Source: Rhodobiaceae bacterium | GTDB lineage: Bacteria; Pseudomonadota; Alphaproteobacteria; Parvibaculales; Parvibaculaceae | Assembly: GCA_003330885.1 (NCBI GenBank) | Contig: CP030277.1 | Coordinates: 3,336,001 to 3,400,000 of the forward strand | DNA: 64,000 nucleotides | Direction of reading: 5' to 3' | Part shown: in pieces, positions 1 to 64,000 of the stretch | Position numbering within the stretch: the stretch's first letter is position 1 | Layout: every line of letters begins with the position of its first letter | The notes under the pieces: generated by a model | Databases searched by the model: none | What the model saw: the letters and a program-made list of their open reading frames with translations, nothing else | Told to the model about the DNA's origin: nothing | Made by a program: the position numbers and the translations under genes

Positions 1-646
1 TTGTGCCGCGGGAATGCAGCTCTTCAATATGCTCCCAAAGCTGACGGCGCAGTTCGATGTCGACGCCGGCTGTTGGTTCATCAAGCACTAGAATGGGCGG
101 GTTGTGGACCATGGCCTTGGCGACCAGCAGTCGCCGGCGCATGCCGCCAGAGAGTGTGCGGGCATAGGCATCGGCTTTGTCATCCAGGCCCATAGCCTCT
201 AAAATTTCCATCGTGCGGCGCTCGGATTTCGGCACGCCGTAAAGACCAGCTTGTAGCTCCATCGCCTCATATGGCGTGAAGAACGGATCAATATTGAGCT
301 CCTGAGGCACGATGCCGATAGATGCGCGTGCCTGGCGCGGATTGACGTCAGTATCAAAGCCCCAAATGGTGGCGGAACCAGACGTCTTCATGACGAGCCC
401 GGCTAGAATATTGATGAAGGTCGACTTCCCGGCGCCATTGGGCCCAAGCAGACCGAAAAACGATCCGCGCGGGATGGAGAGATTGAGGCTTTTCAGCGCC
501 TCCTTGGCCGGTTGGCCATTGGCGGCCTTGTAAACTTTGCGGAGATTGGTCGCTTCAATAGCCGCGGGTTGATTGCCGTTGGGTGCAGGTTCACGGGGAG
601 CGGGCACTTCGGCAACCTCTGCATCATCTGTAATTCCCTGTGCCAT
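1..646 (-). CDS. ABC transporter ATP-binding protein (3' part cut by window edge)
   Basis: The minus-strand frame starts at the ATG at 644-646 with a GGGGAG ribosome site just upstream and runs off the left edge, so about 215 residues are visible. After a roughly 25-residue Pro/Ala-rich leader it has a Walker A motif (LLGPNGAGKST), a Q-loop region (GIVPQELNID), the ABC signature LSGGM followed by arginines, and Walker B (PILVLDEPTAG). The absence of membrane segments and the N-terminal layout resemble the CcmA/NatA/NodI/DrrA class, which energises a separate permease for drug, polysaccharide or polyether export. The permease would lie beyond the left edge. Substrate is unknown. It is divergent from polA. 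Confidence 0.9.
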   Translation of the reverse strand, partial: MAQGITDDAEVAEVPAPREPAPNGNQPAAIEATNLRKVYKAANGQPAKEALKSLNLSIPRGSFFGLLGPNGAGKSTFINILAGLVMKTSGSATIWGFDTDVNPRQARASIGIVPQELNIDPFFTPYEAMELQAGLYGVPKSERRTMEILEAMGLDDKADAYARTLSGGMRRRLLVAKAMVHNPPILVLDEPTAGVDIELRRQLWEHIEELHSRGT

Positions 647-786
647 CGTTTTTCTCCCCGGTTCGGCCATTCTAGGGGCCGCTGATCGTCGCCTTCGGTG
701 TTCTACACCCTTCCGCGTTGGCAGCCATAATGCCATATTGCCGGTCTTAACGGTGAAGAACCGTGAAGAGCAACAAGGCGGGTGGT

Positions 787-3717
787 ATGGCGGCTAAGAA
801 GAAGCAACAAGAAGCACCGGCTGAAGCCGGAAAGATGGGGACAGACAAGCCACTCGGCAAGGGGGACCACCTCTTTCTGGTTGATGGCTCGGGCTACATT
901 TTCCGGGCCTATCACGCATTGCCGCCGCTAACACGTAAGTCTGATGGGCTGCCAGTGGGCGCGGTCCATGGCTTTTGCAACATGCTCTACAAGCTTATCG
1001 AAGACACAAAAGACGAGTTCGAGCCGACCCACCTAGCCGTCATTTTTGATGCGTCCGGAAAGACATTCCGGAATGACATCTATGGAGAGTACAAGGCCCA
1101 TCGCCCGCCAGCTCCTGAAGACCTGGTTCCTCAGTTCAGCCTGATCCGAGATGCGGTCCGCGCCTTTTCTGTACCTTCCATCGAGATGATGGGATATGAG
1201 GCCGATGATCTGATCGCGACCTATGCTGCTAAAGCCCGCGATGCAGGCGCACGTGTCACCATCGTGTCCTCAGACAAAGACCTTATGCAAATGGTTGGGG
1301 ACAATGTCGACATGCTCGACACAATGAAGTACCGCACCATTGGCCCTGCAGAAGTGGAAGAGAAGTTCGGGGTCGGCCCCGACAAGGTGATCGACGTACA
1401 GGCGCTTGCTGGCGACAGCGCCGACAATGTTCCTGGTGTTCCCGGTATTGGTGTGAAGACCGCCGCATTGCTGATCAATGAATATGGCGACGTGGATACG
1501 CTGTTGGCGCGTGCTGAAGAAATCAAACAGCCCAAACGTCGGCAGAACCTGATTGAATTCGCAGACCAGGCACGTGTTTCCCGCCAGCTGGTGACCCTTG
1601 CTCAAGACGTGCCCGTCACGGAGGGTATGGAGACATTTGGTTTGCGCGACCCAGATCCTGTGACCCTGATCGGTTTCTTCAAGGACATGGAATTCAACAC
1701 GCTTACCCGCCGGGTTGCTGAACGATTTGATGTGGACGGCGACGCGATTGACGCGACAGGCGCCTATGACAATGGGGAGGCGCCTGTCCCCCAAAAGTCG
1801 AAAGGAAGCGCGCCCAAAGCAGCAGAGAAGGGGGGCACACCTGGCATTGCTGAAACGGGGCTCGACAAGGAGCTGGGCAATCTATCCTATGAAACAATCA
1901 CGACGCTCGATGCGCTCAAGCCATGGATCGACGCAGCGTTTGATCAGGGGGAGATCGCCGTCGATACTGAGACAGACTCGCTCGATGCCATGCAGGCGCG
2001 CCTTGTTGGTGTGTGTTTGGCGACGGCACCTGGCAAAGCCTGTTACGTACCACTGCAGCATGGCTCTGGCGAAGGGCTCGACTTTGGCGACGGCGCGCCA
2101 GACCAAATTCCTCTAAAAGAAGCGCTCGCTGCATTAAAGCCGATGCTCGAAGCGCCGTCCGTGCGCAAGATCGGGCAGAACATCAAATATGATCTTCTTG
2201 TCCTGAAGAACCACGGCATTGATCTTGCTCCCATAGATGACACAATGCTTTTATCCTACGCATTGGATGCAGGGCGTAACGGCCACGGAATGGATGAGCT
2301 CTCTGAGATTCATCTCAGCCACAAGCCTATTCCGTTTAAGGAAGTCGCGGGCTCCGGCAAAAAGCAGATCACATTTGATCAGGTGCCTATCGACAAGGCT
2401 ACCGCCTATGCAGCGGAAGACGCTGATGTCACCTGGCGCCTCTACAAACTGCTGAAACCGCGCCTTGTCCCGGAAGCGAAGACGACTTTGTATGAAACGC
2501 TTGAACGGCCGCTGGTCCCTGTGCTCACAGAAATGGAGGCGCACGGCATCAAGGTTGATCGCGCAGTTCTCTCCAGACTTTCTGGTGAGTTCGCGCAGAA
2601 GATGGGTGCGATCGAAGCAGAGGTTTATGAGCTCGCGGGCGAGACCTTCAATATTGCCTCACCCAAACAGCTTGGTGAAATTCTCTTTGACAAAATGGGA
2701 TTGCCCGGCGGCAAAAAAACAAAAACCGGTGCCTGGTCAACAGACGCAAGCACACTGGATGATCTGGCTGCGAGCGGACATGACCTGCCGGTAAAGATCC
2801 TTGAGTGGCGCGGACTTGCGAAACTGAAAAGCACCTATACGGATGCCTTGCCGGAATTCATTCATCCCGAGACGGGTAGGGTACATACGTCTTATTCGAT
2901 GGCTTCAACCAGCACAGGACGTCTGGCCTCAACCGAGCCTAATCTCCAGAACATTCCTGTTCGCACCGAAGACGGACGGCGGATACGGACGGCCTTTGTC
3001 GCCGATAAAGGCAATAAGCTTATCAGTGCTGACTACAGCCAGATTGAATTGCGTTTGGTGGCTCACATTGCAGACGTGCCGCAACTGAAGCAGGCCTTTG
3101 CCGATGGCATCGACATTCACACGATGACAGCCTCCGAAATATTCAATGTGCCCGTAGCCGACATGGAACCGTCCATTCGCAGACGTGCGAAAGCGATTAA
3201 CTTCGGTATCATTTACGGTATCTCCGCCTTTGGTCTGGCGAACCAGCTCGGCATTGGCCGCAGCGAGGCAGGTGAATATATCAATCTCTATTTCGAACGC
3301 TTCCCGGGCATTCGCACCTATATGGATGAGACCAAAGCGCTGGCCCATGAGCAGGGCTATGTGGAAACCATTTTCGGTCGCCGGATCCATCTGCCGGAGA
3401 TCAATTCCAAGAACGGCGCCCACCGAGCGTTCCTGGAACGCGCCGCAATCAACGCGCCCATTCAGGGGTCAGCTGCGGATGTTATCCGTCGCGCCATGAT
3501 CCGCATGCCGGACGCCCTGAAAAAAGCAAAGCTAGATGCGCGCATGCTCCTGCAGGTGCATGACGAACTGATCTTCGAAGTTGCCGAGAAGAAGGCAGAT
3601 AAGACCTGTGAGCTCGTTTCGAATGTGATGATCGGTGCGGCCGTGCCCGCTGTCGACATCTCCGTACCTCTTGAGGTGGATGCGCGTGCGGCGGACAATT
3701 GGGATGAGGCGCATTGA
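787..3717 (+). CDS. polA: DNA polymerase I
   Basis: About 976 residues. This is the repair and Okazaki-fragment polymerase. Visible in order: an N-terminal 5'-3' exonuclease (FLVDGSGYIFRAYHALP, then GYEADDLIAT and a helix-hairpin-helix region GVPGIGVKTAA), a proofreading 3'-5' exonuclease that keeps its acidic residues (AVDTETDSLD near residue 393; YAAEDADVTWRLY), and a family A polymerase domain with motif A DYSQIELR at about 749, motif B RRAKAINFGIIYG, and motif C QVHDELIFE at about 923. The proofreading domain appears active, unlike in some alphaproteobacteria. I chose the ATG at 787; an in-frame GTG at 763 would add eight residues and has no better ribosome site. A palindromic element follows the stop directly. 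Confidence 0.97.
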   Translation: MAAKKKQQEAPAEAGKMGTDKPLGKGDHLFLVDGSGYIFRAYHALPPLTRKSDGLPVGAVHGFCNMLYKLIEDTKDEFEPTHLAVIFDASGKTFRNDIYGEYKAHRPPAPEDLVPQFSLIRDAVRAFSVPSIEMMGYEADDLIATYAAKARDAGARVTIVSSDKDLMQMVGDNVDMLDTMKYRTIGPAEVEEKFGVGPDKVIDVQALAGDSADNVPGVPGIGVKTAALLINEYGDVDTLLARAEEIKQPKRRQNLIEFADQARVSRQLVTLAQDVPVTEGMETFGLRDPDPVTLIGFFKDMEFNTLTRRVAERFDVDGDAIDATGAYDNGEAPVPQKSKGSAPKAAEKGGTPGIAETGLDKELGNLSYETITTLDALKPWIDAAFDQGEIAVDTETDSLDAMQARLVGVCLATAPGKACYVPLQHGSGEGLDFGDGAPDQIPLKEALAALKPMLEAPSVRKIGQNIKYDLLVLKNHGIDLAPIDDTMLLSYALDAGRNGHGMDELSEIHLSHKPIPFKEVAGSGKKQITFDQVPIDKATAYAAEDADVTWRLYKLLKPRLVPEAKTTLYETLERPLVPVLTEMEAHGIKVDRAVLSRLSGEFAQKMGAIEAEVYELAGETFNIASPKQLGEILFDKMGLPGGKKTKTGAWSTDASTLDDLAASGHDLPVKILEWRGLAKLKSTYTDALPEFIHPETGRVHTSYSMASTSTGRLASTEPNLQNIPVRTEDGRRIRTAFVADKGNKLISADYSQIELRLVAHIADVPQLKQAFADGIDIHTMTASEIFNVPVADMEPSIRRRAKAINFGIIYGISAFGLANQLGIGRSEAGEYINLYFERFPGIRTYMDETKALAHEQGYVETIFGRRIHLPEINSKNGAHRAFLERAAINAPIQGSAADVIRRAMIRMPDALKKAKLDARMLLQVHDELIFEVAEKKADKTCELVSNVMIGAAVPAVDISVPLEVDARAADNWDEAH

Positions 3718-3718
3718 A

Positions 3719-3761
3719 GCATTTCCAATAAAAGTAGCAGACTTTTGTGGTTCGGAAATGC
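3719..3761. repeat. Dispersed palindromic element, copy 1
   Basis: 43 bases beginning one base after the polA stop. Outer arms GCATTTCC (3719-3726) and GGAAATGC (3754-3761) pair perfectly. Inner arms AAAAGT and ACTTTT enclose AGCAG. The sequence GGTTC stands just before the right arm. A copy with the same fold and different arm bases lies at 4966-5008. In the polA transcript it would form a 3' hairpin. Confidence 0.8.
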
Positions 3762-3834
3762 GACCAATAAGGGGAGTTTGGGGTCGTTTTTGATTCCGTC
3801 AAAATCGAAGGGCTCATCCCTTGAAAGGAAGCAG

Positions 3835-4575
3835 ATGACAGTCGAATCTGAGGAAGATCTTGAGGGTTTGAAGAAATGCGGGCGCGTGGTGTCGGAGACG
3901 TTAGCGGCGATGGGTGCTTATATGGAGCCCGGAATGACAACCGCAGAGCTTGATGCTTATGGCCGAGAACTGCTTGAGCGTGAAGGTGCTCGCTCTGCAC
4001 CGGAGCTCACATATGATTTTCCAGGTGCTACCTGCATCAGCGTCAATGAAGTCTGTGCGCATGGCATTCCAGGCGATCAGGTTATCCAGGCTGGTGATCT
4101 CGTGAACATTGACGTGTCAGCCGAACAGAATGGGTTTGTCACTGATACGGGGGGCAGCTTTGTCGTGCCGCCTGTGCGTGCTGACCATGAAGCACTCTGC
4201 AAGGCGACACGCATCGCCCGTGACAAAGCCATTCGATCTGTGAAGGCAGGATCAAAACTCAACGTGATTGGAAAGACGGTTGAGCAGGTTGCGCGGAAGG
4301 GTGGTTATACAATCATCGAAAACCTGGCAAGCCACGGCGTTGGCCGCTCCCTTCACGAAGAACCGGGGACAATCCCCGGCTATTACGATCCGTCTGACAA
4401 AAGACGGCTTTGGCATGGCGCTGTCATCACGATCGAACCTTTCTTGTCGACCGGTGCAACCGAAGCGGTGGAGCTTGAGGATGGCTGGTCACTCACCACA
4501 CCACCTGGTGTTTTCGCGGCTCAATATGAGCACACACTCGTTGTGACCAAGCGCGGCGCAATCATTGTGACCTAA
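3835..4575 (+). CDS. map: Type I methionine aminopeptidase
   Basis: 246 residues, the usual size for a bacterial type I enzyme. It removes the initiator methionine from nascent proteins in the cytoplasm, using two divalent metals. Seen: the substrate-pocket histidine in CAHGIPGD, the two aspartates around VNIDVS and FVTDTGGSF, the histidine in ASHGVGRSLHEEP, and glutamates in ITIEPFLS and QYEHTLVV. The start is the ATG at 3835, preceded by AAAGGAAG; an upstream in-frame extension has no support. The segment NGFVTDTGG replaces the more usual DGWHGDT-type sequence, so this may be a second, divergent Map rather than the housekeeping copy. It lies 117 bases after polA with a palindromic element between. 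Confidence 0.92.
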   Translation: MTVESEEDLEGLKKCGRVVSETLAAMGAYMEPGMTTAELDAYGRELLEREGARSAPELTYDFPGATCISVNEVCAHGIPGDQVIQAGDLVNIDVSAEQNGFVTDTGGSFVVPPVRADHEALCKATRIARDKAIRSVKAGSKLNVIGKTVEQVARKGGYTIIENLASHGVGRSLHEEPGTIPGYYDPSDKRRLWHGAVITIEPFLSTGATEAVELEDGWSLTTPPGVFAAQYEHTLVVTKRGAIIVT

Positions 4576-4580
4576 GCCGG

Positions 4581-4949
4581 TCAGGCAAGTGCGTTCATGT
4601 AAGTGCCAATATCAAAATAGTCGCGCCAGATTTTGATCTTGCCGTTTTCCATCTCAAAGATACCGAAGCAGGGCAGGTCGACGGACTTGTCTCCGAGCTT
4701 TGTGCGATCAAGGCGCTCAACCATCACGACATCATCCTTTGCGATGAGATTGACAATGTCCCATTTGGTCTCCGTCCAGTCTTTGGCAAAGCTTGCGATG
4801 AAAGCCTGGACAGCAGACCGTCCGGCAACGGGGTCCGTTGGCATGTTGTGATAGACGCCATCGTCGGTGAAGTAACTGGCAATCTCTTCGGCATCAAGCC
4901 GCGACCAGGCGGCGACAAAGTCTCGTATGACTTTTTCATTCTCAGTCAT
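4581..4949 (-). CDS. Limonene-1,2-epoxide hydrolase-like protein (SnoaL/NTF2 fold)
   Basis: 122 residues from the ATG at 4949, which has GGGAG seven bases upstream; a GTG two codons earlier is less likely. The protein is a single cone-shaped alpha+beta barrel of the NTF2-like/SnoaL type. It keeps the Arg-x-Asp pair (VERLDRT) and the later Asp (IWRDYFD) that form the catalytic triad of limonene-1,2-epoxide hydrolase, so hydrolysis of a small epoxide is plausible. The true substrate is unknown, and many relatives are only annotated as SnoaL-like. It converges on map with five bases between the stops. A palindromic element lies 17 bases upstream of its start. Confidence 0.8.
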   Translation of the reverse strand: MTENEKVIRDFVAAWSRLDAEEIASYFTDDGVYHNMPTDPVAGRSAVQAFIASFAKDWTETKWDIVNLIAKDDVVMVERLDRTKLGDKSVDLPCFGIFEMENGKIKIWRDYFDIGTYMNALA

Positions 4950-4965
4950 GGGCACACTCCCGTGA

Positions 4966-5008
4966 GCGTTTTCAATAAAAGTTGCAGACTTTTATGGTTC
5001 GAAAACGC
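4966..5008. repeat. Dispersed palindromic element, copy 2
   Basis: 43 bases, the same length and layout as copy 1. Outer arms GCGTTTTC (4966-4973) and GAAAACGC (5001-5008); inner arms AAAAGT and ACTTTT around TGCAG; GGTTC before the right arm. Outer-arm bases differ from copy 1 in both arms together, so pairing is preserved. It lies 17 bases upstream of the start of the epoxide-hydrolase-like gene, probably in its 5' leader or promoter. Confidence 0.8.
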
Positions 5009-5134
5009 GCAAAAATAGAACCTGGAGCCCGGCCTCGATGGCAGTTAGCACAGACGGGCTCCAGATAAGTGTGCACCCAGACAGGCGGGAACACTAGAGC
5101 GTTTCCGTGCCCCACCCGACTGGGTCCATCAGTC

Positions 5135-5866
5135 TCAGGCGGCTTTTAGAGTTTCGCCTGGCGCGGCCCCATCAAACAGAACCTGCATGCGAGTTACATA
5201 GGCCATGAGGGTGGGTTTGGTCGCGACCGTGTTTTTCAAAGGGCTTGGAATGTCAGGCCCCACAATATTGATCAACATGCCAAAAGCAGTGGCATCGGCA
5301 ACGCTTGGGCTTGAGCCAAACAGGAATTCCTGTTCGCCCAACACTTGGGCCAGCGCTTCAATATCAGAGATGCCAAAGGCATAGATTTCGTCCCGGCTGT
5401 GACGGCCTAGGCCGTGATGATGAAGGGCTGCCTCCACTGTCTTGTGCGCTTGCCGTGTGATGAAGCCGCGAATCGGCCAGGGAATGTCCGCAAAGAAGAT
5501 CTCATCCTCAACCTTCGCATTCGCGGGTTCCATCCAGCGGCTATAGACAGTTGCCCAGTAAAGCCGTTCTTCGAGCATCCGTTGCAGCGCATGAGACTGC
5601 GCCTTTTGGAGCGGGCTCAAGTGTCGGTCGAGATCGATGCCGCGGGTTTTCTTGAGATGGTCCAGAACGAGGACCGTGTCACCGAGAACCAGTCCATTGT
5701 CATCGATGAAAGGCAGCTTGCCCTTGGGGCCTTTTGCGGGATTGTCGACCTCAACCCGTTCATGGCCGACACCGGCCAATCGCAGAACAGTCATGAGTTT
5801 GACGACAAAACCGGAAGGATCGGGTGTTCCCGGCAGGCAGTCTTTGAACGTGTGAAGGCGGATCAT
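5135..5866 (-). CDS. Glutathione S-transferase family protein
   Basis: 243 residues from the ATG at 5866, preceded by GAGGAG. A thioredoxin-like N-terminal domain (IRLHTFKD through about residue 75, with KGKLPFIDDNG giving the cis-proline and GDTVLVLDHL the Ser/Thr loop position) is followed by an all-helical C-terminal domain ending near LFGSSPSVADATAFGML, a typical GST C-domain signature. The layout resembles the metaxin/Fax-like GST group rather than classical detoxifying GSTs, so catalytic glutathione transfer is uncertain. It is divergent from a YafY-type regulator gene across a perfect inverted repeat, which suggests that the regulator controls it. Confidence 0.85.
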   Translation of the reverse strand: MIRLHTFKDCLPGTPDPSGFVVKLMTVLRLAGVGHERVEVDNPAKGPKGKLPFIDDNGLVLGDTVLVLDHLKKTRGIDLDRHLSPLQKAQSHALQRMLEERLYWATVYSRWMEPANAKVEDEIFFADIPWPIRGFITRQAHKTVEAALHHHGLGRHSRDEIYAFGISDIEALAQVLGEQEFLFGSSPSVADATAFGMLINIVGPDIPSPLKNTVATKPTLMAYVTRMQVLFDGAAPGETLKAA

Positions 5867-5929
5867 TTTCGGTCTCCTCGGTGCGAAAGTGGGCGAGTCT
5901 TGCTTGATATGAAGAGAGATTACTGACAC

Positions 5930-5955
5930 GCTCCTGACACCCTGCTGTCAGGAGC
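5930..5955. promoter_or_regulatory. Candidate operator between GST and YafY-type regulator
   Basis: A perfect 10-base inverted repeat, GCTCCTGACA, six spacer bases, TGTCAGGAGC, in the 109-base gap between the divergent GST gene (start 5866) and regulator gene (start 5976). Its position and symmetry fit a dimeric DNA-binding protein. The adjacent WYL regulator is the obvious candidate, by inference. Confidence 0.65.
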
Positions 5956-5975
5956 CATATGCGAGGCTGCGCATT

Positions 5976-6677
5976 ATGAGACGTGCTGATCGACTGTTCG
6001 ACATTATCGAATACCTGCGTCGCCACCGAAGGGTGGTGACGGCGGCTGAACTTGCGGAGAAAATGGAAGTCTCCGTCCGCACCATTTATCGCGACATCGC
6101 TGATTTGCAGGCAAGTCGGGTTCCTATCGATGGCGAAGCGGGCCTCGGTTATCTCTTACGAGAAGGGTATGACCTGCCACCTCTCATGTTTAACGAGGAA
6201 GAGGCAGAAGCACTGGCTCTTGGTGCGCGTATTGTGGCCGCCTGGGGCGATGATGAATTGGCGGAGGCGTCAAAGGCAGTACTTGCCAAGCTGCGTGCCG
6301 TTCTGCCACGAGATCTAAAGGCGCAATTTGATGCGCTGGGCGTGATGGCCCCTCCCGCACATTATCAGGAAGAAGTGGTGATCGATCTGGCGCGCGTCCG
6401 CCGGGCTGTCCGTAACAAAAAGAAAATCCGGTTTGCCTATGCGGATAAGGGGGGCAAGACATCAATGCGCACAATCTGGCCATTGACGCTTTCCTTTTAT
6501 GGAGCGGTTTGGACGGTTCCGGGATGGTGTGAGCTCAGAAAAGACTTCCGTGTCTTCCGGGCGGACAGAATGCGCGATCTGGAAGTTCTGAACGAGCGTG
6601 TTCCCCCAGATCCCGACAAGAATCTAGCGTCCTACCTCAAAGCTGAAGGTGTCACGGACATCGGATCGCTCACCTGA
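5976..6677 (+). CDS. YafY-family HTH/WYL-domain transcriptional regulator
   Basis: 233 residues. The N-terminus is a DeoR-like winged helix-turn-helix (RADRLFDIIEYLRRHRRVVT, then AAELAEKMEVSVRTIYRDI at about residues 26-45). The C-terminal half is a WYL domain (RVRRAVRNKKKIRFAYADKGG, IWPLTLSFYGAVWTVPGWCE, and DFRVFRADRM). In family members the WYL domain senses small molecules or nucleic acids. It sits divergent from the GST gene with a 10-base-arm inverted repeat between them, an arrangement typical of a local regulator that also controls itself. The effector is unknown. Confidence 0.9.
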   Translation: MRRADRLFDIIEYLRRHRRVVTAAELAEKMEVSVRTIYRDIADLQASRVPIDGEAGLGYLLREGYDLPPLMFNEEEAEALALGARIVAAWGDDELAEASKAVLAKLRAVLPRDLKAQFDALGVMAPPAHYQEEVVIDLARVRRAVRNKKKIRFAYADKGGKTSMRTIWPLTLSFYGAVWTVPGWCELRKDFRVFRADRMRDLEVLNERVPPDPDKNLASYLKAEGVTDIGSLT

Positions 6678-6679
6678 AA

Positions 6680-6709
6680 GCAAACGCTTTCGGCTCACAC
6701 AGCGTTTGC
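6680..6709. terminator. Stem-loop between convergent genes
   Basis: GCAAACGCT (6680-6688) pairs with AGCGTTTGC (6701-6709) across a 12-base loop. It begins just after the WYL-regulator stop and extends into the 3' end of the convergent TetR gene. It has no long T-run, so a Rho-independent role is only possible. Confidence 0.4.
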
Positions 6710-7294
6710 GCTCACTTTACCCTTGGAAAGCAGCGTGACGGTAGACGATGCGATCACCTGATGGCACATCTCCACGGCCAATACCTGCTCGAAGCGTAGT
6801 TGATCCCACATCTGAAAAGAGTAGAACGCCTCGACGCTATGCCTGACATCTGGATCCGCAGCAGCCACTTCAGGCAGTGCCGACCAAAGTCGCAATCTCT
6901 GGCTTTGTGTATGGGCAGACCGAAGGGCATTTGCTTCTTCTTCCGTCTTAGCCCGTGAGATGTAGAAGAGAAGATAGTTTCTGCTCTCTTCATATATCGC
7001 GCCCTGCGCTTTTGCGTAGGCAAGAGCGCGCTCTTCTAGAGAGCCTTCGATTTTTGGCACGACAAGGTCAAGGTCGAATTGTTCCGACATGAAGGCCATC
7101 GCTGTATCAAAGAGCCCATCCATGTCGTCGAAGTGACGAAACAAGGTGCGAACCGCGACGCCGGCCCGCTCTGCGATCTCTTCACCGCGAGGTTGAAGAT
7201 TGCCTTCTCGGATTAACTCAAATAGCGCGACAACGATTCTCTCGTGCGTGCGCAGTCCTCTATCGGATCGCCCGTCGCTTTGATGCGCGGCCAT
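6695..7294 (-). CDS. TetR family transcriptional regulator
   Basis: 199 residues from the ATG at 7294, preceded by GGAGGGGG; a longer in-frame extension upstream is not TetR-like. The N-terminal helix-turn-helix is clear: LRTHERIVVALFELIREGN, then EEIAERAGVAVRTLFRHFDDMDGLF. The C-terminal ligand domain is helical and not assignable. The gene is divergent from the first DUF1302 outer-membrane protein gene, with 469 bases between that contain inverted repeats (TGTCAG, five bases, CTGACA at 7440-7456; CAATT ACG AATTG near 7627). Control of itself and of the DUF1302 gene is an inference from position. Confidence 0.85.
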   Translation of the reverse strand: MAAHQSDGRSDRGLRTHERIVVALFELIREGNLQPRGEEIAERAGVAVRTLFRHFDDMDGLFDTAMAFMSEQFDLDLVVPKIEGSLEERALAYAKAQGAIYEESRNYLLFYISRAKTEEEANALRSAHTQSQRLRLWSALPEVAAADPDVRHSVEAFYSFQMWDQLRFEQVLAVEMCHQVIASSTVTLLSKGKVSANAV

Positions 7295-7763
7295 TCCCCC
7301 TCCAAATTTTCCCCATCTGACCCCCCCAGGCCAGAATCTCCAGGGACAAGATAGCGAATGAACGTGCTGACGGCGAGTATTTGCGAAAGGCCGCTCGATA
7401 AATTGATCGGACGGGTCAAAAATGACGTTCAATCAGACATGTCAGGAAAACTGACAATATTATGAGACGGGCTTTGCAGGGAGATGGGGTTTCAAAATCG
7501 ACCAGCTGACCAAAAAATAAACAATAATTAAATGAATCAAAGGGAAACAAGTAGTTTAGTTAGTCCTCTAGATCTAGAAATCTCGTTGCAAAAAAGAGAC
7601 GTTTCTAAAAATGTCATAATAACTGACAATTACGAATTGACAGTGGGAATGACATTCTTGTTATCTGAGCTTACCAGAAGGACTGCGTGTGCCTTTCGGA
7701 GTTGCTTATGTGAGGTGAGCTGGCTCGTGACACGCAGAAAGTGCCAAAAAAGGGGGGGACCCA
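7295..7763. promoter_or_regulatory. AT-rich divergent regulatory region upstream of the first DUF1302 gene
   Basis: 469 bases without a credible gene. Part of it (about 7440-7670) is clearly more AT-rich than its surroundings. It contains an inverted repeat TGTCAG-N5-CTGACA (7440-7456), a second one, CAATT-ACG-AATTG (about 7627-7639), that overlaps a possible -35 box TTGACA (7637-7642), and, 18 bases on, a weak -10 TTATCT (7661-7666). From 7637 on, the sequence is related to the region upstream of the second DUF1302 gene (shared AATTGAC, TGACA and CAGAAGGAC). Confidence 0.5.
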
Positions 7764-10526
7764 ATGGGCAAAGCTCTACGGAGAACAATGTTCTCTGCAA
7801 GTGCCGCGGTTATGACCGCGGCGCTGGCTGTGCAGCCAGCAACAGCGCTGGAGTATAATTTCGGCGGCGTACAGGTATTCTTGGACACAACAGTTTCGGC
7901 TGGTGTGTCTGTCCGTGTTGCAGACCGCAACGCGTTGTTCCTGCCAGAGTCAAACGGTGGTGCCAGTGAAAGCACCGCTGATGTTTTGACCATTCCAGGT
8001 CTTCCCACGCTGGGCGGTCTTGCTGGTCAAGTGGTGACTTTGGATACCAACACTGCCGGGGACAATTTCGACGGCTCCATCAATACTGATGATGGACGGT
8101 TGAACTTTGACAAGGGCGATCTGACGTCTGGTGTTGTCAAAATGACAAACGACATTCAGGCAAATTATGAGAACTACAAGTTCTTTGCCCGTGTCAGCTC
8201 TTTTTATGATGCCGTACTAGACAATAGCAGTTCATTTGAACGGTCAGCTATTGGTGATGGCGCCAAAACGGACACCGCGCGTGACATTGATCTGCTCGAC
8301 TTCTATGTGTCGGGTGACTTCAATGTTGGTGATCTTCCACTGAACGTCCGCTTGGGTAAGCAGGTTATCAGTTGGGGTGAAGGCACGTTCTTCCTGAACG
8401 GCATTAACGCAATTAACCCGATTGACGTCAGCGCCTTCCGGCGTCCAGGCGTGGAGATCAAAGAGGGTCTACTGCCTGTATGGGCTGTTTATGGGTCTCT
8501 CGGCCTCCCTTATGATCTTTCTTTGGAAGCGTTTTATCAGCTTGAATGGGAAGAGTTCCAACTTGACCGTCCAGGCACTCCGTTCTCTGGCTCAGATGTT
8601 CTGTTCCAGAGCAGTCAACTCGGTGGTAACCAGAACGCAACTTCCTTTATTACCGGTGGGAACCCTACAACAGGGTCTTTCCGTGATTGCGGCGGGCTTG
8701 CTGGCAACCCAATCGCAGCGGCCATTGATGCGGCTCTCGTTGCGGCACCAGGTACGTTTTTTGACAATGAAACGTGTAGTGGCACAAACCCATTCGCAAA
8801 CTTCACGACAAACCTGCCAATCGGGCAAGCTGAAGCAAATCTGCTCGATCCCAACATCGTCAATCACACAGGTGTGATTCGTCGATTGCAGGACCGCGAA
8901 GCGAGCGACTCAGGCCAGTATGGTGTTGCCATGCGCTGGTATTCAGAAGATCTGAATTCGACTGAGTTCGGCTTCTACTTCATGAACTACCATTCGCGTC
9001 TGCCAATTGCGTCTCAGCGTGTTCGTGATGGAGCGGCTGCCGGCGGCTCGGTGCTCAATTCATTCCTTGCTGCTGGACAAAATGGTGATGTTGCAGGTCG
9101 CGGTATCTCATTTGGTGGGTGTAACTTTGTAGCCGCCAATGCTAATCCGCTAACGGCTGCTAACCAGGGTGTTCTCCTGACTGCTGACCAGACATTTGGT
9201 ATTCCGTTGGCCCTTGCGGCGAACACTACCAAACTTGGTGTGTTGGCAAACCCAGCTAACACGAGTGACCCTGCTGGGCTGATTGCAGCTGTTGCTCCAA
9301 CAGCTACGGCCTTCTTTGGAGGGCTCGGAGTAAGCGCAGCTACTAATCCGCTTTCTGCAGGGTTGGCCGCAGCAAATGCATTCACTGCGGTGGATCTTAC
9401 TATTAGTCCGTACGCGGGGGGGGTGGCTGGAGCCGATATTGGTCCTATGCTTGCTGCACTTCAGACGCTTGCCGGTGGTGGTACGCCCGCTCAGGCTGGT
9501 GCAGCAGCAACAGCTGCCGTCGGATCGCTTGTTGTTGCTCCAGGCTCAGGCCTTGAGGCATCAATCACGAACTGTGGTCTGGTGGGTGCTCAAAGCGCGA
9601 CAATCCCAGCACCTGGAACGCCTCTTGGTACAGCTAATGTGCTTGTTGATGGTGCTCAGGTTATTGGTACTCGTGCAGCTAGCGGGATCCCGCCAATTGG
9701 TCTCTTCCTGGAATATCCAGAAGACATCAAGCTCTATGGTGTTTCCTTCAACACAACCATCGGTGACTGGGGTGTGCAGGGCGAAGTTGCCTTCCGCCAG
9801 AACCAGCCACTGCAGCTTGATACTGACCAGCTGACGATTGCGTCTCTTCTGAACACCTGCTTCTTCGATATTACGTTCGGGGCGAACACTGGGGCCATCT
9901 TCGACGGTGGTAACACGTTCAACTCAGCTGGCACGTCGTGTGGCAATGGGTTTGGAACCGGCGGTACAGAGCTAAATGGCTTTGTTCGTGAGGAAGTTCT
10001 CACAGCATCGCTCGGTACCACGGCTACTTACACCAGCTCCAACCCAGCTGTTGGAGCTCTTGGCGCGGATTTGGGTATCCTCATCACTGAGGTTGGCGTC
10101 ATGCATGTACCGGATGTTCCCGGTGAGGATGCACCTTCTTCAGTGGCCCGTTTGGGAAATGTTTGTACCGCTGGTACAGACCTGCCTCTCGCTGGGTTCC
10201 TGGGACTAGACCAACGTAGTGGATGTCGGGCAACCGAGTTCTCCTACGGCTATCTGCTCCTTGGCCAGCTGCAGTACAACAACGCATTTGGTACGCCTAT
10301 CACGCTGAACCCAACAATGGTTTGGCAGCATGATGTGAAAGGTAACTCGCCAGCTCCGTTGTCGAACTATCGTGAAGGTCGCAAGCGCGTAAGCCTTGCA
10401 CTGAACGGCAGCTATCAGAATACGTGGCGTGGTGGTATTTCTTACACGAACTTCTTCGGCAATGAGAAATACTCCAAAGACGGCGACCGGGACTTCGTTT
10501 CGGTTAACCTGAGCTACTCATTCTAA
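7764..10526 (+). CDS. DUF1302 family outer-membrane protein, paralogue 1
   Basis: 920 residues. The N-terminal signal peptide (MGKALRRTMFSASAAVMTAA, cleavage near ATA-LEYN) and the C-terminal aromatic end SVNLSYSF indicate an exported outer-membrane beta-barrel. The first 300 residues carry the DUF1302 pattern (FDQ/FDKGDLTS, DIDLLDFYVSGDF, LNVRLGKQVISWGEGTFF, RRPGVEIKEGLLP). DUF1302 proteins often accompany DUF1329 proteins in hydrophobic-substrate gene clusters, but no DUF1329 gene is present here. An Ala/Gly-rich insert of about 150 residues (roughly 9119-9575), bounded by cysteines, is much longer than in the neighbour at 11148. The start ATG follows GGGGGGG. Function is unknown; transport or envelope use of lipophilic compounds is an inference. 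Confidence 0.85.
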   Translation: MGKALRRTMFSASAAVMTAALAVQPATALEYNFGGVQVFLDTTVSAGVSVRVADRNALFLPESNGGASESTADVLTIPGLPTLGGLAGQVVTLDTNTAGDNFDGSINTDDGRLNFDKGDLTSGVVKMTNDIQANYENYKFFARVSSFYDAVLDNSSSFERSAIGDGAKTDTARDIDLLDFYVSGDFNVGDLPLNVRLGKQVISWGEGTFFLNGINAINPIDVSAFRRPGVEIKEGLLPVWAVYGSLGLPYDLSLEAFYQLEWEEFQLDRPGTPFSGSDVLFQSSQLGGNQNATSFITGGNPTTGSFRDCGGLAGNPIAAAIDAALVAAPGTFFDNETCSGTNPFANFTTNLPIGQAEANLLDPNIVNHTGVIRRLQDREASDSGQYGVAMRWYSEDLNSTEFGFYFMNYHSRLPIASQRVRDGAAAGGSVLNSFLAAGQNGDVAGRGISFGGCNFVAANANPLTAANQGVLLTADQTFGIPLALAANTTKLGVLANPANTSDPAGLIAAVAPTATAFFGGLGVSAATNPLSAGLAAANAFTAVDLTISPYAGGVAGADIGPMLAALQTLAGGGTPAQAGAAATAAVGSLVVAPGSGLEASITNCGLVGAQSATIPAPGTPLGTANVLVDGAQVIGTRAASGIPPIGLFLEYPEDIKLYGVSFNTTIGDWGVQGEVAFRQNQPLQLDTDQLTIASLLNTCFFDITFGANTGAIFDGGNTFNSAGTSCGNGFGTGGTELNGFVREEVLTASLGTTATYTSSNPAVGALGADLGILITEVGVMHVPDVPGEDAPSSVARLGNVCTAGTDLPLAGFLGLDQRSGCRATEFSYGYLLLGQLQYNNAFGTPITLNPTMVWQHDVKGNSPAPLSNYREGRKRVSLALNGSYQNTWRGGISYTNFFGNEKYSKDGDRDFVSVNLSYSF

Positions 10527-10538
10527 GACAAAGAATTT

Positions 10539-10565
10539 CCGCTCCGGTCGCAAGGCTGGGGCGGG
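10539..10565 (+). terminator. Stem-loop after DUF1302 paralogue 1
   Basis: The sequence CCGCTCCGG, a short loop, then GGCTGGGGCGG forms an imperfect GC-rich hairpin 13 bases after the stop. The same hairpin occurs after the second paralogue (13671-13698). No T-run follows, so it may protect the mRNA 3' end rather than terminate. Confidence 0.45.
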
Positions 10566-10684
10566 ATAAGGAACCTCCCTCCTCCCTAATCCAAGGCGGT
10601 TCCTGTTTTCACTATCGATCCTCCTGGCAGTCAGCATCCCTCAAAATGCGATTATCAGGTTCTAAATCGTTAGATGAAAATCGG

Positions 10685-10717
10685 CGGTCCCGGCCCTCAT
10701 CCGGGACCGCTTTTTTT
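10685..10717 (+). terminator. Rho-independent terminator
   Basis: A perfect nine-base stem CGGTCCCGG / CCGGGACCG with a seven-base loop, followed by C and seven Ts. It lies about 160 bases after the first DUF1302 stop and would end that transcript before the second copy. Confidence 0.85.
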
Positions 10718-11022
10718 ATGCCGTGTCGTCTCTGGCCAGGCGCAATGCTATGCCCCGACAGACAAGCAGCCTTTACGCCGCACAGCGCAAACGCCAGCGG
10801 CGATGCTGCCATTGCAGACATCATGTCATTGATGATGACGCCAGAAGGCGCATGACTTCAGGCGGAGAAATAGGCTCAGACAGACCTCGAGCGTTACCTA
10901 AACCAATTCATCCACAAAGACGAAACGATTAATAAACCGCCGAAAACTCGTGTCCATATTGCCACGTTTTGGGATGGAATGATGATCCTAAACAAAACGA
11001 ACTTATCAGCGAATTTAGAAAA

Positions 11023-11070
11023 TTGACGCTCCCAGTGACAATACCGTTCCCTTGGATTGTTCAGAAGGAC
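11023..11070 (+). promoter_or_regulatory. Candidate promoter of DUF1302 paralogue 2
   Basis: TTGACG (11023-11028), TGACA (11036-11040) and CAGAAGGAC (11062-11070) match, in order and spacing, TTGACA (7637), TGACA and CAGAAGGAC (7675) upstream of the first paralogue. TTGACR to CAGAAGGAC is 38 bases in one and 39 in the other. A clear -10 box is not visible, so the class of sigma factor is open. Confidence 0.4.
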
Positions 11071-11147
11071 GACGTGTATCCACGGGAGTGATTGGGTGAG
11101 GAGCTTCCCCCGCATGTCGTTCGTTGTCAATTTATGGGGGGGACCCA

Positions 11148-13658
11148 ATGGGAAATGCTCTTGGGAGAACAATGTTCTCCGCAAGTGCCGCGACTTTGGC
11201 TGTAGCTCTATCTCTGCAGCCAGCAGCGGCGCTTGAATATAATTTCGGCGGTGTGCAGGTTTTTTTAGACACGACTGTATCAGCCGGTGTTTCGATGCGT
11301 GTTGCGGAGCGCAACATGATGTTTGTTGCTCCTGGGAACGGAGGTCCGGTTAATACGACCGCTGTCATTGCCGATCCGGTACCTGGGCGCGCACCAGGTA
11401 CGGTGACGACCCTGTTGCATGGCGCAACAGCAAATTTGAATCTGGCGACGGGTGACACTAGTAATTATGCAGGGTCGATCAACTCAGACGACAGTCGATT
11501 GAACTTCGATCAGGGTGATCTGACGTCGGCCACGGTCAAAATGACGAATGACGTTCAGGCGAACTATGAGAACTACAAGTTCTTCGCGCGCTTGAGTTCT
11601 TTCTACGACGCTGTCTTAGGTGATGGAGATTCATACGAACGCTCAGCGCTGCGCTCGGACGGCTATCCTGACGCTGCACGTGATATTGATCTGCTGGATT
11701 TTTATGCCTCAGGTGATTTTGACGTGGGCGGTCTCCCGCTCAACGTGCGCCTGGGCAAGCAGGTGGTGAACTGGGGTGAAGCAACATTCATTCTCAACGG
11801 CATAAGTTCTTGGAGTCCGTTTGATGTGAATGCCTTCCGCCGTCCAGGTGCGGAGATCAAAGAAGGGTTGCTTCCAGTGTGGGGCGCATATGCATCCTTA
11901 GGTCTTCCATATGATCTCTCGTTAGAGGCGTTCTATCAGCTCGAATTTGAGCCGATCGCCCTTGATCGACCAGGAACGCCTTTCTCCACGTCGGACGTAG
12001 CTCGTGTTGGCTCTGGCTCAGGCGGGAACGAAAATGCTGCTACGTGGGTTACGAGCGGCACCGATGGCGGTGGCTTCCTCAATCGGAACTGCAGCCAACC
12101 TCATGGTCTCACCGCTGCCTTCGATGCAGCCTACGCCGCAGCGGGCCTGTCGCAGTTCAGCTGCTCGTCTGGTGCCAATGCCTTCATTGATTATCAGACT
12201 GATCTCCCGATCGGTCAGAGTGAACAATACAGATTGGACCTGAACGGCGGAACTGCAGACATCAGACGTTTGCAGGACGAAGAAGCCGACGACCAGGGCC
12301 AATATGGAATGGCGCTTCGGTGGTATGCAGAAGAGTTGAACTCCACAGAGTTCGGCTTCTACTTCATGAACTACCACTCGCGATTGCCTATCGTTGGGGA
12401 GAAATTCTTCAACAATCTGGATGCAAGCAACTCAGCTGTCCGAACATATGTCTCAAGTGGCGACAGCTCTGATGCAACAACGCGTGGGTCTTTGAATGCT
12501 GGCTGTACCGGCGGTGGGACCGCAGGTCTGGCTGCTCTGGGAACGGGCGGGATAGACAAACTGATCTATCTGAACAGCCAAACTGTAAATGACCAGTACG
12601 GCCTTGTGACGGCAGCAGAGGCTGTGGTCGGCGATGGCGCAACCTCGGCAGACGCCCTGGCGCTCAATGCTGCAATTGGTGGTGGCTTCGCCGTCGCGGA
12701 CGGTAGTCAGTTGGAACTCATGATTACGAATTGTAACTTGTCTCTCGCCCAAACCGATCCAGTAACCGGCCTGCAGGTTGATGGGACGGAACTCCTGATC
12801 GTCGGCAGTTCCGTAGGGGGGCTTGAGTCAACGGGCCTCTATTTCGAGTATCCCGAAGACATCAAATTGTTCGGCATGTCATTTAACACCACGTTGGGTG
12901 ATTGGGGCGTGCAGGGAGAAGTTGCACTCCGGCACGACCAACCGTTCCAGCTTGATACAGACCAGATCACCCTAGCCGCGCTGGGAGCGTCCTGCATTTT
13001 GGACGGCATCCTGGGCATCGACACGATGACGTCAACTGTCGACGCACTTCAGACCTTTGGTGCAAATCAAACCTGCGGCTCGGTGGCAAATGGTGAAGTT
13101 GCCGACTATTCAGGCGCCATTCGCGAAGAAGTCATGACCTTCGATATCGGAACAACAGCGACCTATACCAACTCAAATCCGATTGTTGGGTTCCTGGGAG
13201 CAGATATCGGCATCCTGTTGACGGAACTTGGCGCCATGTGGGTGCCCGATGTCCCTGATGAGGGCAACTTCGATGTCGCGCAGTGGGGGAATGTGTGTAC
13301 ATCAGGCACAGACCTGCCCTTGGGGGCGTTCGTCGGACTGTCATTCCGCGCTGGCTGTCGTCCGACACAGTTCTCTTATGGGTATGTGCTGGTTGGACAA
13401 TTGCAATACAACAATGCGTTTGGAACGCCCATCACCGTGAGCCCAAGCCTCTCCTGGTCGCACGACGTGAAAGGCAACTCTCCAGCGCCTTTGTCCAACT
13501 ATCGTGAAGGAACGAAGTCTCTCAGCCTCGCGGTAAATGGGACGTACCAGAATGCCTGGCGGGGTGGTATTTCCTACACCAACCTCTTTGGCAATGAGAA
13601 GTACTCCTCAGACGGCGACAAGGATTTCGTCTCCGTCAATCTGAGCTACTCATTCTAG
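11148..13658 (+). CDS. DUF1302 family outer-membrane protein, paralogue 2
   Basis: 836 residues from the ATG at 11148, preceded by GGGGGGGACCCA, the same ribosome-site context as the first copy. Signal peptide MGNALGRTMFSASAATLAVA with cleavage near AAA-LEYN; C-terminus SVNLSYSF. The two proteins are alike over most of their length, including LEYNFGGVQVFLDTTVSAGV, the FGFYFMNYHSRLPI segment and the last 150 residues. Paralogue 2 has a shorter cysteine-bounded variable insert (about 12499-12735). Tandem duplication with retained promoter, leader and 3' hairpin suggests two independently expressed copies with different substrate or surface specificity. Function is unknown. Confidence 0.85.
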   Translation: MGNALGRTMFSASAATLAVALSLQPAAALEYNFGGVQVFLDTTVSAGVSMRVAERNMMFVAPGNGGPVNTTAVIADPVPGRAPGTVTTLLHGATANLNLATGDTSNYAGSINSDDSRLNFDQGDLTSATVKMTNDVQANYENYKFFARLSSFYDAVLGDGDSYERSALRSDGYPDAARDIDLLDFYASGDFDVGGLPLNVRLGKQVVNWGEATFILNGISSWSPFDVNAFRRPGAEIKEGLLPVWGAYASLGLPYDLSLEAFYQLEFEPIALDRPGTPFSTSDVARVGSGSGGNENAATWVTSGTDGGGFLNRNCSQPHGLTAAFDAAYAAAGLSQFSCSSGANAFIDYQTDLPIGQSEQYRLDLNGGTADIRRLQDEEADDQGQYGMALRWYAEELNSTEFGFYFMNYHSRLPIVGEKFFNNLDASNSAVRTYVSSGDSSDATTRGSLNAGCTGGGTAGLAALGTGGIDKLIYLNSQTVNDQYGLVTAAEAVVGDGATSADALALNAAIGGGFAVADGSQLELMITNCNLSLAQTDPVTGLQVDGTELLIVGSSVGGLESTGLYFEYPEDIKLFGMSFNTTLGDWGVQGEVALRHDQPFQLDTDQITLAALGASCILDGILGIDTMTSTVDALQTFGANQTCGSVANGEVADYSGAIREEVMTFDIGTTATYTNSNPIVGFLGADIGILLTELGAMWVPDVPDEGNFDVAQWGNVCTSGTDLPLGAFVGLSFRAGCRPTQFSYGYVLVGQLQYNNAFGTPITVSPSLSWSHDVKGNSPAPLSNYREGTKSLSLAVNGTYQNAWRGGISYTNLFGNEKYSSDGDKDFVSVNLSYSF

Positions 13659-13670
13659 AGAGACTGAAAA

Positions 13671-13698
13671 CCCGCTCCGGCCTATTGGCTGGGGCGGG
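13671..13698 (+). terminator. Stem-loop after DUF1302 paralogue 2
   Basis: CCCGCTCCGGCC, a TATT loop, then GGCTGGGGCGGG: a long GC-rich imperfect hairpin directly after the stop. It is related to the one after paralogue 1. Confidence 0.5.
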
Positions 13699-13710
13699 TC
13701 TACCTAATAA

Positions 13711-13739
13711 AAAAGGCCGGGCTTAACGCCCGGCCTTTT
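13711..13739. terminator. Bidirectional Rho-independent terminator
   Basis: AAAAGGCCGGGC, loop TTAAC, GCCCGGCCTTTT. The A-run before and the T-run after let it serve both the plus-strand DUF1302 gene and the convergent pckA gene. Confidence 0.85.
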
Positions 13740-13768
13740 ATCGTCATCACTCTGATTGAGCAACTGTC

Positions 13769-15382
13769 CTATTCAGCAGCCTGTGCTGGTGCTGGCGCCG
13801 CATCGCGAACTTCCGGGTCCACATGTGCTTCATAGATCTTGAAGTTTTCTATGAACATGGACACGAGCTTCTTAGCCTGTGCGTCATAGCCGTCTTTGTC
13901 AGACCATGTGTCCCGCGGGTTCAGGATTGAATTATCGACACCAGGAACAGAGACAGGCACTTCAAAGCCGAAGTTTGCGTCCGTGCGGAACTCAACACTT
14001 GCAAGGCTGCCATCAAGAGCTGCGGCAAGAAGCGCACGAGTCTCTTTGATGGGCATCCGGCTGCCCGTACCATACGCACCACTAGTCCAGCCTGTATTTA
14101 CAAGCCAGCAGTCAACTTTGTGTTCTGCGATCAGGTCGCGGAGCAGGTTGCCATACTCGCTTGGATGGCGAGACATGAATGGTCCGCCAAAGCAGGTAGA
14201 GAATGTTGCTTCCGGCTCGGTAACACCCTTCTCTGTGCCTGCAACCTTCGCGGTGTAACCAGACAGGAAGTGATACATGGCCTGTGAAGGTGTGAGCTTG
14301 GAGATGGGAGGCAGAACCCCGAACGCATCAGCTGTGAGCATGATGATGTTCTTTGGGTGCCCTGCGCGGCCAGTGTCGGACGCATTTGGAATGAACGACA
14401 GGGGATAAGCACCGCGCGTGTTTTCTGTCAGTGACTTATCATCAAAGTCGATCTCGCGGGTTTCCGGGTCAAGCACCACATTTTCAAGCACAGTGCCAAA
14501 ACGCTGTGTCGTAGCGTAGATTTCAGGCTCTGCTTCAGCAGAGAGATTGATCATCTTCGCGTAGCAGCCGCCTTCAAAGTTAAAGACGCCGTTTTCTGAC
14601 CAGCCATGCTCGTCATCACCAACCAGTGTCCGGGAAGCAACGGCGGACAGGGTGGTTTTACCTGTGCCAGACAGGCCGAAGAAGATGGCTGAGTCACCAT
14701 CGTCGCCCACATTGATCGAACAGTGCATCGGCATAACTTTCTTGCCTGGCAGTTCGTAATTCAGCATAGAAAAAACAGACTTTTTCGTTTCGCCGGCGTA
14801 GGACGTGCCGCCGATGAGAACAATCCGCTTAATGAAGTTACATGCGATCACCGTCTCGGTCCGGCAGCCATATTTTTCAGGGTCGGCGCGGAAACTTGGA
14901 AGGTTGATGATGGTGAACTTAGGATCGAAATCATCAAGCTCTTCAGGCTTAGGCTCGATCAGCAGGTTCTGAATGAAAAGAGAGTGCCAGCAAAGCTCTG
15001 TGAAGACCCGTGTTGGGAGGCGGTGGGTTGGGTCGGCGCCGCCGAAAAGGTCTTGAACGAAGAGTTCTTTGCCTTCTGCGTGTGCCAGCATGTCTGCGTG
15101 GAGAAGGTCGAATTGTTCGGGGGTCATTGCTTTTGCATTGTCCCACCAGACGGTGTCTTTGGTGGTGTCGTCTTTGACAACGAATTTGTCCTGCGCGGAG
15201 CGGCCGGTATGTTCACCAGTGCGGCTGACAAAAGCACCACCTGAGGAGAGTTCGCCTTCACCGCGCTTCAGCGCGATTTCATAAAGAGCGGCTGGCTTCA
15301 AATTCCAATTTACTTGTGCCAGGTTTTTGAGACCCTGATTTTCCACACCATTTTTGCTGATGTGCCGACCCGTCTGTTTCAC
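13769..15382 (-). CDS. pckA: Phosphoenolpyruvate carboxykinase (ATP)
   Basis: 537 residues. It catalyses oxaloacetate + ATP to phosphoenolpyruvate + CO2 + ADP, the first committed step of gluconeogenesis. Seen: the N-terminal [34 protein letters not shown], the P-loop [13 protein letters not shown], the metal-site LVGDDEHGW and the [15 protein letters not shown] segment, all typical of the ATP-dependent family. The start is a GTG at 15382 with AAGGAG seven bases upstream. In many alphaproteobacteria pckA lies beside chvI; here six kilobases of other genes separate them. A short alanine-rich tail ends the protein. Confidence 0.97.
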
Positions 15383-15741
15383 GTCCGCTCTCCTTCGCGT
15401 CTCGCCTGTTCGGTCGTATGCCCCGACCGTGGGTTAGGAAACTGGTTTATGGCGGGCAGACCCGCTCCAATTTCCGCAAACTGTTCCTGCAACTGAGAAT
15501 CCTCAAGCTTTTCCGTCGCTGAGGGTTTCCGGCCCAATCCGGGGCCCAAAAGCCTGGCTCAGCTGGGGCGGACGACCACGTCTTGGATTGCGCAGCTCAC
15601 CCTATGCGAAGGCTTCTCAAGTGGCGGCCACCATAGTGAGGCGGTCGGGCTTCTGCAACAGGATTCGGGCGCGTTTCGGGACCTTTTACCAGGTGTTTAG
15701 AACAGCCTGCCTAAAGCCACTTTCCGGTCCTCAGAACAAGG
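15383..15741. promoter_or_regulatory. pckA upstream region
   Basis: 359 bases between pckA and the GNAT gene (both minus strand). Only one structure stands out: CGGTCG, seven bases, CGACCG (15411-15429), 29 bases upstream of the pckA start, which could be a leader hairpin or a protein site. I see no clear promoter boxes and no gene. Confidence 0.4.
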
Positions 15742-16308
15742 TTAACCGGCGCTCCGAACGGCCCTTTGTTGATGGGGGGTGCCAGGGTCCAGCCGGTAGC
15801 ACTCCGCACCATCAGAGAATTGGCCTGTTGGAGTGAAATTGAGGCGCAGCGCCAGCCGAATTGAGCCTTTGTTCTCCGGCTCGATGAAGGCTTCCAATAT
15901 TGTTTCGGGCGTCGAATGTCGCGCCCAGTCGACGGCCGCTGCCGCGGCTTCTGACATGACGCCTTTCCCCCAATGGTCGGGATGGAGGTGGTAGGCCAGC
16001 TCACTGACCGGCCCGACGGAGTTAAAGCCAATATGGCCGAGCATCTCGCCACTTGATAGATCAAGGATGGCCCATCGAAAGCCCCAGCCGTCCGCGGCTG
16101 CCCGTTGCCAAAAGTCGACAATTTTGTCGCTCTCTGCGGGGGAGGCGGCGGGCATCGGGATTTCAGTCCGGTCATAGTCTGTGACCGTCCCGGAATAGCG
16201 GCACACGTCAGGATGCGACCAGAGCCTGAACATCGGGTCGGAATGGCTGAACGAGAGGGCGGTGAGAAGGAGGCGTTCGGTCTCTATATCTTCAATTAGG
16301 AGGGGCAT
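15742..16308 (-). CDS. GNAT family N-acetyltransferase (RimJ/RimL-like)
   Basis: 188 residues. The N-terminal IETERLLLTALSFSHSDPMFRLW is typical of RimJ/RimL-type acetyltransferases. The acetyl-CoA loop is AYHLHPDHWGKGVMSEAA at about residues 105-122, and the late conserved segment is FIEPENKGSIRLALRLNF. The substrate (ribosomal protein, amino acid or small molecule) cannot be told. It lies 16 bases downstream of the flavin split-barrel gene in the same direction, so the two probably form an operon. Confidence 0.88.
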   Translation of the reverse strand: MPLLIEDIETERLLLTALSFSHSDPMFRLWSHPDVCRYSGTVTDYDRTEIPMPAASPAESDKIVDFWQRAAADGWGFRWAILDLSSGEMLGHIGFNSVGPVSELAYHLHPDHWGKGVMSEAAAAAVDWARHSTPETILEAFIEPENKGSIRLALRLNFTPTGQFSDGAECYRLDPGTPHQQRAVRSAG

Positions 16309-16324
16309 GGCAGGCTTTCCGGAT

Positions 16325-16795
16325 TTAACGCGCGCTCAGAAGATCGCCTGGGCCAAGCTTTCGGAACCGGCCAAACCCTTGGTTGAAGCGCGCGCTCTCA
16401 ATAGCGAGGCGGTAATAGTGAAAATCGAGCTCTGTGTCGTAAGCCACAGACCCCGGGTGCTTTTCAATGAAACGAGGTTTGGCACTGATGATCTGGTCTT
16501 CGTCTAGTGCCACGATCTGACCATTGAGCGACAGCCGCGGCGCCGTCATCGGGTCATCATCATCGCTTGTTCCTTCGATAAGCAATGAGACGCGCGGCTC
16601 GCGCAGGAGGTTTTGGGTGTGGGCCGCAATTTGCGAGAGCAACAAGAGCGGTGCGCCATCCTCCGTTGTTGCAACCGCCACCAGCGTCACCAGGGGGCTG
16701 CCATCTGAATTGATGGAGCCAAGCGCGGCAGCTCGTGTTTGCGCGAGCAACTCCCGTGCAGCGTCGATGGATTGTTTTTTCTCTGTGCTTGCCAT
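16325..16795 (-). CDS. Pyridoxamine 5'-phosphate oxidase-like flavin split-barrel protein
   Basis: 156 residues from the ATG at 16795 (AAGGG five bases upstream); a GTG two codons earlier is possible. The segments ARELLAQTRAAALGSINSDG, LLLLSQIAAHTQNLLREP and VSLLIEG match the HugZ-like/PPOX FMN-binding split barrel. Such proteins bind flavin or heme, and some degrade heme. The C-terminal segment FIEKHPGSVAYDTELDFHYY with a late GFGR also fits the HugZ-like subgroup. It has no second domain, so it is a short version. Function is unproven. Confidence 0.8.
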   Translation of the reverse strand: MASTEKKQSIDAARELLAQTRAAALGSINSDGSPLVTLVAVATTEDGAPLLLLSQIAAHTQNLLREPRVSLLIEGTSDDDDPMTAPRLSLNGQIVALDEDQIISAKPRFIEKHPGSVAYDTELDFHYYRLAIESARFNQGFGRFRKLGPGDLLSAR

Positions 16796-16894
16796 GGTCA
16801 CCCTTTATACTTACCGCAATCCGGAAAGTAATCCGACCCGCACTATGGAGCCATGGGATCCACCCATGGCTTTTTGTATTGAAGCTCAACGCCC

Positions 16895-18304
16895 ATGACT
16901 GCACCGGCCTCCATGCCGCCCCATGCCGACGACATGTCTCTGATGGAACATGTGAAGCGCACACTGAAGCTTGCCGGTCCGGTGATCGTCGCGCGTGCGG
17001 GGATACTCGTCCTTTTTACTGTGGACACGGTCATGGTGGGGCAAGTAGGCGGAGAGGAGCTCGCCTTCCTGGGCCTGGGCATGGCGATCCAGGGCGTCAT
17101 CATGCTCGTGTGTATCGGCCTTCTTCAGGGCACCATGATCCTGTCGTCCCAGGCATATGGCGCCGAAGAACACAAAAAGTGCGGGGAGGTCTGGCGATCA
17201 GGCACATATCACGCGCTCGTTTTGGGTGTCGTTCTGGGTCTCATCTGCCTGGCTGGGGAGAGCCTTCTTCTGCTGTTCGGACAGTCTCCCTCTCTTGCGG
17301 CGGGCGGCGGAAGTACATCGATCCATTTCGGCTGGGGCATGCCGGCCATGCTGCTCTATGTCGCCTCAAGCTACTTTTTGGAGAGTGTTCAACGCCCGCG
17401 GGTAGGCATGACAGTGATGCTTATCGTGAACATTCTAAACTTTGCGCTGAACGGAATGTTGATCTTCGGTTGGGGTGGGACCGGTCTCGCATTGGGCGCC
17501 GACGGTGCGGTGATCGCCACCTCAGCTGTACGTTGGATCGCGGCCCTTGCCATGGTGGGGTACATCGTTTCTTTGCCGCTACGTCAGGGTGAGGATCAGT
17601 TTGGTGTTTGGGCACCCTGGAAGAAAGTTGTCCATGATGCCCTGCGCTTGAGTGGGGCGCTCGGCGCCAAGATGCGCAACCTCGGGGCCGCAACTGGCAT
17701 GGCCTATGGACTTGAATCAGCGGCCTTTTCCTCGCTTGTTTTTATGGCTGGGGCGATTGGACCGGCCGCCCTTGCTGCTCACCAGATCACCAACAATGCC
17801 GTGGCACTCATGGTCATGGCTTCCATCGGAATGGCTGCTGCGACGGCTGTGCGTGTTGGGAATGCGGTAGGGCGTCAGGACCCTGCAGGTGTTCGCATGG
17901 CTGGATGGGTCGGGCTGGGCCTGGTCGCGATCCTGCTCTCTTTTCCGGCCATAGCCATGTTGATCGTGCCCTATGGCATCGCGACCTTGTATGTGAATGA
18001 ATTGGAAGTGCTGGAAATCGCCCGCTGGACGCTTCTTGCGGCGGGCATTTTTATTGTTGCCGATGGCATGATGAACGTCGCCATGGGCTCGCTCCGTGGC
18101 ATGGGCGACGTCTGGGTGCCCATGTTCATGCACATCTTCGCATTCTGGTGCGTTGGCGTGCCCGTGGCGTGGGCCTGTGCCTTCCATTTTGATCTCGGTG
18201 CCGTCGGCCTTCAGATCGGCATCGGGGCCGCGGTGTTTCTGTCTGTAGGCATGCAGGTGGTCCGCTTTTCGCTTGTCTCCAAGCGACCGATTAAGCGCGC
18301 CTAA
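16895..18304 (+). CDS. MATE family efflux transporter
   Basis: 469 residues with about twelve hydrophobic helices. The N-terminal segment LKLAGPVIVARAGILVLFTV followed by DTVMVGQVGGEELAFLGLG is the classic MATE start. The middle holds MRNLGAATGMAYGLESAAF, the start of the second six-helix bundle, and AAHQITNNAVALMVMASIGM. MATE pumps export cationic drugs or metabolites in exchange for Na+ or H+. The start could also be one of two downstream methionines, because the ribosome site before 16895 is weak. The stop overlaps that of the convergent TetR gene. Confidence 0.92.
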   Translation: MTAPASMPPHADDMSLMEHVKRTLKLAGPVIVARAGILVLFTVDTVMVGQVGGEELAFLGLGMAIQGVIMLVCIGLLQGTMILSSQAYGAEEHKKCGEVWRSGTYHALVLGVVLGLICLAGESLLLLFGQSPSLAAGGGSTSIHFGWGMPAMLLYVASSYFLESVQRPRVGMTVMLIVNILNFALNGMLIFGWGGTGLALGADGAVIATSAVRWIAALAMVGYIVSLPLRQGEDQFGVWAPWKKVVHDALRLSGALGAKMRNLGAATGMAYGLESAAFSSLVFMAGAIGPAALAAHQITNNAVALMVMASIGMAAATAVRVGNAVGRQDPAGVRMAGWVGLGLVAILLSFPAIAMLIVPYGIATLYVNELEVLEIARWTLLAAGIFIVADGMMNVAMGSLRGMGDVWVPMFMHIFAFWCVGVPVAWACAFHFDLGAVGLQIGIGAAVFLSVGMQVVRFSLVSKRPIKRA

Positions 18305-18867
18305 TTTTCCAGCGCCTTATCAATCAGGATCGCCGCCGCCGACCGAGCTGAATCTATCGCGATCTCTCTGTCAGAAACCTGCGCGGTGACAATCGCTCCT
18401 TCAAGCAAAAGAGAAAGTTGATTGCCCAGAGATGTAGGGTCGGCAGCGCCGGTCTCTTTGGCCAGGCGGACGATGTAGTCTGTCATCTGTTGTTTGAAGT
18501 CGCGGCAGGCATTTCGGATTGGTGTATCAGCCTTTGAGTATTCCCCAACTGCATTGATGAAGACACATCCATAAAAGCTCGGCGTTTCAAACCAGGCTTC
18601 TGCCACATCAAACACCGCCATCAAACGAGTGCGCGGATCAGATGAAGTTTGCTCCACCTGACGCATGAAATGATTGCGAAAGCTCCCGTCATGTTCTTTC
18701 AAAACGGCGAGGATAAGTTCGTCTTTGGATCTGAAGTGGGTGTAGAGCGTTTTCTTCGAGACGCCGGCATCTCCCAGGATTTTGTCGATGCCTGTGCCAT
18801 GGAATCCGTGCTCCATGAATAGGTCACGGGCCACGGTCATCAGATGGTCTCGCCGACTTTGGGGCAT
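18301..18867 (-). CDS. TetR family transcriptional regulator (AcrR/NemR type)
   Basis: 188 residues from the ATG at 18867 with CGGAG upstream. The helix-turn-helix is GIDKILGDAGVSKKTLYTHF, followed by RSKDELILAVL. The C-terminal domain with FYGCVFINAVGEY resembles the TetR_C group found in NemR-like sensors of reactive electrophiles. Two matching palindromes, one 11 bases upstream of its own start and one in front of the divergent YHS-protein gene, suggest that it represses both. Its stop codon overlaps the MATE stop by four bases. Confidence 0.88.
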   Translation of the reverse strand: MPQSRRDHLMTVARDLFMEHGFHGTGIDKILGDAGVSKKTLYTHFRSKDELILAVLKEHDGSFRNHFMRQVEQTSSDPRTRLMAVFDVAEAWFETPSFYGCVFINAVGEYSKADTPIRNACRDFKQQMTDYIVRLAKETGAADPTSLGNQLSLLLEGAIVTAQVSDREIAIDSARSAAAILIDKALEN

Positions 18868-18877
18868 GGCAGTTCTC

Positions 18878-18895
18878 CGAAACAGATTGGTTTCC
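18878..18895. promoter_or_regulatory. Candidate TetR operator 1 (own gene)
   Basis: CGAAACAGATTGGTTTCC is an imperfect palindrome that matches the perfect site at 19054-19071 in 15 of 18 bases. It lies just upstream of the TetR gene's ribosome site, so binding would block its own transcription. Confidence 0.65.
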
Positions 18896-19015
18896 CTGAA
18901 TATAGGGTCGGAGCCGCCTTTGTCGATCACATGGCTGTGATATTTTTTTGAGAAGTCTCGAAATAAGCTTAAAAAACAAATGATTAGAAGGTTTTTGACA
19001 ATTTGCGCCCATGCC

Positions 19016-19044
19016 TTGAACAAAGAAACCGAACTGTCTATCTG
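19016..19044 (+). promoter_or_regulatory. Candidate promoter of YHS-protein gene
   Basis: A -35-like TTGAAC (19016-19021), 17 bases, then a -10-like TATCTG (19039-19044). The predicted start of transcription (about 19051) falls just before the perfect palindrome at 19054, a normal layout for repression. Confidence 0.45.
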
Positions 19045-19053
19045 TAGTCCCAA

Positions 19054-19071
19054 GGAAACAGATCTGTTTCC
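19054..19071. promoter_or_regulatory. Candidate TetR operator 2 (YHS-protein gene)
   Basis: GGAAACAGATCTGTTTCC is a perfect 18-base palindrome, 61 bases upstream of the YHS-protein start. It is the better of two similar sites that flank the TetR gene and its divergent neighbour. Confidence 0.7.
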
Positions 19072-19132
19072 CTCTCATGGAGTTTCCACCGGCTTGGGGC
19101 CGGGGAGCAGAACCAAGTCAAGGAGAAGACCC

Positions 19133-19591
19133 ATGGTATCCGTAAAAGCTTTTTTCACGGCAGCTGCCGCTGCCTTCCTTCTACTGGGCGTGCAGGTCGC
19201 ACAGGCGGCTGATGGTCATTCAACAGTAGGTGTCGCTGGATATGACCTTGTTTCATATCACGCCAACCCAAAGCCATTGCGCGGCAACGGTCACAATGTG
19301 TCTGTCCATGACGGCGTGACTTACCTCTTCGCAAATGCAGACAACAAAGCAACTTTCGACGCTGACCCAGCGAAGTTCCTGCCAGCCTATGGTGGCTATT
19401 GCGCATTCGGCGTGTCTGTTGGCAAGAAGTTCTTCGGTGATCCAGAGGTATGGCGCATTGTTGACGAGCGCCTGTACCTCAACCTCGATGCTAAAATTCA
19501 GGATCTGTGGCTGCAGGACGTTCCTGGCAAGATCGCCACAGCTGATGAGCTCTGGGGACAGATCGAAGACACACCTGCTAGCGAACTCTAA
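19133..19591 (+). CDS. Exported YHS-domain protein
   Basis: 152 residues from the ATG at 19133, preceded by AAGGAG. A signal peptide (VSVKAFFTAAAAAFLLLGVQ, cleavage near AQA-ADG) leads to a single YHS-type domain: GVAGYDLVSYH, DGVTYLFANADNKATFDADP, KFLPAYGGYCAFGVSVGKK. YHS domains are linked to metal binding or metal-enzyme partners, but this secreted form has one cysteine (GGYCAFG) and no assigned role. It is divergent from the TetR gene and has a strong operator-like palindrome upstream, so it is the most probable target of that regulator. Confidence 0.85.
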   Translation: MVSVKAFFTAAAAAFLLLGVQVAQAADGHSTVGVAGYDLVSYHANPKPLRGNGHNVSVHDGVTYLFANADNKATFDADPAKFLPAYGGYCAFGVSVGKKFFGDPEVWRIVDERLYLNLDAKIQDLWLQDVPGKIATADELWGQIEDTPASEL

Positions 19592-19613
19592 GCAGCAGGC
19601 TATCTACAAAAGC

Positions 19614-19643
19614 AAACGCCCGGCTCATCGGCCGGGCGTTTTT
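19614..19643. terminator. Bidirectional Rho-independent terminator
   Basis: AAACGCCCGGC, loop TCATCG, GCCGGGCGTTTTT, between the YHS-protein gene and the convergent M20 peptidase gene. Confidence 0.88.
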
Positions 19644-19666
19644 CGTATGTCGGCTTATGTTGAGAC

Positions 19667-21130
19667 TTATTCGCTACCGCGCTCAATCAAACGCACATAA
19701 AACTGAACGGCCTTCCCCATATTCTCAACGGTGATACGCTCATTGGTGCCGTGAAAGCGGCTTGTATCATTGCGTCCCAGAACGATAGGGATGAAGCGGT
19801 AGACATTGTCAGACACAAGCTCAAACTGCCGGGCGTCCGTGCCGCCTACGACAAGGTTTGGTGCGACAACCGCCCCGTCAAACGTATCGCGGATGGTCTG
19901 CGAGATAATCTGATATCCCTCAGACTCTGTGCTGGAGACCGCACTTGCTTCCCGGCCAGGATTGAACACGCTCACTTTGACATTCTCATCATCAATGGCT
20001 GCAGTTACATGAGCGACAATGCTCTCAACTGTATCGCGTGGATGAATGCGGAAGTTGACTTTGGCGCTAGCAGAATGTGGCAACACATTTTCTTTGACGC
20101 CGGCATTAATCAATGTGGGCGCAATAGTCGTCGCCATTGCAGCCGCCATTGTCGGGTTGCTACGCAGATTGGCTTCCACGAGCGATCCTGTGAGCCAGCG
20201 GTTTGCCAGAGCAAAGCGCAACCCGAAAGGCGTTGAGGGGGCGATCGCATCCAGCATGTCGGCGACGGGCCCCGCAATGCCGCCTGAGAAAGGTGTGTTC
20301 TCTAAGCGGTTAATTGCCGTTGAAAGGCGTCCGATGGCTGTAGCGCCAGGAGGCATGGAGGAGTGTCCGCCTGGGGCAGAGGCGGTGAGGTCAAGAGTGA
20401 CGTATCCCTTTTCTGCAACGCCAACCAGCGCGACCGGACTGTCAACACCTGGCACAAGACCGTCAGCGACAACACCACCTTCATCGGCCACCCAATGCAG
20501 ACGAATGCCGCGCTCTTGAAGCAAGGGCGCCATCTTTTGCGCGCCGCTGGGGCCGCCCACTTCTTCATCATGACCGAAGAAAAAATGAATGGTCCGTCGT
20601 GGCTGATAGCCCTGCGCGGCTAGATGTTCAGCACCTTCAAGGATCGCAATCAAAGATCCCTTATCGTCAATAGCGCCTCGGCCCCAGATGAAACCGTCTG
20701 CAACCTTGCCAGAGAAAGGATCCTCTTCCCAATCACCCTCTGTTCCAGGTGCGATGGGAACGACATCCATGTGGGACATGAGCAGAATGGGCTCCAGCGA
20801 TGGGTCGCTGCCCTCCCAGGTATAGAAGAGAGAATATTTGCTGATCACTTCGCGGGACGCGACTCGGTGAAAGGCAGGGTAGGTTGTCTCAGCCCAGTTC
20901 CGGAAATCGATAAAGGGGGCGCGCTTTTCTTCCCGGGCAAACTGCGTCGAAAGCGTTTCAAACTGAATTGCTTCGCCCAACCGATGTGCGGCGGCCTCTG
21001 CGTTAATGGTCACGGGATCAACGGAGGCTGACGAGGCAGTGTCTGGCCCCGAAAGCGTAAGCGTGCGCACAAGCGCAATCGCCAGGACCAGGACCACCAG
21101 TCCTATTAGGATGAGCCCGATGCGTTTCAT
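19667..21130 (-). CDS. M20 family metallopeptidase, membrane-anchored or exported
   Basis: 487 residues. The first 30 residues (KRIGLILIGLVVLVLAIALV) form a signal anchor or signal peptide. The catalytic core shows the M20 zinc-site motifs: LLMSHMDVVPI, WGRGAIDDKGS, and FFGHDEEVGGPSGA with the general-base glutamate. The dimerisation domain begins near APGGHSSMPPG. The nearest described group is carboxypeptidase S / PM20D1-like amidohydrolases, which act on N-acyl amino acids or peptides outside the cytoplasm; the exact substrate is not known. GGGGGTT precedes the start. Confidence 0.9.
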   Translation of the reverse strand: MKRIGLILIGLVVLVLAIALVRTLTLSGPDTASSASVDPVTINAEAAAHRLGEAIQFETLSTQFAREEKRAPFIDFRNWAETTYPAFHRVASREVISKYSLFYTWEGSDPSLEPILLMSHMDVVPIAPGTEGDWEEDPFSGKVADGFIWGRGAIDDKGSLIAILEGAEHLAAQGYQPRRTIHFFFGHDEEVGGPSGAQKMAPLLQERGIRLHWVADEGGVVADGLVPGVDSPVALVGVAEKGYVTLDLTASAPGGHSSMPPGATAIGRLSTAINRLENTPFSGGIAGPVADMLDAIAPSTPFGLRFALANRWLTGSLVEANLRSNPTMAAAMATTIAPTLINAGVKENVLPHSASAKVNFRIHPRDTVESIVAHVTAAIDDENVKVSVFNPGREASAVSSTESEGYQIISQTIRDTFDGAVVAPNLVVGGTDARQFELVSDNVYRFIPIVLGRNDTSRFHGTNERITVENMGKAVQFYVRLIERGSE

Positions 21131-21359
21131 ATTAACCCCCTGTTGCGCCGTGCGACGGCGCTAAACCGTGTTCAGCAGCGTTTCTCCTGCCTGTGGGCCC
21201 GATTGAGCATTCTCGCGCGCTCCCTGTCAATCAGGACGTGTAGGTCGAGCCTGGCGACCGGCTATAGCCAAGTCTTTGAGGGGGCGTCATAATTCGGACC
21301 AAATAACCCTCTAGTTCGGGCTGCTAGAGTGAGGAACGAAAAGAAGGATGTAGGGGCTT

Positions 21360-22055
21360 ATGCCGACGATTGCACTGGTCGATGATGATCAGAATATTTT
21401 GACCTCCGTGACCATGGCATTTGAGGCCGAGGGGTTTCACGTCCAGACATATACAGACGGTGCGGCGGCCCTGGCGGGGCTTGGCGCTAATCCACCCGAC
21501 GTTGCCGTATTTGATATTAAGATGCCGCGCATGGATGGCCTTGAGCTTCTGCGCAGACTTCGTCAGAACTCTGAGCTCCCTGTCATCTTCCTGACGTCCA
21601 AAGACGAAGAGATTGATGAAATGTTCGGTCTCAAAATGGGAGCGGATGATTACATCAAAAAGCCTTTCTCTCAGCGTTTGCTGGTCGAGCGCGTGAAAGC
21701 AGTCATGCGTCGCACAAAAGCACGCGCGGAAGAGCCGGTTCCTGGAGCCAAGGGAGACCTCTTGGAACGGGGCAATCTTGTAATGGATCCAGACCGCCAT
21801 GTGTGCCGATGGAATGGTGAGCCGGTGACATTGACGGTAACCGAGTTCCTCATTCTTCAGGCGCTGGCGCAGCGTCCTGGATATGTCAAAAGCCGCGACC
21901 AGCTAATGGACGCTGCCTATGACGATCAGGTTTATGTGGATGATCGGACCATCGACAGCCACATCAAACGGCTGCGCAAAAAGTTCAAACAGGCAGATGA
22001 TGATTTCGATGCCATCGAAACCCTTTATGGGGTGGGGTACCGATACAAAGAGTGA
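21360..22055 (+). CDS. chvI: Two-component response regulator ChvI
   Basis: 231 residues. Receiver domain with acidic pocket (LVDDDQN) and the phospho-acceptor aspartate near residue 52 ([10 protein letters not shown]), the lysine in IKKPFS, and an OmpR/PhoB winged helix at the C-terminus ([40 protein letters not shown]). It is followed by a ChvG-type sensor and hprK-EIIA-HPr, the gene order of the ChvGI locus in Rhizobiales. There ChvGI responds to acid and cell-wall stress and, in some species, controls pckA, exopolysaccharide and virulence genes. A weak AGGGG ribosome site precedes the start. Confidence 0.93.
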
Positions 22056-22115
22056 TTGGCCGCCCTTGCTGTCGTTCTCTAAAACGCGTCGGGCCGGCTA
22101 TGGAAAATTGATGTC

Positions 22116-23975
22116 ATGATGCGCGGAGAAGACCAGCCAACCAATGCGACCACCGATCGCCGCGGTGCCCACGGTGTTTTGTCTGCTGTAAGGTCGGGCA
22201 TTGTAGGCATCGGCACGAGCATTAAACGCGCGACGCAGATGTTTTCCGAAGCTTTCCTTTGGGCATTCAGAGGGATCGTCGCCGGTAACCGGTTCTCAAG
22301 TCTCACCCGTCGCATTGTCGTCTTTCAGGTCGTTGCCCTGCTCGTCCTTGTTGCTGGCGTTCTCTATCTCAACCAGTTTCGCCAGGGCCTGATCGATGCG
22401 CGCAAACAGGCACTTCTGGTGCAGGCAGAGATCATTGCGGGCGCCGTCGCTGAGACGGCTGCCGGGACGCTTGAAGCAGAAGTGATTGACCCCCTGGCCG
22501 AACTTGAAAAGCGGGATCAGTGGGTTGACCCGGATCTGGAATATCAGGACCGCGACGTACCCATCAGCGCAACTGCGGCAGCGCCCGTTTTGCGGCGCCT
22601 TATTCTCCCAACCCAAACACGGGCGCGGCTCTACGATAAAGACGGATGGCTCATCCTCGACAGCCGCCAGCTGACCGCATCCGGCCAGATTGTTGCGTTC
22701 GAGCTACCGCCCGTCGGCGGCGCGGAGGACCAAAGCTGGACAGTGGAAGTGATGGCCTGGCTCAGGTCGTTTGCGCCAGGCCCAGATTACGAACGCTATC
22801 TTGAAGCGGGCAGTCAGAATGGCCGCATCTATGATGAGGTGAACCTCGCGCTTGGCGGCTTTAGTGCCACCATGGAGCGGATGAATGATCGCAGCGAGTT
22901 GATCGTTTCGGTTGCGGTGCCGGTGCAACGGTTTCGGGCGGTGCTGGGTGTCTTGATGTTGTCCACCGAGGGGGGCGACATTGATGCGATCGTCCAGGCG
23001 GAACGGCTCGCCATTGTAGAAGTGTTCTTGATTGCGCTCGGTGTTGCGATCCTTCTCTCCGTCGTACTAGCTGGTACGATTGCGGAACCTGTGAGGCGTT
23101 TAGCGGAGACCGCTGAACGCGTGTCCCAAGGTGTGACCGAACGTGTAGAGATACCCGACTTCACAGATCGACGGGACGAGATCGGCGACCTATCGGGTGC
23201 GCTGCGCGGCATGACAGATGCTCTTTATGGGCGCATTGATGCCATTGAGGCTTTTGCCGCAGACGTGGCCCATGAGTTGAAAAATCCTCTGACCTCTGTT
23301 CGTTCAGCGGTTGAAACACTGAGCATCGTGAAGGATGACGCGGCTCGCGAAAAACTCATGGGTATTATTCAACATGACATCCGCCGCATTGACCGATTGA
23401 TCAGCGATATTTCCGAAGCGTCCCGTTTGGATGCGGAACTCTCGCGAGAGGAGTTGGTGCCGTTCAATCTGGCAAACCTCGCAGAGACCATTGTCGACCT
23501 TTTCAACACCACTGGTACGAAGGACGGCAAGTCTGTGCGCCTGGATGTGCAAGACGTCGCTGACCGTGTGGCGTTTGATAGCCTCGGCACAGACAGCCGT
23601 ATCGGCCAGGTCCTGCGCAACCTGATCGACAATGCTCTGTCATTTAGCCCAGAGGGCGGCGTGGTCACTTTGCAGGTGGCACGCATTGGTGATGGTGTGT
23701 TGGTCACGGTCGAAGATGAAGGCCCGGGCGTCCCGGAAGACAGCCTGGAAAAAATCTTCGAACGCTTTCATACCGACAGGGAAGGAGAATTTGGCCGCCA
23801 TTCCGGATTGGGTCTCTCTATCTCCAAGCAGATCGTGCTTGCCCATCGCGGAACCATCTATGCCGAAAATCGCGATGAGGGGGGTGCGCGTTTTGTCGTG
23901 GAGTTGCCAGCGGCCCGCACCAGCGATGCAAAGGCGGCACCAAGAGAAACCTCCAAACCGAGCAAAGAAACGTGA
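22116..23975 (+). CDS. chvG: Two-component sensor histidine kinase ChvG
   Basis: 619 residues. Cytoplasmic leader, membrane helix at about 68-90 (VVFQVVALLVLVAGVLYL), a periplasmic domain of about 210 residues, a second helix at about 302-324, then a HAMP region (AEPVRRLAETAERVSQG), a HisKA helix with the phospho-acceptor His near 386 (DVAHELKNPLTSVRSAVETL), and an ATP-binding domain with N-box LRNLIDNALSF, G1 DEGPGVP and G2 SGLGLSISKQIV. In related bacteria the periplasmic repressor ExoR binds this domain; no exoR is present in the window. Its last bases overlap the hprK start. Confidence 0.93.
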   Translation: MMRGEDQPTNATTDRRGAHGVLSAVRSGIVGIGTSIKRATQMFSEAFLWAFRGIVAGNRFSSLTRRIVVFQVVALLVLVAGVLYLNQFRQGLIDARKQALLVQAEIIAGAVAETAAGTLEAEVIDPLAELEKRDQWVDPDLEYQDRDVPISATAAAPVLRRLILPTQTRARLYDKDGWLILDSRQLTASGQIVAFELPPVGGAEDQSWTVEVMAWLRSFAPGPDYERYLEAGSQNGRIYDEVNLALGGFSATMERMNDRSELIVSVAVPVQRFRAVLGVLMLSTEGGDIDAIVQAERLAIVEVFLIALGVAILLSVVLAGTIAEPVRRLAETAERVSQGVTERVEIPDFTDRRDEIGDLSGALRGMTDALYGRIDAIEAFAADVAHELKNPLTSVRSAVETLSIVKDDAAREKLMGIIQHDIRRIDRLISDISEASRLDAELSREELVPFNLANLAETIVDLFNTTGTKDGKSVRLDVQDVADRVAFDSLGTDSRIGQVLRNLIDNALSFSPEGGVVTLQVARIGDGVLVTVEDEGPGVPEDSLEKIFERFHTDREGEFGRHSGLGLSISKQIVLAHRGTIYAENRDEGGARFVVELPAARTSDAKAAPRETSKPSKET

Positions 23976-24436
23976 ACGCCCAGACCGTGCATGCGACCTG
24001 TGTTTCGATAGAGGGTGTCGGCGTTTTGCTGCGCGGGGCATCTGGATCGGGCAAATCTGATCTCGGCTATCGTTTGATTGCTGAGCAGGGAGCACAGCTT
24101 ATCGCTGATGATCAGACGGTCCTGACATCAGATCAGTCGTGCTTAAGAGCGACCTGTAAGGAGGGGTGGGTGGGTCAGCTGGAACTGAGGGGCCTGGGGA
24201 TCGTCACCGTGCCCCACGACCTAGACGTGCCCATTAGGCTGGTGATCGACCTGGTTGACCGCGGCGAAGTGCCGCGTCTGCCAGAACCCGCCTTTGTGCT
24301 GCTTGCTGGCGTTCGGATTCCGGTCCTAAAACTCCATGCATTTGATCTGTCGACCCCGGCAAAGATCCTTGTAGCAGCCGAGCATTTGCCGCGATCGGGC
24401 TTTCCGGGGTCCGATGGGCGCGTTGGAAAAGCATAA
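23972..24436 (+). CDS. hprK: HPr kinase/phosphorylase, short alphaproteobacterial form
   Basis: 154 residues, beginning with a GTG whose last two bases form part of the chvG stop. Only the C-terminal P-loop domain of HprK is present (GASGSGKSDLGYRLI at about residues 17-31, with LELRGLGIVTVP as the family signature). The N-terminal domain of the firmicute enzymes is missing, as is usual in this group. It phosphorylates HPr on a serine and may reverse it. It forms an operon with chvIG. Confidence 0.93.
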   Translation: MNAQTVHATCVSIEGVGVLLRGASGSGKSDLGYRLIAEQGAQLIADDQTVLTSDQSCLRATCKEGWVGQLELRGLGIVTVPHDLDVPIRLVIDLVDRGEVPRLPEPAFVLLAGVRIPVLKLHAFDLSTPAKILVAAEHLPRSGFPGSDGRVGKA

Positions 24437-24598
24437 GCCTGGGTGCCTGCCCCACCGATGACATGGCCAAAGGCGGATTCGCCTTGTTTTTCGGGTGAAA
24501 ATATAGTCACGATAGGCCCTCCCCCAATCAAAGGGGGCCTCAGGCAATCCGGGCGGCTGACCACAAAAGGCCCACCGAGAGGAGCTGTACGCGTAAAG

Positions 24599-25006
24599 AT
24601 GATTGGATTGGTCCTAGTTACCCATGGCCAACTCGCCAAGCAATTTGTCGAGGCGATGGAGCATGTCGTGGGCCCACAAGCTCAGGTGATTTCAATTTCG
24701 ATTGGTCCTGACGACGATATGGAGCAGCGGCGCAACGATATATTGGAGGCCGTCGATGCTGTTGATCAGGGCGATGGTGTCATTTTGCTCACCGACATGT
24801 TTGGTGGCACCCCATCCAACCTCGCGATTTCCATCATGGACAAAGCAAAGGTGGAAGTGATTGCGGGCATTAACCTGCCAATGCTGATTAAACTCGCAAG
24901 CGTTCGCGACAGTGTGAGCCTGGCTGACGCAGTTGAACAGGCGCAGGACAGTGGCCGTAAATACATCTCTGTTGCCAGTAAGGTTCTCGCAGGCGAGGGC
25001 TCGTGA
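24599..25006 (+). CDS. PTS mannose-type EIIA component
   Basis: 135 residues from the ATG at 24599, with GAGAGGAGC about 15 bases upstream. The phospho-acceptor His is at residue 9 (LVLVTHGQLAKQF), and the fold signatures LLTDMFGGTPSNLA and AGINLPMLIKLA are those of EIIA-Man. No EIIB/EIIC transport subunits are present, so it is likely a regulatory phosphorelay component rather than part of a sugar importer. The 162-base gap after hprK contains a GC-rich stem-loop near 24509-24541. Confidence 0.92.
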   Translation: MIGLVLVTHGQLAKQFVEAMEHVVGPQAQVISISIGPDDDMEQRRNDILEAVDAVDQGDGVILLTDMFGGTPSNLAISIMDKAKVEVIAGINLPMLIKLASVRDSVSLADAVEQAQDSGRKYISVASKVLAGEGS

Positions 25007-25030
25007 GCCTGAACACCCGAGTATGACGCC

Positions 25031-25327
25031 GTGAGCCAAGCAAAAAGCCCTTCAGACACGCTCAAAAAGACGCTGACCATCTCCAATGCCCGTGGTTTGC
25101 ATGCCAGGGCATCGGCGAAATTTGTCCAATGCGTCGAAGGTTTTGAGGCTGACGTGCGCGTATCCAGAGAGGGCCAGACTGTCGGCGGCACTTCTATTAT
25201 GGGGCTCATGATGCTGGCTGCTGCAACCGGCTGCACCATTGATGTGGAGGTTGAGGGTGCGGAGGCACCAGAAGCTCTTCAGGCGCTTGAGGCGCTCATC
25301 GCGGACAAGTTCGGCGAAGGCGAGTAA
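25031..25327 (+). CDS. ptsH: HPr phosphocarrier protein
   Basis: 98 residues from a GTG at 25031. The EI-dependent His is residue 24 (GLHARASAKF). The HprK-dependent Ser is residue 55 (GGTSIMGLMMLAA). It has a short extra N-terminal segment compared with E. coli HPr. It is 24 bases downstream of the EIIA gene. No enzyme I gene is in the window, so the phosphate donor must be encoded elsewhere. Confidence 0.93.
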   Translation: MSQAKSPSDTLKKTLTISNARGLHARASAKFVQCVEGFEADVRVSREGQTVGGTSIMGLMMLAAATGCTIDVEVEGAEAPEALQALEALIADKFGEGE

Positions 25328-25377
25328 TTCCGCCGAATTTCAGACCAGAACTGCACATAAACAAAGCCTTTATCAAG

Positions 25378-25397
25378 ATATAAAGAATTCTTTATAT
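25378..25397. promoter_or_regulatory. AT-rich perfect palindrome upstream of ahcY
   Basis: ATATAAAGAATTCTTTATAT is a perfect 20-base palindrome, directly before the candidate ahcY promoter. Its position suggests an operator. ArsR-family SahR regulators are known to control ahcY in many proteobacteria, but no such gene lies in the window and I cannot check its motif here. Confidence 0.6.
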
Positions 25398-25402
25398 GAG
25401 GC

Positions 25403-25431
25403 TTGAAGTCCCGCCCGAGCCTTGTTATAGA
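25403..25431 (+). promoter_or_regulatory. Candidate ahcY promoter
   Basis: TTGAAG (25403-25408), 17 bases, TATAGA (25426-25431). A start of transcription near 25438 would give a leader of about 63 bases before the ahcY start. Confidence 0.5.
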
Positions 25432-25500
25432 AACCCGTCTTTAAGCCGCGCGGTGTTTCCGCGTGCACAAATTTGCATCACCTTCCAGGAGCCTTTTGCC

Positions 25501-26790
25501 ATGAGCAACGACTACAAAGTCGCGGATATTTCCCTCGCCGATTGGGGCCGCAAGGAAATCGCCATTGCCGAAACCGAAATGCCGGGCCTCATGGCACTGC
25601 GCGACGAGTTTGGCGCCAGTCAGCCACTGAAAGGCGCCCGCGTTGCAGGCTGCCTCCACATGACCATTCAGACTGCGGTTCTGATGGAAACGCTGACAGC
25701 TCTCGGTGCCACCGTGCGCTGGTCGTCGTGCAACATCTTCTCAACCCAAGATCATGCGGCAGCAGCTATGGCAGCTGCAGGCATTCCGACATTTGCCTGG
25801 AAGGGTGAGACAGAAGAAGAATTCTGGTGGTGCATTGAAGAAACCATCAAGGGCCCTGACGGCTGGACACCAAACATCATTCTCGATGATGGCGGTGACC
25901 TTACCCAGATCATGCATGAAAAATACAATGACATGCTCGACGACGTGGTTGGCATTTCAGAAGAGACAACAACCGGTGTGCTGCGCCTCTATGAAATGGC
26001 AAAAGCTGGCACCCTTCGCGTTCCTGCCATCAACGTGAATGACAGTGTGACCAAGTCAAAATTCGACAACCTGTATGGTTGCCGTGAAAGCCTTGTTGAC
26101 GGTGTGAAGCGCGCGACCGACGTAATGATCGCCGGTAAGGTGGCAGTTATCTGCGGATTTGGTGATGTTGGCAAAGGCTCTGCCGAAAGCATGCGCAGCC
26201 AGGGCGCCCGTGTGGTTGTGACAGAGATCGATCCGATCTGTGCGCTGCAGGCGGCGATGGAGGGCTATGAAGTCTCCACCATGGAAGAGATGGCGCCACA
26301 GGGCGACATCTTCATCACTTGCACAGGTAACAAAGACATCATCACCGTAGAGCACATGCGGGCGATGAAAGACCGGGCTATCGTCGGCAATATTGGCCAC
26401 TTCGACAGCGAAATTCAGGTCGCGGCTCTGAAAAACTTTACCTGGTACAATGTGAAACCACAGGTTGATGAGATTGAGTTCCCGAACGGCAATCGGATCA
26501 TCCTGCTGGCCGAAGGCCGTCTGTTGAACCTCGGCTGTGCAACCGGTCACCCAAGCTTCGTGATGAGCGCTTCCTTCACCAACCAGGTGCTGGCGCAGAT
26601 CGAACTTTGGGAAAACCACAAAAACTACAAGAACGAAGTGTACGTGCTTCCAAAGCACCTCGACGAGAAAGTGGCAACGCTGCATCTCGAAAAATTGGGT
26701 GTGAAACTGACGACACTTTCCAAAGAACAGGCCGATTACATCAACGTGCCTCAGGAAGGTCCCTACAAGCCGGATCACTATCGCTACTGA
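25501..26790 (+). CDS. ahcY: Adenosylhomocysteinase (S-adenosyl-L-homocysteine hydrolase)
   Basis: 429 residues from the ATG at 25501 with CAGGAG upstream. It hydrolyses S-adenosylhomocysteine to adenosine and homocysteine, clearing the product of methyltransferases. Seen: [51 protein letters not shown], the NAD-binding [12 protein letters not shown], and the C-terminal PYKPDHYRY that completes the neighbouring active site. An upstream in-frame extension to 25396 overlaps the promoter and is not used. It is followed by a strong terminator and then divL. Confidence 0.97.
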
Positions 26791-26813
26791 TTCCTGCCTC
26801 ACGGCGGATTTGG

Positions 26814-26843
26814 AAAAGCCCGGCTGTTGTGCCGGGCTTTTTT
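26814..26843 (+). terminator. Rho-independent terminator after ahcY
   Basis: AAAAGCCCGGC, loop TGTTGT, GCCGGGCTTTTTT, 23 bases after the ahcY stop. Confidence 0.9.
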
Positions 26844-27019
26844 CTTGGGGTTTTTGTAACGGGTCCGCAATGAACTGTTGCGTATCGGACTCAGATGGGT
26901 CCCAATGACACTACCTTTCGCAACCACTTGCCCAAACTACTTCTGGGCAGACACGAAGAAACGAAGGTAACATCCTCTAACTTCGGTGATTTTCGCCGTT
27001 GTCGGGGTAGCGGTAACAA

Positions 27020-29644
27020 ATGGGGGCATCGAACCTGATTGTGGGGGTTCGGTGCGAGATGCAGGTCATGGCGTCGGGCAACAGTGGGACCAGGTCCCGC
27101 TTTCAGATGGGTATTGGGAGCGCCGCCTTGTGGGCTGCGTCGGCTTTGCCTGTTCGCGCGGCGCCGGTCGGCACGCCGGACCCACTTCTTGCCGTGACGC
27201 CCGTTTTGGAAATGCTTGGGGTCGCGCCTGACCTTGCGAGCGAACCCACATTCATCATGAGTTTTCTGATCTCCGTCTGTGCAATCGCGCTGGCAGTTGG
27301 CTGTGCTTATTGGGCGGCGCAATCAAGCGCCAGAACCCGTCGTCAGCGGCTCGCTCATGAACAGGAAATTGTCTCCATGGGCGCCCGCGTGGACACGGTC
27401 GAGGCCATCTTGGCCTCTGAGCCAGGCGCTGTCCTGATCTGGTCGCCTGACACCATGATGGCAAAGCCCGGCACGCTGCAATCACGCCCCCAAATCGCGG
27501 GCAGCACGGTTTCACTTGCAGACCCGGCAACGGGGAATGTGGACTATGAGGACGTGCTCCGGCGTCTCACGCCAGAAACGGCAGGCAGTCTGCGCAGCGC
27601 TGTGGATATGTTGAGGTCTCGCGGTGCACGTTTTTCGCTGACGGTTCACTCAATTGATGGACGCACATATGAAGCCGAGGGACGCCCCGCCGGTGCCCAA
27701 GCTGTTGTGTGGATCAGAGATGTGTCAGGTGAGCGCGCAGAGATCAGTCGGTTTGTCGACCGCGCAACAAATGCGGAGACAACGCGCGACCGGTTTGTGG
27801 AGCATCTCAATCTTCTCGCAATGCCTGCTTGGCGCCGAGACAGAGAAGGCAGGCTGGAGTGGGTCAATCAGGCCTATGTCCGTGCCGTAGATCTGGGAAG
27901 TGCGGACGAGGTGGTCGAAAAGGGCCAAGAGCTCTTGAGTGACGAAGTGATTGAAAAGGCGCGCCACGCAATTGCGGCAGGCGAAACGTGTCAGCAACGC
28001 ATGCATGCCATCGTCAGCGGTGAACGCCGCGCCCTGCATGTGACAGATATGTGTTTGTCATCTGGCTCCGCCGGCGTCGCGGTTGATGTGACCGACCTTG
28101 ATAATGCGGAAGGGGAACTGAAGCGCCATATTGAAGCTCACAGTGGAACCCTGGATCGACTGGCCACCCCTGTCGCTATTTTTGGCGCCGACAAGCGCCT
28201 TAAGTTTTTCAACAAAGCCTATCTCAAATTCTGGGGTCTCGATGCCGATTGGCTGGCGACCGAACCCATGGACAGCGAAGTCCTTGATGCCTTGCGCGGT
28301 TCAAGGCGCCTGCCAGAACAGGCAAACTTCCAGGCCTGGAAGACGCAGATGATGGAAATCTATCAGGCGACACAGCCAGTGGAAGAGTTCTGGTACTTGC
28401 CTGACGGGCAGACGGTTCAATTGATGGCACAAGCCCATCCCCTGGGAGGTGTCATCTATATCTACGACAATGTCACCGAGCGGCTGAACCTTGAAAGCGA
28501 CTACAACACCGCTCTGAGAGTCCAGGGAGAAACTCTCGACAATCTGTCTGAAGGTGTTGCGGTGTTTGGATCGGACGGACGATTAAAACTGCACAATCCC
28601 GTCTATGCTCAGATTTGGCGTCTCACCGAAGAACAGTTGGCAAAAGAGCCGCACATTGGCGACATCGTGGATGCTTGCGAGGGCCTCTACGATGATGAGC
28701 CATATTGGACTGATTTGAAGTCGAGCCTGACGTCGGTAGAGGGCAGGCGGCAGCTTTCCAACCGTATTGAGCGGGCTGACGGAAGCATCATCGATTGCGC
28801 GACGGTGCCGCTTCCCGATGGCGCGACGCTCTTGACCTTTGTGGATGTGACTGACGCGTCGCGGATTGAGCGCGCCCTTCGTGAGCGTAATGAAGCACTG
28901 GAGACAGCTGACCGGCTGAAATCTGAATTTATCAGCCATGTGTCCTATCAACTGCGCACACCTCTTACCAACATCATCGGGTTTGGGGAGATTTTGGAAG
29001 CTGAAATGTTTGGCGAGCTTCTTCCAAAACAGCATGAGTACACATCTGGTATTCTGGACTCGTCCCACGAGCTATTGGCAACGGTGAATGACATTCTCGA
29101 TCTTTCTACGATCGAGGCTGGCGCCATGACTCTTGATCTCTCCAATGTCTCCATTGCTGAAGTGATTTCCAGTGCCGAGGCCTTTGCGCAGCAGCGGGTT
29201 CAAAAAGCCCGCGTGTCTCTGCTTACAGATTGTCCGCCGGACATTGGTGAATTCCGCGCTGACGACAAGCGCATTCGCCAGATTATGATCAACTTGATCT
29301 CCAATGCGGTCGCCTTTACCCAACCTGGTGATGCGATCACAATCGGTGCAGAACGCGGCACCAACGAGTTGAAGCTTTTCGTGTCTGATACGGGAGATGG
29401 CATTAAGCCAGAGCATCAAGCGAGTGTTTTTGACCGCTTCGAAGCCCGCGGCGGAGCGGACAGGCGTCGCGGCGCAGGCCTTGGGCTGTCCCTGGTGAAG
29501 AGTTTTGTCGAGCTGCATGGCGGGTGGGTGACCCTGGAATCTGAGCCATCGGTGGGAACCCAGGTGACGTGCCACCTGCCCATTCTAATGGACGCGCCGA
29601 GCCAAAATGGCGAAAAACAGCCAGAAATGGTCCTTGATCACTGA
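27020..29644 (+). CDS. divL: DivL-type PAS-domain sensor (pseudo)kinase with Tyr in the H-box
   Basis: Up to 874 residues. A hydrophobic N-terminus (about 34-50 and a membrane helix at 77-100) precedes several PAS-like domains (for example VAIFGADKRLKFFNKAYLKF and VAVFGSDGRLKLHNPVYAQI), a HisKA-like helix and an ATPase domain (N-box INLISNAVAF, G1 DTGDGI, G2 GAGLGLSLVKSF). The phospho-acceptor position reads HVSYQLRTPL, so tyrosine (about residue 643) replaces histidine. That substitution is the hallmark of DivL, which acts on CckA to control CtrA activity and polarity in Caulobacter and relatives. The start is uncertain: ATGs at 27062, 27071 and 27107 are also possible. ahcY lies upstream on the same strand. 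Confidence 0.85.
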   Translation: MGASNLIVGVRCEMQVMASGNSGTRSRFQMGIGSAALWAASALPVRAAPVGTPDPLLAVTPVLEMLGVAPDLASEPTFIMSFLISVCAIALAVGCAYWAAQSSARTRRQRLAHEQEIVSMGARVDTVEAILASEPGAVLIWSPDTMMAKPGTLQSRPQIAGSTVSLADPATGNVDYEDVLRRLTPETAGSLRSAVDMLRSRGARFSLTVHSIDGRTYEAEGRPAGAQAVVWIRDVSGERAEISRFVDRATNAETTRDRFVEHLNLLAMPAWRRDREGRLEWVNQAYVRAVDLGSADEVVEKGQELLSDEVIEKARHAIAAGETCQQRMHAIVSGERRALHVTDMCLSSGSAGVAVDVTDLDNAEGELKRHIEAHSGTLDRLATPVAIFGADKRLKFFNKAYLKFWGLDADWLATEPMDSEVLDALRGSRRLPEQANFQAWKTQMMEIYQATQPVEEFWYLPDGQTVQLMAQAHPLGGVIYIYDNVTERLNLESDYNTALRVQGETLDNLSEGVAVFGSDGRLKLHNPVYAQIWRLTEEQLAKEPHIGDIVDACEGLYDDEPYWTDLKSSLTSVEGRRQLSNRIERADGSIIDCATVPLPDGATLLTFVDVTDASRIERALRERNEALETADRLKSEFISHVSYQLRTPLTNIIGFGEILEAEMFGELLPKQHEYTSGILDSSHELLATVNDILDLSTIEAGAMTLDLSNVSIAEVISSAEAFAQQRVQKARVSLLTDCPPDIGEFRADDKRIRQIMINLISNAVAFTQPGDAITIGAERGTNELKLFVSDTGDGIKPEHQASVFDRFEARGGADRRRGAGLGLSLVKSFVELHGGWVTLESEPSVGTQVTCHLPILMDAPSQNGEKQPEMVLDH

Positions 29645-29852
29645 ATGATCGCTCATTTTAACTGGGAATTCTCTGCAATTGGGCTTGTTAAGCAGACATA
29701 TTCGCCCATATTCTCTCTCAAGAATTTCACGATCAATTTGCATCGGGACCGCGAGCCCACCGCCCTCGATTGAGGGTTGATGACCACCAGTCCAACACTG
29801 ATCCAGACCACACATAGGATCACACGGGCTGTTCGCGCAGAGGGAGAGACGC

Positions 29853-30308
29853 ATGACTATTTCTGTCACCATTAATGGCAAGGGCCACGAGCTGGACGTT
29901 GAGCCAGACATGCCGCTTTTGTGGGTCCTTCGGGACGAGTTGGGTATGACCGGCACAAAATTCGGCTGCGGCGTTGCTGCATGCGGTGCCTGCACGGTTC
30001 ACGTGAATGGCGAAGCCATGCGGACCTGCACTCTGCCTGTCGAAGCTGTGGCTGACGCCGAAATCACAACGATTGAGGGTCTGAACAAAGAGGGTCCTGA
30101 TCTCACCGCGCTTCAGCAGGCCTGGGTCGACCATCAGGTGCCACAATGTGGCTATTGCCAGTCTGGCATGTTGATGGCGGTCTCTTCGCTTCTCTCAGAA
30201 AATTCGAACCCATCTGACGACGAGATTGATGCGGCGATCACCAATATTTGCCGCTGTGGCACCTATCCACGCATCCGGGCCGCGATCCGTTCGCTGGCAA
30301 CCGCGTAA
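29853..30308 (+). CDS. iorA: (2Fe-2S) subunit of a molybdenum hydroxylase (isoquinoline 1-oxidoreductase alpha type)
   Basis: 151 residues. Eight cysteines are placed as in the small iron-sulfur subunit of xanthine-dehydrogenase-family enzymes: Cys39, 44, 47 and 59 bind the plant-ferredoxin-type cluster ([17 protein letters not shown]), and Cys99, 102, 133 and 135 bind the second cluster ([18 protein letters not shown]). It transfers electrons from the molybdenum subunit encoded 12 bases downstream. GAGGGAGAGACGC precedes the start. The symbol is by similarity; the substrate is not proven. Confidence 0.9.
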
Positions 30309-30319
30309 GGGGAAGAGAT

Positions 30320-32545
30320 ATGAAACCGACAAGACGACAACTTCTCATAGGTGGCACTGTAGTCGGCGGCGGCATGTTGCTTGGATACGCCACTCTAGGC
30401 TCTTCGCGTCCTGAACGTGCTCAGGCATTTGCGGCAGGTGAGGGCGAACATTTCACCACGACATGGTTGAAGATCGATCCAGATAACAAAGTGACGGTCT
30501 ATGTACCGCACTCAGAAATGGGTCAGGGCGTTCACACATCTATGCCGATGATGGCGGCAGAAGAAATGGAAGCCGATTGGGATCTCGTGCAGATGGTCCA
30601 GGCGCCGGCTGATGATGTCTGGGCAAACGGGCCGCTGGCTAAGGGCTATATTGTGGGCCAGACGCCCATCCCCTCAGCGCTCACGGGCGTTGTGGATGCA
30701 AGCTTCTTCAAAATTGCGGAGATGATGGTGGGCCAGATCACAGGTGGCTCAACGTCTGTGCGTTTCACGGGGCAATACGGCATGCGTGTTGCGGGGGCCG
30801 CAGCAAAGGAAATGCTCATCCGCGCAGCAGCTGACAAGTGGAATGTGCCGGAGAGTGAATTGACCGCTCGTTTGAGCCATGTACACCACGATGCCTCCGG
30901 CAAGAGTGCAACCTTTGGTGAGCTAGCGGCTGCGGCTGCGGAGTATTCACCGCCTAAAAGCCCCACTCTCAAAGATCGCAAAGATTTCACAATCATTGGC
31001 ACGTCCAAGCCCCGCTATGACATTCCCTCCAAGGTGAATGGCACAGCGCAGTACGGTGTTGATGTTCAGCGTCCCGACTTGAAAATCGCAGCGATACGCC
31101 AGGCTCCCGTATTTGGTGGCTCTGTCAAAAGTTTCGACGGGTCAGCGGCGCTTAACCAGCGCGGCGTCTCGGCTGTTGTCTCGACAGATGATGGCGTTGC
31201 TGTAGTGGCCGACAATTACTGGCGCGCCAAACAAGCGTTGGAACTTGTTGAAGTTGAGTTTGATGATGGCGGCAATGGATCAGTATCGACTGAATCCATC
31301 TTTGCTACCTTCCACGACAATCTCGAAAACGCCGAGTCGGAAGAAGATGTCGAAATCGGCGACGCGGTTGCGGCGATGGCTGAAGGCGGCGATCTCATTG
31401 AAGCGCGCTATGAAGTTCCCTTCCTTGCACATACCTGCATGGAGCCGATGAACTGCACAATCGAATTTAAGGATGACAAGGTGGAGGTTTGGGTCGGCAC
31501 CCAGGACGGCTTGTCGACCCGTAACGTTGTCGCTGAAGTGGCAGGTGTTGCGCCAGAGAATGTGCATGTGAACAATTTCATGCTGGGCGGTGGCTTTGGA
31601 CGTCGCGGTCCATCAGCCTCAAACCATGTTCACCAGGCAACGAAAATTGCCAAGCAGGTTGGCGGTCCAGTGAAGCTTGTTTGGTCGCGTGAGGAAGATG
31701 TGCAGCACGATTATTACCGTCCTGCTGTGGCAGCCCATATGTCCGCAACGCTTAATGATAAGGGTGAGCCAACCGCCTGGGTGAACCGGTACATCCGCAA
31801 GGATGAGCCTGCGGAAGCAAGCCACATTCCTTATGCCGTGGCGAACCAATCAATCCGCTATGTGGAAAGCCCGGTCCATGTGCCCTATGGGGCGTGGCGA
31901 TCAGTGGCACACACACAGCACTCATTTTTCAACGAGAGCTTTGTGGATGAGTTAGCGAACGCCGCTGGAAAAGACCCATTCGAATTCCGCATGTCGCTGA
32001 TCGGGGACAATCCGCGTCACAAGGCTGTGCTTGCTAAAGCAGGCGAAGCCGCTGGATGGGGTACACCTTTACCAGTTGGTCATGCGCGTGGTGTTGCCCT
32101 TCAGCAGAGCTTTGACACGATCGTGGCTCAGATTGTTGAAGTGTCTATTGACGATGCCGGCGAGCCCAAGGTCCACAAAGTCTCCTGTGCTGTTGATTGT
32201 GGTCCCGTGGTCAATCCGGATGGTGCAGCCGCGCAAATTGAAAGTGGGGTCATTTACGGACTGACCGCAGCGCTTTATGGCGATATCACCATCGAAGATG
32301 GGGCGGTCGTGCAGGAGAATTTCCCTGACTATGACGCGGTGCGTCTGGCGCAAACACCTGAGATCGACATCCACTTCATGGAATCAGATGCGCCGTTTGG
32401 TGGATTGGGAGAGCCTGGCACGCCGTGTATCGCGCCGGCTGTGGCAAACGCGCTCTTTACGCTGACAGGTCAGCGGGTGCGGTCTCTGCCACTCATGAAC
32501 CATGACTTCAAAGCAGGTCCAAGACTGGCTTCAGCTGCTGACTAA
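30320..32545 (+). CDS. iorB: Molybdopterin-binding subunit of a molybdenum hydroxylase (isoquinoline 1-oxidoreductase beta type)
   Basis: 741 residues from the ATG at 30320 (AAGGGGAAG upstream). It begins with a twin-arginine signal (TRRQLLIGGTVVGGGMLLG), so the enzyme is probably exported folded to the periplasm together with its small subunit. Molybdenum-site segments seen: FMLGGGFGRRGP, EPMNCTIEF, VPYGAWRSVAHTQHSFFNES and FGGLGEPGTPCIAPAVANAL with a glutamate near the C-terminus (the usual active-site base). There is no FAD subunit and no cytochrome subunit in the cluster, so the electron acceptor is unknown. N-heterocycles or aldehydes are likely substrates. Confidence 0.88.
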   Translation: MKPTRRQLLIGGTVVGGGMLLGYATLGSSRPERAQAFAAGEGEHFTTTWLKIDPDNKVTVYVPHSEMGQGVHTSMPMMAAEEMEADWDLVQMVQAPADDVWANGPLAKGYIVGQTPIPSALTGVVDASFFKIAEMMVGQITGGSTSVRFTGQYGMRVAGAAAKEMLIRAAADKWNVPESELTARLSHVHHDASGKSATFGELAAAAAEYSPPKSPTLKDRKDFTIIGTSKPRYDIPSKVNGTAQYGVDVQRPDLKIAAIRQAPVFGGSVKSFDGSAALNQRGVSAVVSTDDGVAVVADNYWRAKQALELVEVEFDDGGNGSVSTESIFATFHDNLENAESEEDVEIGDAVAAMAEGGDLIEARYEVPFLAHTCMEPMNCTIEFKDDKVEVWVGTQDGLSTRNVVAEVAGVAPENVHVNNFMLGGGFGRRGPSASNHVHQATKIAKQVGGPVKLVWSREEDVQHDYYRPAVAAHMSATLNDKGEPTAWVNRYIRKDEPAEASHIPYAVANQSIRYVESPVHVPYGAWRSVAHTQHSFFNESFVDELANAAGKDPFEFRMSLIGDNPRHKAVLAKAGEAAGWGTPLPVGHARGVALQQSFDTIVAQIVEVSIDDAGEPKVHKVSCAVDCGPVVNPDGAAAQIESGVIYGLTAALYGDITIEDGAVVQENFPDYDAVRLAQTPEIDIHFMESDAPFGGLGEPGTPCIAPAVANALFTLTGQRVRSLPLMNHDFKAGPRLASAAD

Positions 32546-32570
32546 GCGGTAAGACAAGAGCTAAAGAAGA

Positions 32571-32605
32571 GGGCGCGCTCGGAAATTCGAGGCGCCCTTT
32601 TTTTA
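32571..32605 (+). terminator. Rho-independent terminator after iorB
   Basis: GGGCGC, bulged G, CTCG, loop, CGAG, GCGCCC, then eight Ts. Confidence 0.88.
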
Positions 32606-32668
32606 TTGCGCGATGGACTCTCTGATTGAGTGCTATCAAGGTTGAGAAGGATTCCCAGGTGATGCGGC

Positions 32669-33106
32669 ATGAACGTGATTAGAAAATACAAAGCAGAAGA
32701 TACAGATGCCCTGGAGATTGCTTGGAGAAATGCAACCAAGATTGCCCATCCCTTTCTGAAAGAGGCCTTTGTTGAACAGGAAGCTGAAATGCTTCGAAAG
32801 GTATATCTTCCAAAGGCGGACACCTGGGTGATTGAGGACGAAGGTACGCCCGTTGGCTTCGTTGCGATCATTGGAGAGGAGATTGGCGGGCTGTTTCTTG
32901 ATCCGGCAAGCCATAGCAAAGGTCTAGGCAGAGCATTAGTGGATCACGCCATTGCCCTGAAAGGCCCTATGTGGCTTGAAGTTTTTGAAAAGAACGTGGT
33001 GGGCCGCAAATTCTACGACCGTTATGGTTTCATAGAGACAGGCAGGTCCATCCACGATGCCACAGGGGAGGTGTTGTTGAAGGTGGCTTTCGGTCAAACT
33101 CATTGA
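32669..33106 (+). CDS. GNAT family N-acetyltransferase (YjaB-like)
   Basis: 145 residues. Acetyl-CoA motif A is FLDPASHSKGLGRALVDHA (about residues 75-93) and motif B is NVVGRKFYDRYGFIETGRSI. The length and arrangement match the YjaB/YhbS-like small acetyltransferases. The N-terminus MNVIRKYKAEDTDALEIAW is typical. The substrate is unknown. It converges on the flavoprotein gene with 17 bases between stops. Confidence 0.88.
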   Translation: MNVIRKYKAEDTDALEIAWRNATKIAHPFLKEAFVEQEAEMLRKVYLPKADTWVIEDEGTPVGFVAIIGEEIGGLFLDPASHSKGLGRALVDHAIALKGPMWLEVFEKNVVGRKFYDRYGFIETGRSIHDATGEVLLKVAFGQTH

Positions 33107-33123
33107 TTGAGAAGTGAAGCCTG

Positions 33124-34347
33124 CTACTCCGCCATGTCTTTCATGTTGATGCTTTCATCCGCGAGTTTTGCGGCGGGGATTTTTGCTTTCGCGGCAATCA
33201 GACGGCGGGACATCATATGTTCCGGTGCGCGATTCACCGCGTCAGAGGCAATCATCACCCCGTCTTTGAGATAGAAGACCGCAAAGGAGCGCTCGTTCTC
33301 TGGATCGCCCCGCACCACCACTTCATCATACCCGGCAGAGAGACCGACGATTTGCAGCTTCAGATCATATTGATCTGACCAGAACCACGGCACCTGCGCA
33401 TAAGGTTTTTCCTTGCCGCAAATGGACGCCGCTGCAGTCTTTCCCTGTTCGAGTGCGTTGTGCACAGATTCAAGCCGTAACCGGGTGCCGAGAATAGAAT
33501 TGGGATGGTTGGTGCAATCCCCAATTGCATAAATGTCCGGATCTTCCGTCCGGCACAATTCGTCAACGGCAATGCCGTTTTCGACTTTCAGGCCTGCTTC
33601 GTCGGCCAGTTCCACATTGGGGACGATGCCGACTCCGACAATCACAAAGTCAGCGTCAAACTTTTTACCCGTGCTGCACTCAATACGTTCAATCTTTCCA
33701 TCAGACCCTTCAAAGGCTGCTACTGTGACGTCAGTCTCGATCTTTACGCCAGCGTCTTTATGGGCTTTGGCGTAGAAGTCCGAGAGGATTGGTGCCACAA
33801 CACGTTCAAGAACCCGTGGTGCCATTTCAAGTACAGAGACATCGATCCCTCTTTGCGCAGCAACAGCGGCCACTTCAAGGCCGATATAACCGCCTCCGAC
33901 AATGATCATCTTGCCGCCTTGGTTGAAGCGTCCTTGGATTGCCTCAACGTCTTCGATGGTCCGTAGGTAGTGAACACCTTTAAGTTCGGCGCCGGGGATG
34001 TTGAGTTTGCGCACCCGACTTCCAGTAGCAAGAATGAGTTTGTCATAGGCCCGTGTCGTGCCGTCATCTAGATGAACGCACTTCTTCGGGCGGTCGATTT
34101 CTACAACCTTGTGACCCAGCACCATCTCAGCGTTGGATTTTTCATAAAAGTCCGGCGGTTTGAAATAAACCCGGTCAATGTCAATTTCGCCGGCGAGGAA
34201 TTTCTTGGAGAGAGGCGGGCGTTGATAGGGAACATAGGGCTCGTCGCCGATCACCGTGATCGGGCCTTCATAGCCCTCTGATCGTAGGCTGGCGACAGCT
34301 TGGCCGGCGGCATGTCCGGCTCCGACAATGATCACCCCATCTGACAT
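33124..34347 (-). CDS. FAD-dependent ferredoxin reductase-type oxidoreductase
   Basis: 407 residues from the ATG at 34347, with GGAGG upstream; frames further upstream are not part of the protein. Two dinucleotide-binding motifs are visible: IIVGAGHAAGQAVASLR (FAD) and MIIVGGGYIGLEVAAVAAQR (NADH). The FAD motif DPDIYAIGDCTNH and the C-terminal reductase domain VPWFWSDQYDLKLQIVG place it with putidaredoxin/rhodocoxin reductase and BphA4-type enzymes, which pass electrons from NADH to a [2Fe-2S] ferredoxin for a P450 or dioxygenase. No ferredoxin or oxygenase gene is next to it. A perfect 16-base palindrome lies 47 bases upstream of the start. Confidence 0.92.
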   Translation of the reverse strand: MSDGVIIVGAGHAAGQAVASLRSEGYEGPITVIGDEPYVPYQRPPLSKKFLAGEIDIDRVYFKPPDFYEKSNAEMVLGHKVVEIDRPKKCVHLDDGTTRAYDKLILATGSRVRKLNIPGAELKGVHYLRTIEDVEAIQGRFNQGGKMIIVGGGYIGLEVAAVAAQRGIDVSVLEMAPRVLERVVAPILSDFYAKAHKDAGVKIETDVTVAAFEGSDGKIERIECSTGKKFDADFVIVGVGIVPNVELADEAGLKVENGIAVDELCRTEDPDIYAIGDCTNHPNSILGTRLRLESVHNALEQGKTAAASICGKEKPYAQVPWFWSDQYDLKLQIVGLSAGYDEVVVRGDPENERSFAVFYLKDGVMIASDAVNRAPEHMMSRRLIAAKAKIPAAKLADESINMKDMAE

Positions 34348-34393
34348 GGTGAATGCTCCTCCCAGTTTCTTCTGAACCAGTCTTTTCTGAAAA

Positions 34394-34409
34394 ATGACGC
34401 ATGCGTCAT
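34394..34409. promoter_or_regulatory. Perfect palindrome upstream of the flavoprotein gene
   Basis: ATGACGCATGCGTCAT is a perfect 16-base palindrome in the 229-base divergent gap between the reductase gene (start 34347) and tsaE (start 34577). It could be an operator for a TetR-like or other dimeric regulator. No regulator gene is adjacent. Confidence 0.5.
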
Positions 34410-34576
34410 CTTTGTTGATCTGAATGTGCCGCCACAGCCGGTTCAGTTCAAGGGAAATGTGCGCGATGAGGCGATGGGACGCAAGGATTCCGCCGAAAAT
34501 ACCGACAAGAAGGTCATGGCTAAGCCTGCAAAGGCCCCCTTGAAGACAGATGCATTGAACGCGTACAACGGCGCGT

Positions 34577-35104
34577 ATGAGTAGGATCACCCCACCGCCC
34601 GCCGGGCACAACGATATCGCATGCGGAATTGCCCTGGTGGACGCTGTGGCGACGGATATGCTCGGCGAGAAGCTGGCTGATCTAGCGGGTCCGCGCGATG
34701 TCATTGCGCTCTGGGGGGATCTGGGGGCTGGCAAGACAAGCCTCGCACGCGCGATCATCCAAACGCTTCTTGCTGCATCAGGCCTGCGTGAGGATGTGCC
34801 CAGCCCGACCTTCACGCTGGTGCAAACCTATGAGGCAGGCACTCTGCCCATATGGCATGCAGACCTTTACCGACTATCTGATCCTGATGAGCTGATTGAG
34901 CTTGGATTGGAAGAAGCGCTTGAGGGCGGCCTTCTGCTGATCGAATGGCCGGACCGCATGGAGGATGAGCTCCCGGCTGAGCGGCTGGACATTGAGCTGA
35001 AAGAGGTAGGTGAGGGCAGGGTGGCTTGCTTGACGGGGCGGGGCACCTCATGGGAAGACCGCATTAACCGCGCGCAAAAGATGATGGTGCAACATGACGC
35101 GTGA
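34577..35104 (+). CDS. tsaE: tRNA threonylcarbamoyladenosine biosynthesis ATPase TsaE
   Basis: 175 residues. P-loop at ALWGDLGAGKTSLARAII (about residues 49-66), the conserved PSPTFTLVQTYE strand, HADLYRLSDPDE, and LLLIEWPDRMED are diagnostic. TsaE energises the TsaB/TsaD complex that makes the t6A base modification next to the tRNA anticodon. The ribosome site upstream of 34577 is weak. The next gene follows on the same strand, in the order tsaE-amgK-murU. Confidence 0.95.
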   Translation: MSRITPPPAGHNDIACGIALVDAVATDMLGEKLADLAGPRDVIALWGDLGAGKTSLARAIIQTLLAASGLREDVPSPTFTLVQTYEAGTLPIWHADLYRLSDPDELIELGLEEALEGGLLLIEWPDRMEDELPAERLDIELKEVGEGRVACLTGRGTSWEDRINRAQKMMVQHDA

Positions 35105-35146
35105 GACCAGAACGGCCTATGAGAAGAGTCGAGCAAGAGGGCGAGC

Positions 35147-36262
35147 GTGAGCGAACGAGAAGAACTTTTGGGGACCTTCCTGGAGCGCGCAGGATGGGGA
35201 ACCGCAACACGCAGCTTCCTGCAAGGCGATGCTTCGCTGCGCCGCTACGAGCGCCTGGCGTTGAACGGCACCAAGGGTGTTCTCATGGATTGGCCAGCTG
35301 GTCCCGACGCTCCTGCAAACGGCGGCCATGCGGCTTATTCCAAGCTTGCGCACCTGGCCGAAGACGTGCGCCCCTTCGTCGCTGTCGGCTCTTACCTTCA
35401 GAGCCTTGGACTGCGCGCACCCGATATCATCGCAAGCGACCTGGAACATGGTTTCCTGCTGCTCGAAGATTTCGGCACCGCTGACTTTGGTGGGGTGATT
35501 GATAAGGGCGAAGGCCCTGCAGGTGAAGCGCTGGATGATATCTATCGTGCAGGGCTGGATGTCCTCGTGGCGTTGCAGCAGGCAGGGGCGCCGGGGTCTT
35601 TGCCTGTTGGTGATGGAGGCACCCATGATGTGCCTTCATTTGATGACGGTATATACCGCATCGAAACCGCCATGCCGCTCGATTGGTACCTGCCGGTGGT
35701 GATGGGCAAAGAAGCTGGTGACGAGCTGCGCGCTGAATATGACGCCATCTGGACAGCACTTTGGCCACGAATTGAAGCAGGACCCCGCACACTTTTTCTG
35801 CGGGACTTTCATTCACCCAATATCCTTTGGCAATCAGAGCGGCGCGGCTTAGAGCGTGTTGGCCTGATTGACTATCAAGATGCGCTCATCGGCTCGCTTG
35901 CCTATGACCCGGTCTCCTTTCTGCAGGATGCGCGCCGGGACGTGCCTGTGGAGCGCGAGGAGGCGATGCGGGACTACTATGTTCAAGCAATGAACAATGC
36001 AGATGCACGCTTTGATGCCGAGGAATTCGAAGCTGCTTATGCAGTCTTAGGCGCGGAGCGCGCCCTTCGTCTGATGGGCCTTTGGCCAAGGCTTTTGAAA
36101 CGGGACAATAAACCCCATTACATGGTCCACATGGCCCGCACGCAGGATTATTTGCGGCGCAATCTGGTGCACCCGGCTTTGTCCGACCTGGCCCGCTTTG
36201 TGGAGAACCATTTCCTGAAAGACGCGCCGGCGCCAGGGCAGACCGCCGGGAAACAAGCATGA
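35147..36262 (+). CDS. amgK: Phosphotransferase, probable anomeric MurNAc/GlcNAc kinase AmgK
   Basis: 371 residues from a GTG at 35147. It belongs to the aminoglycoside phosphotransferase fold: a Brenner-type catalytic segment TLFLRDFHSPNILWQ and the metal-binding GLIDYQDALIGSLAYDPVSF. It overlaps by four bases the nucleotidyltransferase gene, matching the described amgK-murU pair. There AmgK phosphorylates recovered N-acetylmuramate at C1, and MurU makes UDP-MurNAc, bypassing the fosfomycin target MurA. The assignment rests on fold plus neighbour; kinase specificity is not proven. Confidence 0.85.
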   Translation: MSEREELLGTFLERAGWGTATRSFLQGDASLRRYERLALNGTKGVLMDWPAGPDAPANGGHAAYSKLAHLAEDVRPFVAVGSYLQSLGLRAPDIIASDLEHGFLLLEDFGTADFGGVIDKGEGPAGEALDDIYRAGLDVLVALQQAGAPGSLPVGDGGTHDVPSFDDGIYRIETAMPLDWYLPVVMGKEAGDELRAEYDAIWTALWPRIEAGPRTLFLRDFHSPNILWQSERRGLERVGLIDYQDALIGSLAYDPVSFLQDARRDVPVEREEAMRDYYVQAMNNADARFDAEEFEAAYAVLGAERALRLMGLWPRLLKRDNKPHYMVHMARTQDYLRRNLVHPALSDLARFVENHFLKDAPAPGQTAGKQA

Positions 36263-36972
36263 CACAGATTACACGTGCGATGATCATGGGCGCCGGGCAC
36301 GGCACCCGGATGGCCCCTCTTACCGACGACAAGCCAAAGCCTTTGGTTCGTTTCATGGGGAAACCTCTCATTGACCACGCACTGGCACGCCTCAGCGCGG
36401 CGGGCGTAGACGAGGTGGTTGTCAATGTGCACGCCCACGCAGACCTTCTTGAAGCGCATTTAAAAAGAGTCCCGACGCCGAAGATAGTGATCTCGGATGA
36501 GCGCAACGAACTGCTCGACACAGGTGGCGGCGTTAAGAAGGCAAGACCTTTATTGGGCGATGATCCCATCATCACGTTCAACTCCGACTCGGTGTGGATT
36601 GAAGGCCGCCGACCGACCCTCACGCGCATGATGGAGGCCTGGGATCCAGAGCACATGGACGCGCTTTTGATGATTGCGAGCGCCACCAACACTATTGGTG
36701 AAGTGCGCCGGGGCGACTTTACGATGGAGCCGGACGGCCGGCTGGTGCGCCGGGAAGAACAATCTGTTGCGCCCTTCATGTTTGCCGGTGTCCAGATCGT
36801 CAATCCGACGCTGTTCGATGAGGGACCGGATGGCGCCTTCTCCACCAATCTCATTTGGGATAAGGCCATTGAGCGCGGGCGTCTATTTGGCCTGCGCATG
36901 GAGGCAACCTGGATGCATGTGGGGACGCCGGACGATCTTGCGGACGCAGAACGGTTCCTGCGCGACCTGTGA
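36259..36972 (+). CDS. murU: Nucleotidyltransferase, probable N-acetylmuramate-1-phosphate uridylyltransferase
   Basis: 237 residues. The start overlaps the previous stop (ATGA). The nucleotide-binding N-terminus is GAGHGTRMAPLTDDKPKPLV, a lysine-containing signature of sugar-phosphate nucleotidyltransferases. FNSDSVWIEG supplies the metal-binding aspartate, and the C-terminal WMHVGTPDDLADAE completes the family pattern. Size and neighbour fit MurU. With amgK it would form the final two steps of the MurNAc recycling shortcut. Confidence 0.88.
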   Translation: MTQITRAMIMGAGHGTRMAPLTDDKPKPLVRFMGKPLIDHALARLSAAGVDEVVVNVHAHADLLEAHLKRVPTPKIVISDERNELLDTGGGVKKARPLLGDDPIITFNSDSVWIEGRRPTLTRMMEAWDPEHMDALLMIASATNTIGEVRRGDFTMEPDGRLVRREEQSVAPFMFAGVQIVNPTLFDEGPDGAFSTNLIWDKAIERGRLFGLRMEATWMHVGTPDDLADAERFLRDL

Positions 36973-36996
36973 GCGCCACAGGGGTAGACTAGGCCT

Positions 36997-39900
36997 ATGG
37001 CCCTCGATTCTTCGCCAACGCTATTTACAATCCAGCCCGGTGTTCCTTTTCTGGACGCCTTGGCAAGCGCCCTTGTGGCAGACCCTACGCTGGGCAGTGC
37101 TCTCTCAGACGAACCTGAAGCGCTGGCTGATCTCACCATCCTGCTCCCGACACGCCGCGCGGTGCGCTCTCTGACGGAAGCTTTTCTCCGCGCAGGTGAT
37201 GGCAAAGCTATTTTGCTGCCGCACATACGTCCCTTGGGTGATGTGGATGAACAAGAACTGCTTCTGACTGCCGACCCAAAGGAATCTGTTCCAGGAAGCC
37301 TCGATTTGCCGCCCGCGATCGATAGCATGGACCGGCAGTTGCGATTGGCCAGACTGATCCTCGCCTGGGGGAGAGGAAGTCCCTTTGGGCCAAAAAACGC
37401 CGGACAGGCAACATCACTCGCCGCGGAACTCGCACATCTGATTGATAGTGCAGAGACCGAGGGCGTTGATCTGTCAAAGGTGCGGGACCTGGTGCCAGAC
37501 CGTTTCGCAGAACATTGGCAGCACACACTTTCTTTTCTGGAAATCGCCCTCGACTACTGGCCTCAGGAACTTGCTGAGCGCGGGCTTATCGATCCTGCCA
37601 AACGTCGCAATCTGGCGATCCGTGCTGAAACCGAGGCCTGGGCATTAGATCCGCCGGGACACCCTGTCATTGCGGCAGGGTCAACGGGTTCCATTCCAGC
37701 GACGGCTGATCTCTTGAAGACGGTCGCTCTCTTGCCCAAGGGTGCAGTGATCCTGCCTGGTCTTGATCAGGCGCTTGATGCGCGCGGCTGGCTGGCTGTG
37801 GGGCCGTCTCATCCGCAATACGGCATGAAGCAATTGCTCACGAGCATTGGCACGGACAGAGTGCAGGTGCAAACCTGGCCTCATGCAAAGCCGTCAGCTG
37901 TCGCAGAGGATCGCGCCTCCTTTCTGTCGGAAGCGCTGCGTCCGGCAGAAACCACAGATGCCTGGAGTGGGAGCGAAGCGCGGTCTTTCGATCAGGCCGC
38001 CGCCACAACGGGTCTCACATTGATTGAGGCACCGACTCCGCGAGAGGAAGCAGCGGCAATTGCCTGCGCACTTCGGGAGACATTGGAGGTGCCCGAACGC
38101 ACCGGCGTTCTGATAACACCTGACCGGTCTTTGGCCCGTCGCGTAGCGCAAGAATTGGAGCGCTGGGACATTCCCATTGATGATAGTGCGGGCACACCAC
38201 TCACCGGGACAGCGCCGTTCGGCTTCTTGCGATTGCTGGCTGTTACCGCATCAGAGGGGCTCGCGCCGGTCTCTTTGTTGGACGTGTTGAAACATCCGCT
38301 GACAGGTTTGGGATTGAGCCCAGTGGAATGCGGTCTGAGTACGCGCGAGCTTGAGCGCGCGCTCTTACGCGGTCCCCGGCCCGGTCCGGACATAGCGGGT
38401 CTTCGGGACGTTTTGGCTCAGACAGAGTTGGAGCATGACAAGAAAGACCGACTGACGGATCTCATCAACCGCTTGGATGTAGCGGTTAGTCCCTTCCTTG
38501 AATGTTACGATGTGCACCAACTGCCTTTGAGGGAATTGGTCGCGGCCCATTTGCGCGCGGCAGAAGCTTTAGCGGCAAGCGACGACACCACCGGAGCGGA
38601 TCGGCTTTATCGTGGTGATGCAGGCGAAACAGCGGCGCTCTTCATGGAGACGCTGCTCGCCTCAGCTGACAGTCTGCCCGCGATGGAGCCTCTTGCCTAT
38701 CTGCGCCTGCTCGAAACACTCAGTGCCGGCCGGATGGTGAGACCCCGCTTTGGCCAACATCCAAGATTGTCCATATTGGGACCCTTGGAAGCCCGTCTTT
38801 TAAGTGCTGATCGAGTGATCCTCGGCGGACTGAATGAAGAGAGTTGGCCCACCGCAGCCCCCATTGATGCCTGGCTCAGCAGACCTATGCGTGAAGAATT
38901 GGGGTTGGAGCCGCCGGAACGGCGCATCGGCCTCTCCGCCCATGACTTTGTGCAGGCGACTTGTGGTGCCGACGTGATCATCACCCGGTCTTTGAAGGTG
39001 GAGGGCGCACCGACCGTCGCCTCACGCTGGTTGTTGCGGATTGATAGCTTGCTAAAAGGTGCGGGTCTGAAAGACGGACTGACGCCTGAGACACGCTATC
39101 TTCATATTGCTGAGAAGCTGGATGAGCCAAAGGCTGTGATACCCGGCGCTGCGCCTCAGCCAAAGCCTCCTCTCGCAGCAAGGCCAAACAGATATTCTGC
39201 GACTGAAGTAGAAACGTTGATCCGCGACCCTTATGCAATCTATGCCAGGAAAGTCTTGCGCCTCAAACCGCTCGATCCGCTGGATGCAGACGCAGGCGCG
39301 TTGGAACGCGGAACTCTGCTCCATCAGGCGCTGGAAAACTTCGCGCGGAAATTTCCCGACACTTTGCCTGGCAATGTCGAAGCTGCCTTTCTGGAGATGG
39401 GCAGGCTGGCCTTTGAAACGGCACCGAACCGTCCAGGCGTGACAGCCTTCTGGTGGCCGCGATATGCAGATGTGGCCCGCTGGATGGCGGTCTGGGAAAG
39501 CGACCTGCGGACCAGGCTCACGCGGACCCATGCCGAGATCAAGGGCGAGCTGACCCTTCCAGGCTTCGGTCGACCGATGACATTGTCCGCGCGCGCTGAC
39601 CGGGTTGATGAACGTGAGGACGGGTCCTTTGCCATCTATGACTATAAAACTGGGGCTCCCCCTTCAAAAAAACAGGTGGAAGCAGGCTTAAGTCCGCAAT
39701 TGCCATTGGAAGCTGCTATCGCAGCAGCTGGGGGGTTCGTCGCCGAAAGCGGAGCGTCACTTGCCGCGCGGCCGGTATCGATCTTGTCCTATCTGCATCT
39801 CTCAGGGGGGGCTCCGGGCGCTGCAGAGAAAAAGGTGTCGCAGGATGGCAGCGTGGATGCAGCGACTGTGTTGGAGGGGCTTGTCGCGCTCTTGCAGCGC

Positions 39901-40026
39901 TATGAAAGCGAGGGCACGCCTTTCTTGTCCCGACCGCGTGTTCAGTTTCAGGCGCTGTGGGGAGATTATGATCATTTGGCCCGTGTCCGCGAGTGGACGG
40001 CGGCGCAGGGCGGGGGGGACGTCTGA
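36997..40026 (+). CDS. addB: Double-strand break repair protein AddB (alphaproteobacterial type)
   Basis: 1009 residues. The N-terminal half is helicase-like without an intact Walker A (for example TILLPTRRAVRSLTEAFLRA). The C-terminal quarter is a PD-(D/E)XK nuclease domain with DEREDGSFAIYDYKTGAPPS near residue 880 as the catalytic segment. With AddA it resects broken DNA ends to load RecA. Its TGA shares one base with the addA start (TGATG), so translation is coupled. It begins 24 bases after murU. Confidence 0.95.
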   Translation: MALDSSPTLFTIQPGVPFLDALASALVADPTLGSALSDEPEALADLTILLPTRRAVRSLTEAFLRAGDGKAILLPHIRPLGDVDEQELLLTADPKESVPGSLDLPPAIDSMDRQLRLARLILAWGRGSPFGPKNAGQATSLAAELAHLIDSAETEGVDLSKVRDLVPDRFAEHWQHTLSFLEIALDYWPQELAERGLIDPAKRRNLAIRAETEAWALDPPGHPVIAAGSTGSIPATADLLKTVALLPKGAVILPGLDQALDARGWLAVGPSHPQYGMKQLLTSIGTDRVQVQTWPHAKPSAVAEDRASFLSEALRPAETTDAWSGSEARSFDQAAATTGLTLIEAPTPREEAAAIACALRETLEVPERTGVLITPDRSLARRVAQELERWDIPIDDSAGTPLTGTAPFGFLRLLAVTASEGLAPVSLLDVLKHPLTGLGLSPVECGLSTRELERALLRGPRPGPDIAGLRDVLAQTELEHDKKDRLTDLINRLDVAVSPFLECYDVHQLPLRELVAAHLRAAEALAASDDTTGADRLYRGDAGETAALFMETLLASADSLPAMEPLAYLRLLETLSAGRMVRPRFGQHPRLSILGPLEARLLSADRVILGGLNEESWPTAAPIDAWLSRPMREELGLEPPERRIGLSAHDFVQATCGADVIITRSLKVEGAPTVASRWLLRIDSLLKGAGLKDGLTPETRYLHIAEKLDEPKAVIPGAAPQPKPPLAARPNRYSATEVETLIRDPYAIYARKVLRLKPLDPLDADAGALERGTLLHQALENFARKFPDTLPGNVEAAFLEMGRLAFETAPNRPGVTAFWWPRYADVARWMAVWESDLRTRLTRTHAEIKGELTLPGFGRPMTLSARADRVDEREDGSFAIYDYKTGAPPSKKQVEAGLSPQLPLEAAIAAAGGFVAESGASLAARPVSILSYLHLSGGAPGAAEKKVSQDGSVDAATVLEGLVALLQRYESEGTPFLSRPRVQFQALWGDYDHLARVREWTAAQGGGDV

Positions 40027-43000
40027 TGGCAGCAACCGGCGCGCTGACAGTCGATGACACCACAAGACGGCAGGCGGCTGCCGCCGACCCGACCGCATCT
40101 GTCTGGGTGTCGGCCAATGCGGGCTCGGGAAAAACCCATGTCCTTATCAACCGGGTGATCCGGCTGCTCCTGTCGGGCACGGAGCCGGAGCGCATTCTCT
40201 GCCTCACCTTCACCAAAGCGGCAGCCTCTGAGATGGCCAGCCGTCTCTATGATCGTTTGGGTGAATGGGCGGTGATGGACGCAGCAGTACTCGCGGAGAA
40301 ACTGCAGGACCTTGAGGGCACACCGCCAGATGCGGCCAAACTCTTAAGCGCACGCCTCTTGTTTGCCAGGGCAATTGAGACACCGGGCGGTCTCAAGATC
40401 CAAACCATTCATGCCTTTTGTGAACGCCTGCTCGGCCGGTTTCCATTGGAAGCCGGTGTGCCACCGCATTTCGAGATCTTGGATGAGCGCACCGCAACGG
40501 AACTGATGGCGGAGGCGCGCGATGAAATTCTCTCCGAGATTGGAGAGGAGGAACAGCAGGGCGAACAAGGTGATGTGGCACAAGCGTTTGAGACCGTCTC
40601 TTCCTTGGTTGGCGAATATGGGTTTGATGATCTCTTTCGCGAGATTGTTGGCAAGCGCGCGCGGCTGACCGAACAGATTGCAAGCGCAGGCGGTGTGGCC
40701 GGTATCCTGGAACGGGTTGCCGGTCTATTGCAGGTCGCGCCGGGGGATACAGAAGACACGCTGATTGCTGCGGCTGTGGACACGGCACCTCTTTCAGAGC
40801 TGAAGGAGGCTCTCCCTCTCCTGGCGGACGGAAACAAGACGGACGTCAAAACGGCGACGGCCATTACAGCCTTTCTCAATGCACCGACGGACGCTGAAGT
40901 GCTGGACGCCTACAAGACAGCATTTCTCAAGCAGGACGGCGACCCAAAAAAACTGACGCCCAGCATCATCACCAAGAAAGTGCACGAAGCGCACCCGCAT
41001 CTATTGGATCTGCTGGAACGCGAGCAGGTCCGCATTGTGGAGCTGGAGGAAAAACGAAGAGCAGCCCGCATCGTTGCTTCGACCCATGCACTCTATGTGC
41101 TGGCGGCAGCGCTGCTCGAGCGTTTTGAGAGGCTCAAGCAACAATGGGCGGTGCTCGACTATGAAGATCTTATTCTGAAAAGCCGAGACCTTCTGAACCT
41201 CTCTTCAGCCGCTGCCTGGGTTCTCTATAAGCTCGATGGTGGTCTTGACCACATCCTTGTGGATGAAGCCCAAGACACGAGTCCACACCAGTGGGAAGTC
41301 ATACAGGCCCTGGCAGAAGAGTTCCTTTCGGGCGAAGGCGCGCGTGAACTGACCCGGACCATCTTTGCCGTTGGCGACGAGAAACAATCCATCTTTTCCT
41401 TCCAGGGGGCGGACCCGGCAAAGTTCGCAGAGATGAAAACCCACTTTGCCGCAAAGGTAGAAGGTGCCGGAAAAGCATGGAACCCAGTGGACCTGCTTCT
41501 CTCTTTCCGGTCTACCCGGGAGGTCCTGGGCGCGGTCGATCAGGTCTTTGCGACAGAAGAAACCGCCGCCGGTCTGAACGCAGACGCAGAACCACCAACC
41601 CACTATCCGTTCCGCGACCTTGATGCTGGCCTTGTCGAGATGTGGCCGACATGTGTGCCGGACGAGGAGGAAGAGGCACTTCCCTGGGATGCGCCGCTTG
41701 ATTATCCAAAGTCACAAAGTCCCGAGGCGCGGCTTGCCGACCGGATCGCCTCAACCATCGCCCACTGGCTCGCCTCAAAAGAAATTCTGAAAGGTGAGGG
41801 CCGCCCGATTGAAGCCAAGGACGTGCTCATTCTTGTGCGTCGGCGCAACATCTTTGTCGAAGAAGTGATCCGGGCCTTGAAGCGTCGCGATGTGCCAGTC
41901 GCGGGCACCGACCGAATGGTGCTGACAGATCAGATTGCGGTCATGGATCTTATGGCGGCTGCCGCCTTTGCGTTATTGCCAGAGGATGACCTGACGCTGG
42001 CGACTGTTCTGAAAAGCCCCCTCATCGGCCTGGAGGAAGACGCGCTGTTTGACCTGGCTCATGACCGCAAAGGTTCGCTCTGGCAGGCACTGGCTGCCCG
42101 CAAGAACGAACAGGCCCCCCATCAACAGGCGTATGAGCTCTTGTCGGCCTGGCGGGCAAGAGTGGATCAGATGCGACCCTATGAATTCTTTGCGCATCTG
42201 TTGGTTGCGGATAACGGGCGCCGCAATCTGAGAGCACGGCTTGGGGCCGATGTTGACGACCCTGTTGATGAGTTTTTGTCTCTGGCGCTCGGATATGAAC
42301 GCACCCACACTCCGTCACTGCAAGGCTTCCTTCATTGGGTTGACGCGGGCGAAGCTGAAGTAAAGCGCGAAATGGCGGAAGGGCGTGATGAAGTCAGGAT
42401 CATGACCGTACACGGCGCCAAAGGGCTGGAAGCGCCCATCGTCTTTTTACCGGACACCTGCTCGGTGCCGGGAGGGCAGCACGATCCAAAGCTTATTGCG
42501 ACTGACGCCGATGGTGACGACCTGTTGTTGTTTCCCGGCAGGAAGGCGAATGATGACCCGGTGGCAGGGGCGGCGAGAGACCGCCTACGCGTTGAGGCGA
42601 TGAATGAATATCGTCGCCTTCTCTATGTTGCGATGACCCGGGCGAAAGACCGTCTCTACATTTCCGGCTATGAGGGAAGCCGGGAGCCGAGCCCTGACTG
42701 CTGGTACAAGCTGATGGAGCGCGGTCTGGCTGGAGAGATGCAAGAACTGACTGCCTGGGATGGTGAACCCGTCCAGCGGATCGAGGGCGATCAGAAGCGG
42801 GACATCAAACCGGCTGAAGCAGCAACGGTCCCACAACGAACGTCCGACCTGCCATCTTGGGCGTCTCAACCCCCGCCGCCGGAGCCGGTTCCCGCCAGAC
42901 CTCTTGCGCCGTCTAAACTTGTGGAAGATTTCGACGAGCCGACGATTGCCTCACCGCTGAGCACCGGCGGTGCGGACAGGTTTAAGCGCGGGCGTCTCAT

Positions 43001-43478
43001 TCACCGTCTTCTGGAAACGCTCCCGGACTTGAGTGAAGACAGACGCGCGGCTGCTGCACAGCAGTTTCTGGCAAGTGATGGCCTGGCACTGTCGGGCGAG
43101 GAGCAGGCAGAGATCGCAGACGCGGTACAGAGTGTTTTGGCGGTGCCGGCATTCGCCCCGCTCTTCGGACCGAGTAGTCGGGCGGAAGTATCGCTTGTTG
43201 GAGAGATTGAGAGGGACGGTGACCGTCTTTTCTTAAGCGGTCAGATCGACCGTCTTCTTGTGAGCGAAAAAGAAGTACTCATCATCGACTATAAAACAAA
43301 CCGACCGCCGCCAAGTCGGGTGGAAGACGCGAGCCCCGCCTATATCGCCCAAATGGCAGGATATGCTGCACTCATGGGCAACCTTTATCCAGATCGCACG
43401 ATTCGGGCGGCGCTTTTGTGGACAGATGGCCCAAATCTGATGGAAATACCCGCAGGAATGCTGGCAAAAGCGCTTTAG
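40026..43478 (+). CDS. addA: Double-strand break repair helicase AddA
   Basis: 1150 residues from the ATG at 40026; an in-frame extension to 39993 would overlap addB further and is not needed. UvrD-type helicase motifs: Walker A SANAGSGKTHVLINRVIRLL, Ia LTFTKAAASEMASRL, II HILVDEAQDTSPHQWEV, III GDEKQSIFSFQGA, V TVHGAKGLEAPIV, and VI YVAMTRAKDRLYISG. The C-terminal nuclease segment is LIIDYKTNRPP. With AddB it forms the helicase-nuclease that replaces RecBCD here. Confidence 0.97.
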   Translation: MAATGALTVDDTTRRQAAAADPTASVWVSANAGSGKTHVLINRVIRLLLSGTEPERILCLTFTKAAASEMASRLYDRLGEWAVMDAAVLAEKLQDLEGTPPDAAKLLSARLLFARAIETPGGLKIQTIHAFCERLLGRFPLEAGVPPHFEILDERTATELMAEARDEILSEIGEEEQQGEQGDVAQAFETVSSLVGEYGFDDLFREIVGKRARLTEQIASAGGVAGILERVAGLLQVAPGDTEDTLIAAAVDTAPLSELKEALPLLADGNKTDVKTATAITAFLNAPTDAEVLDAYKTAFLKQDGDPKKLTPSIITKKVHEAHPHLLDLLEREQVRIVELEEKRRAARIVASTHALYVLAAALLERFERLKQQWAVLDYEDLILKSRDLLNLSSAAAWVLYKLDGGLDHILVDEAQDTSPHQWEVIQALAEEFLSGEGARELTRTIFAVGDEKQSIFSFQGADPAKFAEMKTHFAAKVEGAGKAWNPVDLLLSFRSTREVLGAVDQVFATEETAAGLNADAEPPTHYPFRDLDAGLVEMWPTCVPDEEEEALPWDAPLDYPKSQSPEARLADRIASTIAHWLASKEILKGEGRPIEAKDVLILVRRRNIFVEEVIRALKRRDVPVAGTDRMVLTDQIAVMDLMAAAAFALLPEDDLTLATVLKSPLIGLEEDALFDLAHDRKGSLWQALAARKNEQAPHQQAYELLSAWRARVDQMRPYEFFAHLLVADNGRRNLRARLGADVDDPVDEFLSLALGYERTHTPSLQGFLHWVDAGEAEVKREMAEGRDEVRIMTVHGAKGLEAPIVFLPDTCSVPGGQHDPKLIATDADGDDLLLFPGRKANDDPVAGAARDRLRVEAMNEYRRLLYVAMTRAKDRLYISGYEGSREPSPDCWYKLMERGLAGEMQELTAWDGEPVQRIEGDQKRDIKPAEAATVPQRTSDLPSWASQPPPPEPVPARPLAPSKLVEDFDEPTIASPLSTGGADRFKRGRLIHRLLETLPDLSEDRRAAAAQQFLASDGLALSGEEQAEIADAVQSVLAVPAFAPLFGPSSRAEVSLVGEIERDGDRLFLSGQIDRLLVSEKEVLIIDYKTNRPPPSRVEDASPAYIAQMAGYAALMGNLYPDRTIRAALLWTDGPNLMEIPAGMLAKAL

Positions 43479-43624
43479 TGTCACGGGCACGTGACCATGC
43501 CTTGACCCTGCAAGAGGGGCTACCTAGATTCCTCCCAACGATATTTCAGGGCTCAGGGATTCTCTTTCGGGCCCAACCATCATCAACCGGCGCATAAGTC
43601 GGGATACAACGAAAGGCGCAACTC

Positions 43625-43945
43625 ATGGCCACATCAAAAGTAACAGATGACAGCTTCGAAGCAGATGTGATCGATGCCAGCCAGCCTGTGCTGGTGGATT
43701 TCTGGGCAGAGTGGTGCGGTCCGTGTAAGCAGATCAGCCCGGCTCTGGAAGAGATCGCTGGCGACCTGGGTGACAAGCTCACCATTGCGAAGCTCAACAT
43801 TGATGAGAACCCGAACGTGCCAACAAAATATGGCGTGCGCGGTATCCCAACACTGATGATTTTCAAAGACGGTCAGGTCGCTGCAACCAAGGTTGGCGCA
43901 CTGCCAAAGGGCAAGATCAAAGAGTGGATCGAAAGCGAAATCTAA
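43625..43945 (+). CDS. trxA: Thioredoxin
   Basis: 106 residues. The redox site is WCGPCK with cysteines 31 and 34; the cis-proline segment is RGIPTLMIF. It is a general cytoplasmic disulfide reductase, for example for ribonucleotide reductase and peroxiredoxins. 146 bases separate it from addA, so it probably has its own promoter. A degenerate palindromic element and then a terminator follow. Confidence 0.97.
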
Positions 43946-43947
43946 AA

Positions 43948-44003
43948 GCGTTCGCAGGAGAAGTGCCAAGATCAGACTTAGCCGGTTTTCCGTCCGAAAA
44001 CGC
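43948..44003. repeat. Dispersed palindromic element, degenerate copy
   Basis: 56 bases starting just after the trxA stop. The right arm GTCCGAAAACGCG matches the right end of the other copies (GGTTCGAAAACGCG). The left arm GCGTT pairs with AACGC. An inner AAGT / ACTT pair also recalls copies 1 and 2. The centre is longer and less paired, so this is a decayed or variant member. Confidence 0.5.
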
Positions 44004-44037
44004 GAACAAGGTCTGCTTGAATGTCTCTAAGAATTGA

Positions 44038-44067
44038 AGCCGGTGCCTTTCGGGGCGCCGGTTTTTT
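44038..44067 (+). terminator. Rho-independent terminator downstream of trxA
   Basis: CCGGTGCC, loop TTTCGG, GGCGCCGG with one G-T pair, followed by six Ts. Confidence 0.88.
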
Positions 44068-44165
44068 GTATCAAGCGATCCCAGGAAAAGTGCTGGGCGG
44101 TTTTCCGCCAAAAAAGGATAGCGGGGTCGCGGAGAAAAAGGTTGGCCGGAAAGTCTAAGCTCAGA

Positions 44166-44405
44166 CTATCGGCTTTCCGAAGCAGCCCCAGGTTCCATTA
44201 CACGGGGCGTGGGAACGAACGGGCGGTTCTGCAGCGCATTGATTGCATCAGAAATCCGTGTGCGGTCGCTGAGCAGGTGGTTGAACTGAGCGTCACAGCC
44301 TGAAATCGGTCGTGGATAGGCGGAAATCTCATTGATCAGGGAGGTTCTGGCTGCGCGGAGTGTTGAAAGTGCGCCTTCAACTGCGGCTTCATAAGGTTCC
44401 ATCAT
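44166..44405 (-). CDS. Small conserved-looking protein of unknown function
   Basis: 79 residues beginning with two methionines; GGAGGAG lies seven bases upstream of the first, which makes the gene credible. The sequence is soluble and mostly helical, with two cysteine-poor halves (ALSTLRAARTSLINEISAYP and FNHLLSDRTRISDAINALQN). I do not recognise a family. It sits between trxA and folC on the minus strand, 90 bases downstream of folC, and may be the last gene of that block. A near-palindromic AGTCTAAGCTCAGACT overlaps its 3' end (about 44155-44170). Confidence 0.65.
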   Translation of the reverse strand: MMEPYEAAVEGALSTLRAARTSLINEISAYPRPISGCDAQFNHLLSDRTRISDAINALQNRPFVPTPRVMEPGAASESR

Positions 44406-44495
44406 GTCGGGGCTCCTCCTTATCAGTTACCGAGAGTCTATGACCCTGCCAGGGTACAAGACAAACCCAGTATACAGGCGTGGGAGCGTTTCTGG

Positions 44496-45818
44496 TCAGG
44501 AATGATCCCTTAGGACGTGTCCTGCGAGGTAAAGCGTCCCGCAGATGAGAATACGCGGTGGCTCGCCGGTCTCTGCGTCTGCATGTCCGACGGCACGGCC
44601 GACGGCGGCCTCCAAGCTTTCCATAGGCTGTGCTTCTAACCCGCCTGCTTTGGCCATATCAGCCAACTCTCCCGCAGGAATGGCCGCGTCTGCGCCGGGC
44701 GCAGTGAGCGTGAAAACCTGGCGCGCGAGCCCACCGAAATTTGCAAAGAACGCACTCGCGTCCTTCGTGTTCTGCATGGCGCAAATGAGATAAAGCGAGC
44801 GCGGCAGCTTGTCATCAAGATCTGCCATGGTGGCAGCCGCAACCCGTCCGCCGGATGGATTGTGACACCCATCAAGCCAGACTTCAGCACCTTCTCCTGC
44901 CGCCGTTACCAGCGGGCCTTGCTTCAGTCTCTGCATGCGGGCTGGCCAGGAAACAGAAGCCAACCCTTGCGCAATCGCCTCATCGTCTATGGACAAGCCG
45001 GGCGCCTGTCTAAGAGCCGCGATGGCCATGCTGGCATTTTCAATCTGGTGGGCGCCAACGAGACCGGGAAGGGGAAGGTCCAAAAGGCCATCCGTATCCT
45101 GGTAGACAAGACGACCCTGTTCTTCATAGGCCGTCCAGTCTTGCCCACCCACAAAGAGTGGCGCCCCAACAAGAGCCGCTTCCCGCTCAATACGATCAAA
45201 CGCCTCATCCGCCTGCGGCGCGATGATGGCCGGCACGTCCCGTTTCAGAATACCGGCTTTCTCACCGGCAATCTCGTGAAGGGTTTCGCCTAAGAAGTGT
45301 TGATGGTCATAGCCAATATGGGTGATGAGGGTGATTGCCGGTTTCTCAAAAACATTGGTTGCGTCATAGCGCCCGCCCATGCCGACTTCGAGAAGAAGAG
45401 CGTCTGCAGGCGTTCGGGAAAAAGCAAGCAGGGCGGCAACCGTGGTGATTTCAAAATAGGTGATGTTCGCGCCCTCATTCACCCGTTCGCATTCCTCGAG
45501 AATGTCTGCGAGCGCGTTTTCTGAGATGCTTTCGCCACCAAGCACAATGCGTTCGTGGAAACTCACAAGGTGGGGCGACGAATATCGGTGGACGGTAAGA
45601 CCGGCTGCTTCAAGCATGGATTGCAGAAAGGCCGATGTAGAACCTTTTCCATTCGTGCCCGCGATATGGAATATGGGCGGCAGCTTTTGTTCCGGATGCC
45701 CCAGAGCCGCAAGCAGGCGTTCGGTTCGCTCAAGCGTCAGGTCAATCAGTTTAGGGTGAAGGCCCATCAGCCTCTCAAGCAATGTATCACTCTTGAGAGG
45801 GGAGCTATTGTCGCTCAT
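44496..45818 (-). CDS. folC: Bifunctional folylpolyglutamate/dihydrofolate synthase
   Basis: 440 residues. It adds glutamate to dihydropteroate and then to folates. The Mur-ligase-type P-loop is HIAGTNGKGSTSAFLQSMLE (about residues 51-70), followed by YSSPHLVSFHERI, LLEVGMGGRYDATNVF, ITHIGYDHQHFLGETL and WLDGCHNPSGGRVA, all folC signatures. It starts ten bases after accD, in the usual accD-folC order. Confidence 0.96.
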   Translation of the reverse strand: MSDNSSPLKSDTLLERLMGLHPKLIDLTLERTERLLAALGHPEQKLPPIFHIAGTNGKGSTSAFLQSMLEAAGLTVHRYSSPHLVSFHERIVLGGESISENALADILEECERVNEGANITYFEITTVAALLAFSRTPADALLLEVGMGGRYDATNVFEKPAITLITHIGYDHQHFLGETLHEIAGEKAGILKRDVPAIIAPQADEAFDRIEREAALVGAPLFVGGQDWTAYEEQGRLVYQDTDGLLDLPLPGLVGAHQIENASMAIAALRQAPGLSIDDEAIAQGLASVSWPARMQRLKQGPLVTAAGEGAEVWLDGCHNPSGGRVAAATMADLDDKLPRSLYLICAMQNTKDASAFFANFGGLARQVFTLTAPGADAAIPAGELADMAKAGGLEAQPMESLEAAVGRAVGHADAETGEPPRILICGTLYLAGHVLRDHS

Positions 45819-45828
45819 GGGACTGTCG

Positions 45829-46740
45829 CTATTCAGCAGCTTGAGGCGGTGTAGGGGCTGCTGGCAGCTGATAGGCGGACTGGGGGGCTTTCGGTTGATG
45901 CGTCATCAGGCGAATGAGGCGCCCCAGTGTTTCTTTCAACTTATGACGGTGGACCACCATATCGACCATGCCATGTTCAAGCAGATATTCCGCACGCTGA
46001 AACCCTTCGGGAAGCTTCTCACGGATGGTTTGCTCGATAACCCGTGGACCAGAGAAACCTAAAAGTGCTTTGGGTTCGGCAATGTGCACATCACCCAGCA
46101 TGGCATAGGACGCCATCACGCCACCTGTGGTTGGGTCCGTGAGAACAACAAGGAAGGGCAAGCCCGCATCGCGCAGGCGTTGCACACCAACAGTGACCCG
46201 CGACATTTGCATGAGCGACAGAATGCCTTCCTGCATGCGCGCCCCGCCAGATGCGGCAACCATGATGAAAGCACATTTCTTATCGAGCGCAACTTCAATT
46301 GATTTAACAATCGCTTCGCCCGCACCCATGCCAAGCGATCCGCCCATGAACGCGAAGTCCTGCACCGCGACAACCACCTCACTGCCATCAAGGCGACCGA
46401 CGGCACCGGTCACAGCATCTTCTTTACCGGTCTTGGAACGCGCATCTTTCAGGCGGTCTGTATATTTCTTCTGATCACGAAACTTGAGCGGATCGGACGG
46501 CACAGACGGCACGGAGATCGTTTCGTATTCTCCGCGGTCAAACAGAAGCTTGAGGCGCTCATCCGTCGGCAGCTTGATGTGATGGTCGCAATTGGGACAG
46601 ACATTGAACGCAGCAACCAGGTCACGGTGAAACACCATCTCGCCACAGGAACCGCATTTCCGCCAAAGATTGTCTGGCGTATCGCGCTTCTTAAATACGT
46701 TCTGGATCTTTGGTCGAACAACACTGTTAATCCAGTTCAT
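45829..46740 (-). CDS. accD: Acetyl-CoA carboxylase carboxyltransferase subunit beta
   Basis: 303 residues. A four-cysteine zinc ribbon (Cys29, 32, 48, 51: [22 protein letters not shown]) precedes the crotonase-like carboxyltransferase domain ([49 protein letters not shown]). It works with AccA, not in this window, to carboxylate acetyl-CoA for fatty-acid synthesis. A 15-residue proline/alanine tail follows. Confidence 0.97.
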
Positions 46741-46800
46741 GGGCTTCTCCTATGGCGGCGCGCCAGGGTAAGACGCTGCCTATCAATCAGCTGCTGGTGC

Positions 46801-47625
46801 CTAGCGGGCGCTTCGAACGCCATCGGCCAGCGATTTCACAAATTCTAACACATGTGGAACGAGCTCCGCAGTGGGACGCCCGGCCTCATCCAAATTGTCC
46901 TTAACGCAATCGACGATGGCAGAGCCAACGACAGCGCCGTCAGCATGGGCGGCAATTGCGGCAACATTTTGCGGTGTCTTAATGCCGAATCCGACGGCCA
47001 CTGGCAGATCCGTTTCGGCTTTGATCCGGGCGACAGCCGCAGACACATCTGTTGTGTTGGCCGCCGCCGCTCCTGTAATTCCCTTAACCGACACATAGTA
47101 AACAAAGCCGCTGGTGTTCTTAAGAACAGCAGGGAGCCGGTGCTCGTCAGTTGTTGGTGTGGCAAGGCGGATGAAATTGAGGCCTGCGTCGAGTGCTGGC
47201 AGGCACATCTCTTCGTCTTCTTCTGCAGGCAGGTCCACCACGATAAAGCCGTCGACGCCCGCAATCTTCGCGTCCGACAGGAACTTCTCTACCCCGTAAT
47301 GATAAATCGGGTTGTAGTAGCCCATCAAAACGATCGGCGTCGTGTCATCACTTGCGCGAAACTGGCGGACCAGGTCCAGCGTCTTGTTCATCGTCTGGCC
47401 CGCTTCAAGCGCGCGCAGGTAAGAGGCCTGGATGGGTGGTCCTTCCGCCATCGGATCGGTGAAGGGCATGCCAATCTCTATGATGTCAGTTCCCGTCCCT
47501 GGAAGGCCTTTGAGAATGCTGAGCGACGTCTCAAAGTCCGGGTCACCCGCAGTGACGAAAGCGACGAAGGCAGCACGGCCTTCTTGTTTGAGCTCTGCAA
47601 AACGTTTGTCGATACGGGTGGTCAT
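46801..47625 (-). CDS. trpA: Tryptophan synthase subunit alpha
   Basis: 274 residues. It cleaves indole-3-glycerol phosphate to indole, which passes to TrpB. The catalytic glutamate and aspartate are in [16 protein letters not shown] and [23 protein letters not shown] and [11 protein letters not shown] are the phosphate-site loops. It overlaps trpB by four bases (ATGA), so the pair is translationally coupled. Confidence 0.97.
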
Positions 47626-48848
47626 GTGAGTTTCACCCCAAGATGTTCAGCAACTGAGAAGACATCTTTATCCCCACGGCCGCACATATTCATCACCAGC
47701 AAATGATCGCTTGGTAGATCTGGTGCAATTTTTAGTACATGGGCAAGAGCATGAGAGGGTTCGAGTGCGGGGATGATGCCTTCGAGTTTTGTGCAAAGCT
47801 GGAAGGCGTCGAGCGCTTGTTTATCCGTGGCGTTCACATATTGAACGCGCCCTGTTTCTTTAAGCCACGCATGTTCCGGCCCGATGCCTGGATAGTCGAG
47901 GCCAGCAGAGATTGAGTGGCCTTCTTCGATCTGCCCATCATCGTCCTGTAGCAAATAGGTGCGATTGCCGTGCAGCACGCCGGGCGCACCACCTGCAAGA
48001 GACGCGGAATGCTCACCGGTTTCAAGGCCGTGACCACCGGCTTCCACACCGATTATGTCGACACTCTTATCGTCAAGGAAGGGATGGAAGAGGCCGATCG
48101 CGTTGGAGCCGCCGCCAATACACGCAACCAGACTATCGGGTAAACGCCCTTCGCGTTCCTGCATCTGTTCCTTGGTCTCGCGCCCAATCACAGATTGGAA
48201 ATCGCGAACCAATTGTGGATAGGGGTGGGGGCCTGCAGCAGTGCCGATAATATAGAAGGTCTCATCTACATTGGTCACCCAGTCGCGGAGCGCTTCGTTC
48301 ATGGCATCTTTAAGGGTGCCAGCGCCTGATGTTACTGGCACCACTTCCGCGCCCAGCAGCTTCATGCGGAACACGTTGGGCGCCTGACGTTCAATGTCCT
48401 TCGCGCCCATATAGACAACACAGGGCAGACCGAAGCGCGCGGCCACCGTTGCAGTCGCAACGCCATGCTGACCAGCACCTGTTTCGGCGATGATGCGGGT
48501 CTTGCCCATGCGCCGCGCGAGCTGGATTTGTCCCAGGCAATTATTGATCTTGTGGCTGCCTGTATGGTTCAGCTCATCGCGCTTGAAATAAATTTTCGCG
48601 CCGCCGCAATGTTCGGTAAGCCGCTCGGCAAAATAGAGCGGACTTGGACGGCCTGTATAATGCTTGGCCAGGTCATCAAGCTCTGCATAGAAGGCAGGGT
48701 CTTGCTGGGCAGATTTGTAGTTCTGCTCCAGGTCGAGAATGAGCGGCATCAAGGTCTCGGCAACAAAGCGTCCACCGAAAATACCGAAATGGCCATTCTC
48801 GTCTGGCCCTGTCCGATAGGAGTTAAGTTCCTGTTGGCGTTCTGGCAC
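47622..48848 (-). CDS. trpB: Tryptophan synthase subunit beta
   Basis: 408 residues from a GTG at 48848 with GAGGTAACTG upstream. It joins indole and serine to give tryptophan. The PLP lysine is residue 100 ([14 protein letters not shown]). [14 protein letters not shown] and the phosphate-binding loop [13 protein letters not shown] are also present. It lies 28 bases after trpF in the same operon. Confidence 0.97.
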
Positions 48849-48876
48849 CAGTTACCTCATTCAGCTGCAGGTGCGT

Positions 48877-49530
48877 TCAGGCACTCTGCGCTGCTTTCAC
48901 AAATGCGCGGATCAGCGCTTCATTCTTCTGGCCCGGAGCGTCTTCGACGCCGGACGATACATCCACCATGCGCGCCCCAGTCCGAGCAATTGCGTCGGCC
49001 ACATTGTCAGGTGTGAGCCCGCCGGACAGCATCCATGGAAGCTGTGGTTCAGCATCCGCGATCAACGACCAGTCGAACGAGACCGCGTTACCACCGGGCA
49101 GCGCATTCGCCATAGATTTAGGTGGTTTGGCATCAAACAGCAACAAATCTGCCACTTTTTCGTAAATATCGGCTGTCGCTACGTCAGCGGCGTCGGCAAC
49201 AGAAATGACCTTCATGACCGGAAGGCCTGTGCGGGTTTTGATGGCGGTAACCCGCTCTGGAGTTTCGCTCCCGTGAAGCTGTAAAAGGTCTGGCTTTACG
49301 GTCTGCACGATCTCGTCCACCAGCGCGTCATCCGGGTTCACCACAATGGCAACAGCTTGAACGCCCGCAGGAACCAGAGCCCGCAATTCTGCAGCTTGGG
49401 CCGCCGTCACGTTCCGTGGGCTGCGCTCAAAGAACATAAAGCCTATATGTGTGGCGCCAGCATCGACAGCGACATCAACCATATCAGGCGTCGAAAGCCC
49501 ACAGATTTTAACGCCGATTGGGCTGGTCAT
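48877..49530 (-). CDS. trpF: Phosphoribosylanthranilate isomerase
   Basis: 217 residues. It converts phosphoribosylanthranilate to CdRP. The catalytic cysteine is in VKICGLSTPD, the catalytic aspartate is in LLLFDAKPP, and the C-terminal phosphate loops LSGGLTPDNV and DVSSGVEDAPGQK are typical. The start overlaps the pyrF stop by four bases. Confidence 0.96.
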   Translation of the reverse strand: MTSPIGVKICGLSTPDMVDVAVDAGATHIGFMFFERSPRNVTAAQAAELRALVPAGVQAVAIVVNPDDALVDEIVQTVKPDLLQLHGSETPERVTAIKTRTGLPVMKVISVADAADVATADIYEKVADLLLFDAKPPKSMANALPGGNAVSFDWSLIADAEPQLPWMLSGGLTPDNVADAIARTGARMVDVSSGVEDAPGQKNEALIRAFVKAAQSA

Positions 49531-50246
49531 GATGCAGAGGCGGCAATTTCCGCCTGAATGGCATCCGCAGCATTCGCTGGATGATTGGCCTGGGTGATCG
49601 GGCGTCCGATCACCAGAACATCTGCACCCTTGGCGAGAGCTTCTGCAGGGCCCATGACCCGCTTTTGGTCACCGATGGCGGCACCGCTCGGACGAATGCC
49701 TGGAACGATGAGCTTGAAGTCTGGACCACAGTCCGCCCTTAGGAGGTCAACTTCCAGCGGGCTACAAACCACGCCGTCTAGGCCGGCTTCCTGAGCGTTG
49801 CCTGCTAGTCTTCGGACCTGATCTGCAGCGGTGTCACCGACACCTGCCATCTTGAGATCGCTCTCGTCCAGGCTGGTAAGGACGGTTACGCCAACAACGA
49901 TTGGCGAAGGACCTGCCGCTTCCAATGAAGCCTGCTTTGCCGCCTTCATCATTTCTATCCCGCCTGCCGTATGGATGGTCAAGATGGCTGGCTTGAGGGG
50001 GGTGATTGCGCGAATACCCCCTGCGACAGTGTTTGGTATGTCGTGAAGCTTCAGATCGAGAAAGAGGGGAATGCCGGTCTCGGCGACAGCTTGGTAACCG
50101 GTTGGACCGTTGGCATAGAAAAACTCCATGCCGACTTTGAGGCCACCAACTTTGCCGATCAAGGACTGGGCGAGCGTCACTGCTTGAGTGACAGAGGTTG
50201 TGTCTAAGGCGCAGAATACAGGGTTTTTTGAGAGGGGGCCGGTCAT
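49527..50246 (-). CDS. pyrF: Orotidine 5'-phosphate decarboxylase
   Basis: 239 residues from the ATG at 50246, which has GGAG nearby; an ATG four codons earlier is possible. It makes UMP from OMP. The catalytic tetrad segment is FLDLKLHDIPNTV (Asp-x-Lys-x-x-Asp), and the phosphate loop is IVPGIRPSGA. It leads into trpF-trpB-trpA, a typical alphaproteobacterial arrangement that joins pyrimidine and tryptophan synthesis. A palindromic element lies 28 bases upstream. Confidence 0.96.
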   Translation of the reverse strand: MTGPLSKNPVFCALDTTSVTQAVTLAQSLIGKVGGLKVGMEFFYANGPTGYQAVAETGIPLFLDLKLHDIPNTVAGGIRAITPLKPAILTIHTAGGIEMMKAAKQASLEAAGPSPIVVGVTVLTSLDESDLKMAGVGDTAADQVRRLAGNAQEAGLDGVVCSPLEVDLLRADCGPDFKLIVPGIRPSGAAIGDQKRVMGPAEALAKGADVLVIGRPITQANHPANAADAIQAEIAASAS

Positions 50247-50273
50247 CGCATGCTCCATTTTCGCCGTTATAGA

Positions 50274-50330
50274 GCATTTTCAGCCAAAGCACCAAGCGAG
50301 CGTGCGGGTGCAGCGGCGGTTCGAAAATGC
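50274..50330. repeat. Dispersed palindromic element, copy 3
   Basis: 57 bases. Outer arms GCATTTTC (50274-50281) and GAAAATGC (50323-50330); inner arms GCACC and GGTGC; GGTTC directly before the right arm, as in copies 1 and 2. The middle is longer than in those copies. It lies 28 bases upstream of pyrF and would be in its leader. Confidence 0.7.
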
Positions 50331-50390
50331 GTGATAAAAAGGCTGCATTGAAGGCGATGGACCAAGTGTCAGGCGCTGGCGCACACGTCT

Positions 50391-50720
50391 TCAGACTGTC
50401 CGATCAGGCGTCGTCGTTGGAACTGGCAGGTTTTCAGACGATTCCACGATTTCGTCAGACAGCCGTTTGACGTCGCGGCGGCGCTGGCGGGCTTCTTTGC
50501 GCCATTTGCCCTGCCTTGCCCAGGCGGACGCGCCGCCCAAAAGCAATCCCACCAAAACACTCAGAAAGATCACCAAAATCAGGGGAAGCTGAAGCGCCAG
50601 CGCAGGCGTTTCCGGCGTGAACGGGTCGAGGCTAAAAAGCACATCATGGCGATTGGCGAGCGCTAGGTAGAGCGAAACTCCCGCTATCGGAATGAGAAGC
50701 AGCCAACGTAGGATCCGCAT
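50391..50720 (-). CDS. LapA family (lipopolysaccharide assembly protein A domain) membrane protein
   Basis: 109 residues. Two membrane helices (about 5-23, LRWLLLIPIAGVSLYLALA, and 41-64, LALQLPLILVIFLSVLVGLL, followed by GGASAWARQGKWR) and a basic, coiled cytoplasmic tail (KEARQRRRDVKRLSDEI) match the LapA/DUF1049 domain. In E. coli, LapA/LapB regulate LPS synthesis, but the role of the short alphaproteobacterial form is not settled. It sits between ytoQ and pyrF, commonly found near ihfB. Confidence 0.8.
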   Translation of the reverse strand: MRILRWLLLIPIAGVSLYLALANRHDVLFSLDPFTPETPALALQLPLILVIFLSVLVGLLLGGASAWARQGKWRKEARQRRRDVKRLSDEIVESSENLPVPTTTPDRTV

Positions 50721-50732
50721 ATGCCTGTCCTG

Positions 50733-51224
50733 TTACTCGGCTGCCTGAGCGCGCTGTGAGGACGGCAGGCGCCCATTGATGACATAGTCGAGGATCTGCA
50801 CCACTTGGGAAGGCTCTTCAGCCACAGCCATCGCAGCGCCGTCTACTTCCTTCAGCGGGTGCGTCAGGCTTGGGTCGTGTAAGGTGATGATGGATTTGCC
50901 AAGCGCGGCGGCATAGCCCGCGTCAAAGGCCGCATTCCACTGCTTGTATTTGTCGCCAAAGCGAACAACCGCAATGTCGGCATCTTCGATCAAAGCACGG
51001 GTGCGAATGGCATTCACTTTCGCGCCCTTATTGTCTTTCCAGAAGCTGTTTTCTTCTTCACCTAAAATCGTCACACCACAATCATCGCTGGACGCGTGAT
51101 CGGTGACTGGAGCGACAAGGCTTACCGGAAGGCTCAATTCCTGGACCCCTTGCGCAATCTGTTCGCGCCAATCCGTATGGATTTCGCCGGAGAGGTAAAC
51201 AGTCCAGGTTCGTGTCGCGGTCAT
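50733..51224 (-). CDS. YtoQ family protein
   Basis: 163 residues from the ATG at 51224 (GGAGG eight bases upstream); ATGs further upstream overlap the ribosome site. The sequence WTVYLSGEIHTDWREQI, SFWKDNKGAKVNAIRTRALI and VVRFGDKYKQWNAAFDAGYA match the YtoQ family, a nucleoside 2-deoxyribosyltransferase-like fold with unknown substrate. Six bases of a longer unusual N-terminus are excluded. It is followed by lapA twelve bases on. Confidence 0.82.
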   Translation of the reverse strand: MTATRTWTVYLSGEIHTDWREQIAQGVQELSLPVSLVAPVTDHASSDDCGVTILGEEENSFWKDNKGAKVNAIRTRALIEDADIAVVRFGDKYKQWNAAFDAGYAAALGKSIITLHDPSLTHPLKEVDGAAMAVAEEPSQVVQILDYVINGRLPSSQRAQAAE

Positions 51225-51341
51225 GTGCATCTCCTCCAGGTAGGGGCCTCGTTTAGAAGGCCACACAAAACATATAGTGAAGCTCGGGCGGTAGAGAACA
51301 GACCAAGCAGATCAATCGCCAGAAACATCAGAATCAGAAAT

Positions 51342-51677
51342 CTAGTCGGAGCTTGAAACAGGTTCGCTCGGGACAGGAGCGGCAGTCGTTTCTGTCTCGC
51401 TGCTATTCAGCCGGTCTCTCAGTTCCTTGCCAGTCTTGAAGAACGGCACAAATTTCTCTGCGACTTCAACGGGTTGGCCCGTCCGCGGATTTCTTCCGAC
51501 CCGTGCAGGGCGGCTTTTGACGGAGAAGGCGCCAAAGCCGCGCAACTCGACCCGATCACCGCGCGCGAGCGCTTCCCCGATTTCATCAAAAATAGTGGAG
51601 ACAATCCGCTCAACGTCGCGCTGATAGAGATGCGGGTTAGCTTGGGCGAGCTTGGCGACAAGTTCGGATTTGATCAT
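51342..51677 (-). CDS. ihfB: Integration host factor subunit beta
   Basis: 111 residues from the ATG at 51677 with AAGGGG upstream. It is a HU/IHF-fold DNA-bending protein: [19 protein letters not shown], the dimer helices, [20 protein letters not shown] and the DNA-minor-groove arm [12 protein letters not shown]. With IhfA it bends DNA for recombination, replication and transcription. The C-terminal tail of about 17 residues, rich in Ser, Thr and Pro, is longer than in E. coli. A 164-residue in-frame extension upstream is rejected. Confidence 0.95.
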
Positions 51678-51801
51678 GGCCAATCGCCCCTTCTGACCTT
51701 GAGACCTCTCTTGTGAGAGATCTGCTTTGAGTCTCCGTGACACGGGAGACCGGCCTGCTACACCCCGGATTGTGCCAGCATGCGTAACTGCCAGCATCTC
51801 T

Positions 51802-52746
51802 TTAACGGCGGTCAGGTTGCCAAACGCTGACCAGTCCGTCAAGCGTAAGTCCCTTTGCTGCAATAGTTTTTTCGCCTACAGACGATAAAACAGAGACAAT
51901 AAAGTTGGCCGTGGCATCGCTTGAAATAAGTCCGAAGCCTGTCTCGTCATAAACCACCCACTCTTCGGTTGGCAGGTCCTGATCGACTTCATGTTCGTCA
52001 AAGAGCCAGTTGCGGGCGACCTCTTCGCCGCCGATCGCATCCACAAGCCCATTCTCTAGCGCCTGAAAGCCGGTATAGATGCGGCCATCGCTCAGTGTCC
52101 GGGCGGTTTCTTCCTCAAGCCCACGCCGATCCATAACGAGGTCAAGGAACCAGTCATAAGACGCATCTACCATGGCCTGAGTGGAGGCAATGGCCTCCTT
52201 GGGCGGGTCTTCATAGGGATTGGGCTGCGCTTTCAGGTCGCCTGAGCGCACATAGTCCACATCCACCCCGATGGTTTCCATGAGGCCTGTAAGCTGTGTG
52301 AGCTGAAAGAAGACGCCGATAGAGCCAGTGATTGTGTTGCCGCGCGACACGATATGATCAGCGCTGAGCGCTGCGATATAGCCACCTGACGCTGCGACTG
52401 TGCCAAGGACCGCCACAACAGGCTTAGTTTCCGAAACTTCGCGCACGGTTTCAAAGAGAGCCTCTGAGCCGGTCGTCGTGCCCCCAGGGCTGTCAATGTA
52501 GAGCATCAGGGCTTTGACGCTGTCATCTTCGCCGATTTCACGAATGAGCTGCTGTTGGGCGCGATCATCAACAATGATGCCGCTTACTGTGACGCGGGCA
52601 ACATGGTCGCCGACAGGGCTTAAGCCCGAACTTGGCAGAAAAGCGATGATCGCGAGGCCAAGGGCGATGAGCGCGGCAATGCGCCAAAGAGAAAGGCGGC
52701 GCTTGAGGCGCCGCCTGTCAATAATGGTTTCGATGTCGAGTGACAT
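51802..52746 (-). CDS. sppA: Signal peptide peptidase SppA (36K type)
   Basis: 314 residues. It has one N-terminal membrane helix ([19 protein letters not shown]) and a Clp-fold protease domain with the nucleophile Ser120 ([17 protein letters not shown]) and the general-base Lys172 ([14 protein letters not shown]). It degrades cleaved signal peptides in the membrane. 314 residues is the short form. It lies between rpsA and ihfB on the same strand. Confidence 0.95.
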
Positions 52747-52802
52747 GAAAATCTCTCCAGACAGACGGGAACTAATTTGTCCCCATCATATCTGGATAGG
52801 AT

Positions 52803-54512
52803 TTACTTGTCGCCTTCGTCGTTTCCGTCAGCACCCTTAAGGGCTGCGCCCAGGATGTCGCCAAGTGACGCACCGCTGTCGGAAGAGCCATACTGTGCGA
52901 CGGCTTCTTTTTCTTCTGCGATTTCCAGCGATTTGATCGAGAGCGACAGACGACGTGACGCACGGTCAATGTTCGTCAGGCGCGCATCGATCTTGTCACC
53001 AACAGCATACCGCTCTGGGCGCTGTTCGGAACGATCACGGCTAAGGTCTGCCCGGCGGATGAAGGCTGTAAAGTCTTCTTCGCCGACACTGACTTCGATA
53101 CCGGAATCCTGGATCGCAGTAACGGTACAGGTGATGGTTGCACCTTTGGTAAGGCCACCAACACTTTCGAACGGATCGCCATCAAGCTGCTTGATGCCAA
53201 GGGAGATGCGTTCTTTTTCCGTATCCACGTCGAGGACAACCGCATTGACCACCTGACCCTTCTGGTAGTCCTGAAGGGCTTCTTCGCCCGACCGGTTCCA
53301 GTCCAGATCGGAAAGGTGAACCATGCCATCGACATCTTCGTCGAGACCAACAAACAGACCAAACTCGGTGATGTTCTTGATCTCGCCTTCGACCTTCGTG
53401 CCTTGCGGGAAACGATCTTCGAATGCGGCCCATGGGTTGTCCATGCACTGCTTCAGGCCAAGCGAAATACGACGCTTCACCGGATCGACTTCCAGAACCT
53501 GCACTTCTACTTCCTGAGAGGTAGAAACGATCTTGCCTGGGTGTACGTTCTTCTTGGTCCAGCTCATCTCGGAAACGTGGACAAGGCCTTCGACGCCAGG
53601 TTCCAGTTCCACAAATGCACCGTAATCCGTGATGTTTGTCACGCGGCCTTTGAAGCGGGAATCCAGCGGGTACTTGGCTTCGACGCCTTCCCATGGATCA
53701 GCCTCAAGCTGTTTCATGCCCAACGAGATGCGCTGTGTTTCAGGGTTCACTTTGATGACCTGAATTTTCACAGTCTCACCAATGGTGAGCACTTCGCTTG
53801 GGTGGTTTACACGGCGCCATGCAATGTCGGTGACGTGCAACAGACCGTCTACGCCGCCAAGATCCACGAACGCACCGTAATCGGTGATGTTCTTAACCAC
53901 GCCATCGCGCACATCGCCTTCTTTAAGCGTTTCGATAAGCTCAAGACGTTGTTCGGCACGTGTTTCTTCCAGAACGGCCCGGCGAGACACAACAATGTTG
54001 CCGCGGCGCTTGTCCATTTTCAGGATCTGGAATGGTTGTGGAATATTAAGAAGCGGCGTTACATCGCGTACAGGGCGAATGTCTACCTGGCTGCCTGGCA
54101 GGAAGGCCACGGCGCCATCAAGGTCAACAGTGAAGCCACCTTTAACGCGACCGAAGATATGACCTTCAACGCGTTCGTTCGCTTCGAAGGCTGTTTCAAG
54201 ACGAACCCAGCTTTCTTCGCGTTTCGCTTTTTCACGGCTGAGAACTGCTTCGCCCATCGCGTTTTCGATCCGGTCGAGGAAAACCTCAACTTCGTCGCCA
54301 ACGGCCATTTCGGCTGGCTTGCCAGGTGTTGCAAATTCTTTGAGAGGAATGCGGCCTTCAGTTTTCAGACCAACATCGACAATGGCGAGATCGTTTTCGA
54401 TGGCAACGACTTTGCCTTTGACGACGGAACCTTCAGCACCTTCATTCGCTGAGAAGCTCTCTTCAAGAAGCGCGGCGAATTCGTCGCGCGTAGGGTTAAG
54501 TGAGTCGACCAA
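52803..54512 (-). CDS. rpsA: 30S ribosomal protein S1
   Basis: 569 residues with about six S1 RNA-binding domains (for example GVVKNITDYGAFVDLGGVDG, GRVTNITDYGAFVELEPGVE, GEIKNITEFGLFVGLDEDVD). It delivers mRNA to the 30S subunit. The start codon is TTG at 54510-54512, nine bases after AGGAG, and no ATG or GTG further upstream fits; a rare start for such a highly expressed protein. It lies downstream of cmk after a 195-base gap, consistent with separate expression. The C-terminal tail is short and acidic. Confidence 0.95.
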   Translation of the reverse strand: MVDSLNPTRDEFAALLEESFSANEGAEGSVVKGKVVAIENDLAIVDVGLKTEGRIPLKEFATPGKPAEMAVGDEVEVFLDRIENAMGEAVLSREKAKREESWVRLETAFEANERVEGHIFGRVKGGFTVDLDGAVAFLPGSQVDIRPVRDVTPLLNIPQPFQILKMDKRRGNIVVSRRAVLEETRAEQRLELIETLKEGDVRDGVVKNITDYGAFVDLGGVDGLLHVTDIAWRRVNHPSEVLTIGETVKIQVIKVNPETQRISLGMKQLEADPWEGVEAKYPLDSRFKGRVTNITDYGAFVELEPGVEGLVHVSEMSWTKKNVHPGKIVSTSQEVEVQVLEVDPVKRRISLGLKQCMDNPWAAFEDRFPQGTKVEGEIKNITEFGLFVGLDEDVDGMVHLSDLDWNRSGEEALQDYQKGQVVNAVVLDVDTEKERISLGIKQLDGDPFESVGGLTKGATITCTVTAIQDSGIEVSVGEEDFTAFIRRADLSRDRSEQRPERYAVGDKIDARLTNIDRASRRLSLSIKSLEIAEEKEAVAQYGSSDSGASLGDILGAALKGADGNDEGDK

Positions 54513-54707
54513 AATTGGTTCTCCTAAAATGACTTATCTATTCCTGCCGACGGTTGGCTCCGAGGGTCTTGGCAAGCGGGTCTATTGAGGCGCCCATTGC
54601 CCATGGAAATTGGGTTTATGCCGATGCTCTCGCCACAAAATCGGGCCCAAAACTGGAAACGCCAAAACGGGGCCGTCTGTCGCCTTCCGGAAGGTTCCGA
54701 AAAACGC

Positions 54708-55343
54708 CTAACCCCTTGACTGCTCGATAAGTGCGACGGCAGCGCCGAACGCCGCTTCTATAGACAAATTGGAGGTATCGAGCAAGTGCGCGTCGTCAGC
54801 CGGACGCATAGGAGAGGTGGCTCGATCTGTATCCCGGGCGTCTCTGTCCCTCACATCCGCTAGAACTTGTGCCTCAGAGAGGTCAGACCCCGACCCCTTG
54901 AGTTCCAACCAGCGCCTATGGGCGCGGATTTCTGCGCTTGCGGTGACATAAAGTTTCACATCTGCATCGGGGCAGACCACGGTTCCAATATCCCGACCAT
55001 CCAAAATGGCACCTGGCTCGCCATTCGGCGGATTTTCGGCAAAACGGCGCTGAAATGCGAGAATGGCGGCCCGGACCGGTGGCATGGCCGCCACAACCGA
55101 CGCCGCTTCGCTCACCTCAGGGGTTCTGATGGCCACAGGGTCAATTTTGTCCGGATCAAGGGTTTCAGCCGCCATGACCCCGGCTGCCTCGTCCTGGGCC
55201 TCTGATCCGCTTATGAGCACCGCATAGGCGACACCCCTATATAAAGAGCCTGTGTCGAGATAGGCGAAGCCGAAATGCTCTGCCAGGGCGCGCGCAAGTG
55301 TGCCTTTTCCTGCAGCGGCCGGCCCGTCAACAGCGATGATCAT
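54708..55343 (-). CDS. cmk: Cytidylate kinase
   Basis: 211 residues. P-loop [20 protein letters not shown] (residues 3-22); substrate segments [14 protein letters not shown] and [20 protein letters not shown] are diagnostic. It phosphorylates CMP and dCMP. Its start overlaps the aroA stop by four bases (ATGA). The order aroA-cmk-rpsA is ancient and conserved. Confidence 0.96.
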
Positions 55344-56671
55344 GAATTCGCCTCTGACGAAAGGGTGGCCCCAAGCCCTCGCATCAACGCGACATAGTCC
55401 GGGAAGCTGGTGGCGATCATCTCGCCCTCATCGATGATCACCGGTTTTTTGGCGCCAAACCCCAATGTCAGGAAGGACATGGCGATACGGTGGTCCATAT
55501 GGGTAAGGACAGTTCCGCCGCCTGCGACCTCGCCAGGTGCGCCAGTAATGGCCATGCCATCGTCAAATTCTTCCACCTGCACCCCGTTTGCCTGAAGACC
55601 CGCGACAGTAGCTGCCACCCGATCACTCTCTTTCACCCGGAGTTCTGCAGCACCCCGCATGATAGTGGTGCCCTCGGCATGTGCTGCGGCCACGGCGAGC
55701 ACGGGATACTCATCAATCATGGACGGTGCCCGATCAAGCGGCACCTCAATGCCTTTAAGGGTGCTGGTTCGAACCCGCAGGTCTGCGACCGGCTCGCCGC
55801 TCTCTTCGCGCTCGTTTTGAATGTCGATATTCGCACCCATCTCGATAAGGGTCGTGTAAAGCCCAATGCGATGCGGGTTCATCATGACGCCCGTCACAGT
55901 GACATCGGAATCTGGCGTGGTGAGCGCCGCCACGATAGGAAACGCCGCAGACGAAGGGTCCGCCGGGACAATGACATCTGATGGTGTGAGCTCTGTTTGG
56001 CCAGTGACACGGATGACCGTCACTTCCTGGGGCCCTGGCTCAACGCTCACCTCGGCGCCGAATGCCCGAAGCATCCGTTCCGTGTGATCCCGCGTCGGGT
56101 GAGGCTCGATGACCGTCGTCTGGCCAGGCGCATTCAGGCCAGCAAGGAGCACGGCTGATTTCACCTGCGCAGAAGCGACCGGCAACGGATAAGTGATGGG
56201 CAGAGCGACCGCGGCACCCTTCACAGTAAGTGGCATGCGGCCACCGTCGCGGGCATGAAATTCAGCGCCCATCTCAGTAAGGGGTGTGATGACCCGGCCC
56301 ATGGGGCGCTTTGAAAGCGATGCATCCCCAACAAAAGTTGCCGTGATCGGGTGCCCGGCAACGAGCCCCATCACAAGCCGCGCACCGGTACCGGAATTGC
56401 CGAAATCAAGCGCCGTGGCGGGTTCTGACAGTCCACCAACGCCCACGCCGGTTACTTCCCAGGCGCCCTCGCCGGTGCGCGTGACGGTGGCGCCAAGCGC
56501 CCGCATGGCCTCCGCCGTGGCCAGAACGTCCTCGCCCTCAAGCAGGCCCGTCACATGGCTTGTGCCGACCGCCAGAGCCCCCAGAATAAGGGCCCGATGG
56601 GAAATGGACTTGTCGCCCGGAACGGTAATATGTCCTCTAAGGGACCTGGAAGGGGAGGCGGTTAGGGTCAT
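55340..56671 (-). CDS. aroA: 3-phosphoshikimate 1-carboxyvinyltransferase (EPSP synthase)
   Basis: 443 residues from the ATG at 56671; an ATG eleven codons upstream is possible but less usual. It joins shikimate-3-phosphate and PEP in chorismate synthesis. Seen: [47 protein letters not shown], and [32 protein letters not shown] (Ala after Gly) matches class II, glyphosate-tolerant-type EPSP synthases (as in Agrobacterium CP4), rather than the class I GNAGTAMR pattern. Confidence 0.96.
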
Positions 56672-56864
56672 TTCGTGTTGCCGATCCAAGTATAAACAAA
56701 CCATCCTGAGGGTGTGTTTACACGGGTCGATCTCTCATCCTTTTTGAGGCATCTCGCAAAATAATGAAGGCGAGAAACGTTTGGTGTGCGAATAGGTTTT
56801 GACAGGCGCGCCGGATCGTGGCAATGGGAATTTTACAGTCACAAAACCTTGGGGGAGAGCCTAG

Positions 56865-57278
56865 GTGAAGCAGGATTTAGGAACAAAACGCGTTTGCAGC
56901 GATTGCGGAGCGAAGTTCTACGACCTCAACAAGAATCCCACGGTCTGCCCCAAATGCGGCCATGAGGAAGCAGTCGTTGTGCCGCGCGCGAAACGAAAAG
57001 CACCTGAGCCGGTTGCGGCGGCGCCTAAAGAGGCGCCCGCTGAGAAGCCCGATGAGGAAGAAGAGGGCGACGTTGTTGTTGGCGCGGAAACCTCACTCGA
57101 CGAACTGGCAGCTGAGGAAAAGGCTGCGAGCGGCGATGACGCTGACGGTGATGAGGTAGATGATATTCTCGCCATTGATGATGAAGAGGAAGATGACCCC
57201 TTCCTCCCCGGCGACGATGATGAAGATGATGACGATGTGTCGGTTCTCATTCCAGGTGTGAAAGACGACGACATCTGA
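56865..57278 (+). CDS. TIGR02300 family zinc-ribbon protein with acidic tail
   Basis: 137 residues from a GTG at 56865 with GGGGGAGAG upstream. The N-terminus carries a four-cysteine ribbon (CSDCGAKFYDLNKNPTVCP then KCG). The middle is rich in Ala, Pro and Lys, and the last 70 residues are almost entirely Asp and Glu (for example DEEEDDPFLPGDDDEDDDD). The family is restricted to alphaproteobacteria and has no known function. It is divergent from aroA. Confidence 0.9.
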   Translation: MKQDLGTKRVCSDCGAKFYDLNKNPTVCPKCGHEEAVVVPRAKRKAPEPVAAAPKEAPAEKPDEEEEGDVVVGAETSLDELAAEEKAASGDDADGDEVDDILAIDDEEEDDPFLPGDDDEDDDDVSVLIPGVKDDDI

Positions 57279-57469
57279 TCGGTGAGGTCACAGGCCGGTG
57301 GCCTGTTGAAAGGCGGGCGTGGTGGGGCAAGTTTTGCTTGATCCGATCGCGCACCCGACCTAGTTTCCGGCACCCGGGCAGCTGAAGCAGGCATTGCCCG
57401 GTTCGCGCACCCAAGGCGCGTGATTACTGACCCTGTATCCGGGTGAATGAGGGTCAGACGAAAAGGTAA

Positions 57470-57545
<76 letters not shown>

Positions 57546-57657
57546 CCCTCTAGATTTCCCAGAGATTCTGTTGTGGTCTACCGCGCGGCATGTGTTGGTG
57601 ACAGAGCCGCTCGACGTATCCGATTCCAGGTGTGGTTTGATCGAGATAGGGGCGTAT

Positions 57658-59052
57658 CTAGAATTGGCGAACGCTCCTATCCATTAGCTCGCCTTTGCGC
57701 CCATAGACAGAAATTTCCATCCCTTGTGGCGCAACTTCAACACGGGTGAAGTTGTCGTCGCCCACGACTTTGCTGGGATTGGCAAGGGAAAAGACGCCCG
57801 CTTGGCCCGCGTCAATTGTGCCCTTAGTTCGAAAATGTCGTGCTGACGGATGGGGATAGGGCCAGAAGAAGGAAGAAGATACAACCGAGTGAACCTTCAG
57901 TCCGGTTGGTGACACCAGTTCCAATGAAAGGGACGCATGAATATCTCCTGAGAAAAAGACAACACGCTCAATTTGGTGTGTCTCAATATGTTCAAGAAGT
58001 TCAACCCGCTGTGCATGGTACCCTGACCATTTGTCTTTTGATTCCGATTGCGCAGAGTCAGGGGCAAATGGAACAGATGTAACCACGATCTTCACCCGAC
58101 CTGATGCGTCTTTTAGCCAGCGCTTCAGAGCGGACATTTGTTCCTGGCTAATCATCTCGGAAGTGCCATCCACCAAATGGGCACGTTCTGTTCTGGAGTC
58201 GGTGACAAAGATATCGCAGCACCCATCGCTGTATTTATACCAAAAATGGTTGGGCGTCCCCGTAAGGCGTCGCTTCTTTATGGGGATGTTCGGGCTGTGT
58301 GAAAGTTGGTAGCTCTGATAGGCGTGAATTGCATTTGGATAAAGTGTCTTCCAATCCTTATCACAAGCTTTCGTCGGCCAATTGTCTTCTATCTCATGAT
58401 CATCAAGGGTCATGTAGGTTGGCGTCCGGCTCATGAGGTCGCGGATGTATCGTTGACCAAAAGCGCTTCGATACCTCTTGTAGAATTTATCCACTGACCG
58501 ATCTTGCCCGACGAACTTTAGATCATCCGCATAGATTTGATCTCCCATCATTAGGAGCTGGTGGACTGGGCTACCGCTATCAATCTGTTCCAGGATTGAT
58601 CTGAATGTCTTGTCACCGCGATCATCAAAAAAATCTCCAAGGAATGTTTTTAGAAGATAGCGACAGGAGCCAATGACCAGTGAGCGAGGTTCTGTATCAT
58701 CATCACTTGCTGTTTGAAATGCTCCAATGTCGATGTTCCCCCAATCAGAACCTGAAAATCCGGCATCGGATATCTCTGCATCGGAGAAAAAGTAGCCCAT
58801 CTGGTATTCGTAGTGAGTGGATGGCTCAAGTTTCTCGACGATTGCGATCCCCGTCATATCGAAATTGGGGTTCATTTTGAAGAGAACCGGTTTGTGCCAG
58901 TCGCCGCTACCCGCTTTTGCATAACGCAGCGCGCCAAAGCACCTCCTTGGAAGTCCGTCAATAACGTCTCCTTGTCCTCGACCCCATATCCGAACGCGTG
59001 TCGGTGTGGTTTCGCCGATTATTGGGCCAACGGTTACACCGTTCAGTTTCAT
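57658..59052 (-). CDS. PhoD-like metallophosphoesterase
   Basis: 464 residues from the ATG at 59052 (GGAGG eight bases upstream). The metal-binding core of the alkaline phosphatase D / PhoD-like family is clear: SLVIGSCRYL, LLMMGDQIYADDLKF, PTYMTLDDHEIEDNW, VVFFSGDIHASLSLE. It has no twin-arginine or other signal peptide, unlike the exported PhoD enzymes, so it should act in the cytoplasm. The N-terminal 100 residues form a beta-rich domain that begins with GVTVGPIIGETTPTRVRIWGR. The substrate is unknown; phosphodiesters or phosphomonoesters are likely. It lies between tRNA-Ala and a giant unfamiliar gene on the opposite strand. Confidence 0.88.
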   Translation of the reverse strand: MKLNGVTVGPIIGETTPTRVRIWGRGQGDVIDGLPRRCFGALRYAKAGSGDWHKPVLFKMNPNFDMTGIAIVEKLEPSTHYEYQMGYFFSDAEISDAGFSGSDWGNIDIGAFQTASDDDTEPRSLVIGSCRYLLKTFLGDFFDDRGDKTFRSILEQIDSGSPVHQLLMMGDQIYADDLKFVGQDRSVDKFYKRYRSAFGQRYIRDLMSRTPTYMTLDDHEIEDNWPTKACDKDWKTLYPNAIHAYQSYQLSHSPNIPIKKRRLTGTPNHFWYKYSDGCCDIFVTDSRTERAHLVDGTSEMISQEQMSALKRWLKDASGRVKIVVTSVPFAPDSAQSESKDKWSGYHAQRVELLEHIETHQIERVVFFSGDIHASLSLELVSPTGLKVHSVVSSSFFWPYPHPSARHFRTKGTIDAGQAGVFSLANPSKVVGDDNFTRVEVAPQGMEISVYGRKGELMDRSVRQF

Positions 59053-59515
59053 CACTATGTCCTCCGATGTGTTGGCGCTTTTTCAAGGGAGAGTTGAAGC
59101 TGCGCACTCTATGAGCGATTGCTGATTTGGATCCCCGTAGAAACCTTCCTATCCCGGACAAAAAAAGATGAGCTCTCTTGTGAAGTCGAAACAGATCGTC
59201 GGGTCAACCGCAGGTTGATTGCGCGACGAGCAGAAAGCCCAAATAGGACACCTATGTTGTCAGGTCACCAGGTCCGACACTGTGCTCGCAAAAACGTTTC
59301 GCAAACTTGCCATCTTTAGGGGGCGGCAGGCCACCAGCATGCGAATAAGCGAAAACCTGCGGAGGCATGTCACCCTTCAACAATCTTTATACAGATGTTC
59401 TGTCTTCAGAATACATCACCGAATTCAAACGAGAGCACATAGAAGTTGACTCAAAAAAACGACGGTATCACGATAGAGGAAAGAAAAGATTTTGCCAAGG
59501 GGAGTGGTGAATTCA
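59053..59515. promoter_or_regulatory. Divergent gap upstream of the giant gene
   Basis: 463 bases without a credible gene. It must hold the promoters for the PhoD-like gene (minus) and the giant gene (plus). Possible boxes are weak: TTGACT at about 59447 with no good -10 at the right distance. I see no integrase, insertion sequence or repeat here. Confidence 0.35.
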
Positions 59516-62500
59516 ATGGGGAACGCGCCGAGCACTTCTCGGGTTGTCGGGATCATTTTGATGGTCGCGGGGATCGTTGCCATTCCGCTCGCCGCGTATT
59601 ACCTGTTTTATGTCACTGGCCAGCAGGATTTCCAAACACGCAGGAGCCTGCGTGCGGTGCATGAAATAACTGTTCAGCTTAATGATCGTTTCGCTGCGCT
59701 TCATCAGATTATGCGCTTTTTTCCGGTTACGCTCGACGTTCGACTTGAATCACCCGGTGGCGCGATGCTCCCACGGGCGAAACCTTTGCAATCTCTCGAT
59801 AGAACCCAGGAGGAAACTTTATCAACAGAACGCCTCGTTGAGCCTGGCGCTTGCTCCCTAATTGGCCGGGTTGCGAAATGGGGTTCGTCGTTGAGCCGGA
59901 TGCAGAGGAAATTGAGAGACCTTACTACTCTGTGGGAATGGCAGTGCCATTTCGTTCGCGGGCATTTGAGCGAAAGTGGGCGAGTTGAGGAGAATGGGCA
60001 GAGTAAACTATATCGACTTTTGGATAGCCTAACTGAATTCATTCCATCACTGAGTGCCCCTCTCTATCAAGCAATTGTCGACACAGGCGCACCTGATGTC
60101 TCCTGCCGATCATTGAATGCTGCGCGGACATGGGCGGCGGCAGATGGCTTTGCAAACGAAGAGGGTAAATCTGACGTGCTCGAAGAGGTAGTGAGTCACT
60201 TTGTGCGGCCAGAAACCAAACCGTGCCCAGAGACCGAAACCGATAACCTGCCGGAGGCTCTCAGAAATTTGGAGCTGCTTGTCGAGAAATTGGGGTCTGA
60301 ACTCAAAACGACATCATACAACTCGGACTACGAAGTTTTGGTGAACAGCACTGTCAGCCTGATCTCATTGCATGAAGAAATACTCAAGCGTGCAATAGCT
60401 TTGCAAGAGCTGGGAACCCACACCCAGGCAGAACTAGAAGAGGGAATTTTTCGCCTTGCGTCCGTGAGCGACGCGCACATCTTCTATCTTGAGTTCTTGT
60501 GCGCATCTGAAGGACAGAAAATCATCCAAGCTGAATCTGCGCTGCAGACCCTTCTTGAGGTTTTGAAGGGCAACACCAGGAGGCTGCATGATGCTACGCC
60601 GTGCCTGATTGGAAATGAAGATAATCAGGCAATAGAAAGAGCCGCTAGAATCCGAACTGAAAATTCGAACAGAATTAGGGCTGAAAAAATTGCCATTGTT
60701 GAAGAGCCCAAAAGGCTCGAGATTGAAAAGTTAGCAAGGGCCAGAGTTGAGAATTTGACCAAAGCGAAATCCGCAGAGGTGGTTCCGATCGAAGAAATTG
60801 CCAGGGTTGAAGGGGTGACCAGAAGCGCTGTAGGTGATGGAAAGCGAGAGAGAACCAAATCTGAGGAATTGATCGAACCTAAAACAGACCGCTTCGCAGG
60901 TATCAGCAATCCATTTCGGGTGTTGGTCGCGGATCAATCCAGCCGAGAAAACGCACTAGACTCTAGTTTACGCGTGCTGCCTCAAAATCAGATCATGAAA
61001 CACGTAGATACTTCATCGACTCTTCGTACGACTAGATGGTTCAGGCGATTGGAGACGCACTCAAGCGCGATCGAAACTCTCTCCTGTGACGAAAGTGGCG
61101 TGGGTGAGGAAACCTTCCTCCGGTTTACTTCGGAGGGGGGCATGCCTGTAGTGGACGGTGGTCTGAGATGCTCCGGCGATGATCTGAGTAACTTCAGCGG
61201 GCGACAAAAACGCTGGACAGGTGGCCGTTACATACTAACAGTGCGACTGGGCGATTTGATTGACGTGCCGGCAAGAAGCAGCCAGGACATGCGCTTCGCC
61301 ATAGCGGATTGCAATGGTCGGATTGTCTTTGGAAACCTGGACGGTGGTTCCACCGTTAACAACCTTTCACATTGGTTGGGCTTGTCTCCAAGTACCGCTA
61401 AAACCGGTGAGAAGGATGCTGAGATACGGCCTTTCGCACTCTTCTCGACGGCGACAGTCAACGCATCAATTGAGGATGATGCGCTGGCACACTCGAGGGT
61501 TGAAACAATCTTCCTTGGTGGGCAGCAGTACCAAGCCGCAATCCAGCCCTATCGACTTCCCATCGGTGTAAGCGATCCATCCTGTGAACAAAAGCCGTCG
61601 AATCAACCAACGGCGTCTGCGCGCCCATCTAGCCCAAACGAGTCACCTCAGAACGAGTCACCTCAAAACGAGTCACCTCAGAACCAGGCAACATGGTTTG
61701 TTGTTGGTTTGACGCCTTATGACAAAATCGTCCGTGAGACCCGCAATCCTCCCTTTCTTGTCGTGGCGTGGACTGTTCCCCTGGTTTTTCTCGGGTTGCT
61801 TACTTGGCCCTATCTGACTTTCCGATTTGCCGGATCAGGTCTTAATCTTGGTCGCCTCCACCTGACGGTGACGGCAATCTCGTTGCCAGTTGGCTTTGGG
61901 CTTTTGTCATTGCTCCTCTTTGCTTTCTATCACTATCAGTTAGAGCAGACCAAAGTGGTGGTTGAGGCGAAGGCGATTTCAAAAAGTCTCTCTGCTGCAT
62001 TTTCTCATGAACTCGACGAGACACTGGAGATGATGGTGGGAGATGCGTCTTCTGTTGACGAAAATGATCAGACTGTTTCTGAAGTTTCGTTCGGTCAGCT
62101 TGCGCTGCTTGAAAGCGCTGAAAACCTGCTCTCGGCCTTCGACCGCTGTCGCAATTTATTGCTCATGAACAGGAGTAAAGTCGATGCCACCGGTGAGGGC
62201 GACAGATGGGACTGGAGGTGCCAGTGGGCCGCAGAGTCGGCTGCTGCTGATGAGAGGCAGACCTTTGAACAGTTCACACGAGGGTACCAATCATTTGAGT
62301 TTGCATGGATGATGGACGGAACGCCGGGGTCCCCTGCTGAGGGTAGGCATGTTGGCCCACACCTTTCCTTGAGGGAAACCGCGGTGAGGCGTGTTGCGCT
62401 TGGAAACCGTGGGTATTTTCAGAGAGCCAGAAATCGCGAGGGGTGGCGCCGTGAGGCACTGTCTGCGGCACAAAACAGGGAAGCTGATGGATGCGAGATC

Positions 62501-64000
62501 TCCAACGGCACATTTGCCCTTGAGCGTATTCGTACTCGGGATTTTGGTTGGACACTTTCCTCAATAGCTGTCCCGGTGTTTTCAGAGGCAACACAAGATC
62601 AGAATGAGAATAAGGACTGCCCAAATAGTGCAGGGTCGCCGCGGGCATTCTGGGAGAAGTCCCGTTTTGCCGAGGAGGCGGTGCTCCGAACCCCCATGTC
62701 GGCAGAGCGTGCCCCCTCGTCATTCGTATTGGCAATTGTAAAGCGCATACAAACATTTGCGAGTCCGGTTTTGCCTTATGGGTTTGGTTTCGCAGTTGTA
62801 CGCGACCGCACGGGCGACCAGTTGTTGGACGGGCAGGCGTGGCGTAGGGGGGATGTTCTTTTTCATTCAGATGACAGCCGCTCCCTCATCGAGAATTTTT
62901 TGGGCGAGACCGACAATGATATAAACCTTGAGGCAGCCCTTGAGAACCGGCGCTCTGATACCATTGAAGTGCCTTACCGGGGTCGCCCGCACCTGATCCA
63001 TGTCGACCCGCTAGCCGGTCTTCCTTGGAGCTTGATCGTCTTCTACGACAAGTCAATTCTACATCTGTCCCTGACAGAGCCAGCCATAGCCGCCACCATG
63101 AGCTTTATGGTGTTTGCCATTTTCTTGGCGTTGATCGCGGGTGCGGGGGTAAGTCTGGCGGCAGGGTACAAAGCGTGGGCATGGATCTGGCCGCGGCCGA
63201 GAAGCACGTCGACCTATTACACAGCAACCGGTGTATTGGTTCTTGTCGGCCTTTCTCTCGTCCTCATTGCTTGCGTGATGGAACAGCTGCCTTTCCCTTA
63301 TGCCTGGTTTTTACTCGGTGGTGTTCTGTTGGCTGTGCTCGGCGGTCTCATCATCTTCTTCTCACCGGAACAATATCATCTGAAGTCAGATCCAAAAAAA
63401 GCCGATGACATCGTGTATTGGAAAGTGATTATGGGGTCTCGCCTACTTCTGACGGGGTCTGTTGTGATGATCCTGGGAATGGCATTGTTTCCGCTCGCTG
63501 TCGGCGTCGGCGTGGCGTTTTTTGAGCTTACGCTGGCGAACGAGCCTCTCGCTAAAGTTGTGCTCGTCGTTCAGTTGGTGCTCTCTCTCGTAATGCCGAT
63601 GGTTCTACCCAAATGCGTGAGGTTGGCGCTTGGGGTATTTGATCATGGGGGCAAGGGTGCTGCCCTGGATGCCAGTACACAATTTTCCTTCGCCTTTTTT
63701 CTCATGGCGCTGATTTTCCTATTTGGTATTGCGCCAGCATCTGTGATTTGGATAGACGCAGAGCGCCTTGCATCTGATATCCGGCAAAAGCACGAACTGG
63801 TCCACGCGGGGGAGGCAACATACAGACGTGAATCAGAAATCCTGGCGGATCTCAAAAGGCTGCAACCAGAAGCGTTGAGCGGTGTGCGAATTGAAGATCT
63901 TGTCGCCGATGTTCGTTTATGGACACTGAGTTTCCACAATCGCAGGGTGTGCGTTACAGAAAATCTACCCGCCAAACAGGGGAGTGTACGTAGCCGGACT
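59516..64000 (+). CDS. Giant multi-helix membrane protein with Cache-like region, function unknown (partial)
   Basis: The frame is open for 1495 codons from the ATG at 59516 to the window edge; I checked it line by line and found no stop. AAGGGGAG is 11 bases upstream. A GTG at 59507 is an alternative start. Helices by inspection: about 10-33, 747-770, 783-806, 1192-1217, 1237-1258, 1263-1282, 1309-1335, 1347-1364 and 1392-1412. Two large extracytoplasmic domains (34-746 and 807-1190) lie between them. The second has Cache-like features: SLRETAVRRVALGNRGYFQR at about 954, GDVLFHSDDSRSLIENFL, and GLPWSLIVFYDKS near 1168, ending at the helix. The first has a charged stretch at 373-440 and a tandem NESPQ repeat at 708-722. 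I do not recognise the family; a sensor or signalling receptor is an inference. The C-terminus is not visible. Confidence 0.85.
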   Translation, partial: MGNAPSTSRVVGIILMVAGIVAIPLAAYYLFYVTGQQDFQTRRSLRAVHEITVQLNDRFAALHQIMRFFPVTLDVRLESPGGAMLPRAKPLQSLDRTQEETLSTERLVEPGACSLIGRVAKWGSSLSRMQRKLRDLTTLWEWQCHFVRGHLSESGRVEENGQSKLYRLLDSLTEFIPSLSAPLYQAIVDTGAPDVSCRSLNAARTWAAADGFANEEGKSDVLEEVVSHFVRPETKPCPETETDNLPEALRNLELLVEKLGSELKTTSYNSDYEVLVNSTVSLISLHEEILKRAIALQELGTHTQAELEEGIFRLASVSDAHIFYLEFLCASEGQKIIQAESALQTLLEVLKGNTRRLHDATPCLIGNEDNQAIERAARIRTENSNRIRAEKIAIVEEPKRLEIEKLARARVENLTKAKSAEVVPIEEIARVEGVTRSAVGDGKRERTKSEELIEPKTDRFAGISNPFRVLVADQSSRENALDSSLRVLPQNQIMKHVDTSSTLRTTRWFRRLETHSSAIETLSCDESGVGEETFLRFTSEGGMPVVDGGLRCSGDDLSNFSGRQKRWTGGRYILTVRLGDLIDVPARSSQDMRFAIADCNGRIVFGNLDGGSTVNNLSHWLGLSPSTAKTGEKDAEIRPFALFSTATVNASIEDDALAHSRVETIFLGGQQYQAAIQPYRLPIGVSDPSCEQKPSNQPTASARPSSPNESPQNESPQNESPQNQATWFVVGLTPYDKIVRETRNPPFLVVAWTVPLVFLGLLTWPYLTFRFAGSGLNLGRLHLTVTAISLPVGFGLLSLLLFAFYHYQLEQTKVVVEAKAISKSLSAAFSHELDETLEMMVGDASSVDENDQTVSEVSFGQLALLESAENLLSAFDRCRNLLLMNRSKVDATGEGDRWDWRCQWAAESAAADERQTFEQFTRGYQSFEFAWMMDGTPGSPAEGRHVGPHLSLRETAVRRVALGNRGYFQRARNREGWRREALSAAQNREADGCEISNGTFALERIRTRDFGWTLSSIAVPVFSEATQDQNENKDCPNSAGSPRAFWEKSRFAEEAVLRTPMSAERAPSSFVLAIVKRIQTFASPVLPYGFGFAVVRDRTGDQLLDGQAWRRGDVLFHSDDSRSLIENFLGETDNDINLEAALENRRSDTIEVPYRGRPHLIHVDPLAGLPWSLIVFYDKSILHLSLTEPAIAATMSFMVFAIFLALIAGAGVSLAAGYKAWAWIWPRPRSTSTYYTATGVLVLVGLSLVLIACVMEQLPFPYAWFLLGGVLLAVLGGLIIFFSPEQYHLKSDPKKADDIVYWKVIMGSRLLLTGSVVMILGMALFPLAVGVGVAFFELTLANEPLAKVVLVVQLVLSLVMPMVLPKCVRLALGVFDHGGKGAALDASTQFSFAFFLMALIFLFGIAPASVIWIDAERLASDIRQKHELVHAGEATYRRESEILADLKRLQPEALSGVRIEDLVADVRLWTLSFHNRRVCVTENLPAKQGSVRSRT
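61637..61681 (+). repeat. Tandem 15-base repeat coding NESPQ x3
   Basis: Three head-to-tail copies of AACGAGTCACCTCAG; the middle copy differs by one base (A for G at its end). It lies in frame in the giant protein (residues 708-722), between the first extracytoplasmic domain and the second helix, and looks like a linker prone to slippage. Confidence 0.9.

Follow-up and report, generated by a model that had tools for sequence, protein, structure and literature searches.

Here, we describe a predicted regulatory circuit in which a cysteine-based TetR repressor would control its own gene together with genes for an exported YHS-domain protein and an exported cytochrome P460, through shared operators. 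We give this model as a whole a probability of roughly 70%. It builds on three palindromic sites between the divergent regulator and YHS genes, on their conservation and spacing across genomes, on a further copy before an unlinked P460 gene, and on a cysteine that is invariant among the aligned regulators.

Results

Three operator-like sites between the regulator and YHS genes

The window, by which we mean the whole stretch of 64,000 nucleotides that was analysed, contains the following features at this locus.

18301..18867, minus strand: TetR/AcrR-type regulator gene, 188 aa, with TetR_N and TetR_C_13 domains; its start codon is placed where the orthologues begin
18878..18895, no strand: predicted operator O3, CGAAACAGATTGGTTTCC (16-mer core 18879-18894), within the regulator's leader
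18899..18926, minus strand: predicted regulator promoter, TCGACA-16-TATATT, which agrees with the consensus at 10 of 12 positions
19016..19044, plus strand: predicted YHS promoter, TTGAAC-17-TATCTG, read from the sequence
19025..19040, no strand: predicted operator O2, GAAACCGAACTGTCTA, within the 17 bp that separate the two elements of the YHS promoter
19054..19071, no strand: predicted operator O1, GGAAACAGATCTGTTTCC, a perfect palindrome at the predicted YHS transcription start
19133..19591, plus strand: gene for an exported YHS-domain protein, 152 aa, NF041384 (YHS_seleno_dom)

A preliminary description of this DNA had reported the palindromes at 18878-18895 and 19054-19071 as a matched operator pair. 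Both sequences lie exactly there, with 15 of 18 bases identical, and operator-like sites are indeed common to the regulator and the YHS gene; the pair, however, belongs to a set of three predicted sites, the conserved site at 19025-19040 having been missed, and is better called a triad. O3 ends 10 nt from the ATG of the regulator gene (18867, minus strand) and falls at the transcription start expected of the regulator's promoter, next to which the block TGTCGATCACAT is conserved in the genus. O1 ends 61 nt before the YHS ATG (19133), and O2 lies 30 bp from O1. The plausible promoter described just upstream of the YHS-side site is also found as stated: its TTGAAC and TATCTG elements are kept in the five nearest species of the intergenic alignment, the window's included, and it scored below threshold in the consensus scan that found the regulator promoter.

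Two other stretches of this region are conserved. The inverted repeat ATCACATGGCTGTGAT at 18918-18940, on the upstream side of the regulator's promoter, is conserved in the genus as TGTCGATCACATGGCTGTGA and may be a site for another regulator. The 5′ leader of the YHS gene (19075-19132, GGAGTTTCCACCGGCTTGGGGCCGGGGAGC...AAGTCAAGGAG) is almost the same across five species of the genus and is missing from the others; it does not form a conserved reading frame. A short open reading frame considered within this leader was dropped, as genome G004 has lost one base there.

Comparison between genomes

Taken by itself, the window lends weak significance to the palindromes. The pattern GGAAACN6GTTTCC with at most two mismatches occurs four times, against 2.8 expected by shuffling, and only O1 and O3 match it with 0-1 mismatch. 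Because the two-mismatch pattern is not significant in the window, it was tested by comparison between genomes. Nor is the bare GAAACN6GTTTC enriched in the organism's own genome (six places, five for the reversed control). Four of these places lie elsewhere: two are inside long reading frames, and two (C1:854413-854428 and C1:2328588-2328603) are in stretches that hold no reading frame of at least 80 aa; the latter palindromes lack a GATC-type centre and may be chance occurrences or weak sites. A looser operator pattern matched 122 times and its control 215 times, which made it unfit for counting, yet it revealed the P460 site described below.

A regulator search over 61 genomes gave eight loci (L007-L014) in which the regulator gene and a close YHS gene are transcribed divergently. 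The preliminary description was to be abandoned if the palindrome proved absent from orthologous loci; instead, the exact GAAACN6GTTTC is present in all eight, in two copies in four of these, and it is lacking from L015-L024, the ten TetR loci that ranked next in the search. Moreover, O1 and O3 are kept in eight of eight aligned intergenic regions, much of the remainder of which has drifted (57% mean column identity). Comparison between genomes thus settles the question of significance, and the palindromes are confirmed as real. In two loci of a sister genus (L018 and L019, from G027 and G020), a TetR gene whose product is 41-42% identical has a distant YHS relative some 1.2-1.9 kb away and lacks the strict operator pattern.

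A conserved layout in a regulator clade

Scanning contigs with the regulator alignment yielded a wider set, of which the best 80 loci were kept (some are identical to L008, L010-L012 and L014). Among these 80, the gene divergent to the regulator encodes a YHS protein in 21 and a cytochrome P460 in six. In the regulator tree, 26 of 82 rows form one group with support of 100/100, which holds 16 YHS-linked and all six P460-linked members; the tree is midpoint-rooted and the NemR branch very long, so the placement of NemR is uninformative. Nine loci of this clade (four YHS, five P460) have a gene for an AhpD-like carboxymuconolactone decarboxylase alongside, and other branches among the best 80 loci carry SDR, GST, alpha/beta hydrolase, PNPOx-like and DUF1348 genes. 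Longest-ORF gene calls had mislabelled the neighbours of L041, L043 and L058 and were replaced by a later neighbour assignment.

To score sites, we used a weight matrix made from partner-side operators only, which gives O2 and O3 of the window 19.9 and 20.4, respectively. An equivalent of O2 lies on the regulator side of O1, 27-33 bp away (mostly 30-33 bp, about three helical turns), in 23 of 25 clade loci, with a mean of 0.02 and a maximum of 1 in 300 shuffles; the exceptions are L040 and L047. For O3, 22 of 25 loci have an equivalent in the leader of the regulator gene, against an average of 0.13 and a maximum of 2 in shuffles; it is below threshold in L048, L057 and L066. These counts omit the 26th clade member, L087, which was scored separately and has one site, and the 25 loci share common ancestry, so that the counts are not independent. 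In the intergenic alignment, likewise, no O2 is visible in G008 (the genome of L040) or G012. The clade loci with an operator in the regulator's leader span alpha- and gammaproteobacteria. Outside these 25, the matrix finds at least one site in 39 and at least two in 20 of the 56 other loci (raw counts without shuffle control, L087 included), and the three-site layout recurs there, for example in L062, L067, L068, L080, L091, L097 and L111.

A strict 5-6-5 site, with perfect complementarity and AC/GT inside, precedes 34 of the 80 regulator genes, compared with a mean of 1.1 and a maximum of 5 in shuffled controls. Its outer bases vary symmetrically by lineage, as GAAAC/GTTTC, GAGAC/GTCTC, TAGAC/GTCTA or TATAC/GTATA. 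Since the loci are related by descent, this symmetric change is a better argument for a dimeric protein than the counts are.

A predicted unlinked target and the distribution of the operator

A two-gene regulon had been predicted from the window. That estimate proves too small. Searching the organism's own genome, we find the extended pattern GGRRACNGATCNGTYYCC only twice, in the YHS promoter and at C1:2675904-2675921, about 0.68 Mb from the TetR-YHS locus. The second match lies 25 nt upstream of a cytochrome P460 gene, between it and a preceding gene for a flavin amine oxidase on the same strand. With a near-identical site before the P460 gene in three more species as well, the predicted regulon would comprise TetR, YHS and P460. 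By the weight matrix, the genus has a single site in its P460 promoter instead of a pair. The block CACGAAAATGTCAGTTCTCAA (L122:4955-4985 and its equivalents in G001-G003), some 50 bp further upstream than the P460 operator, is conserved and could be the promoter region of P460 or a different site.

In 13 chosen genomes, GGRRACNGATCNGTYYCC occurs exactly twice in each of G000-G003 (YHS and P460), once in each of G004, G008 and G012 (YHS), and nowhere in the other six; the reversed pattern has no match in any of the 13. One of those six, G006, has GGAAACAGTTCTGTTTAC before its P460 gene. G004, G008 and G012 keep the regulator and a P460 homologue (only 46% identical in G004) with no recognisable site before the latter, which argues against a strict rule. 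On a broader scale, the 18-mer GGRRACAGATCTGTYYCC is absent from 382 of 385 alphaproteobacterial genomes; the three that contain it (G000, G002 and G003) have two copies each, and all possess the TetR-YHS pair. P460 is found in eight of 40 family genomes, the same eight that have close YHS and close TetR homologues; the TetR search took in 37 of the 40, which is also the number searched for all three genes, and several of the eight are close relatives, so that these are not eight independent events. Taken together, operators common to YHS and P460 in one genome and a gene order common in other lineages mean that the link between TetR, YHS and P460 appears twice.

Near the four other YHS_seleno paralogues of this genome, the operator pattern has no exact match. 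Two of the genome's YHS_seleno paralogues lie in tandem (L124:3938-5084, that is, C1:1747937-1749083); next to them are a gene resembling those of flavin monooxygenases and a TetR gene other than the one studied here (L124:2988-3569), and this second TetR-YHS neighbourhood likewise shows no exact match.

One alternative is that the palindromes serve some other regulator, such as a second TetR protein, and that the neighbouring TetR gene is a bystander. The own genome offers 27 further TetR matches, and the PsrA operator has similar halves (GAAAC/GTTTC-like), though with a gap shorter than N6. We regard this as quite improbable, given that the sites lie in the leader of this very type of TetR gene in 22 of 25 loci across two classes of proteobacteria, that strict sites are missing from five chosen genomes that have no orthologue of the regulator, and that no such site precedes the gene of a 36% identical TetR paralogue in the own genome. 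It is also conceivable that O1 acts in RNA, as a 5′ hairpin that stabilises the YHS messenger: given the predicted start, it would lie at the extreme 5′ end of the transcript with a 7-bp stem, and symmetric lineage changes preserve a stem as well. But O2 sits in a promoter spacer, which is untranscribed, and O3 in the leader of the other gene; the P460 site shares the sequence and not pairing alone; and the whole YHS leader folds no better than shuffles (z -0.58). An RNA role is accordingly very improbable, and binding of the sites by the neighbouring TetR protein is the reading we prefer.

The regulator and its cysteine

The regulator belongs to the TetR family by both Pfam domains (TetR_N, 55.8 bits against a cut-off of 24; TetR_C_13, 38.7 bits against 27), and its structure is predicted with a mean pLDDT of 93.4. 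The best structural match is SCO4454 of Streptomyces coelicolor (3g7r; Z 24.3, rmsd 1.7, 184 residues aligned), followed by SAV143 (3jsj; Z 21.0) and, third, E. coli NemR (4yze; Z 20.4, rmsd 2.4, 184 aligned). Among solved structures, SCO4454 is the best match by sequence too (E 2.8e-23, 29% identity), with a common F-x-GC motif. Cys101 aligns with Cys106 of NemR, a correspondence that concerns position and not reactivity, and is invariant in 46 of 46 aligned sequences (the window's and 45 from the best 80 loci).

The regulator had been called NemR-like, which is apt for its fold, the position of its cysteine and the geometry of its operator. The E. coli nemR leader contains TAGACCGACTGGTCTA, an operator-like 16-bp palindrome (TAGAC-CGACTG-GTCTA) with the same 5-6-5 spacing; its half-site is TAGAC in place of the window's GAAAC, and TAGAC is found in some relatives of the window's regulator. 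Membership in NemR is another matter. Identity is 25% over 116 residues, and 3g7r scores higher than 4yze. In NemR, Lys175 bonds to Cys106 upon oxidation, whereas the corresponding residue here is Gln163, with Gln in the seven other close orthologues too. One palindrome is seen in the nemR leader, and nemR, nemA and gloA run in one direction, as opposed to three operators and divergent or unlinked targets; the target genes differ from those predicted here, and no nemA or gloA homologue is among the immediate neighbours at the locus, which encode a MATE transporter, the YHS protein and an M20 peptidase. That the regulator is a NemR orthologue, a hypochlorite/electrophile sensor with Cys106-Lys175 chemistry controlling reductase and glyoxalase genes, therefore appears improbable. 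Judging from sequence and structural model, it resembles NemR in anatomy and would be filed as an analogue rather than as a member of that family.

TetR pockets usually take ligands non-covalently, and the repressor might be real while responding to an ordinary drug or metabolite in this way. Cys101 could then be structural, because the cysteine is also present in the Streptomyces relatives 3g7r and 3jsj; it is, in addition, retained even where the partner genes differ greatly. We consider this a serious alternative, though less likely than not. Cys101 takes the place of the cysteine used for sensing in NemR and, probably, of Cys100 in AltR, as far as the available part of the AltR report goes (PMC13178969), and the partners in the wider family are of detoxification type (AhpD-like, GST, SDR, alpha/beta hydrolase and a PNPOx-like flavoprotein). 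A thiol-reactive signal perceived through Cys101 would fit these features better.

According to the same part of that report, E. coli NemR is autoregulatory, and AltR of Pantoea ananatis is a NemR-related TetR repressor whose Cys100 is essential for sensing thiosulfinates and whose inverted-repeat operator, with an N6 centre, is found in its own promoter and in further copies in its cluster (PMC13178969). The system described here would share with it a NemR-related TetR protein, an N6 inverted repeat in the regulator's own promoter and the cysteine, the last compared by description. AltR differs in its half-sites (CAATCTAC/GTAGATTG) and in serving the alt thiosulfinate-tolerance cluster, and the available part of the source mentions neither YHS nor P460 (PMC13178969).

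The YHS and P460 proteins

The YHS product had been described as exported, and its N-terminal hydrophobic stretch (read by eye) and its match to NCBIfam NF041384 (124.1 bits, cut-off 70) agree with this; Pfam YHS gives 20.7 bits, under the cut-off of 30.3. The protein has a single conserved cysteine, Cys90 in the motif GGYC, which is invariant in 20 of 20 aligned YHS proteins. YHS selenoproteins of the NF041384 type have the motif GxU, according to the available part of the source (PMC13188914); the window protein has cysteine, not selenocysteine, at this position. Its structure prediction is good for residues 31-152, and a Foldseek search with the model returned no significant match (best E 0.49). 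Two candidate fold relatives, toluene monooxygenase hydroxylase (Z 3.8-4.7) and a ciliary protein (Z 7.5 over 59 residues), were set aside as below trust. In the literature searched, no published regulator or function of this YHS family turned up.

The P460 gene encodes a protein of 198 aa whose N terminus has a hydrophobic stretch and which contains a CLGCH haem motif (CxxCH) and a cytochrome P460 domain (PF16694, 91.8 bits against a cut-off of 27). Like Methylococcus P460, it keeps the haem-crosslinking lysine, which is invariant in 11 of 11 rows by spacing and alignment; the distance to the first haem cysteine is 62 residues in McP460 (78 to 140) and in 6amg alike. In contrast, the distal Asp102 of the Methylococcus enzyme is replaced by Phe132 in 11 of 11 rows, as judged by alignment only, in place of an acidic residue. 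Because of this replacement, oxidation of hydroxylamine by the protein is doubtful, and binding of a ligand such as NO seems likelier.

Discussion

How might the circuit work? The TetR protein would be an autoregulatory repressor whose dimers bind the three 16-bp operators (5-6-5, xxxAC-N6-GTxxx). Binding at O3, which coincides with the regulator's own predicted transcription start, would bring about autoregulation. On the YHS side, where O2 sits within the promoter and O1 about three helical turns further on, at the predicted start of transcription, polymerase would be blocked, and occupied operators would exclude RNA polymerase from both divergent promoters. The fourth copy, at the unlinked promoter, would place the exported cytochrome P460 under the same control. 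A reactive chemical may modify Cys101 or bind beside it, upon which the repressor would leave the DNA. The derepressed cell would then make two exported proteins, the cysteine-containing YHS protein and the haem protein, presumably against the same periplasmic stress.

More tentatively, the clade as a whole may represent a stress circuit in which cysteine-bearing TetR proteins of alpha- and gammaproteobacteria, with a fixed three-operator layout, control interchangeable exported effectors (a YHS protein, in some relatives with selenocysteine in place of the cysteine, or an atypical P460 haem protein) as well as an AhpD-like protein. In or at the periplasm, these would act together against a single reactive species, which might be a nitrogen oxide or an organic peroxide. 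Divergent TetR autoregulation and cysteine-based TetR sensors are already known. As far as the literature was searched, two features are new, namely the layout of three operators found in this clade and a predicted regulon that unites YHS with P460: no paper among those listed links the YHS, P460 and TetR families or treats YHS together with P460.

Through this work, one branch of the YHS (seleno)proteins gains a predicted regulator, a putative co-regulated partner in cytochrome P460 and an exact candidate operator, so that the function of these YHS proteins becomes approachable by finding the inducer. The layout rule, two operators about three turns apart and one in the regulator's leader, may be used to predict the targets that many TetR relatives have in further genomes. 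Finally, the circuit would give the YHS and P460 proteins a testable role in defence against chemical stress.

Follow-up and report, generated by a model that had tools for sequence, protein, structure and literature searches.

A giant gene for a probable receptor of an undescribed family

We identified, at the edge of the window (the whole stretch of 64,000 nucleotides analyzed here), a giant gene that encodes a membrane protein. This protein belongs to a family of homologous proteins, carries a double Cache (dCache) sensor domain, and lacks a Walker A motif in its ATPase-like cytosolic part. On balance, we lean towards reading the protein as a transmembrane receptor made in one piece, with an ATPase-like output that would serve as a conformational or interaction hub and not as an enzyme. 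The homologue family matches no known family and appears to be undescribed, which bears out the earlier note on this DNA in its view of the protein as large, membrane-bound, receptor-like and new.

Searches with the full 2,038 residues placed the protein in no characterized family, in keeping with that description: there was no credible match in Pfam, NCBIfam, PADLOC or PHROG, no PDB match by sequence, and no kinase, GGDEF, chemoreceptor, cyclase or other classical output in Pfam and NCBIfam. A description of the family was likewise not found in the literature searched, which lay mostly outside subscription journals. The single parts of the protein are known; their combination appears to be undescribed.

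The open frame extends from an ATG at 59516 to the window edge at 64000, comprising 1,495 codons without a stop, as the earlier note had stated. The host genome is complete (one contig of 3,862,255 bases, in which the window corresponds to C1:3336001-3400000), and in it the gene runs on for 535 further codons to a stop at C1:3401608. Instead of a stop codon just past the edge, this continuation encodes a candidate output. The protein has 2,030 residues if translated from ATG 59516, with a ribosome-site-like stretch (AAGGGGAG) upstream at 59497-59504, and 2,038 residues if translated from TTG 59492, located 24 bases upstream; residue numbers are counted from TTG 59492. The GC content of the gene (0.523) is slightly below that of the window (0.554). 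A chance frame was excluded: conservation at the protein level covers residues 17-2038 in distant genomes, and the frame is therefore a true coding sequence. The gene and its predicted parts are:

59516 to 64000, forward strand: coding sequence within the window, residues 9-1503 of 2038, supported by whole-length homologues
59543 to 59599, forward strand: TM1, residues 18-36, with a hydropathy peak of 2.52 and a long model helix at 15-76
59600 to 61750, forward strand: outer domain 1, residues 37-753 (~717), from alignment occupancy and predicted helix-then-sheet order
59750 to 61222, forward strand: insert in outer domain 1, residues 87-577, helical, charged, poorly conserved and mostly of low model confidence
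61751 to 61924, forward strand: TM2-TM3 hairpin, residues 754-811 (helices 754-772 and 793-811), kept in the family
61925 to 63076, forward strand: outer domain 2, residues 812-1195, dCache by Pfam, PDB profile and Foldseek
63083 to 63748, forward strand: TM4-TM9, residues 1198-1419, four of the six missing in minimal members
63749 to 64000, forward strand: start of outer domain 3, residues 1420-1503 of 1420-1625, the remainder lying beyond the edge
beyond the window edge: TM10, residues 1626-1644, predicted
beyond the window edge: AAA+/STAND-like domain without Walker A, residues about 1674-1885, predicted, cytosolic
beyond the window edge: winged helix, residues about 1888-1975, predicted
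beyond the window edge: TM11-TM12 (closing pair), residues 1984-2026, predicted
locus L002, 3492-9608: whole giant gene, ending at C1:3401608

A rare and patchy family

The first searches suggested an orphan confined to this species: a first pattern scan for relatives found none, and there was no relative in 60 related genomes, 36 of them from the same genus and family. Searches at the level of the class and the phylum overturned this view. In the class-wide sample, one other genome (G159) carries the gene in pieces, to which we give little weight, as its assembly has ~410 contigs and the frame is broken. Complete relatives then came to light with a profile of the last 150 residues, in the family comprising the Alteromonadaceae and close kin (f190). 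When one of these was used to search this family, the gene turned up in 28 of its 148 genomes and 14 of its 52 genera, including Glaciecola, Rheinheimera, Aliiglaciecola and Aestuariibacter. Further hosts are Paraglaciecola, Colwellia, Pseudoteredinibacter, Mangrovimicrobium, Halioglobus, Aliikangiella and Marinobacter nauticus, and a fragment of the family is present in Nitrosomonas. Besides the window protein, we recovered 36 full-length members and at least four that are partial or split, mainly from marine Gammaproteobacteria (Alteromonadaceae, Cellvibrionaceae, Halieaceae, Marinobacter and Aliikangiella). The working set consisted of 37 full-length proteins of 1,287-2,038 residues, with their parts in the same order. 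The phylum-wide sample contained the gene in only 3 of 398 genomes; the family is therefore rare and patchy.

Full-length identity between the window protein and the other members is 14-20%, rising to as much as 35% in outer domain 2. The family tree shows two well-separated groups, and the window protein joins the more scattered one with a branch length of 3.5 and an unusual composition, so its placing is unreliable. For this reason, we make no claim as to which relative it came from.

Membrane topology

Hydropathy and loop charges predict twelve membrane helices with both ends inside, the loop charges agreeing with this twelve-helix topology. The order of parts given in the earlier note (an N-terminal helix, an outer domain, two helices, a second outer domain, six helices and a further domain) proved correct. 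The six-helix core is indeed predicted in the window protein (1198-1419), but it is not a constant feature of the family.

The twelve predicted helices of the window protein would also suit a transporter or channel, in which the core helices move a substrate and the sensor domains regulate this movement. However, the number of helices varies among members, falling to about eight in L082 and L086; four of the six post-sensor helices are dispensed with in the minimal relatives; and in the family alignment the membrane helices are poorly conserved relative to the sensor and the winged helix. As no transporter family gave a match either, we regard this explanation as improbable.

Outer domain 2 is a double Cache sensor

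The earlier note had seen Cache-like features in the second outer domain, and three lines of evidence confirm that it is a dCache sensor. First, Pfam dCache_1 (PF02743) matches 7 of 32 members, with a best E-value of 1.8e-5, and 3 of 19 in a smaller set; the window protein itself has no direct dCache_1 match in Pfam and was assigned through the alignment and the structural model. Second, a PDB profile search matched 9hvj, a "Cache domain protein" (E = 4.4e-4). Finally, Foldseek matched the model to McpH (with uric acid), PscC, Mlp24 and Mlp37, with E-values down to 3.9e-5 and a probability of 1.0. The model comprises a helix at 788-857, strands in two groups and a helix entering TM4; a long N-terminal helix thus carries two PAS-like subdomains, with a membrane helix on either side of the whole.

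Residues R973, Y975, R1012, G1120, H1125 and Y1162 are invariant in this domain. Amino-acid binding by dCache_1AA domains involves a Y, an R-x-W-Y motif and a D. The family has R-x-Y-F at the nearest place, in what is a weak test of the motif, and the acidic position is occupied by N in most members and by T in the window protein. Because the amino-acid receptor motif is absent, we predict no ligand.

Outer domains 1 and 3

Outer domain 1 begins with a long N-terminal helix and ends with a sheet core at ~578-745, the two being separated by an insert of ~490 residues. Compact relatives have an outer domain 1 of only about 220-320 residues. The earlier note was right about a first outer domain of ~700 residues with a charged stretch, which is helical, and an NESPQ linker, which consists of repeats at about 716-731; most of the domain, however, is an insert absent from compact relatives. 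Three further members, L019 (1,870 aa), L052 (1,906 aa) and L080 (1,818 aa), also have long helix-rich inserts in outer domain 1; the insert of L019 is at least partly coiled-coil-like, and the insert varies independently of the rest of the protein.

In the model, the core of outer domain 1 would fit a single Cache domain. Pfam gave no match to this domain in 23 members, and its alignment to the dCache domain with hhalign was weak (probability 4.6%). The third outer segment (1420-1625) was poorly modeled.

A predicted cytosolic ATPase-like domain without an ATP-binding loop

The earlier note had expected an output domain beyond the window edge. A cytosolic candidate is present there, although it is no recognizable enzyme: it combines a predicted AAA+/STAND-like fold that lacks Walker A with a winged helix. 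Residues 1674-1984 were mostly modeled at a pLDDT of about 80-95, and nearly all of the best 50 Foldseek matches are AAA+ or STAND P-loop ATPases, several of them with winged helices. The top match was PABY2304 (2qen; E = 0.014, probability 0.97), a bacterial initiator (5he8) matched with a target TM-score of 0.60 and a probability of 0.99, and other matches included ORC/Cdc6, Vps4, DnaA, RdrA and Avs4. The domain gave nothing in Pfam, NCBIfam or PDB profile searches, and a profile comparison with six ATPase_2 proteins was negative, leading us to reject a sequence-level kinship with STAND ATPase_2. The model makes an AAA+/STAND-like fold likely; we stop short of calling it proven because no Foldseek match fell under E = 0.001 and profiles find no link.

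A regular-expression search for the Walker A motif GxxxxGK[ST] found none in the cytosolic part of any full-length member; the single match, at residues 411-418 of L054, lies far from the cytosolic domain. An active ATPase with an unusual nucleotide site would agree with the ATPase-like fold that Foldseek suggested for the model, and with K1690, which the window protein keeps where the helix following strand 1 begins. Against such activity, no complete member has the glycine-rich loop, and conservation of the Walker B acid is lacking, with VIKN in L056 and VTGL in the window protein, which makes a working nucleotide site very unlikely.

Conservation in the cytosolic part peaks in the winged helix (Y1903, R1904, W1907, E1914, N1928, N1931, L1938, A1964 and E1965) and directly ahead of it (W1821, F1828 and E1859), and most of the invariant cytosolic residues belong to the winged helix itself. 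Such a conserved, predicted cytosolic winged helix could belong to a transmembrane transcription regulator similar to ToxR or CadC, which would bind DNA from the membrane under the control of the Cache domains; membrane-bound regulators with outer sensors are common (PMC10269533), and transcription factors are among the proteins on which Upadhyay et al. record Cache domains (PMC4822843). Across the family, however, the winged helix has a net charge of -5 to +6 and a pI of 5.1 to 10.1, and is thus not consistently basic. It is also placed between the ATPase-like domain and two membrane helices and not at a free end, and a winged helix so placed commonly belongs to the switch in AAA+/STAND proteins. 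We therefore consider a DNA-binding regulator unlikely. The pattern of conservation and charge is easier to reconcile with a surface that binds or switches than with catalysis or DNA binding.

The cytosolic module as a separate gene in Halioglobus

In Halioglobus japonicus BC5_1, the family protein is encoded by two adjacent genes (L090:5219-9241 and 9266-10465). The first encodes a receptor half of 1,340 residues that ends just past the last helix before the cytosol and aligns lengthwise with the fused Mangrovimicrobium protein (31% identity, E = 6e-165), and the second a cytosolic half of 399 residues that retains the closing helix pair. Four stop codons lie between the halves, and a ribosome-site-like AGGAG precedes a possible second start. 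An assembly error or gene decay could produce such a split; a simple assembly error is less likely because there are four stops and they fall at the domain border. The position of the split, at the border between membrane and cytosol, suggests from this one genome that the cytosolic module can exist as a separate subunit. It also provides a ready handle, as the cytosolic subunit could be expressed alone for finding partners.

Genomic surroundings

The region to the left of the gene contains the following features:

57470 to 57545: tRNA-Ala(GGC), adjoining a conserved block
57658 to 59055, reverse strand: PhoD-like phosphatase (PF09423, E = 1e-26), divergent from the giant gene

The earlier note had proposed a functional link to the PhoD-like phosphatase and a check of the neighborhood for ATPase, nuclease or kinase genes. 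Across the family, no neighbor recurs outside close clades, and PhoD is absent from the recurring neighbors; therefore the giant protein seems to have no fixed genetic partner, and the PhoD link is not supported. An operon was rejected on the same finding. The phosphatase gene has the lowest GC content of the genes compared (0.492).

On its other side, beyond the window edge, the giant gene is followed by a convergent gene (L002:9617-13540), whose end lies 8 bases away and which encodes a 1,307-residue autotransporter with HYDIN/ASH-like Ig repeats and an autotransporter beta-domain. From reading of the sequences, we take L002:15010-19270 and L003:1302-6717 to hold ABC transporter genes followed by urea carboxylase-like and allophanate hydrolase-like genes. 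In a subgroup of Alteromonadaceae (L060, L061, L065, L068, L069, L071 and L072), the family gene converges on a recD-like gene, behind which lies a recB-like one, and in most of them a cysteine desulfurase-like gene lies on the other side; the names come from our reading of the sequences. These neighbors recur in this one subgroup only. This recB/recD neighborhood is probably plain synteny.

The conserved block beside tRNA-Ala(GGC) encodes a FYDLN-type protein and aroA-, cmk- and rpsA-like genes. The giant gene lies just past this block and the tRNA, in a region that differs between sister species, one of which has recombinase- and transposase-like genes right of the tRNA. The region looks like an insertion hotspot. 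A mobile origin of the giant gene is only suggested, because no repeat of the tRNA 3'-end marking a mobile island was found within L002 or L003. The gene as plasmid or phage cargo was rejected, with no match in plasmids, phages or viral contigs.

This variable region beside tRNA-Ala, the patchy distribution and the fold likeness to Avs4 and RdrA found with Foldseek would be compatible with anti-phage defence, in which a STAND-like core acts with C-terminal membrane-perturbing helices. PADLOC, however, returned nothing convincing, with isolated weak matches in single relatives only, and no defence genes were recognized around the giant gene. In STAND defence proteins the ATPase is active and sensing takes place within the cell; in the giant protein, by contrast, the loop has been lost and the sensors point outward. 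A role in defence is accordingly the least probable of the explanations weighed here.

Proposed mechanism and comparison with known systems

We return to the receptor with a hub-like output as our preferred reading. Two extracytoplasmic sensor modules, one of them the double Cache domain, would face the periplasm. A ligand there would shift the long signaling helices that enter the membrane (TM1 and TM3), and the change would be relayed through the following helices to the cytosolic module. This module, predicted to have an AAA+/STAND P-loop ATPase fold followed by a winged helix, with the ATP-binding loop lost family-wide, may be tied back to the membrane by the closing helix pair. Most likely, the pseudo-ATPase would function as a switchable hub for protein interaction or assembly, which would recruit or release a partner in the cytosol whose gene lies elsewhere.

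Among the outer sensors of bacteria, Cache domains are the most common. A survey by Upadhyay et al. shows them feeding known outputs: the partners in its Table 1 are kinases, chemoreceptors, c-di-GMP enzymes, cyclases, phosphatases, ion channels and transcription factors, and neither "AAA" nor "ATPase" occurs in its text (PMC4822843). A Cache sensor joined to an ATPase-like domain without a nucleotide site would be a further type of output and, if true, would show a pseudo-ATPase used as a membrane signaling hub. We tentatively propose, as a claim that may well not hold, that the family represents a new class of transmembrane receptors, in which Cache sensors act on a hub made of a catalytically dead AAA+/STAND-like domain and a winged helix, with no output of the kinase, cyclase or chemotaxis type.

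Among known systems, the dCache_1 receptors (McpH, PscC, Mlp24, Mlp37 and histidine kinase sensors such as soHK1S-Z6) share with outer domain 2 the long helix that follows a membrane helix, the two PAS-like halves and the return to the membrane. Known dCache receptors have kinase, chemotaxis, c-di-GMP, cyclase, phosphatase or HTH outputs (Table 1, PMC4822843); unlike them, the giant protein has a Walker-A-less ATPase-like domain, a second outer module and a polytopic core. ToxR and CadC likewise unite an outer sensor, a membrane anchor and a cytosolic winged helix in one protein, but the giant protein is far larger and polytopic, and its winged helix is internal, not consistently basic and preceded by an ATPase-like domain.

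The STAND and AAA+ proteins with a winged helix (PABY2304, ORC/Cdc6, Avs4 and RdrA) resemble the giant protein in the predicted order of strands and helices and in the winged helix after the core. In contrast to these ATPases, it has no Walker A and no conserved Walker B, lies between membrane helices, and shows no detected sequence-profile relation to them. A survey of BREX defence (PMC12839542) reportedly uses the term inactive STAND (iSTAND) domains. Compared by description only, these resemble the cytosolic module in being STAND-like domains without catalytic residues; the setting of iSTAND domains is defence, whereas that of the giant protein is a receptor.
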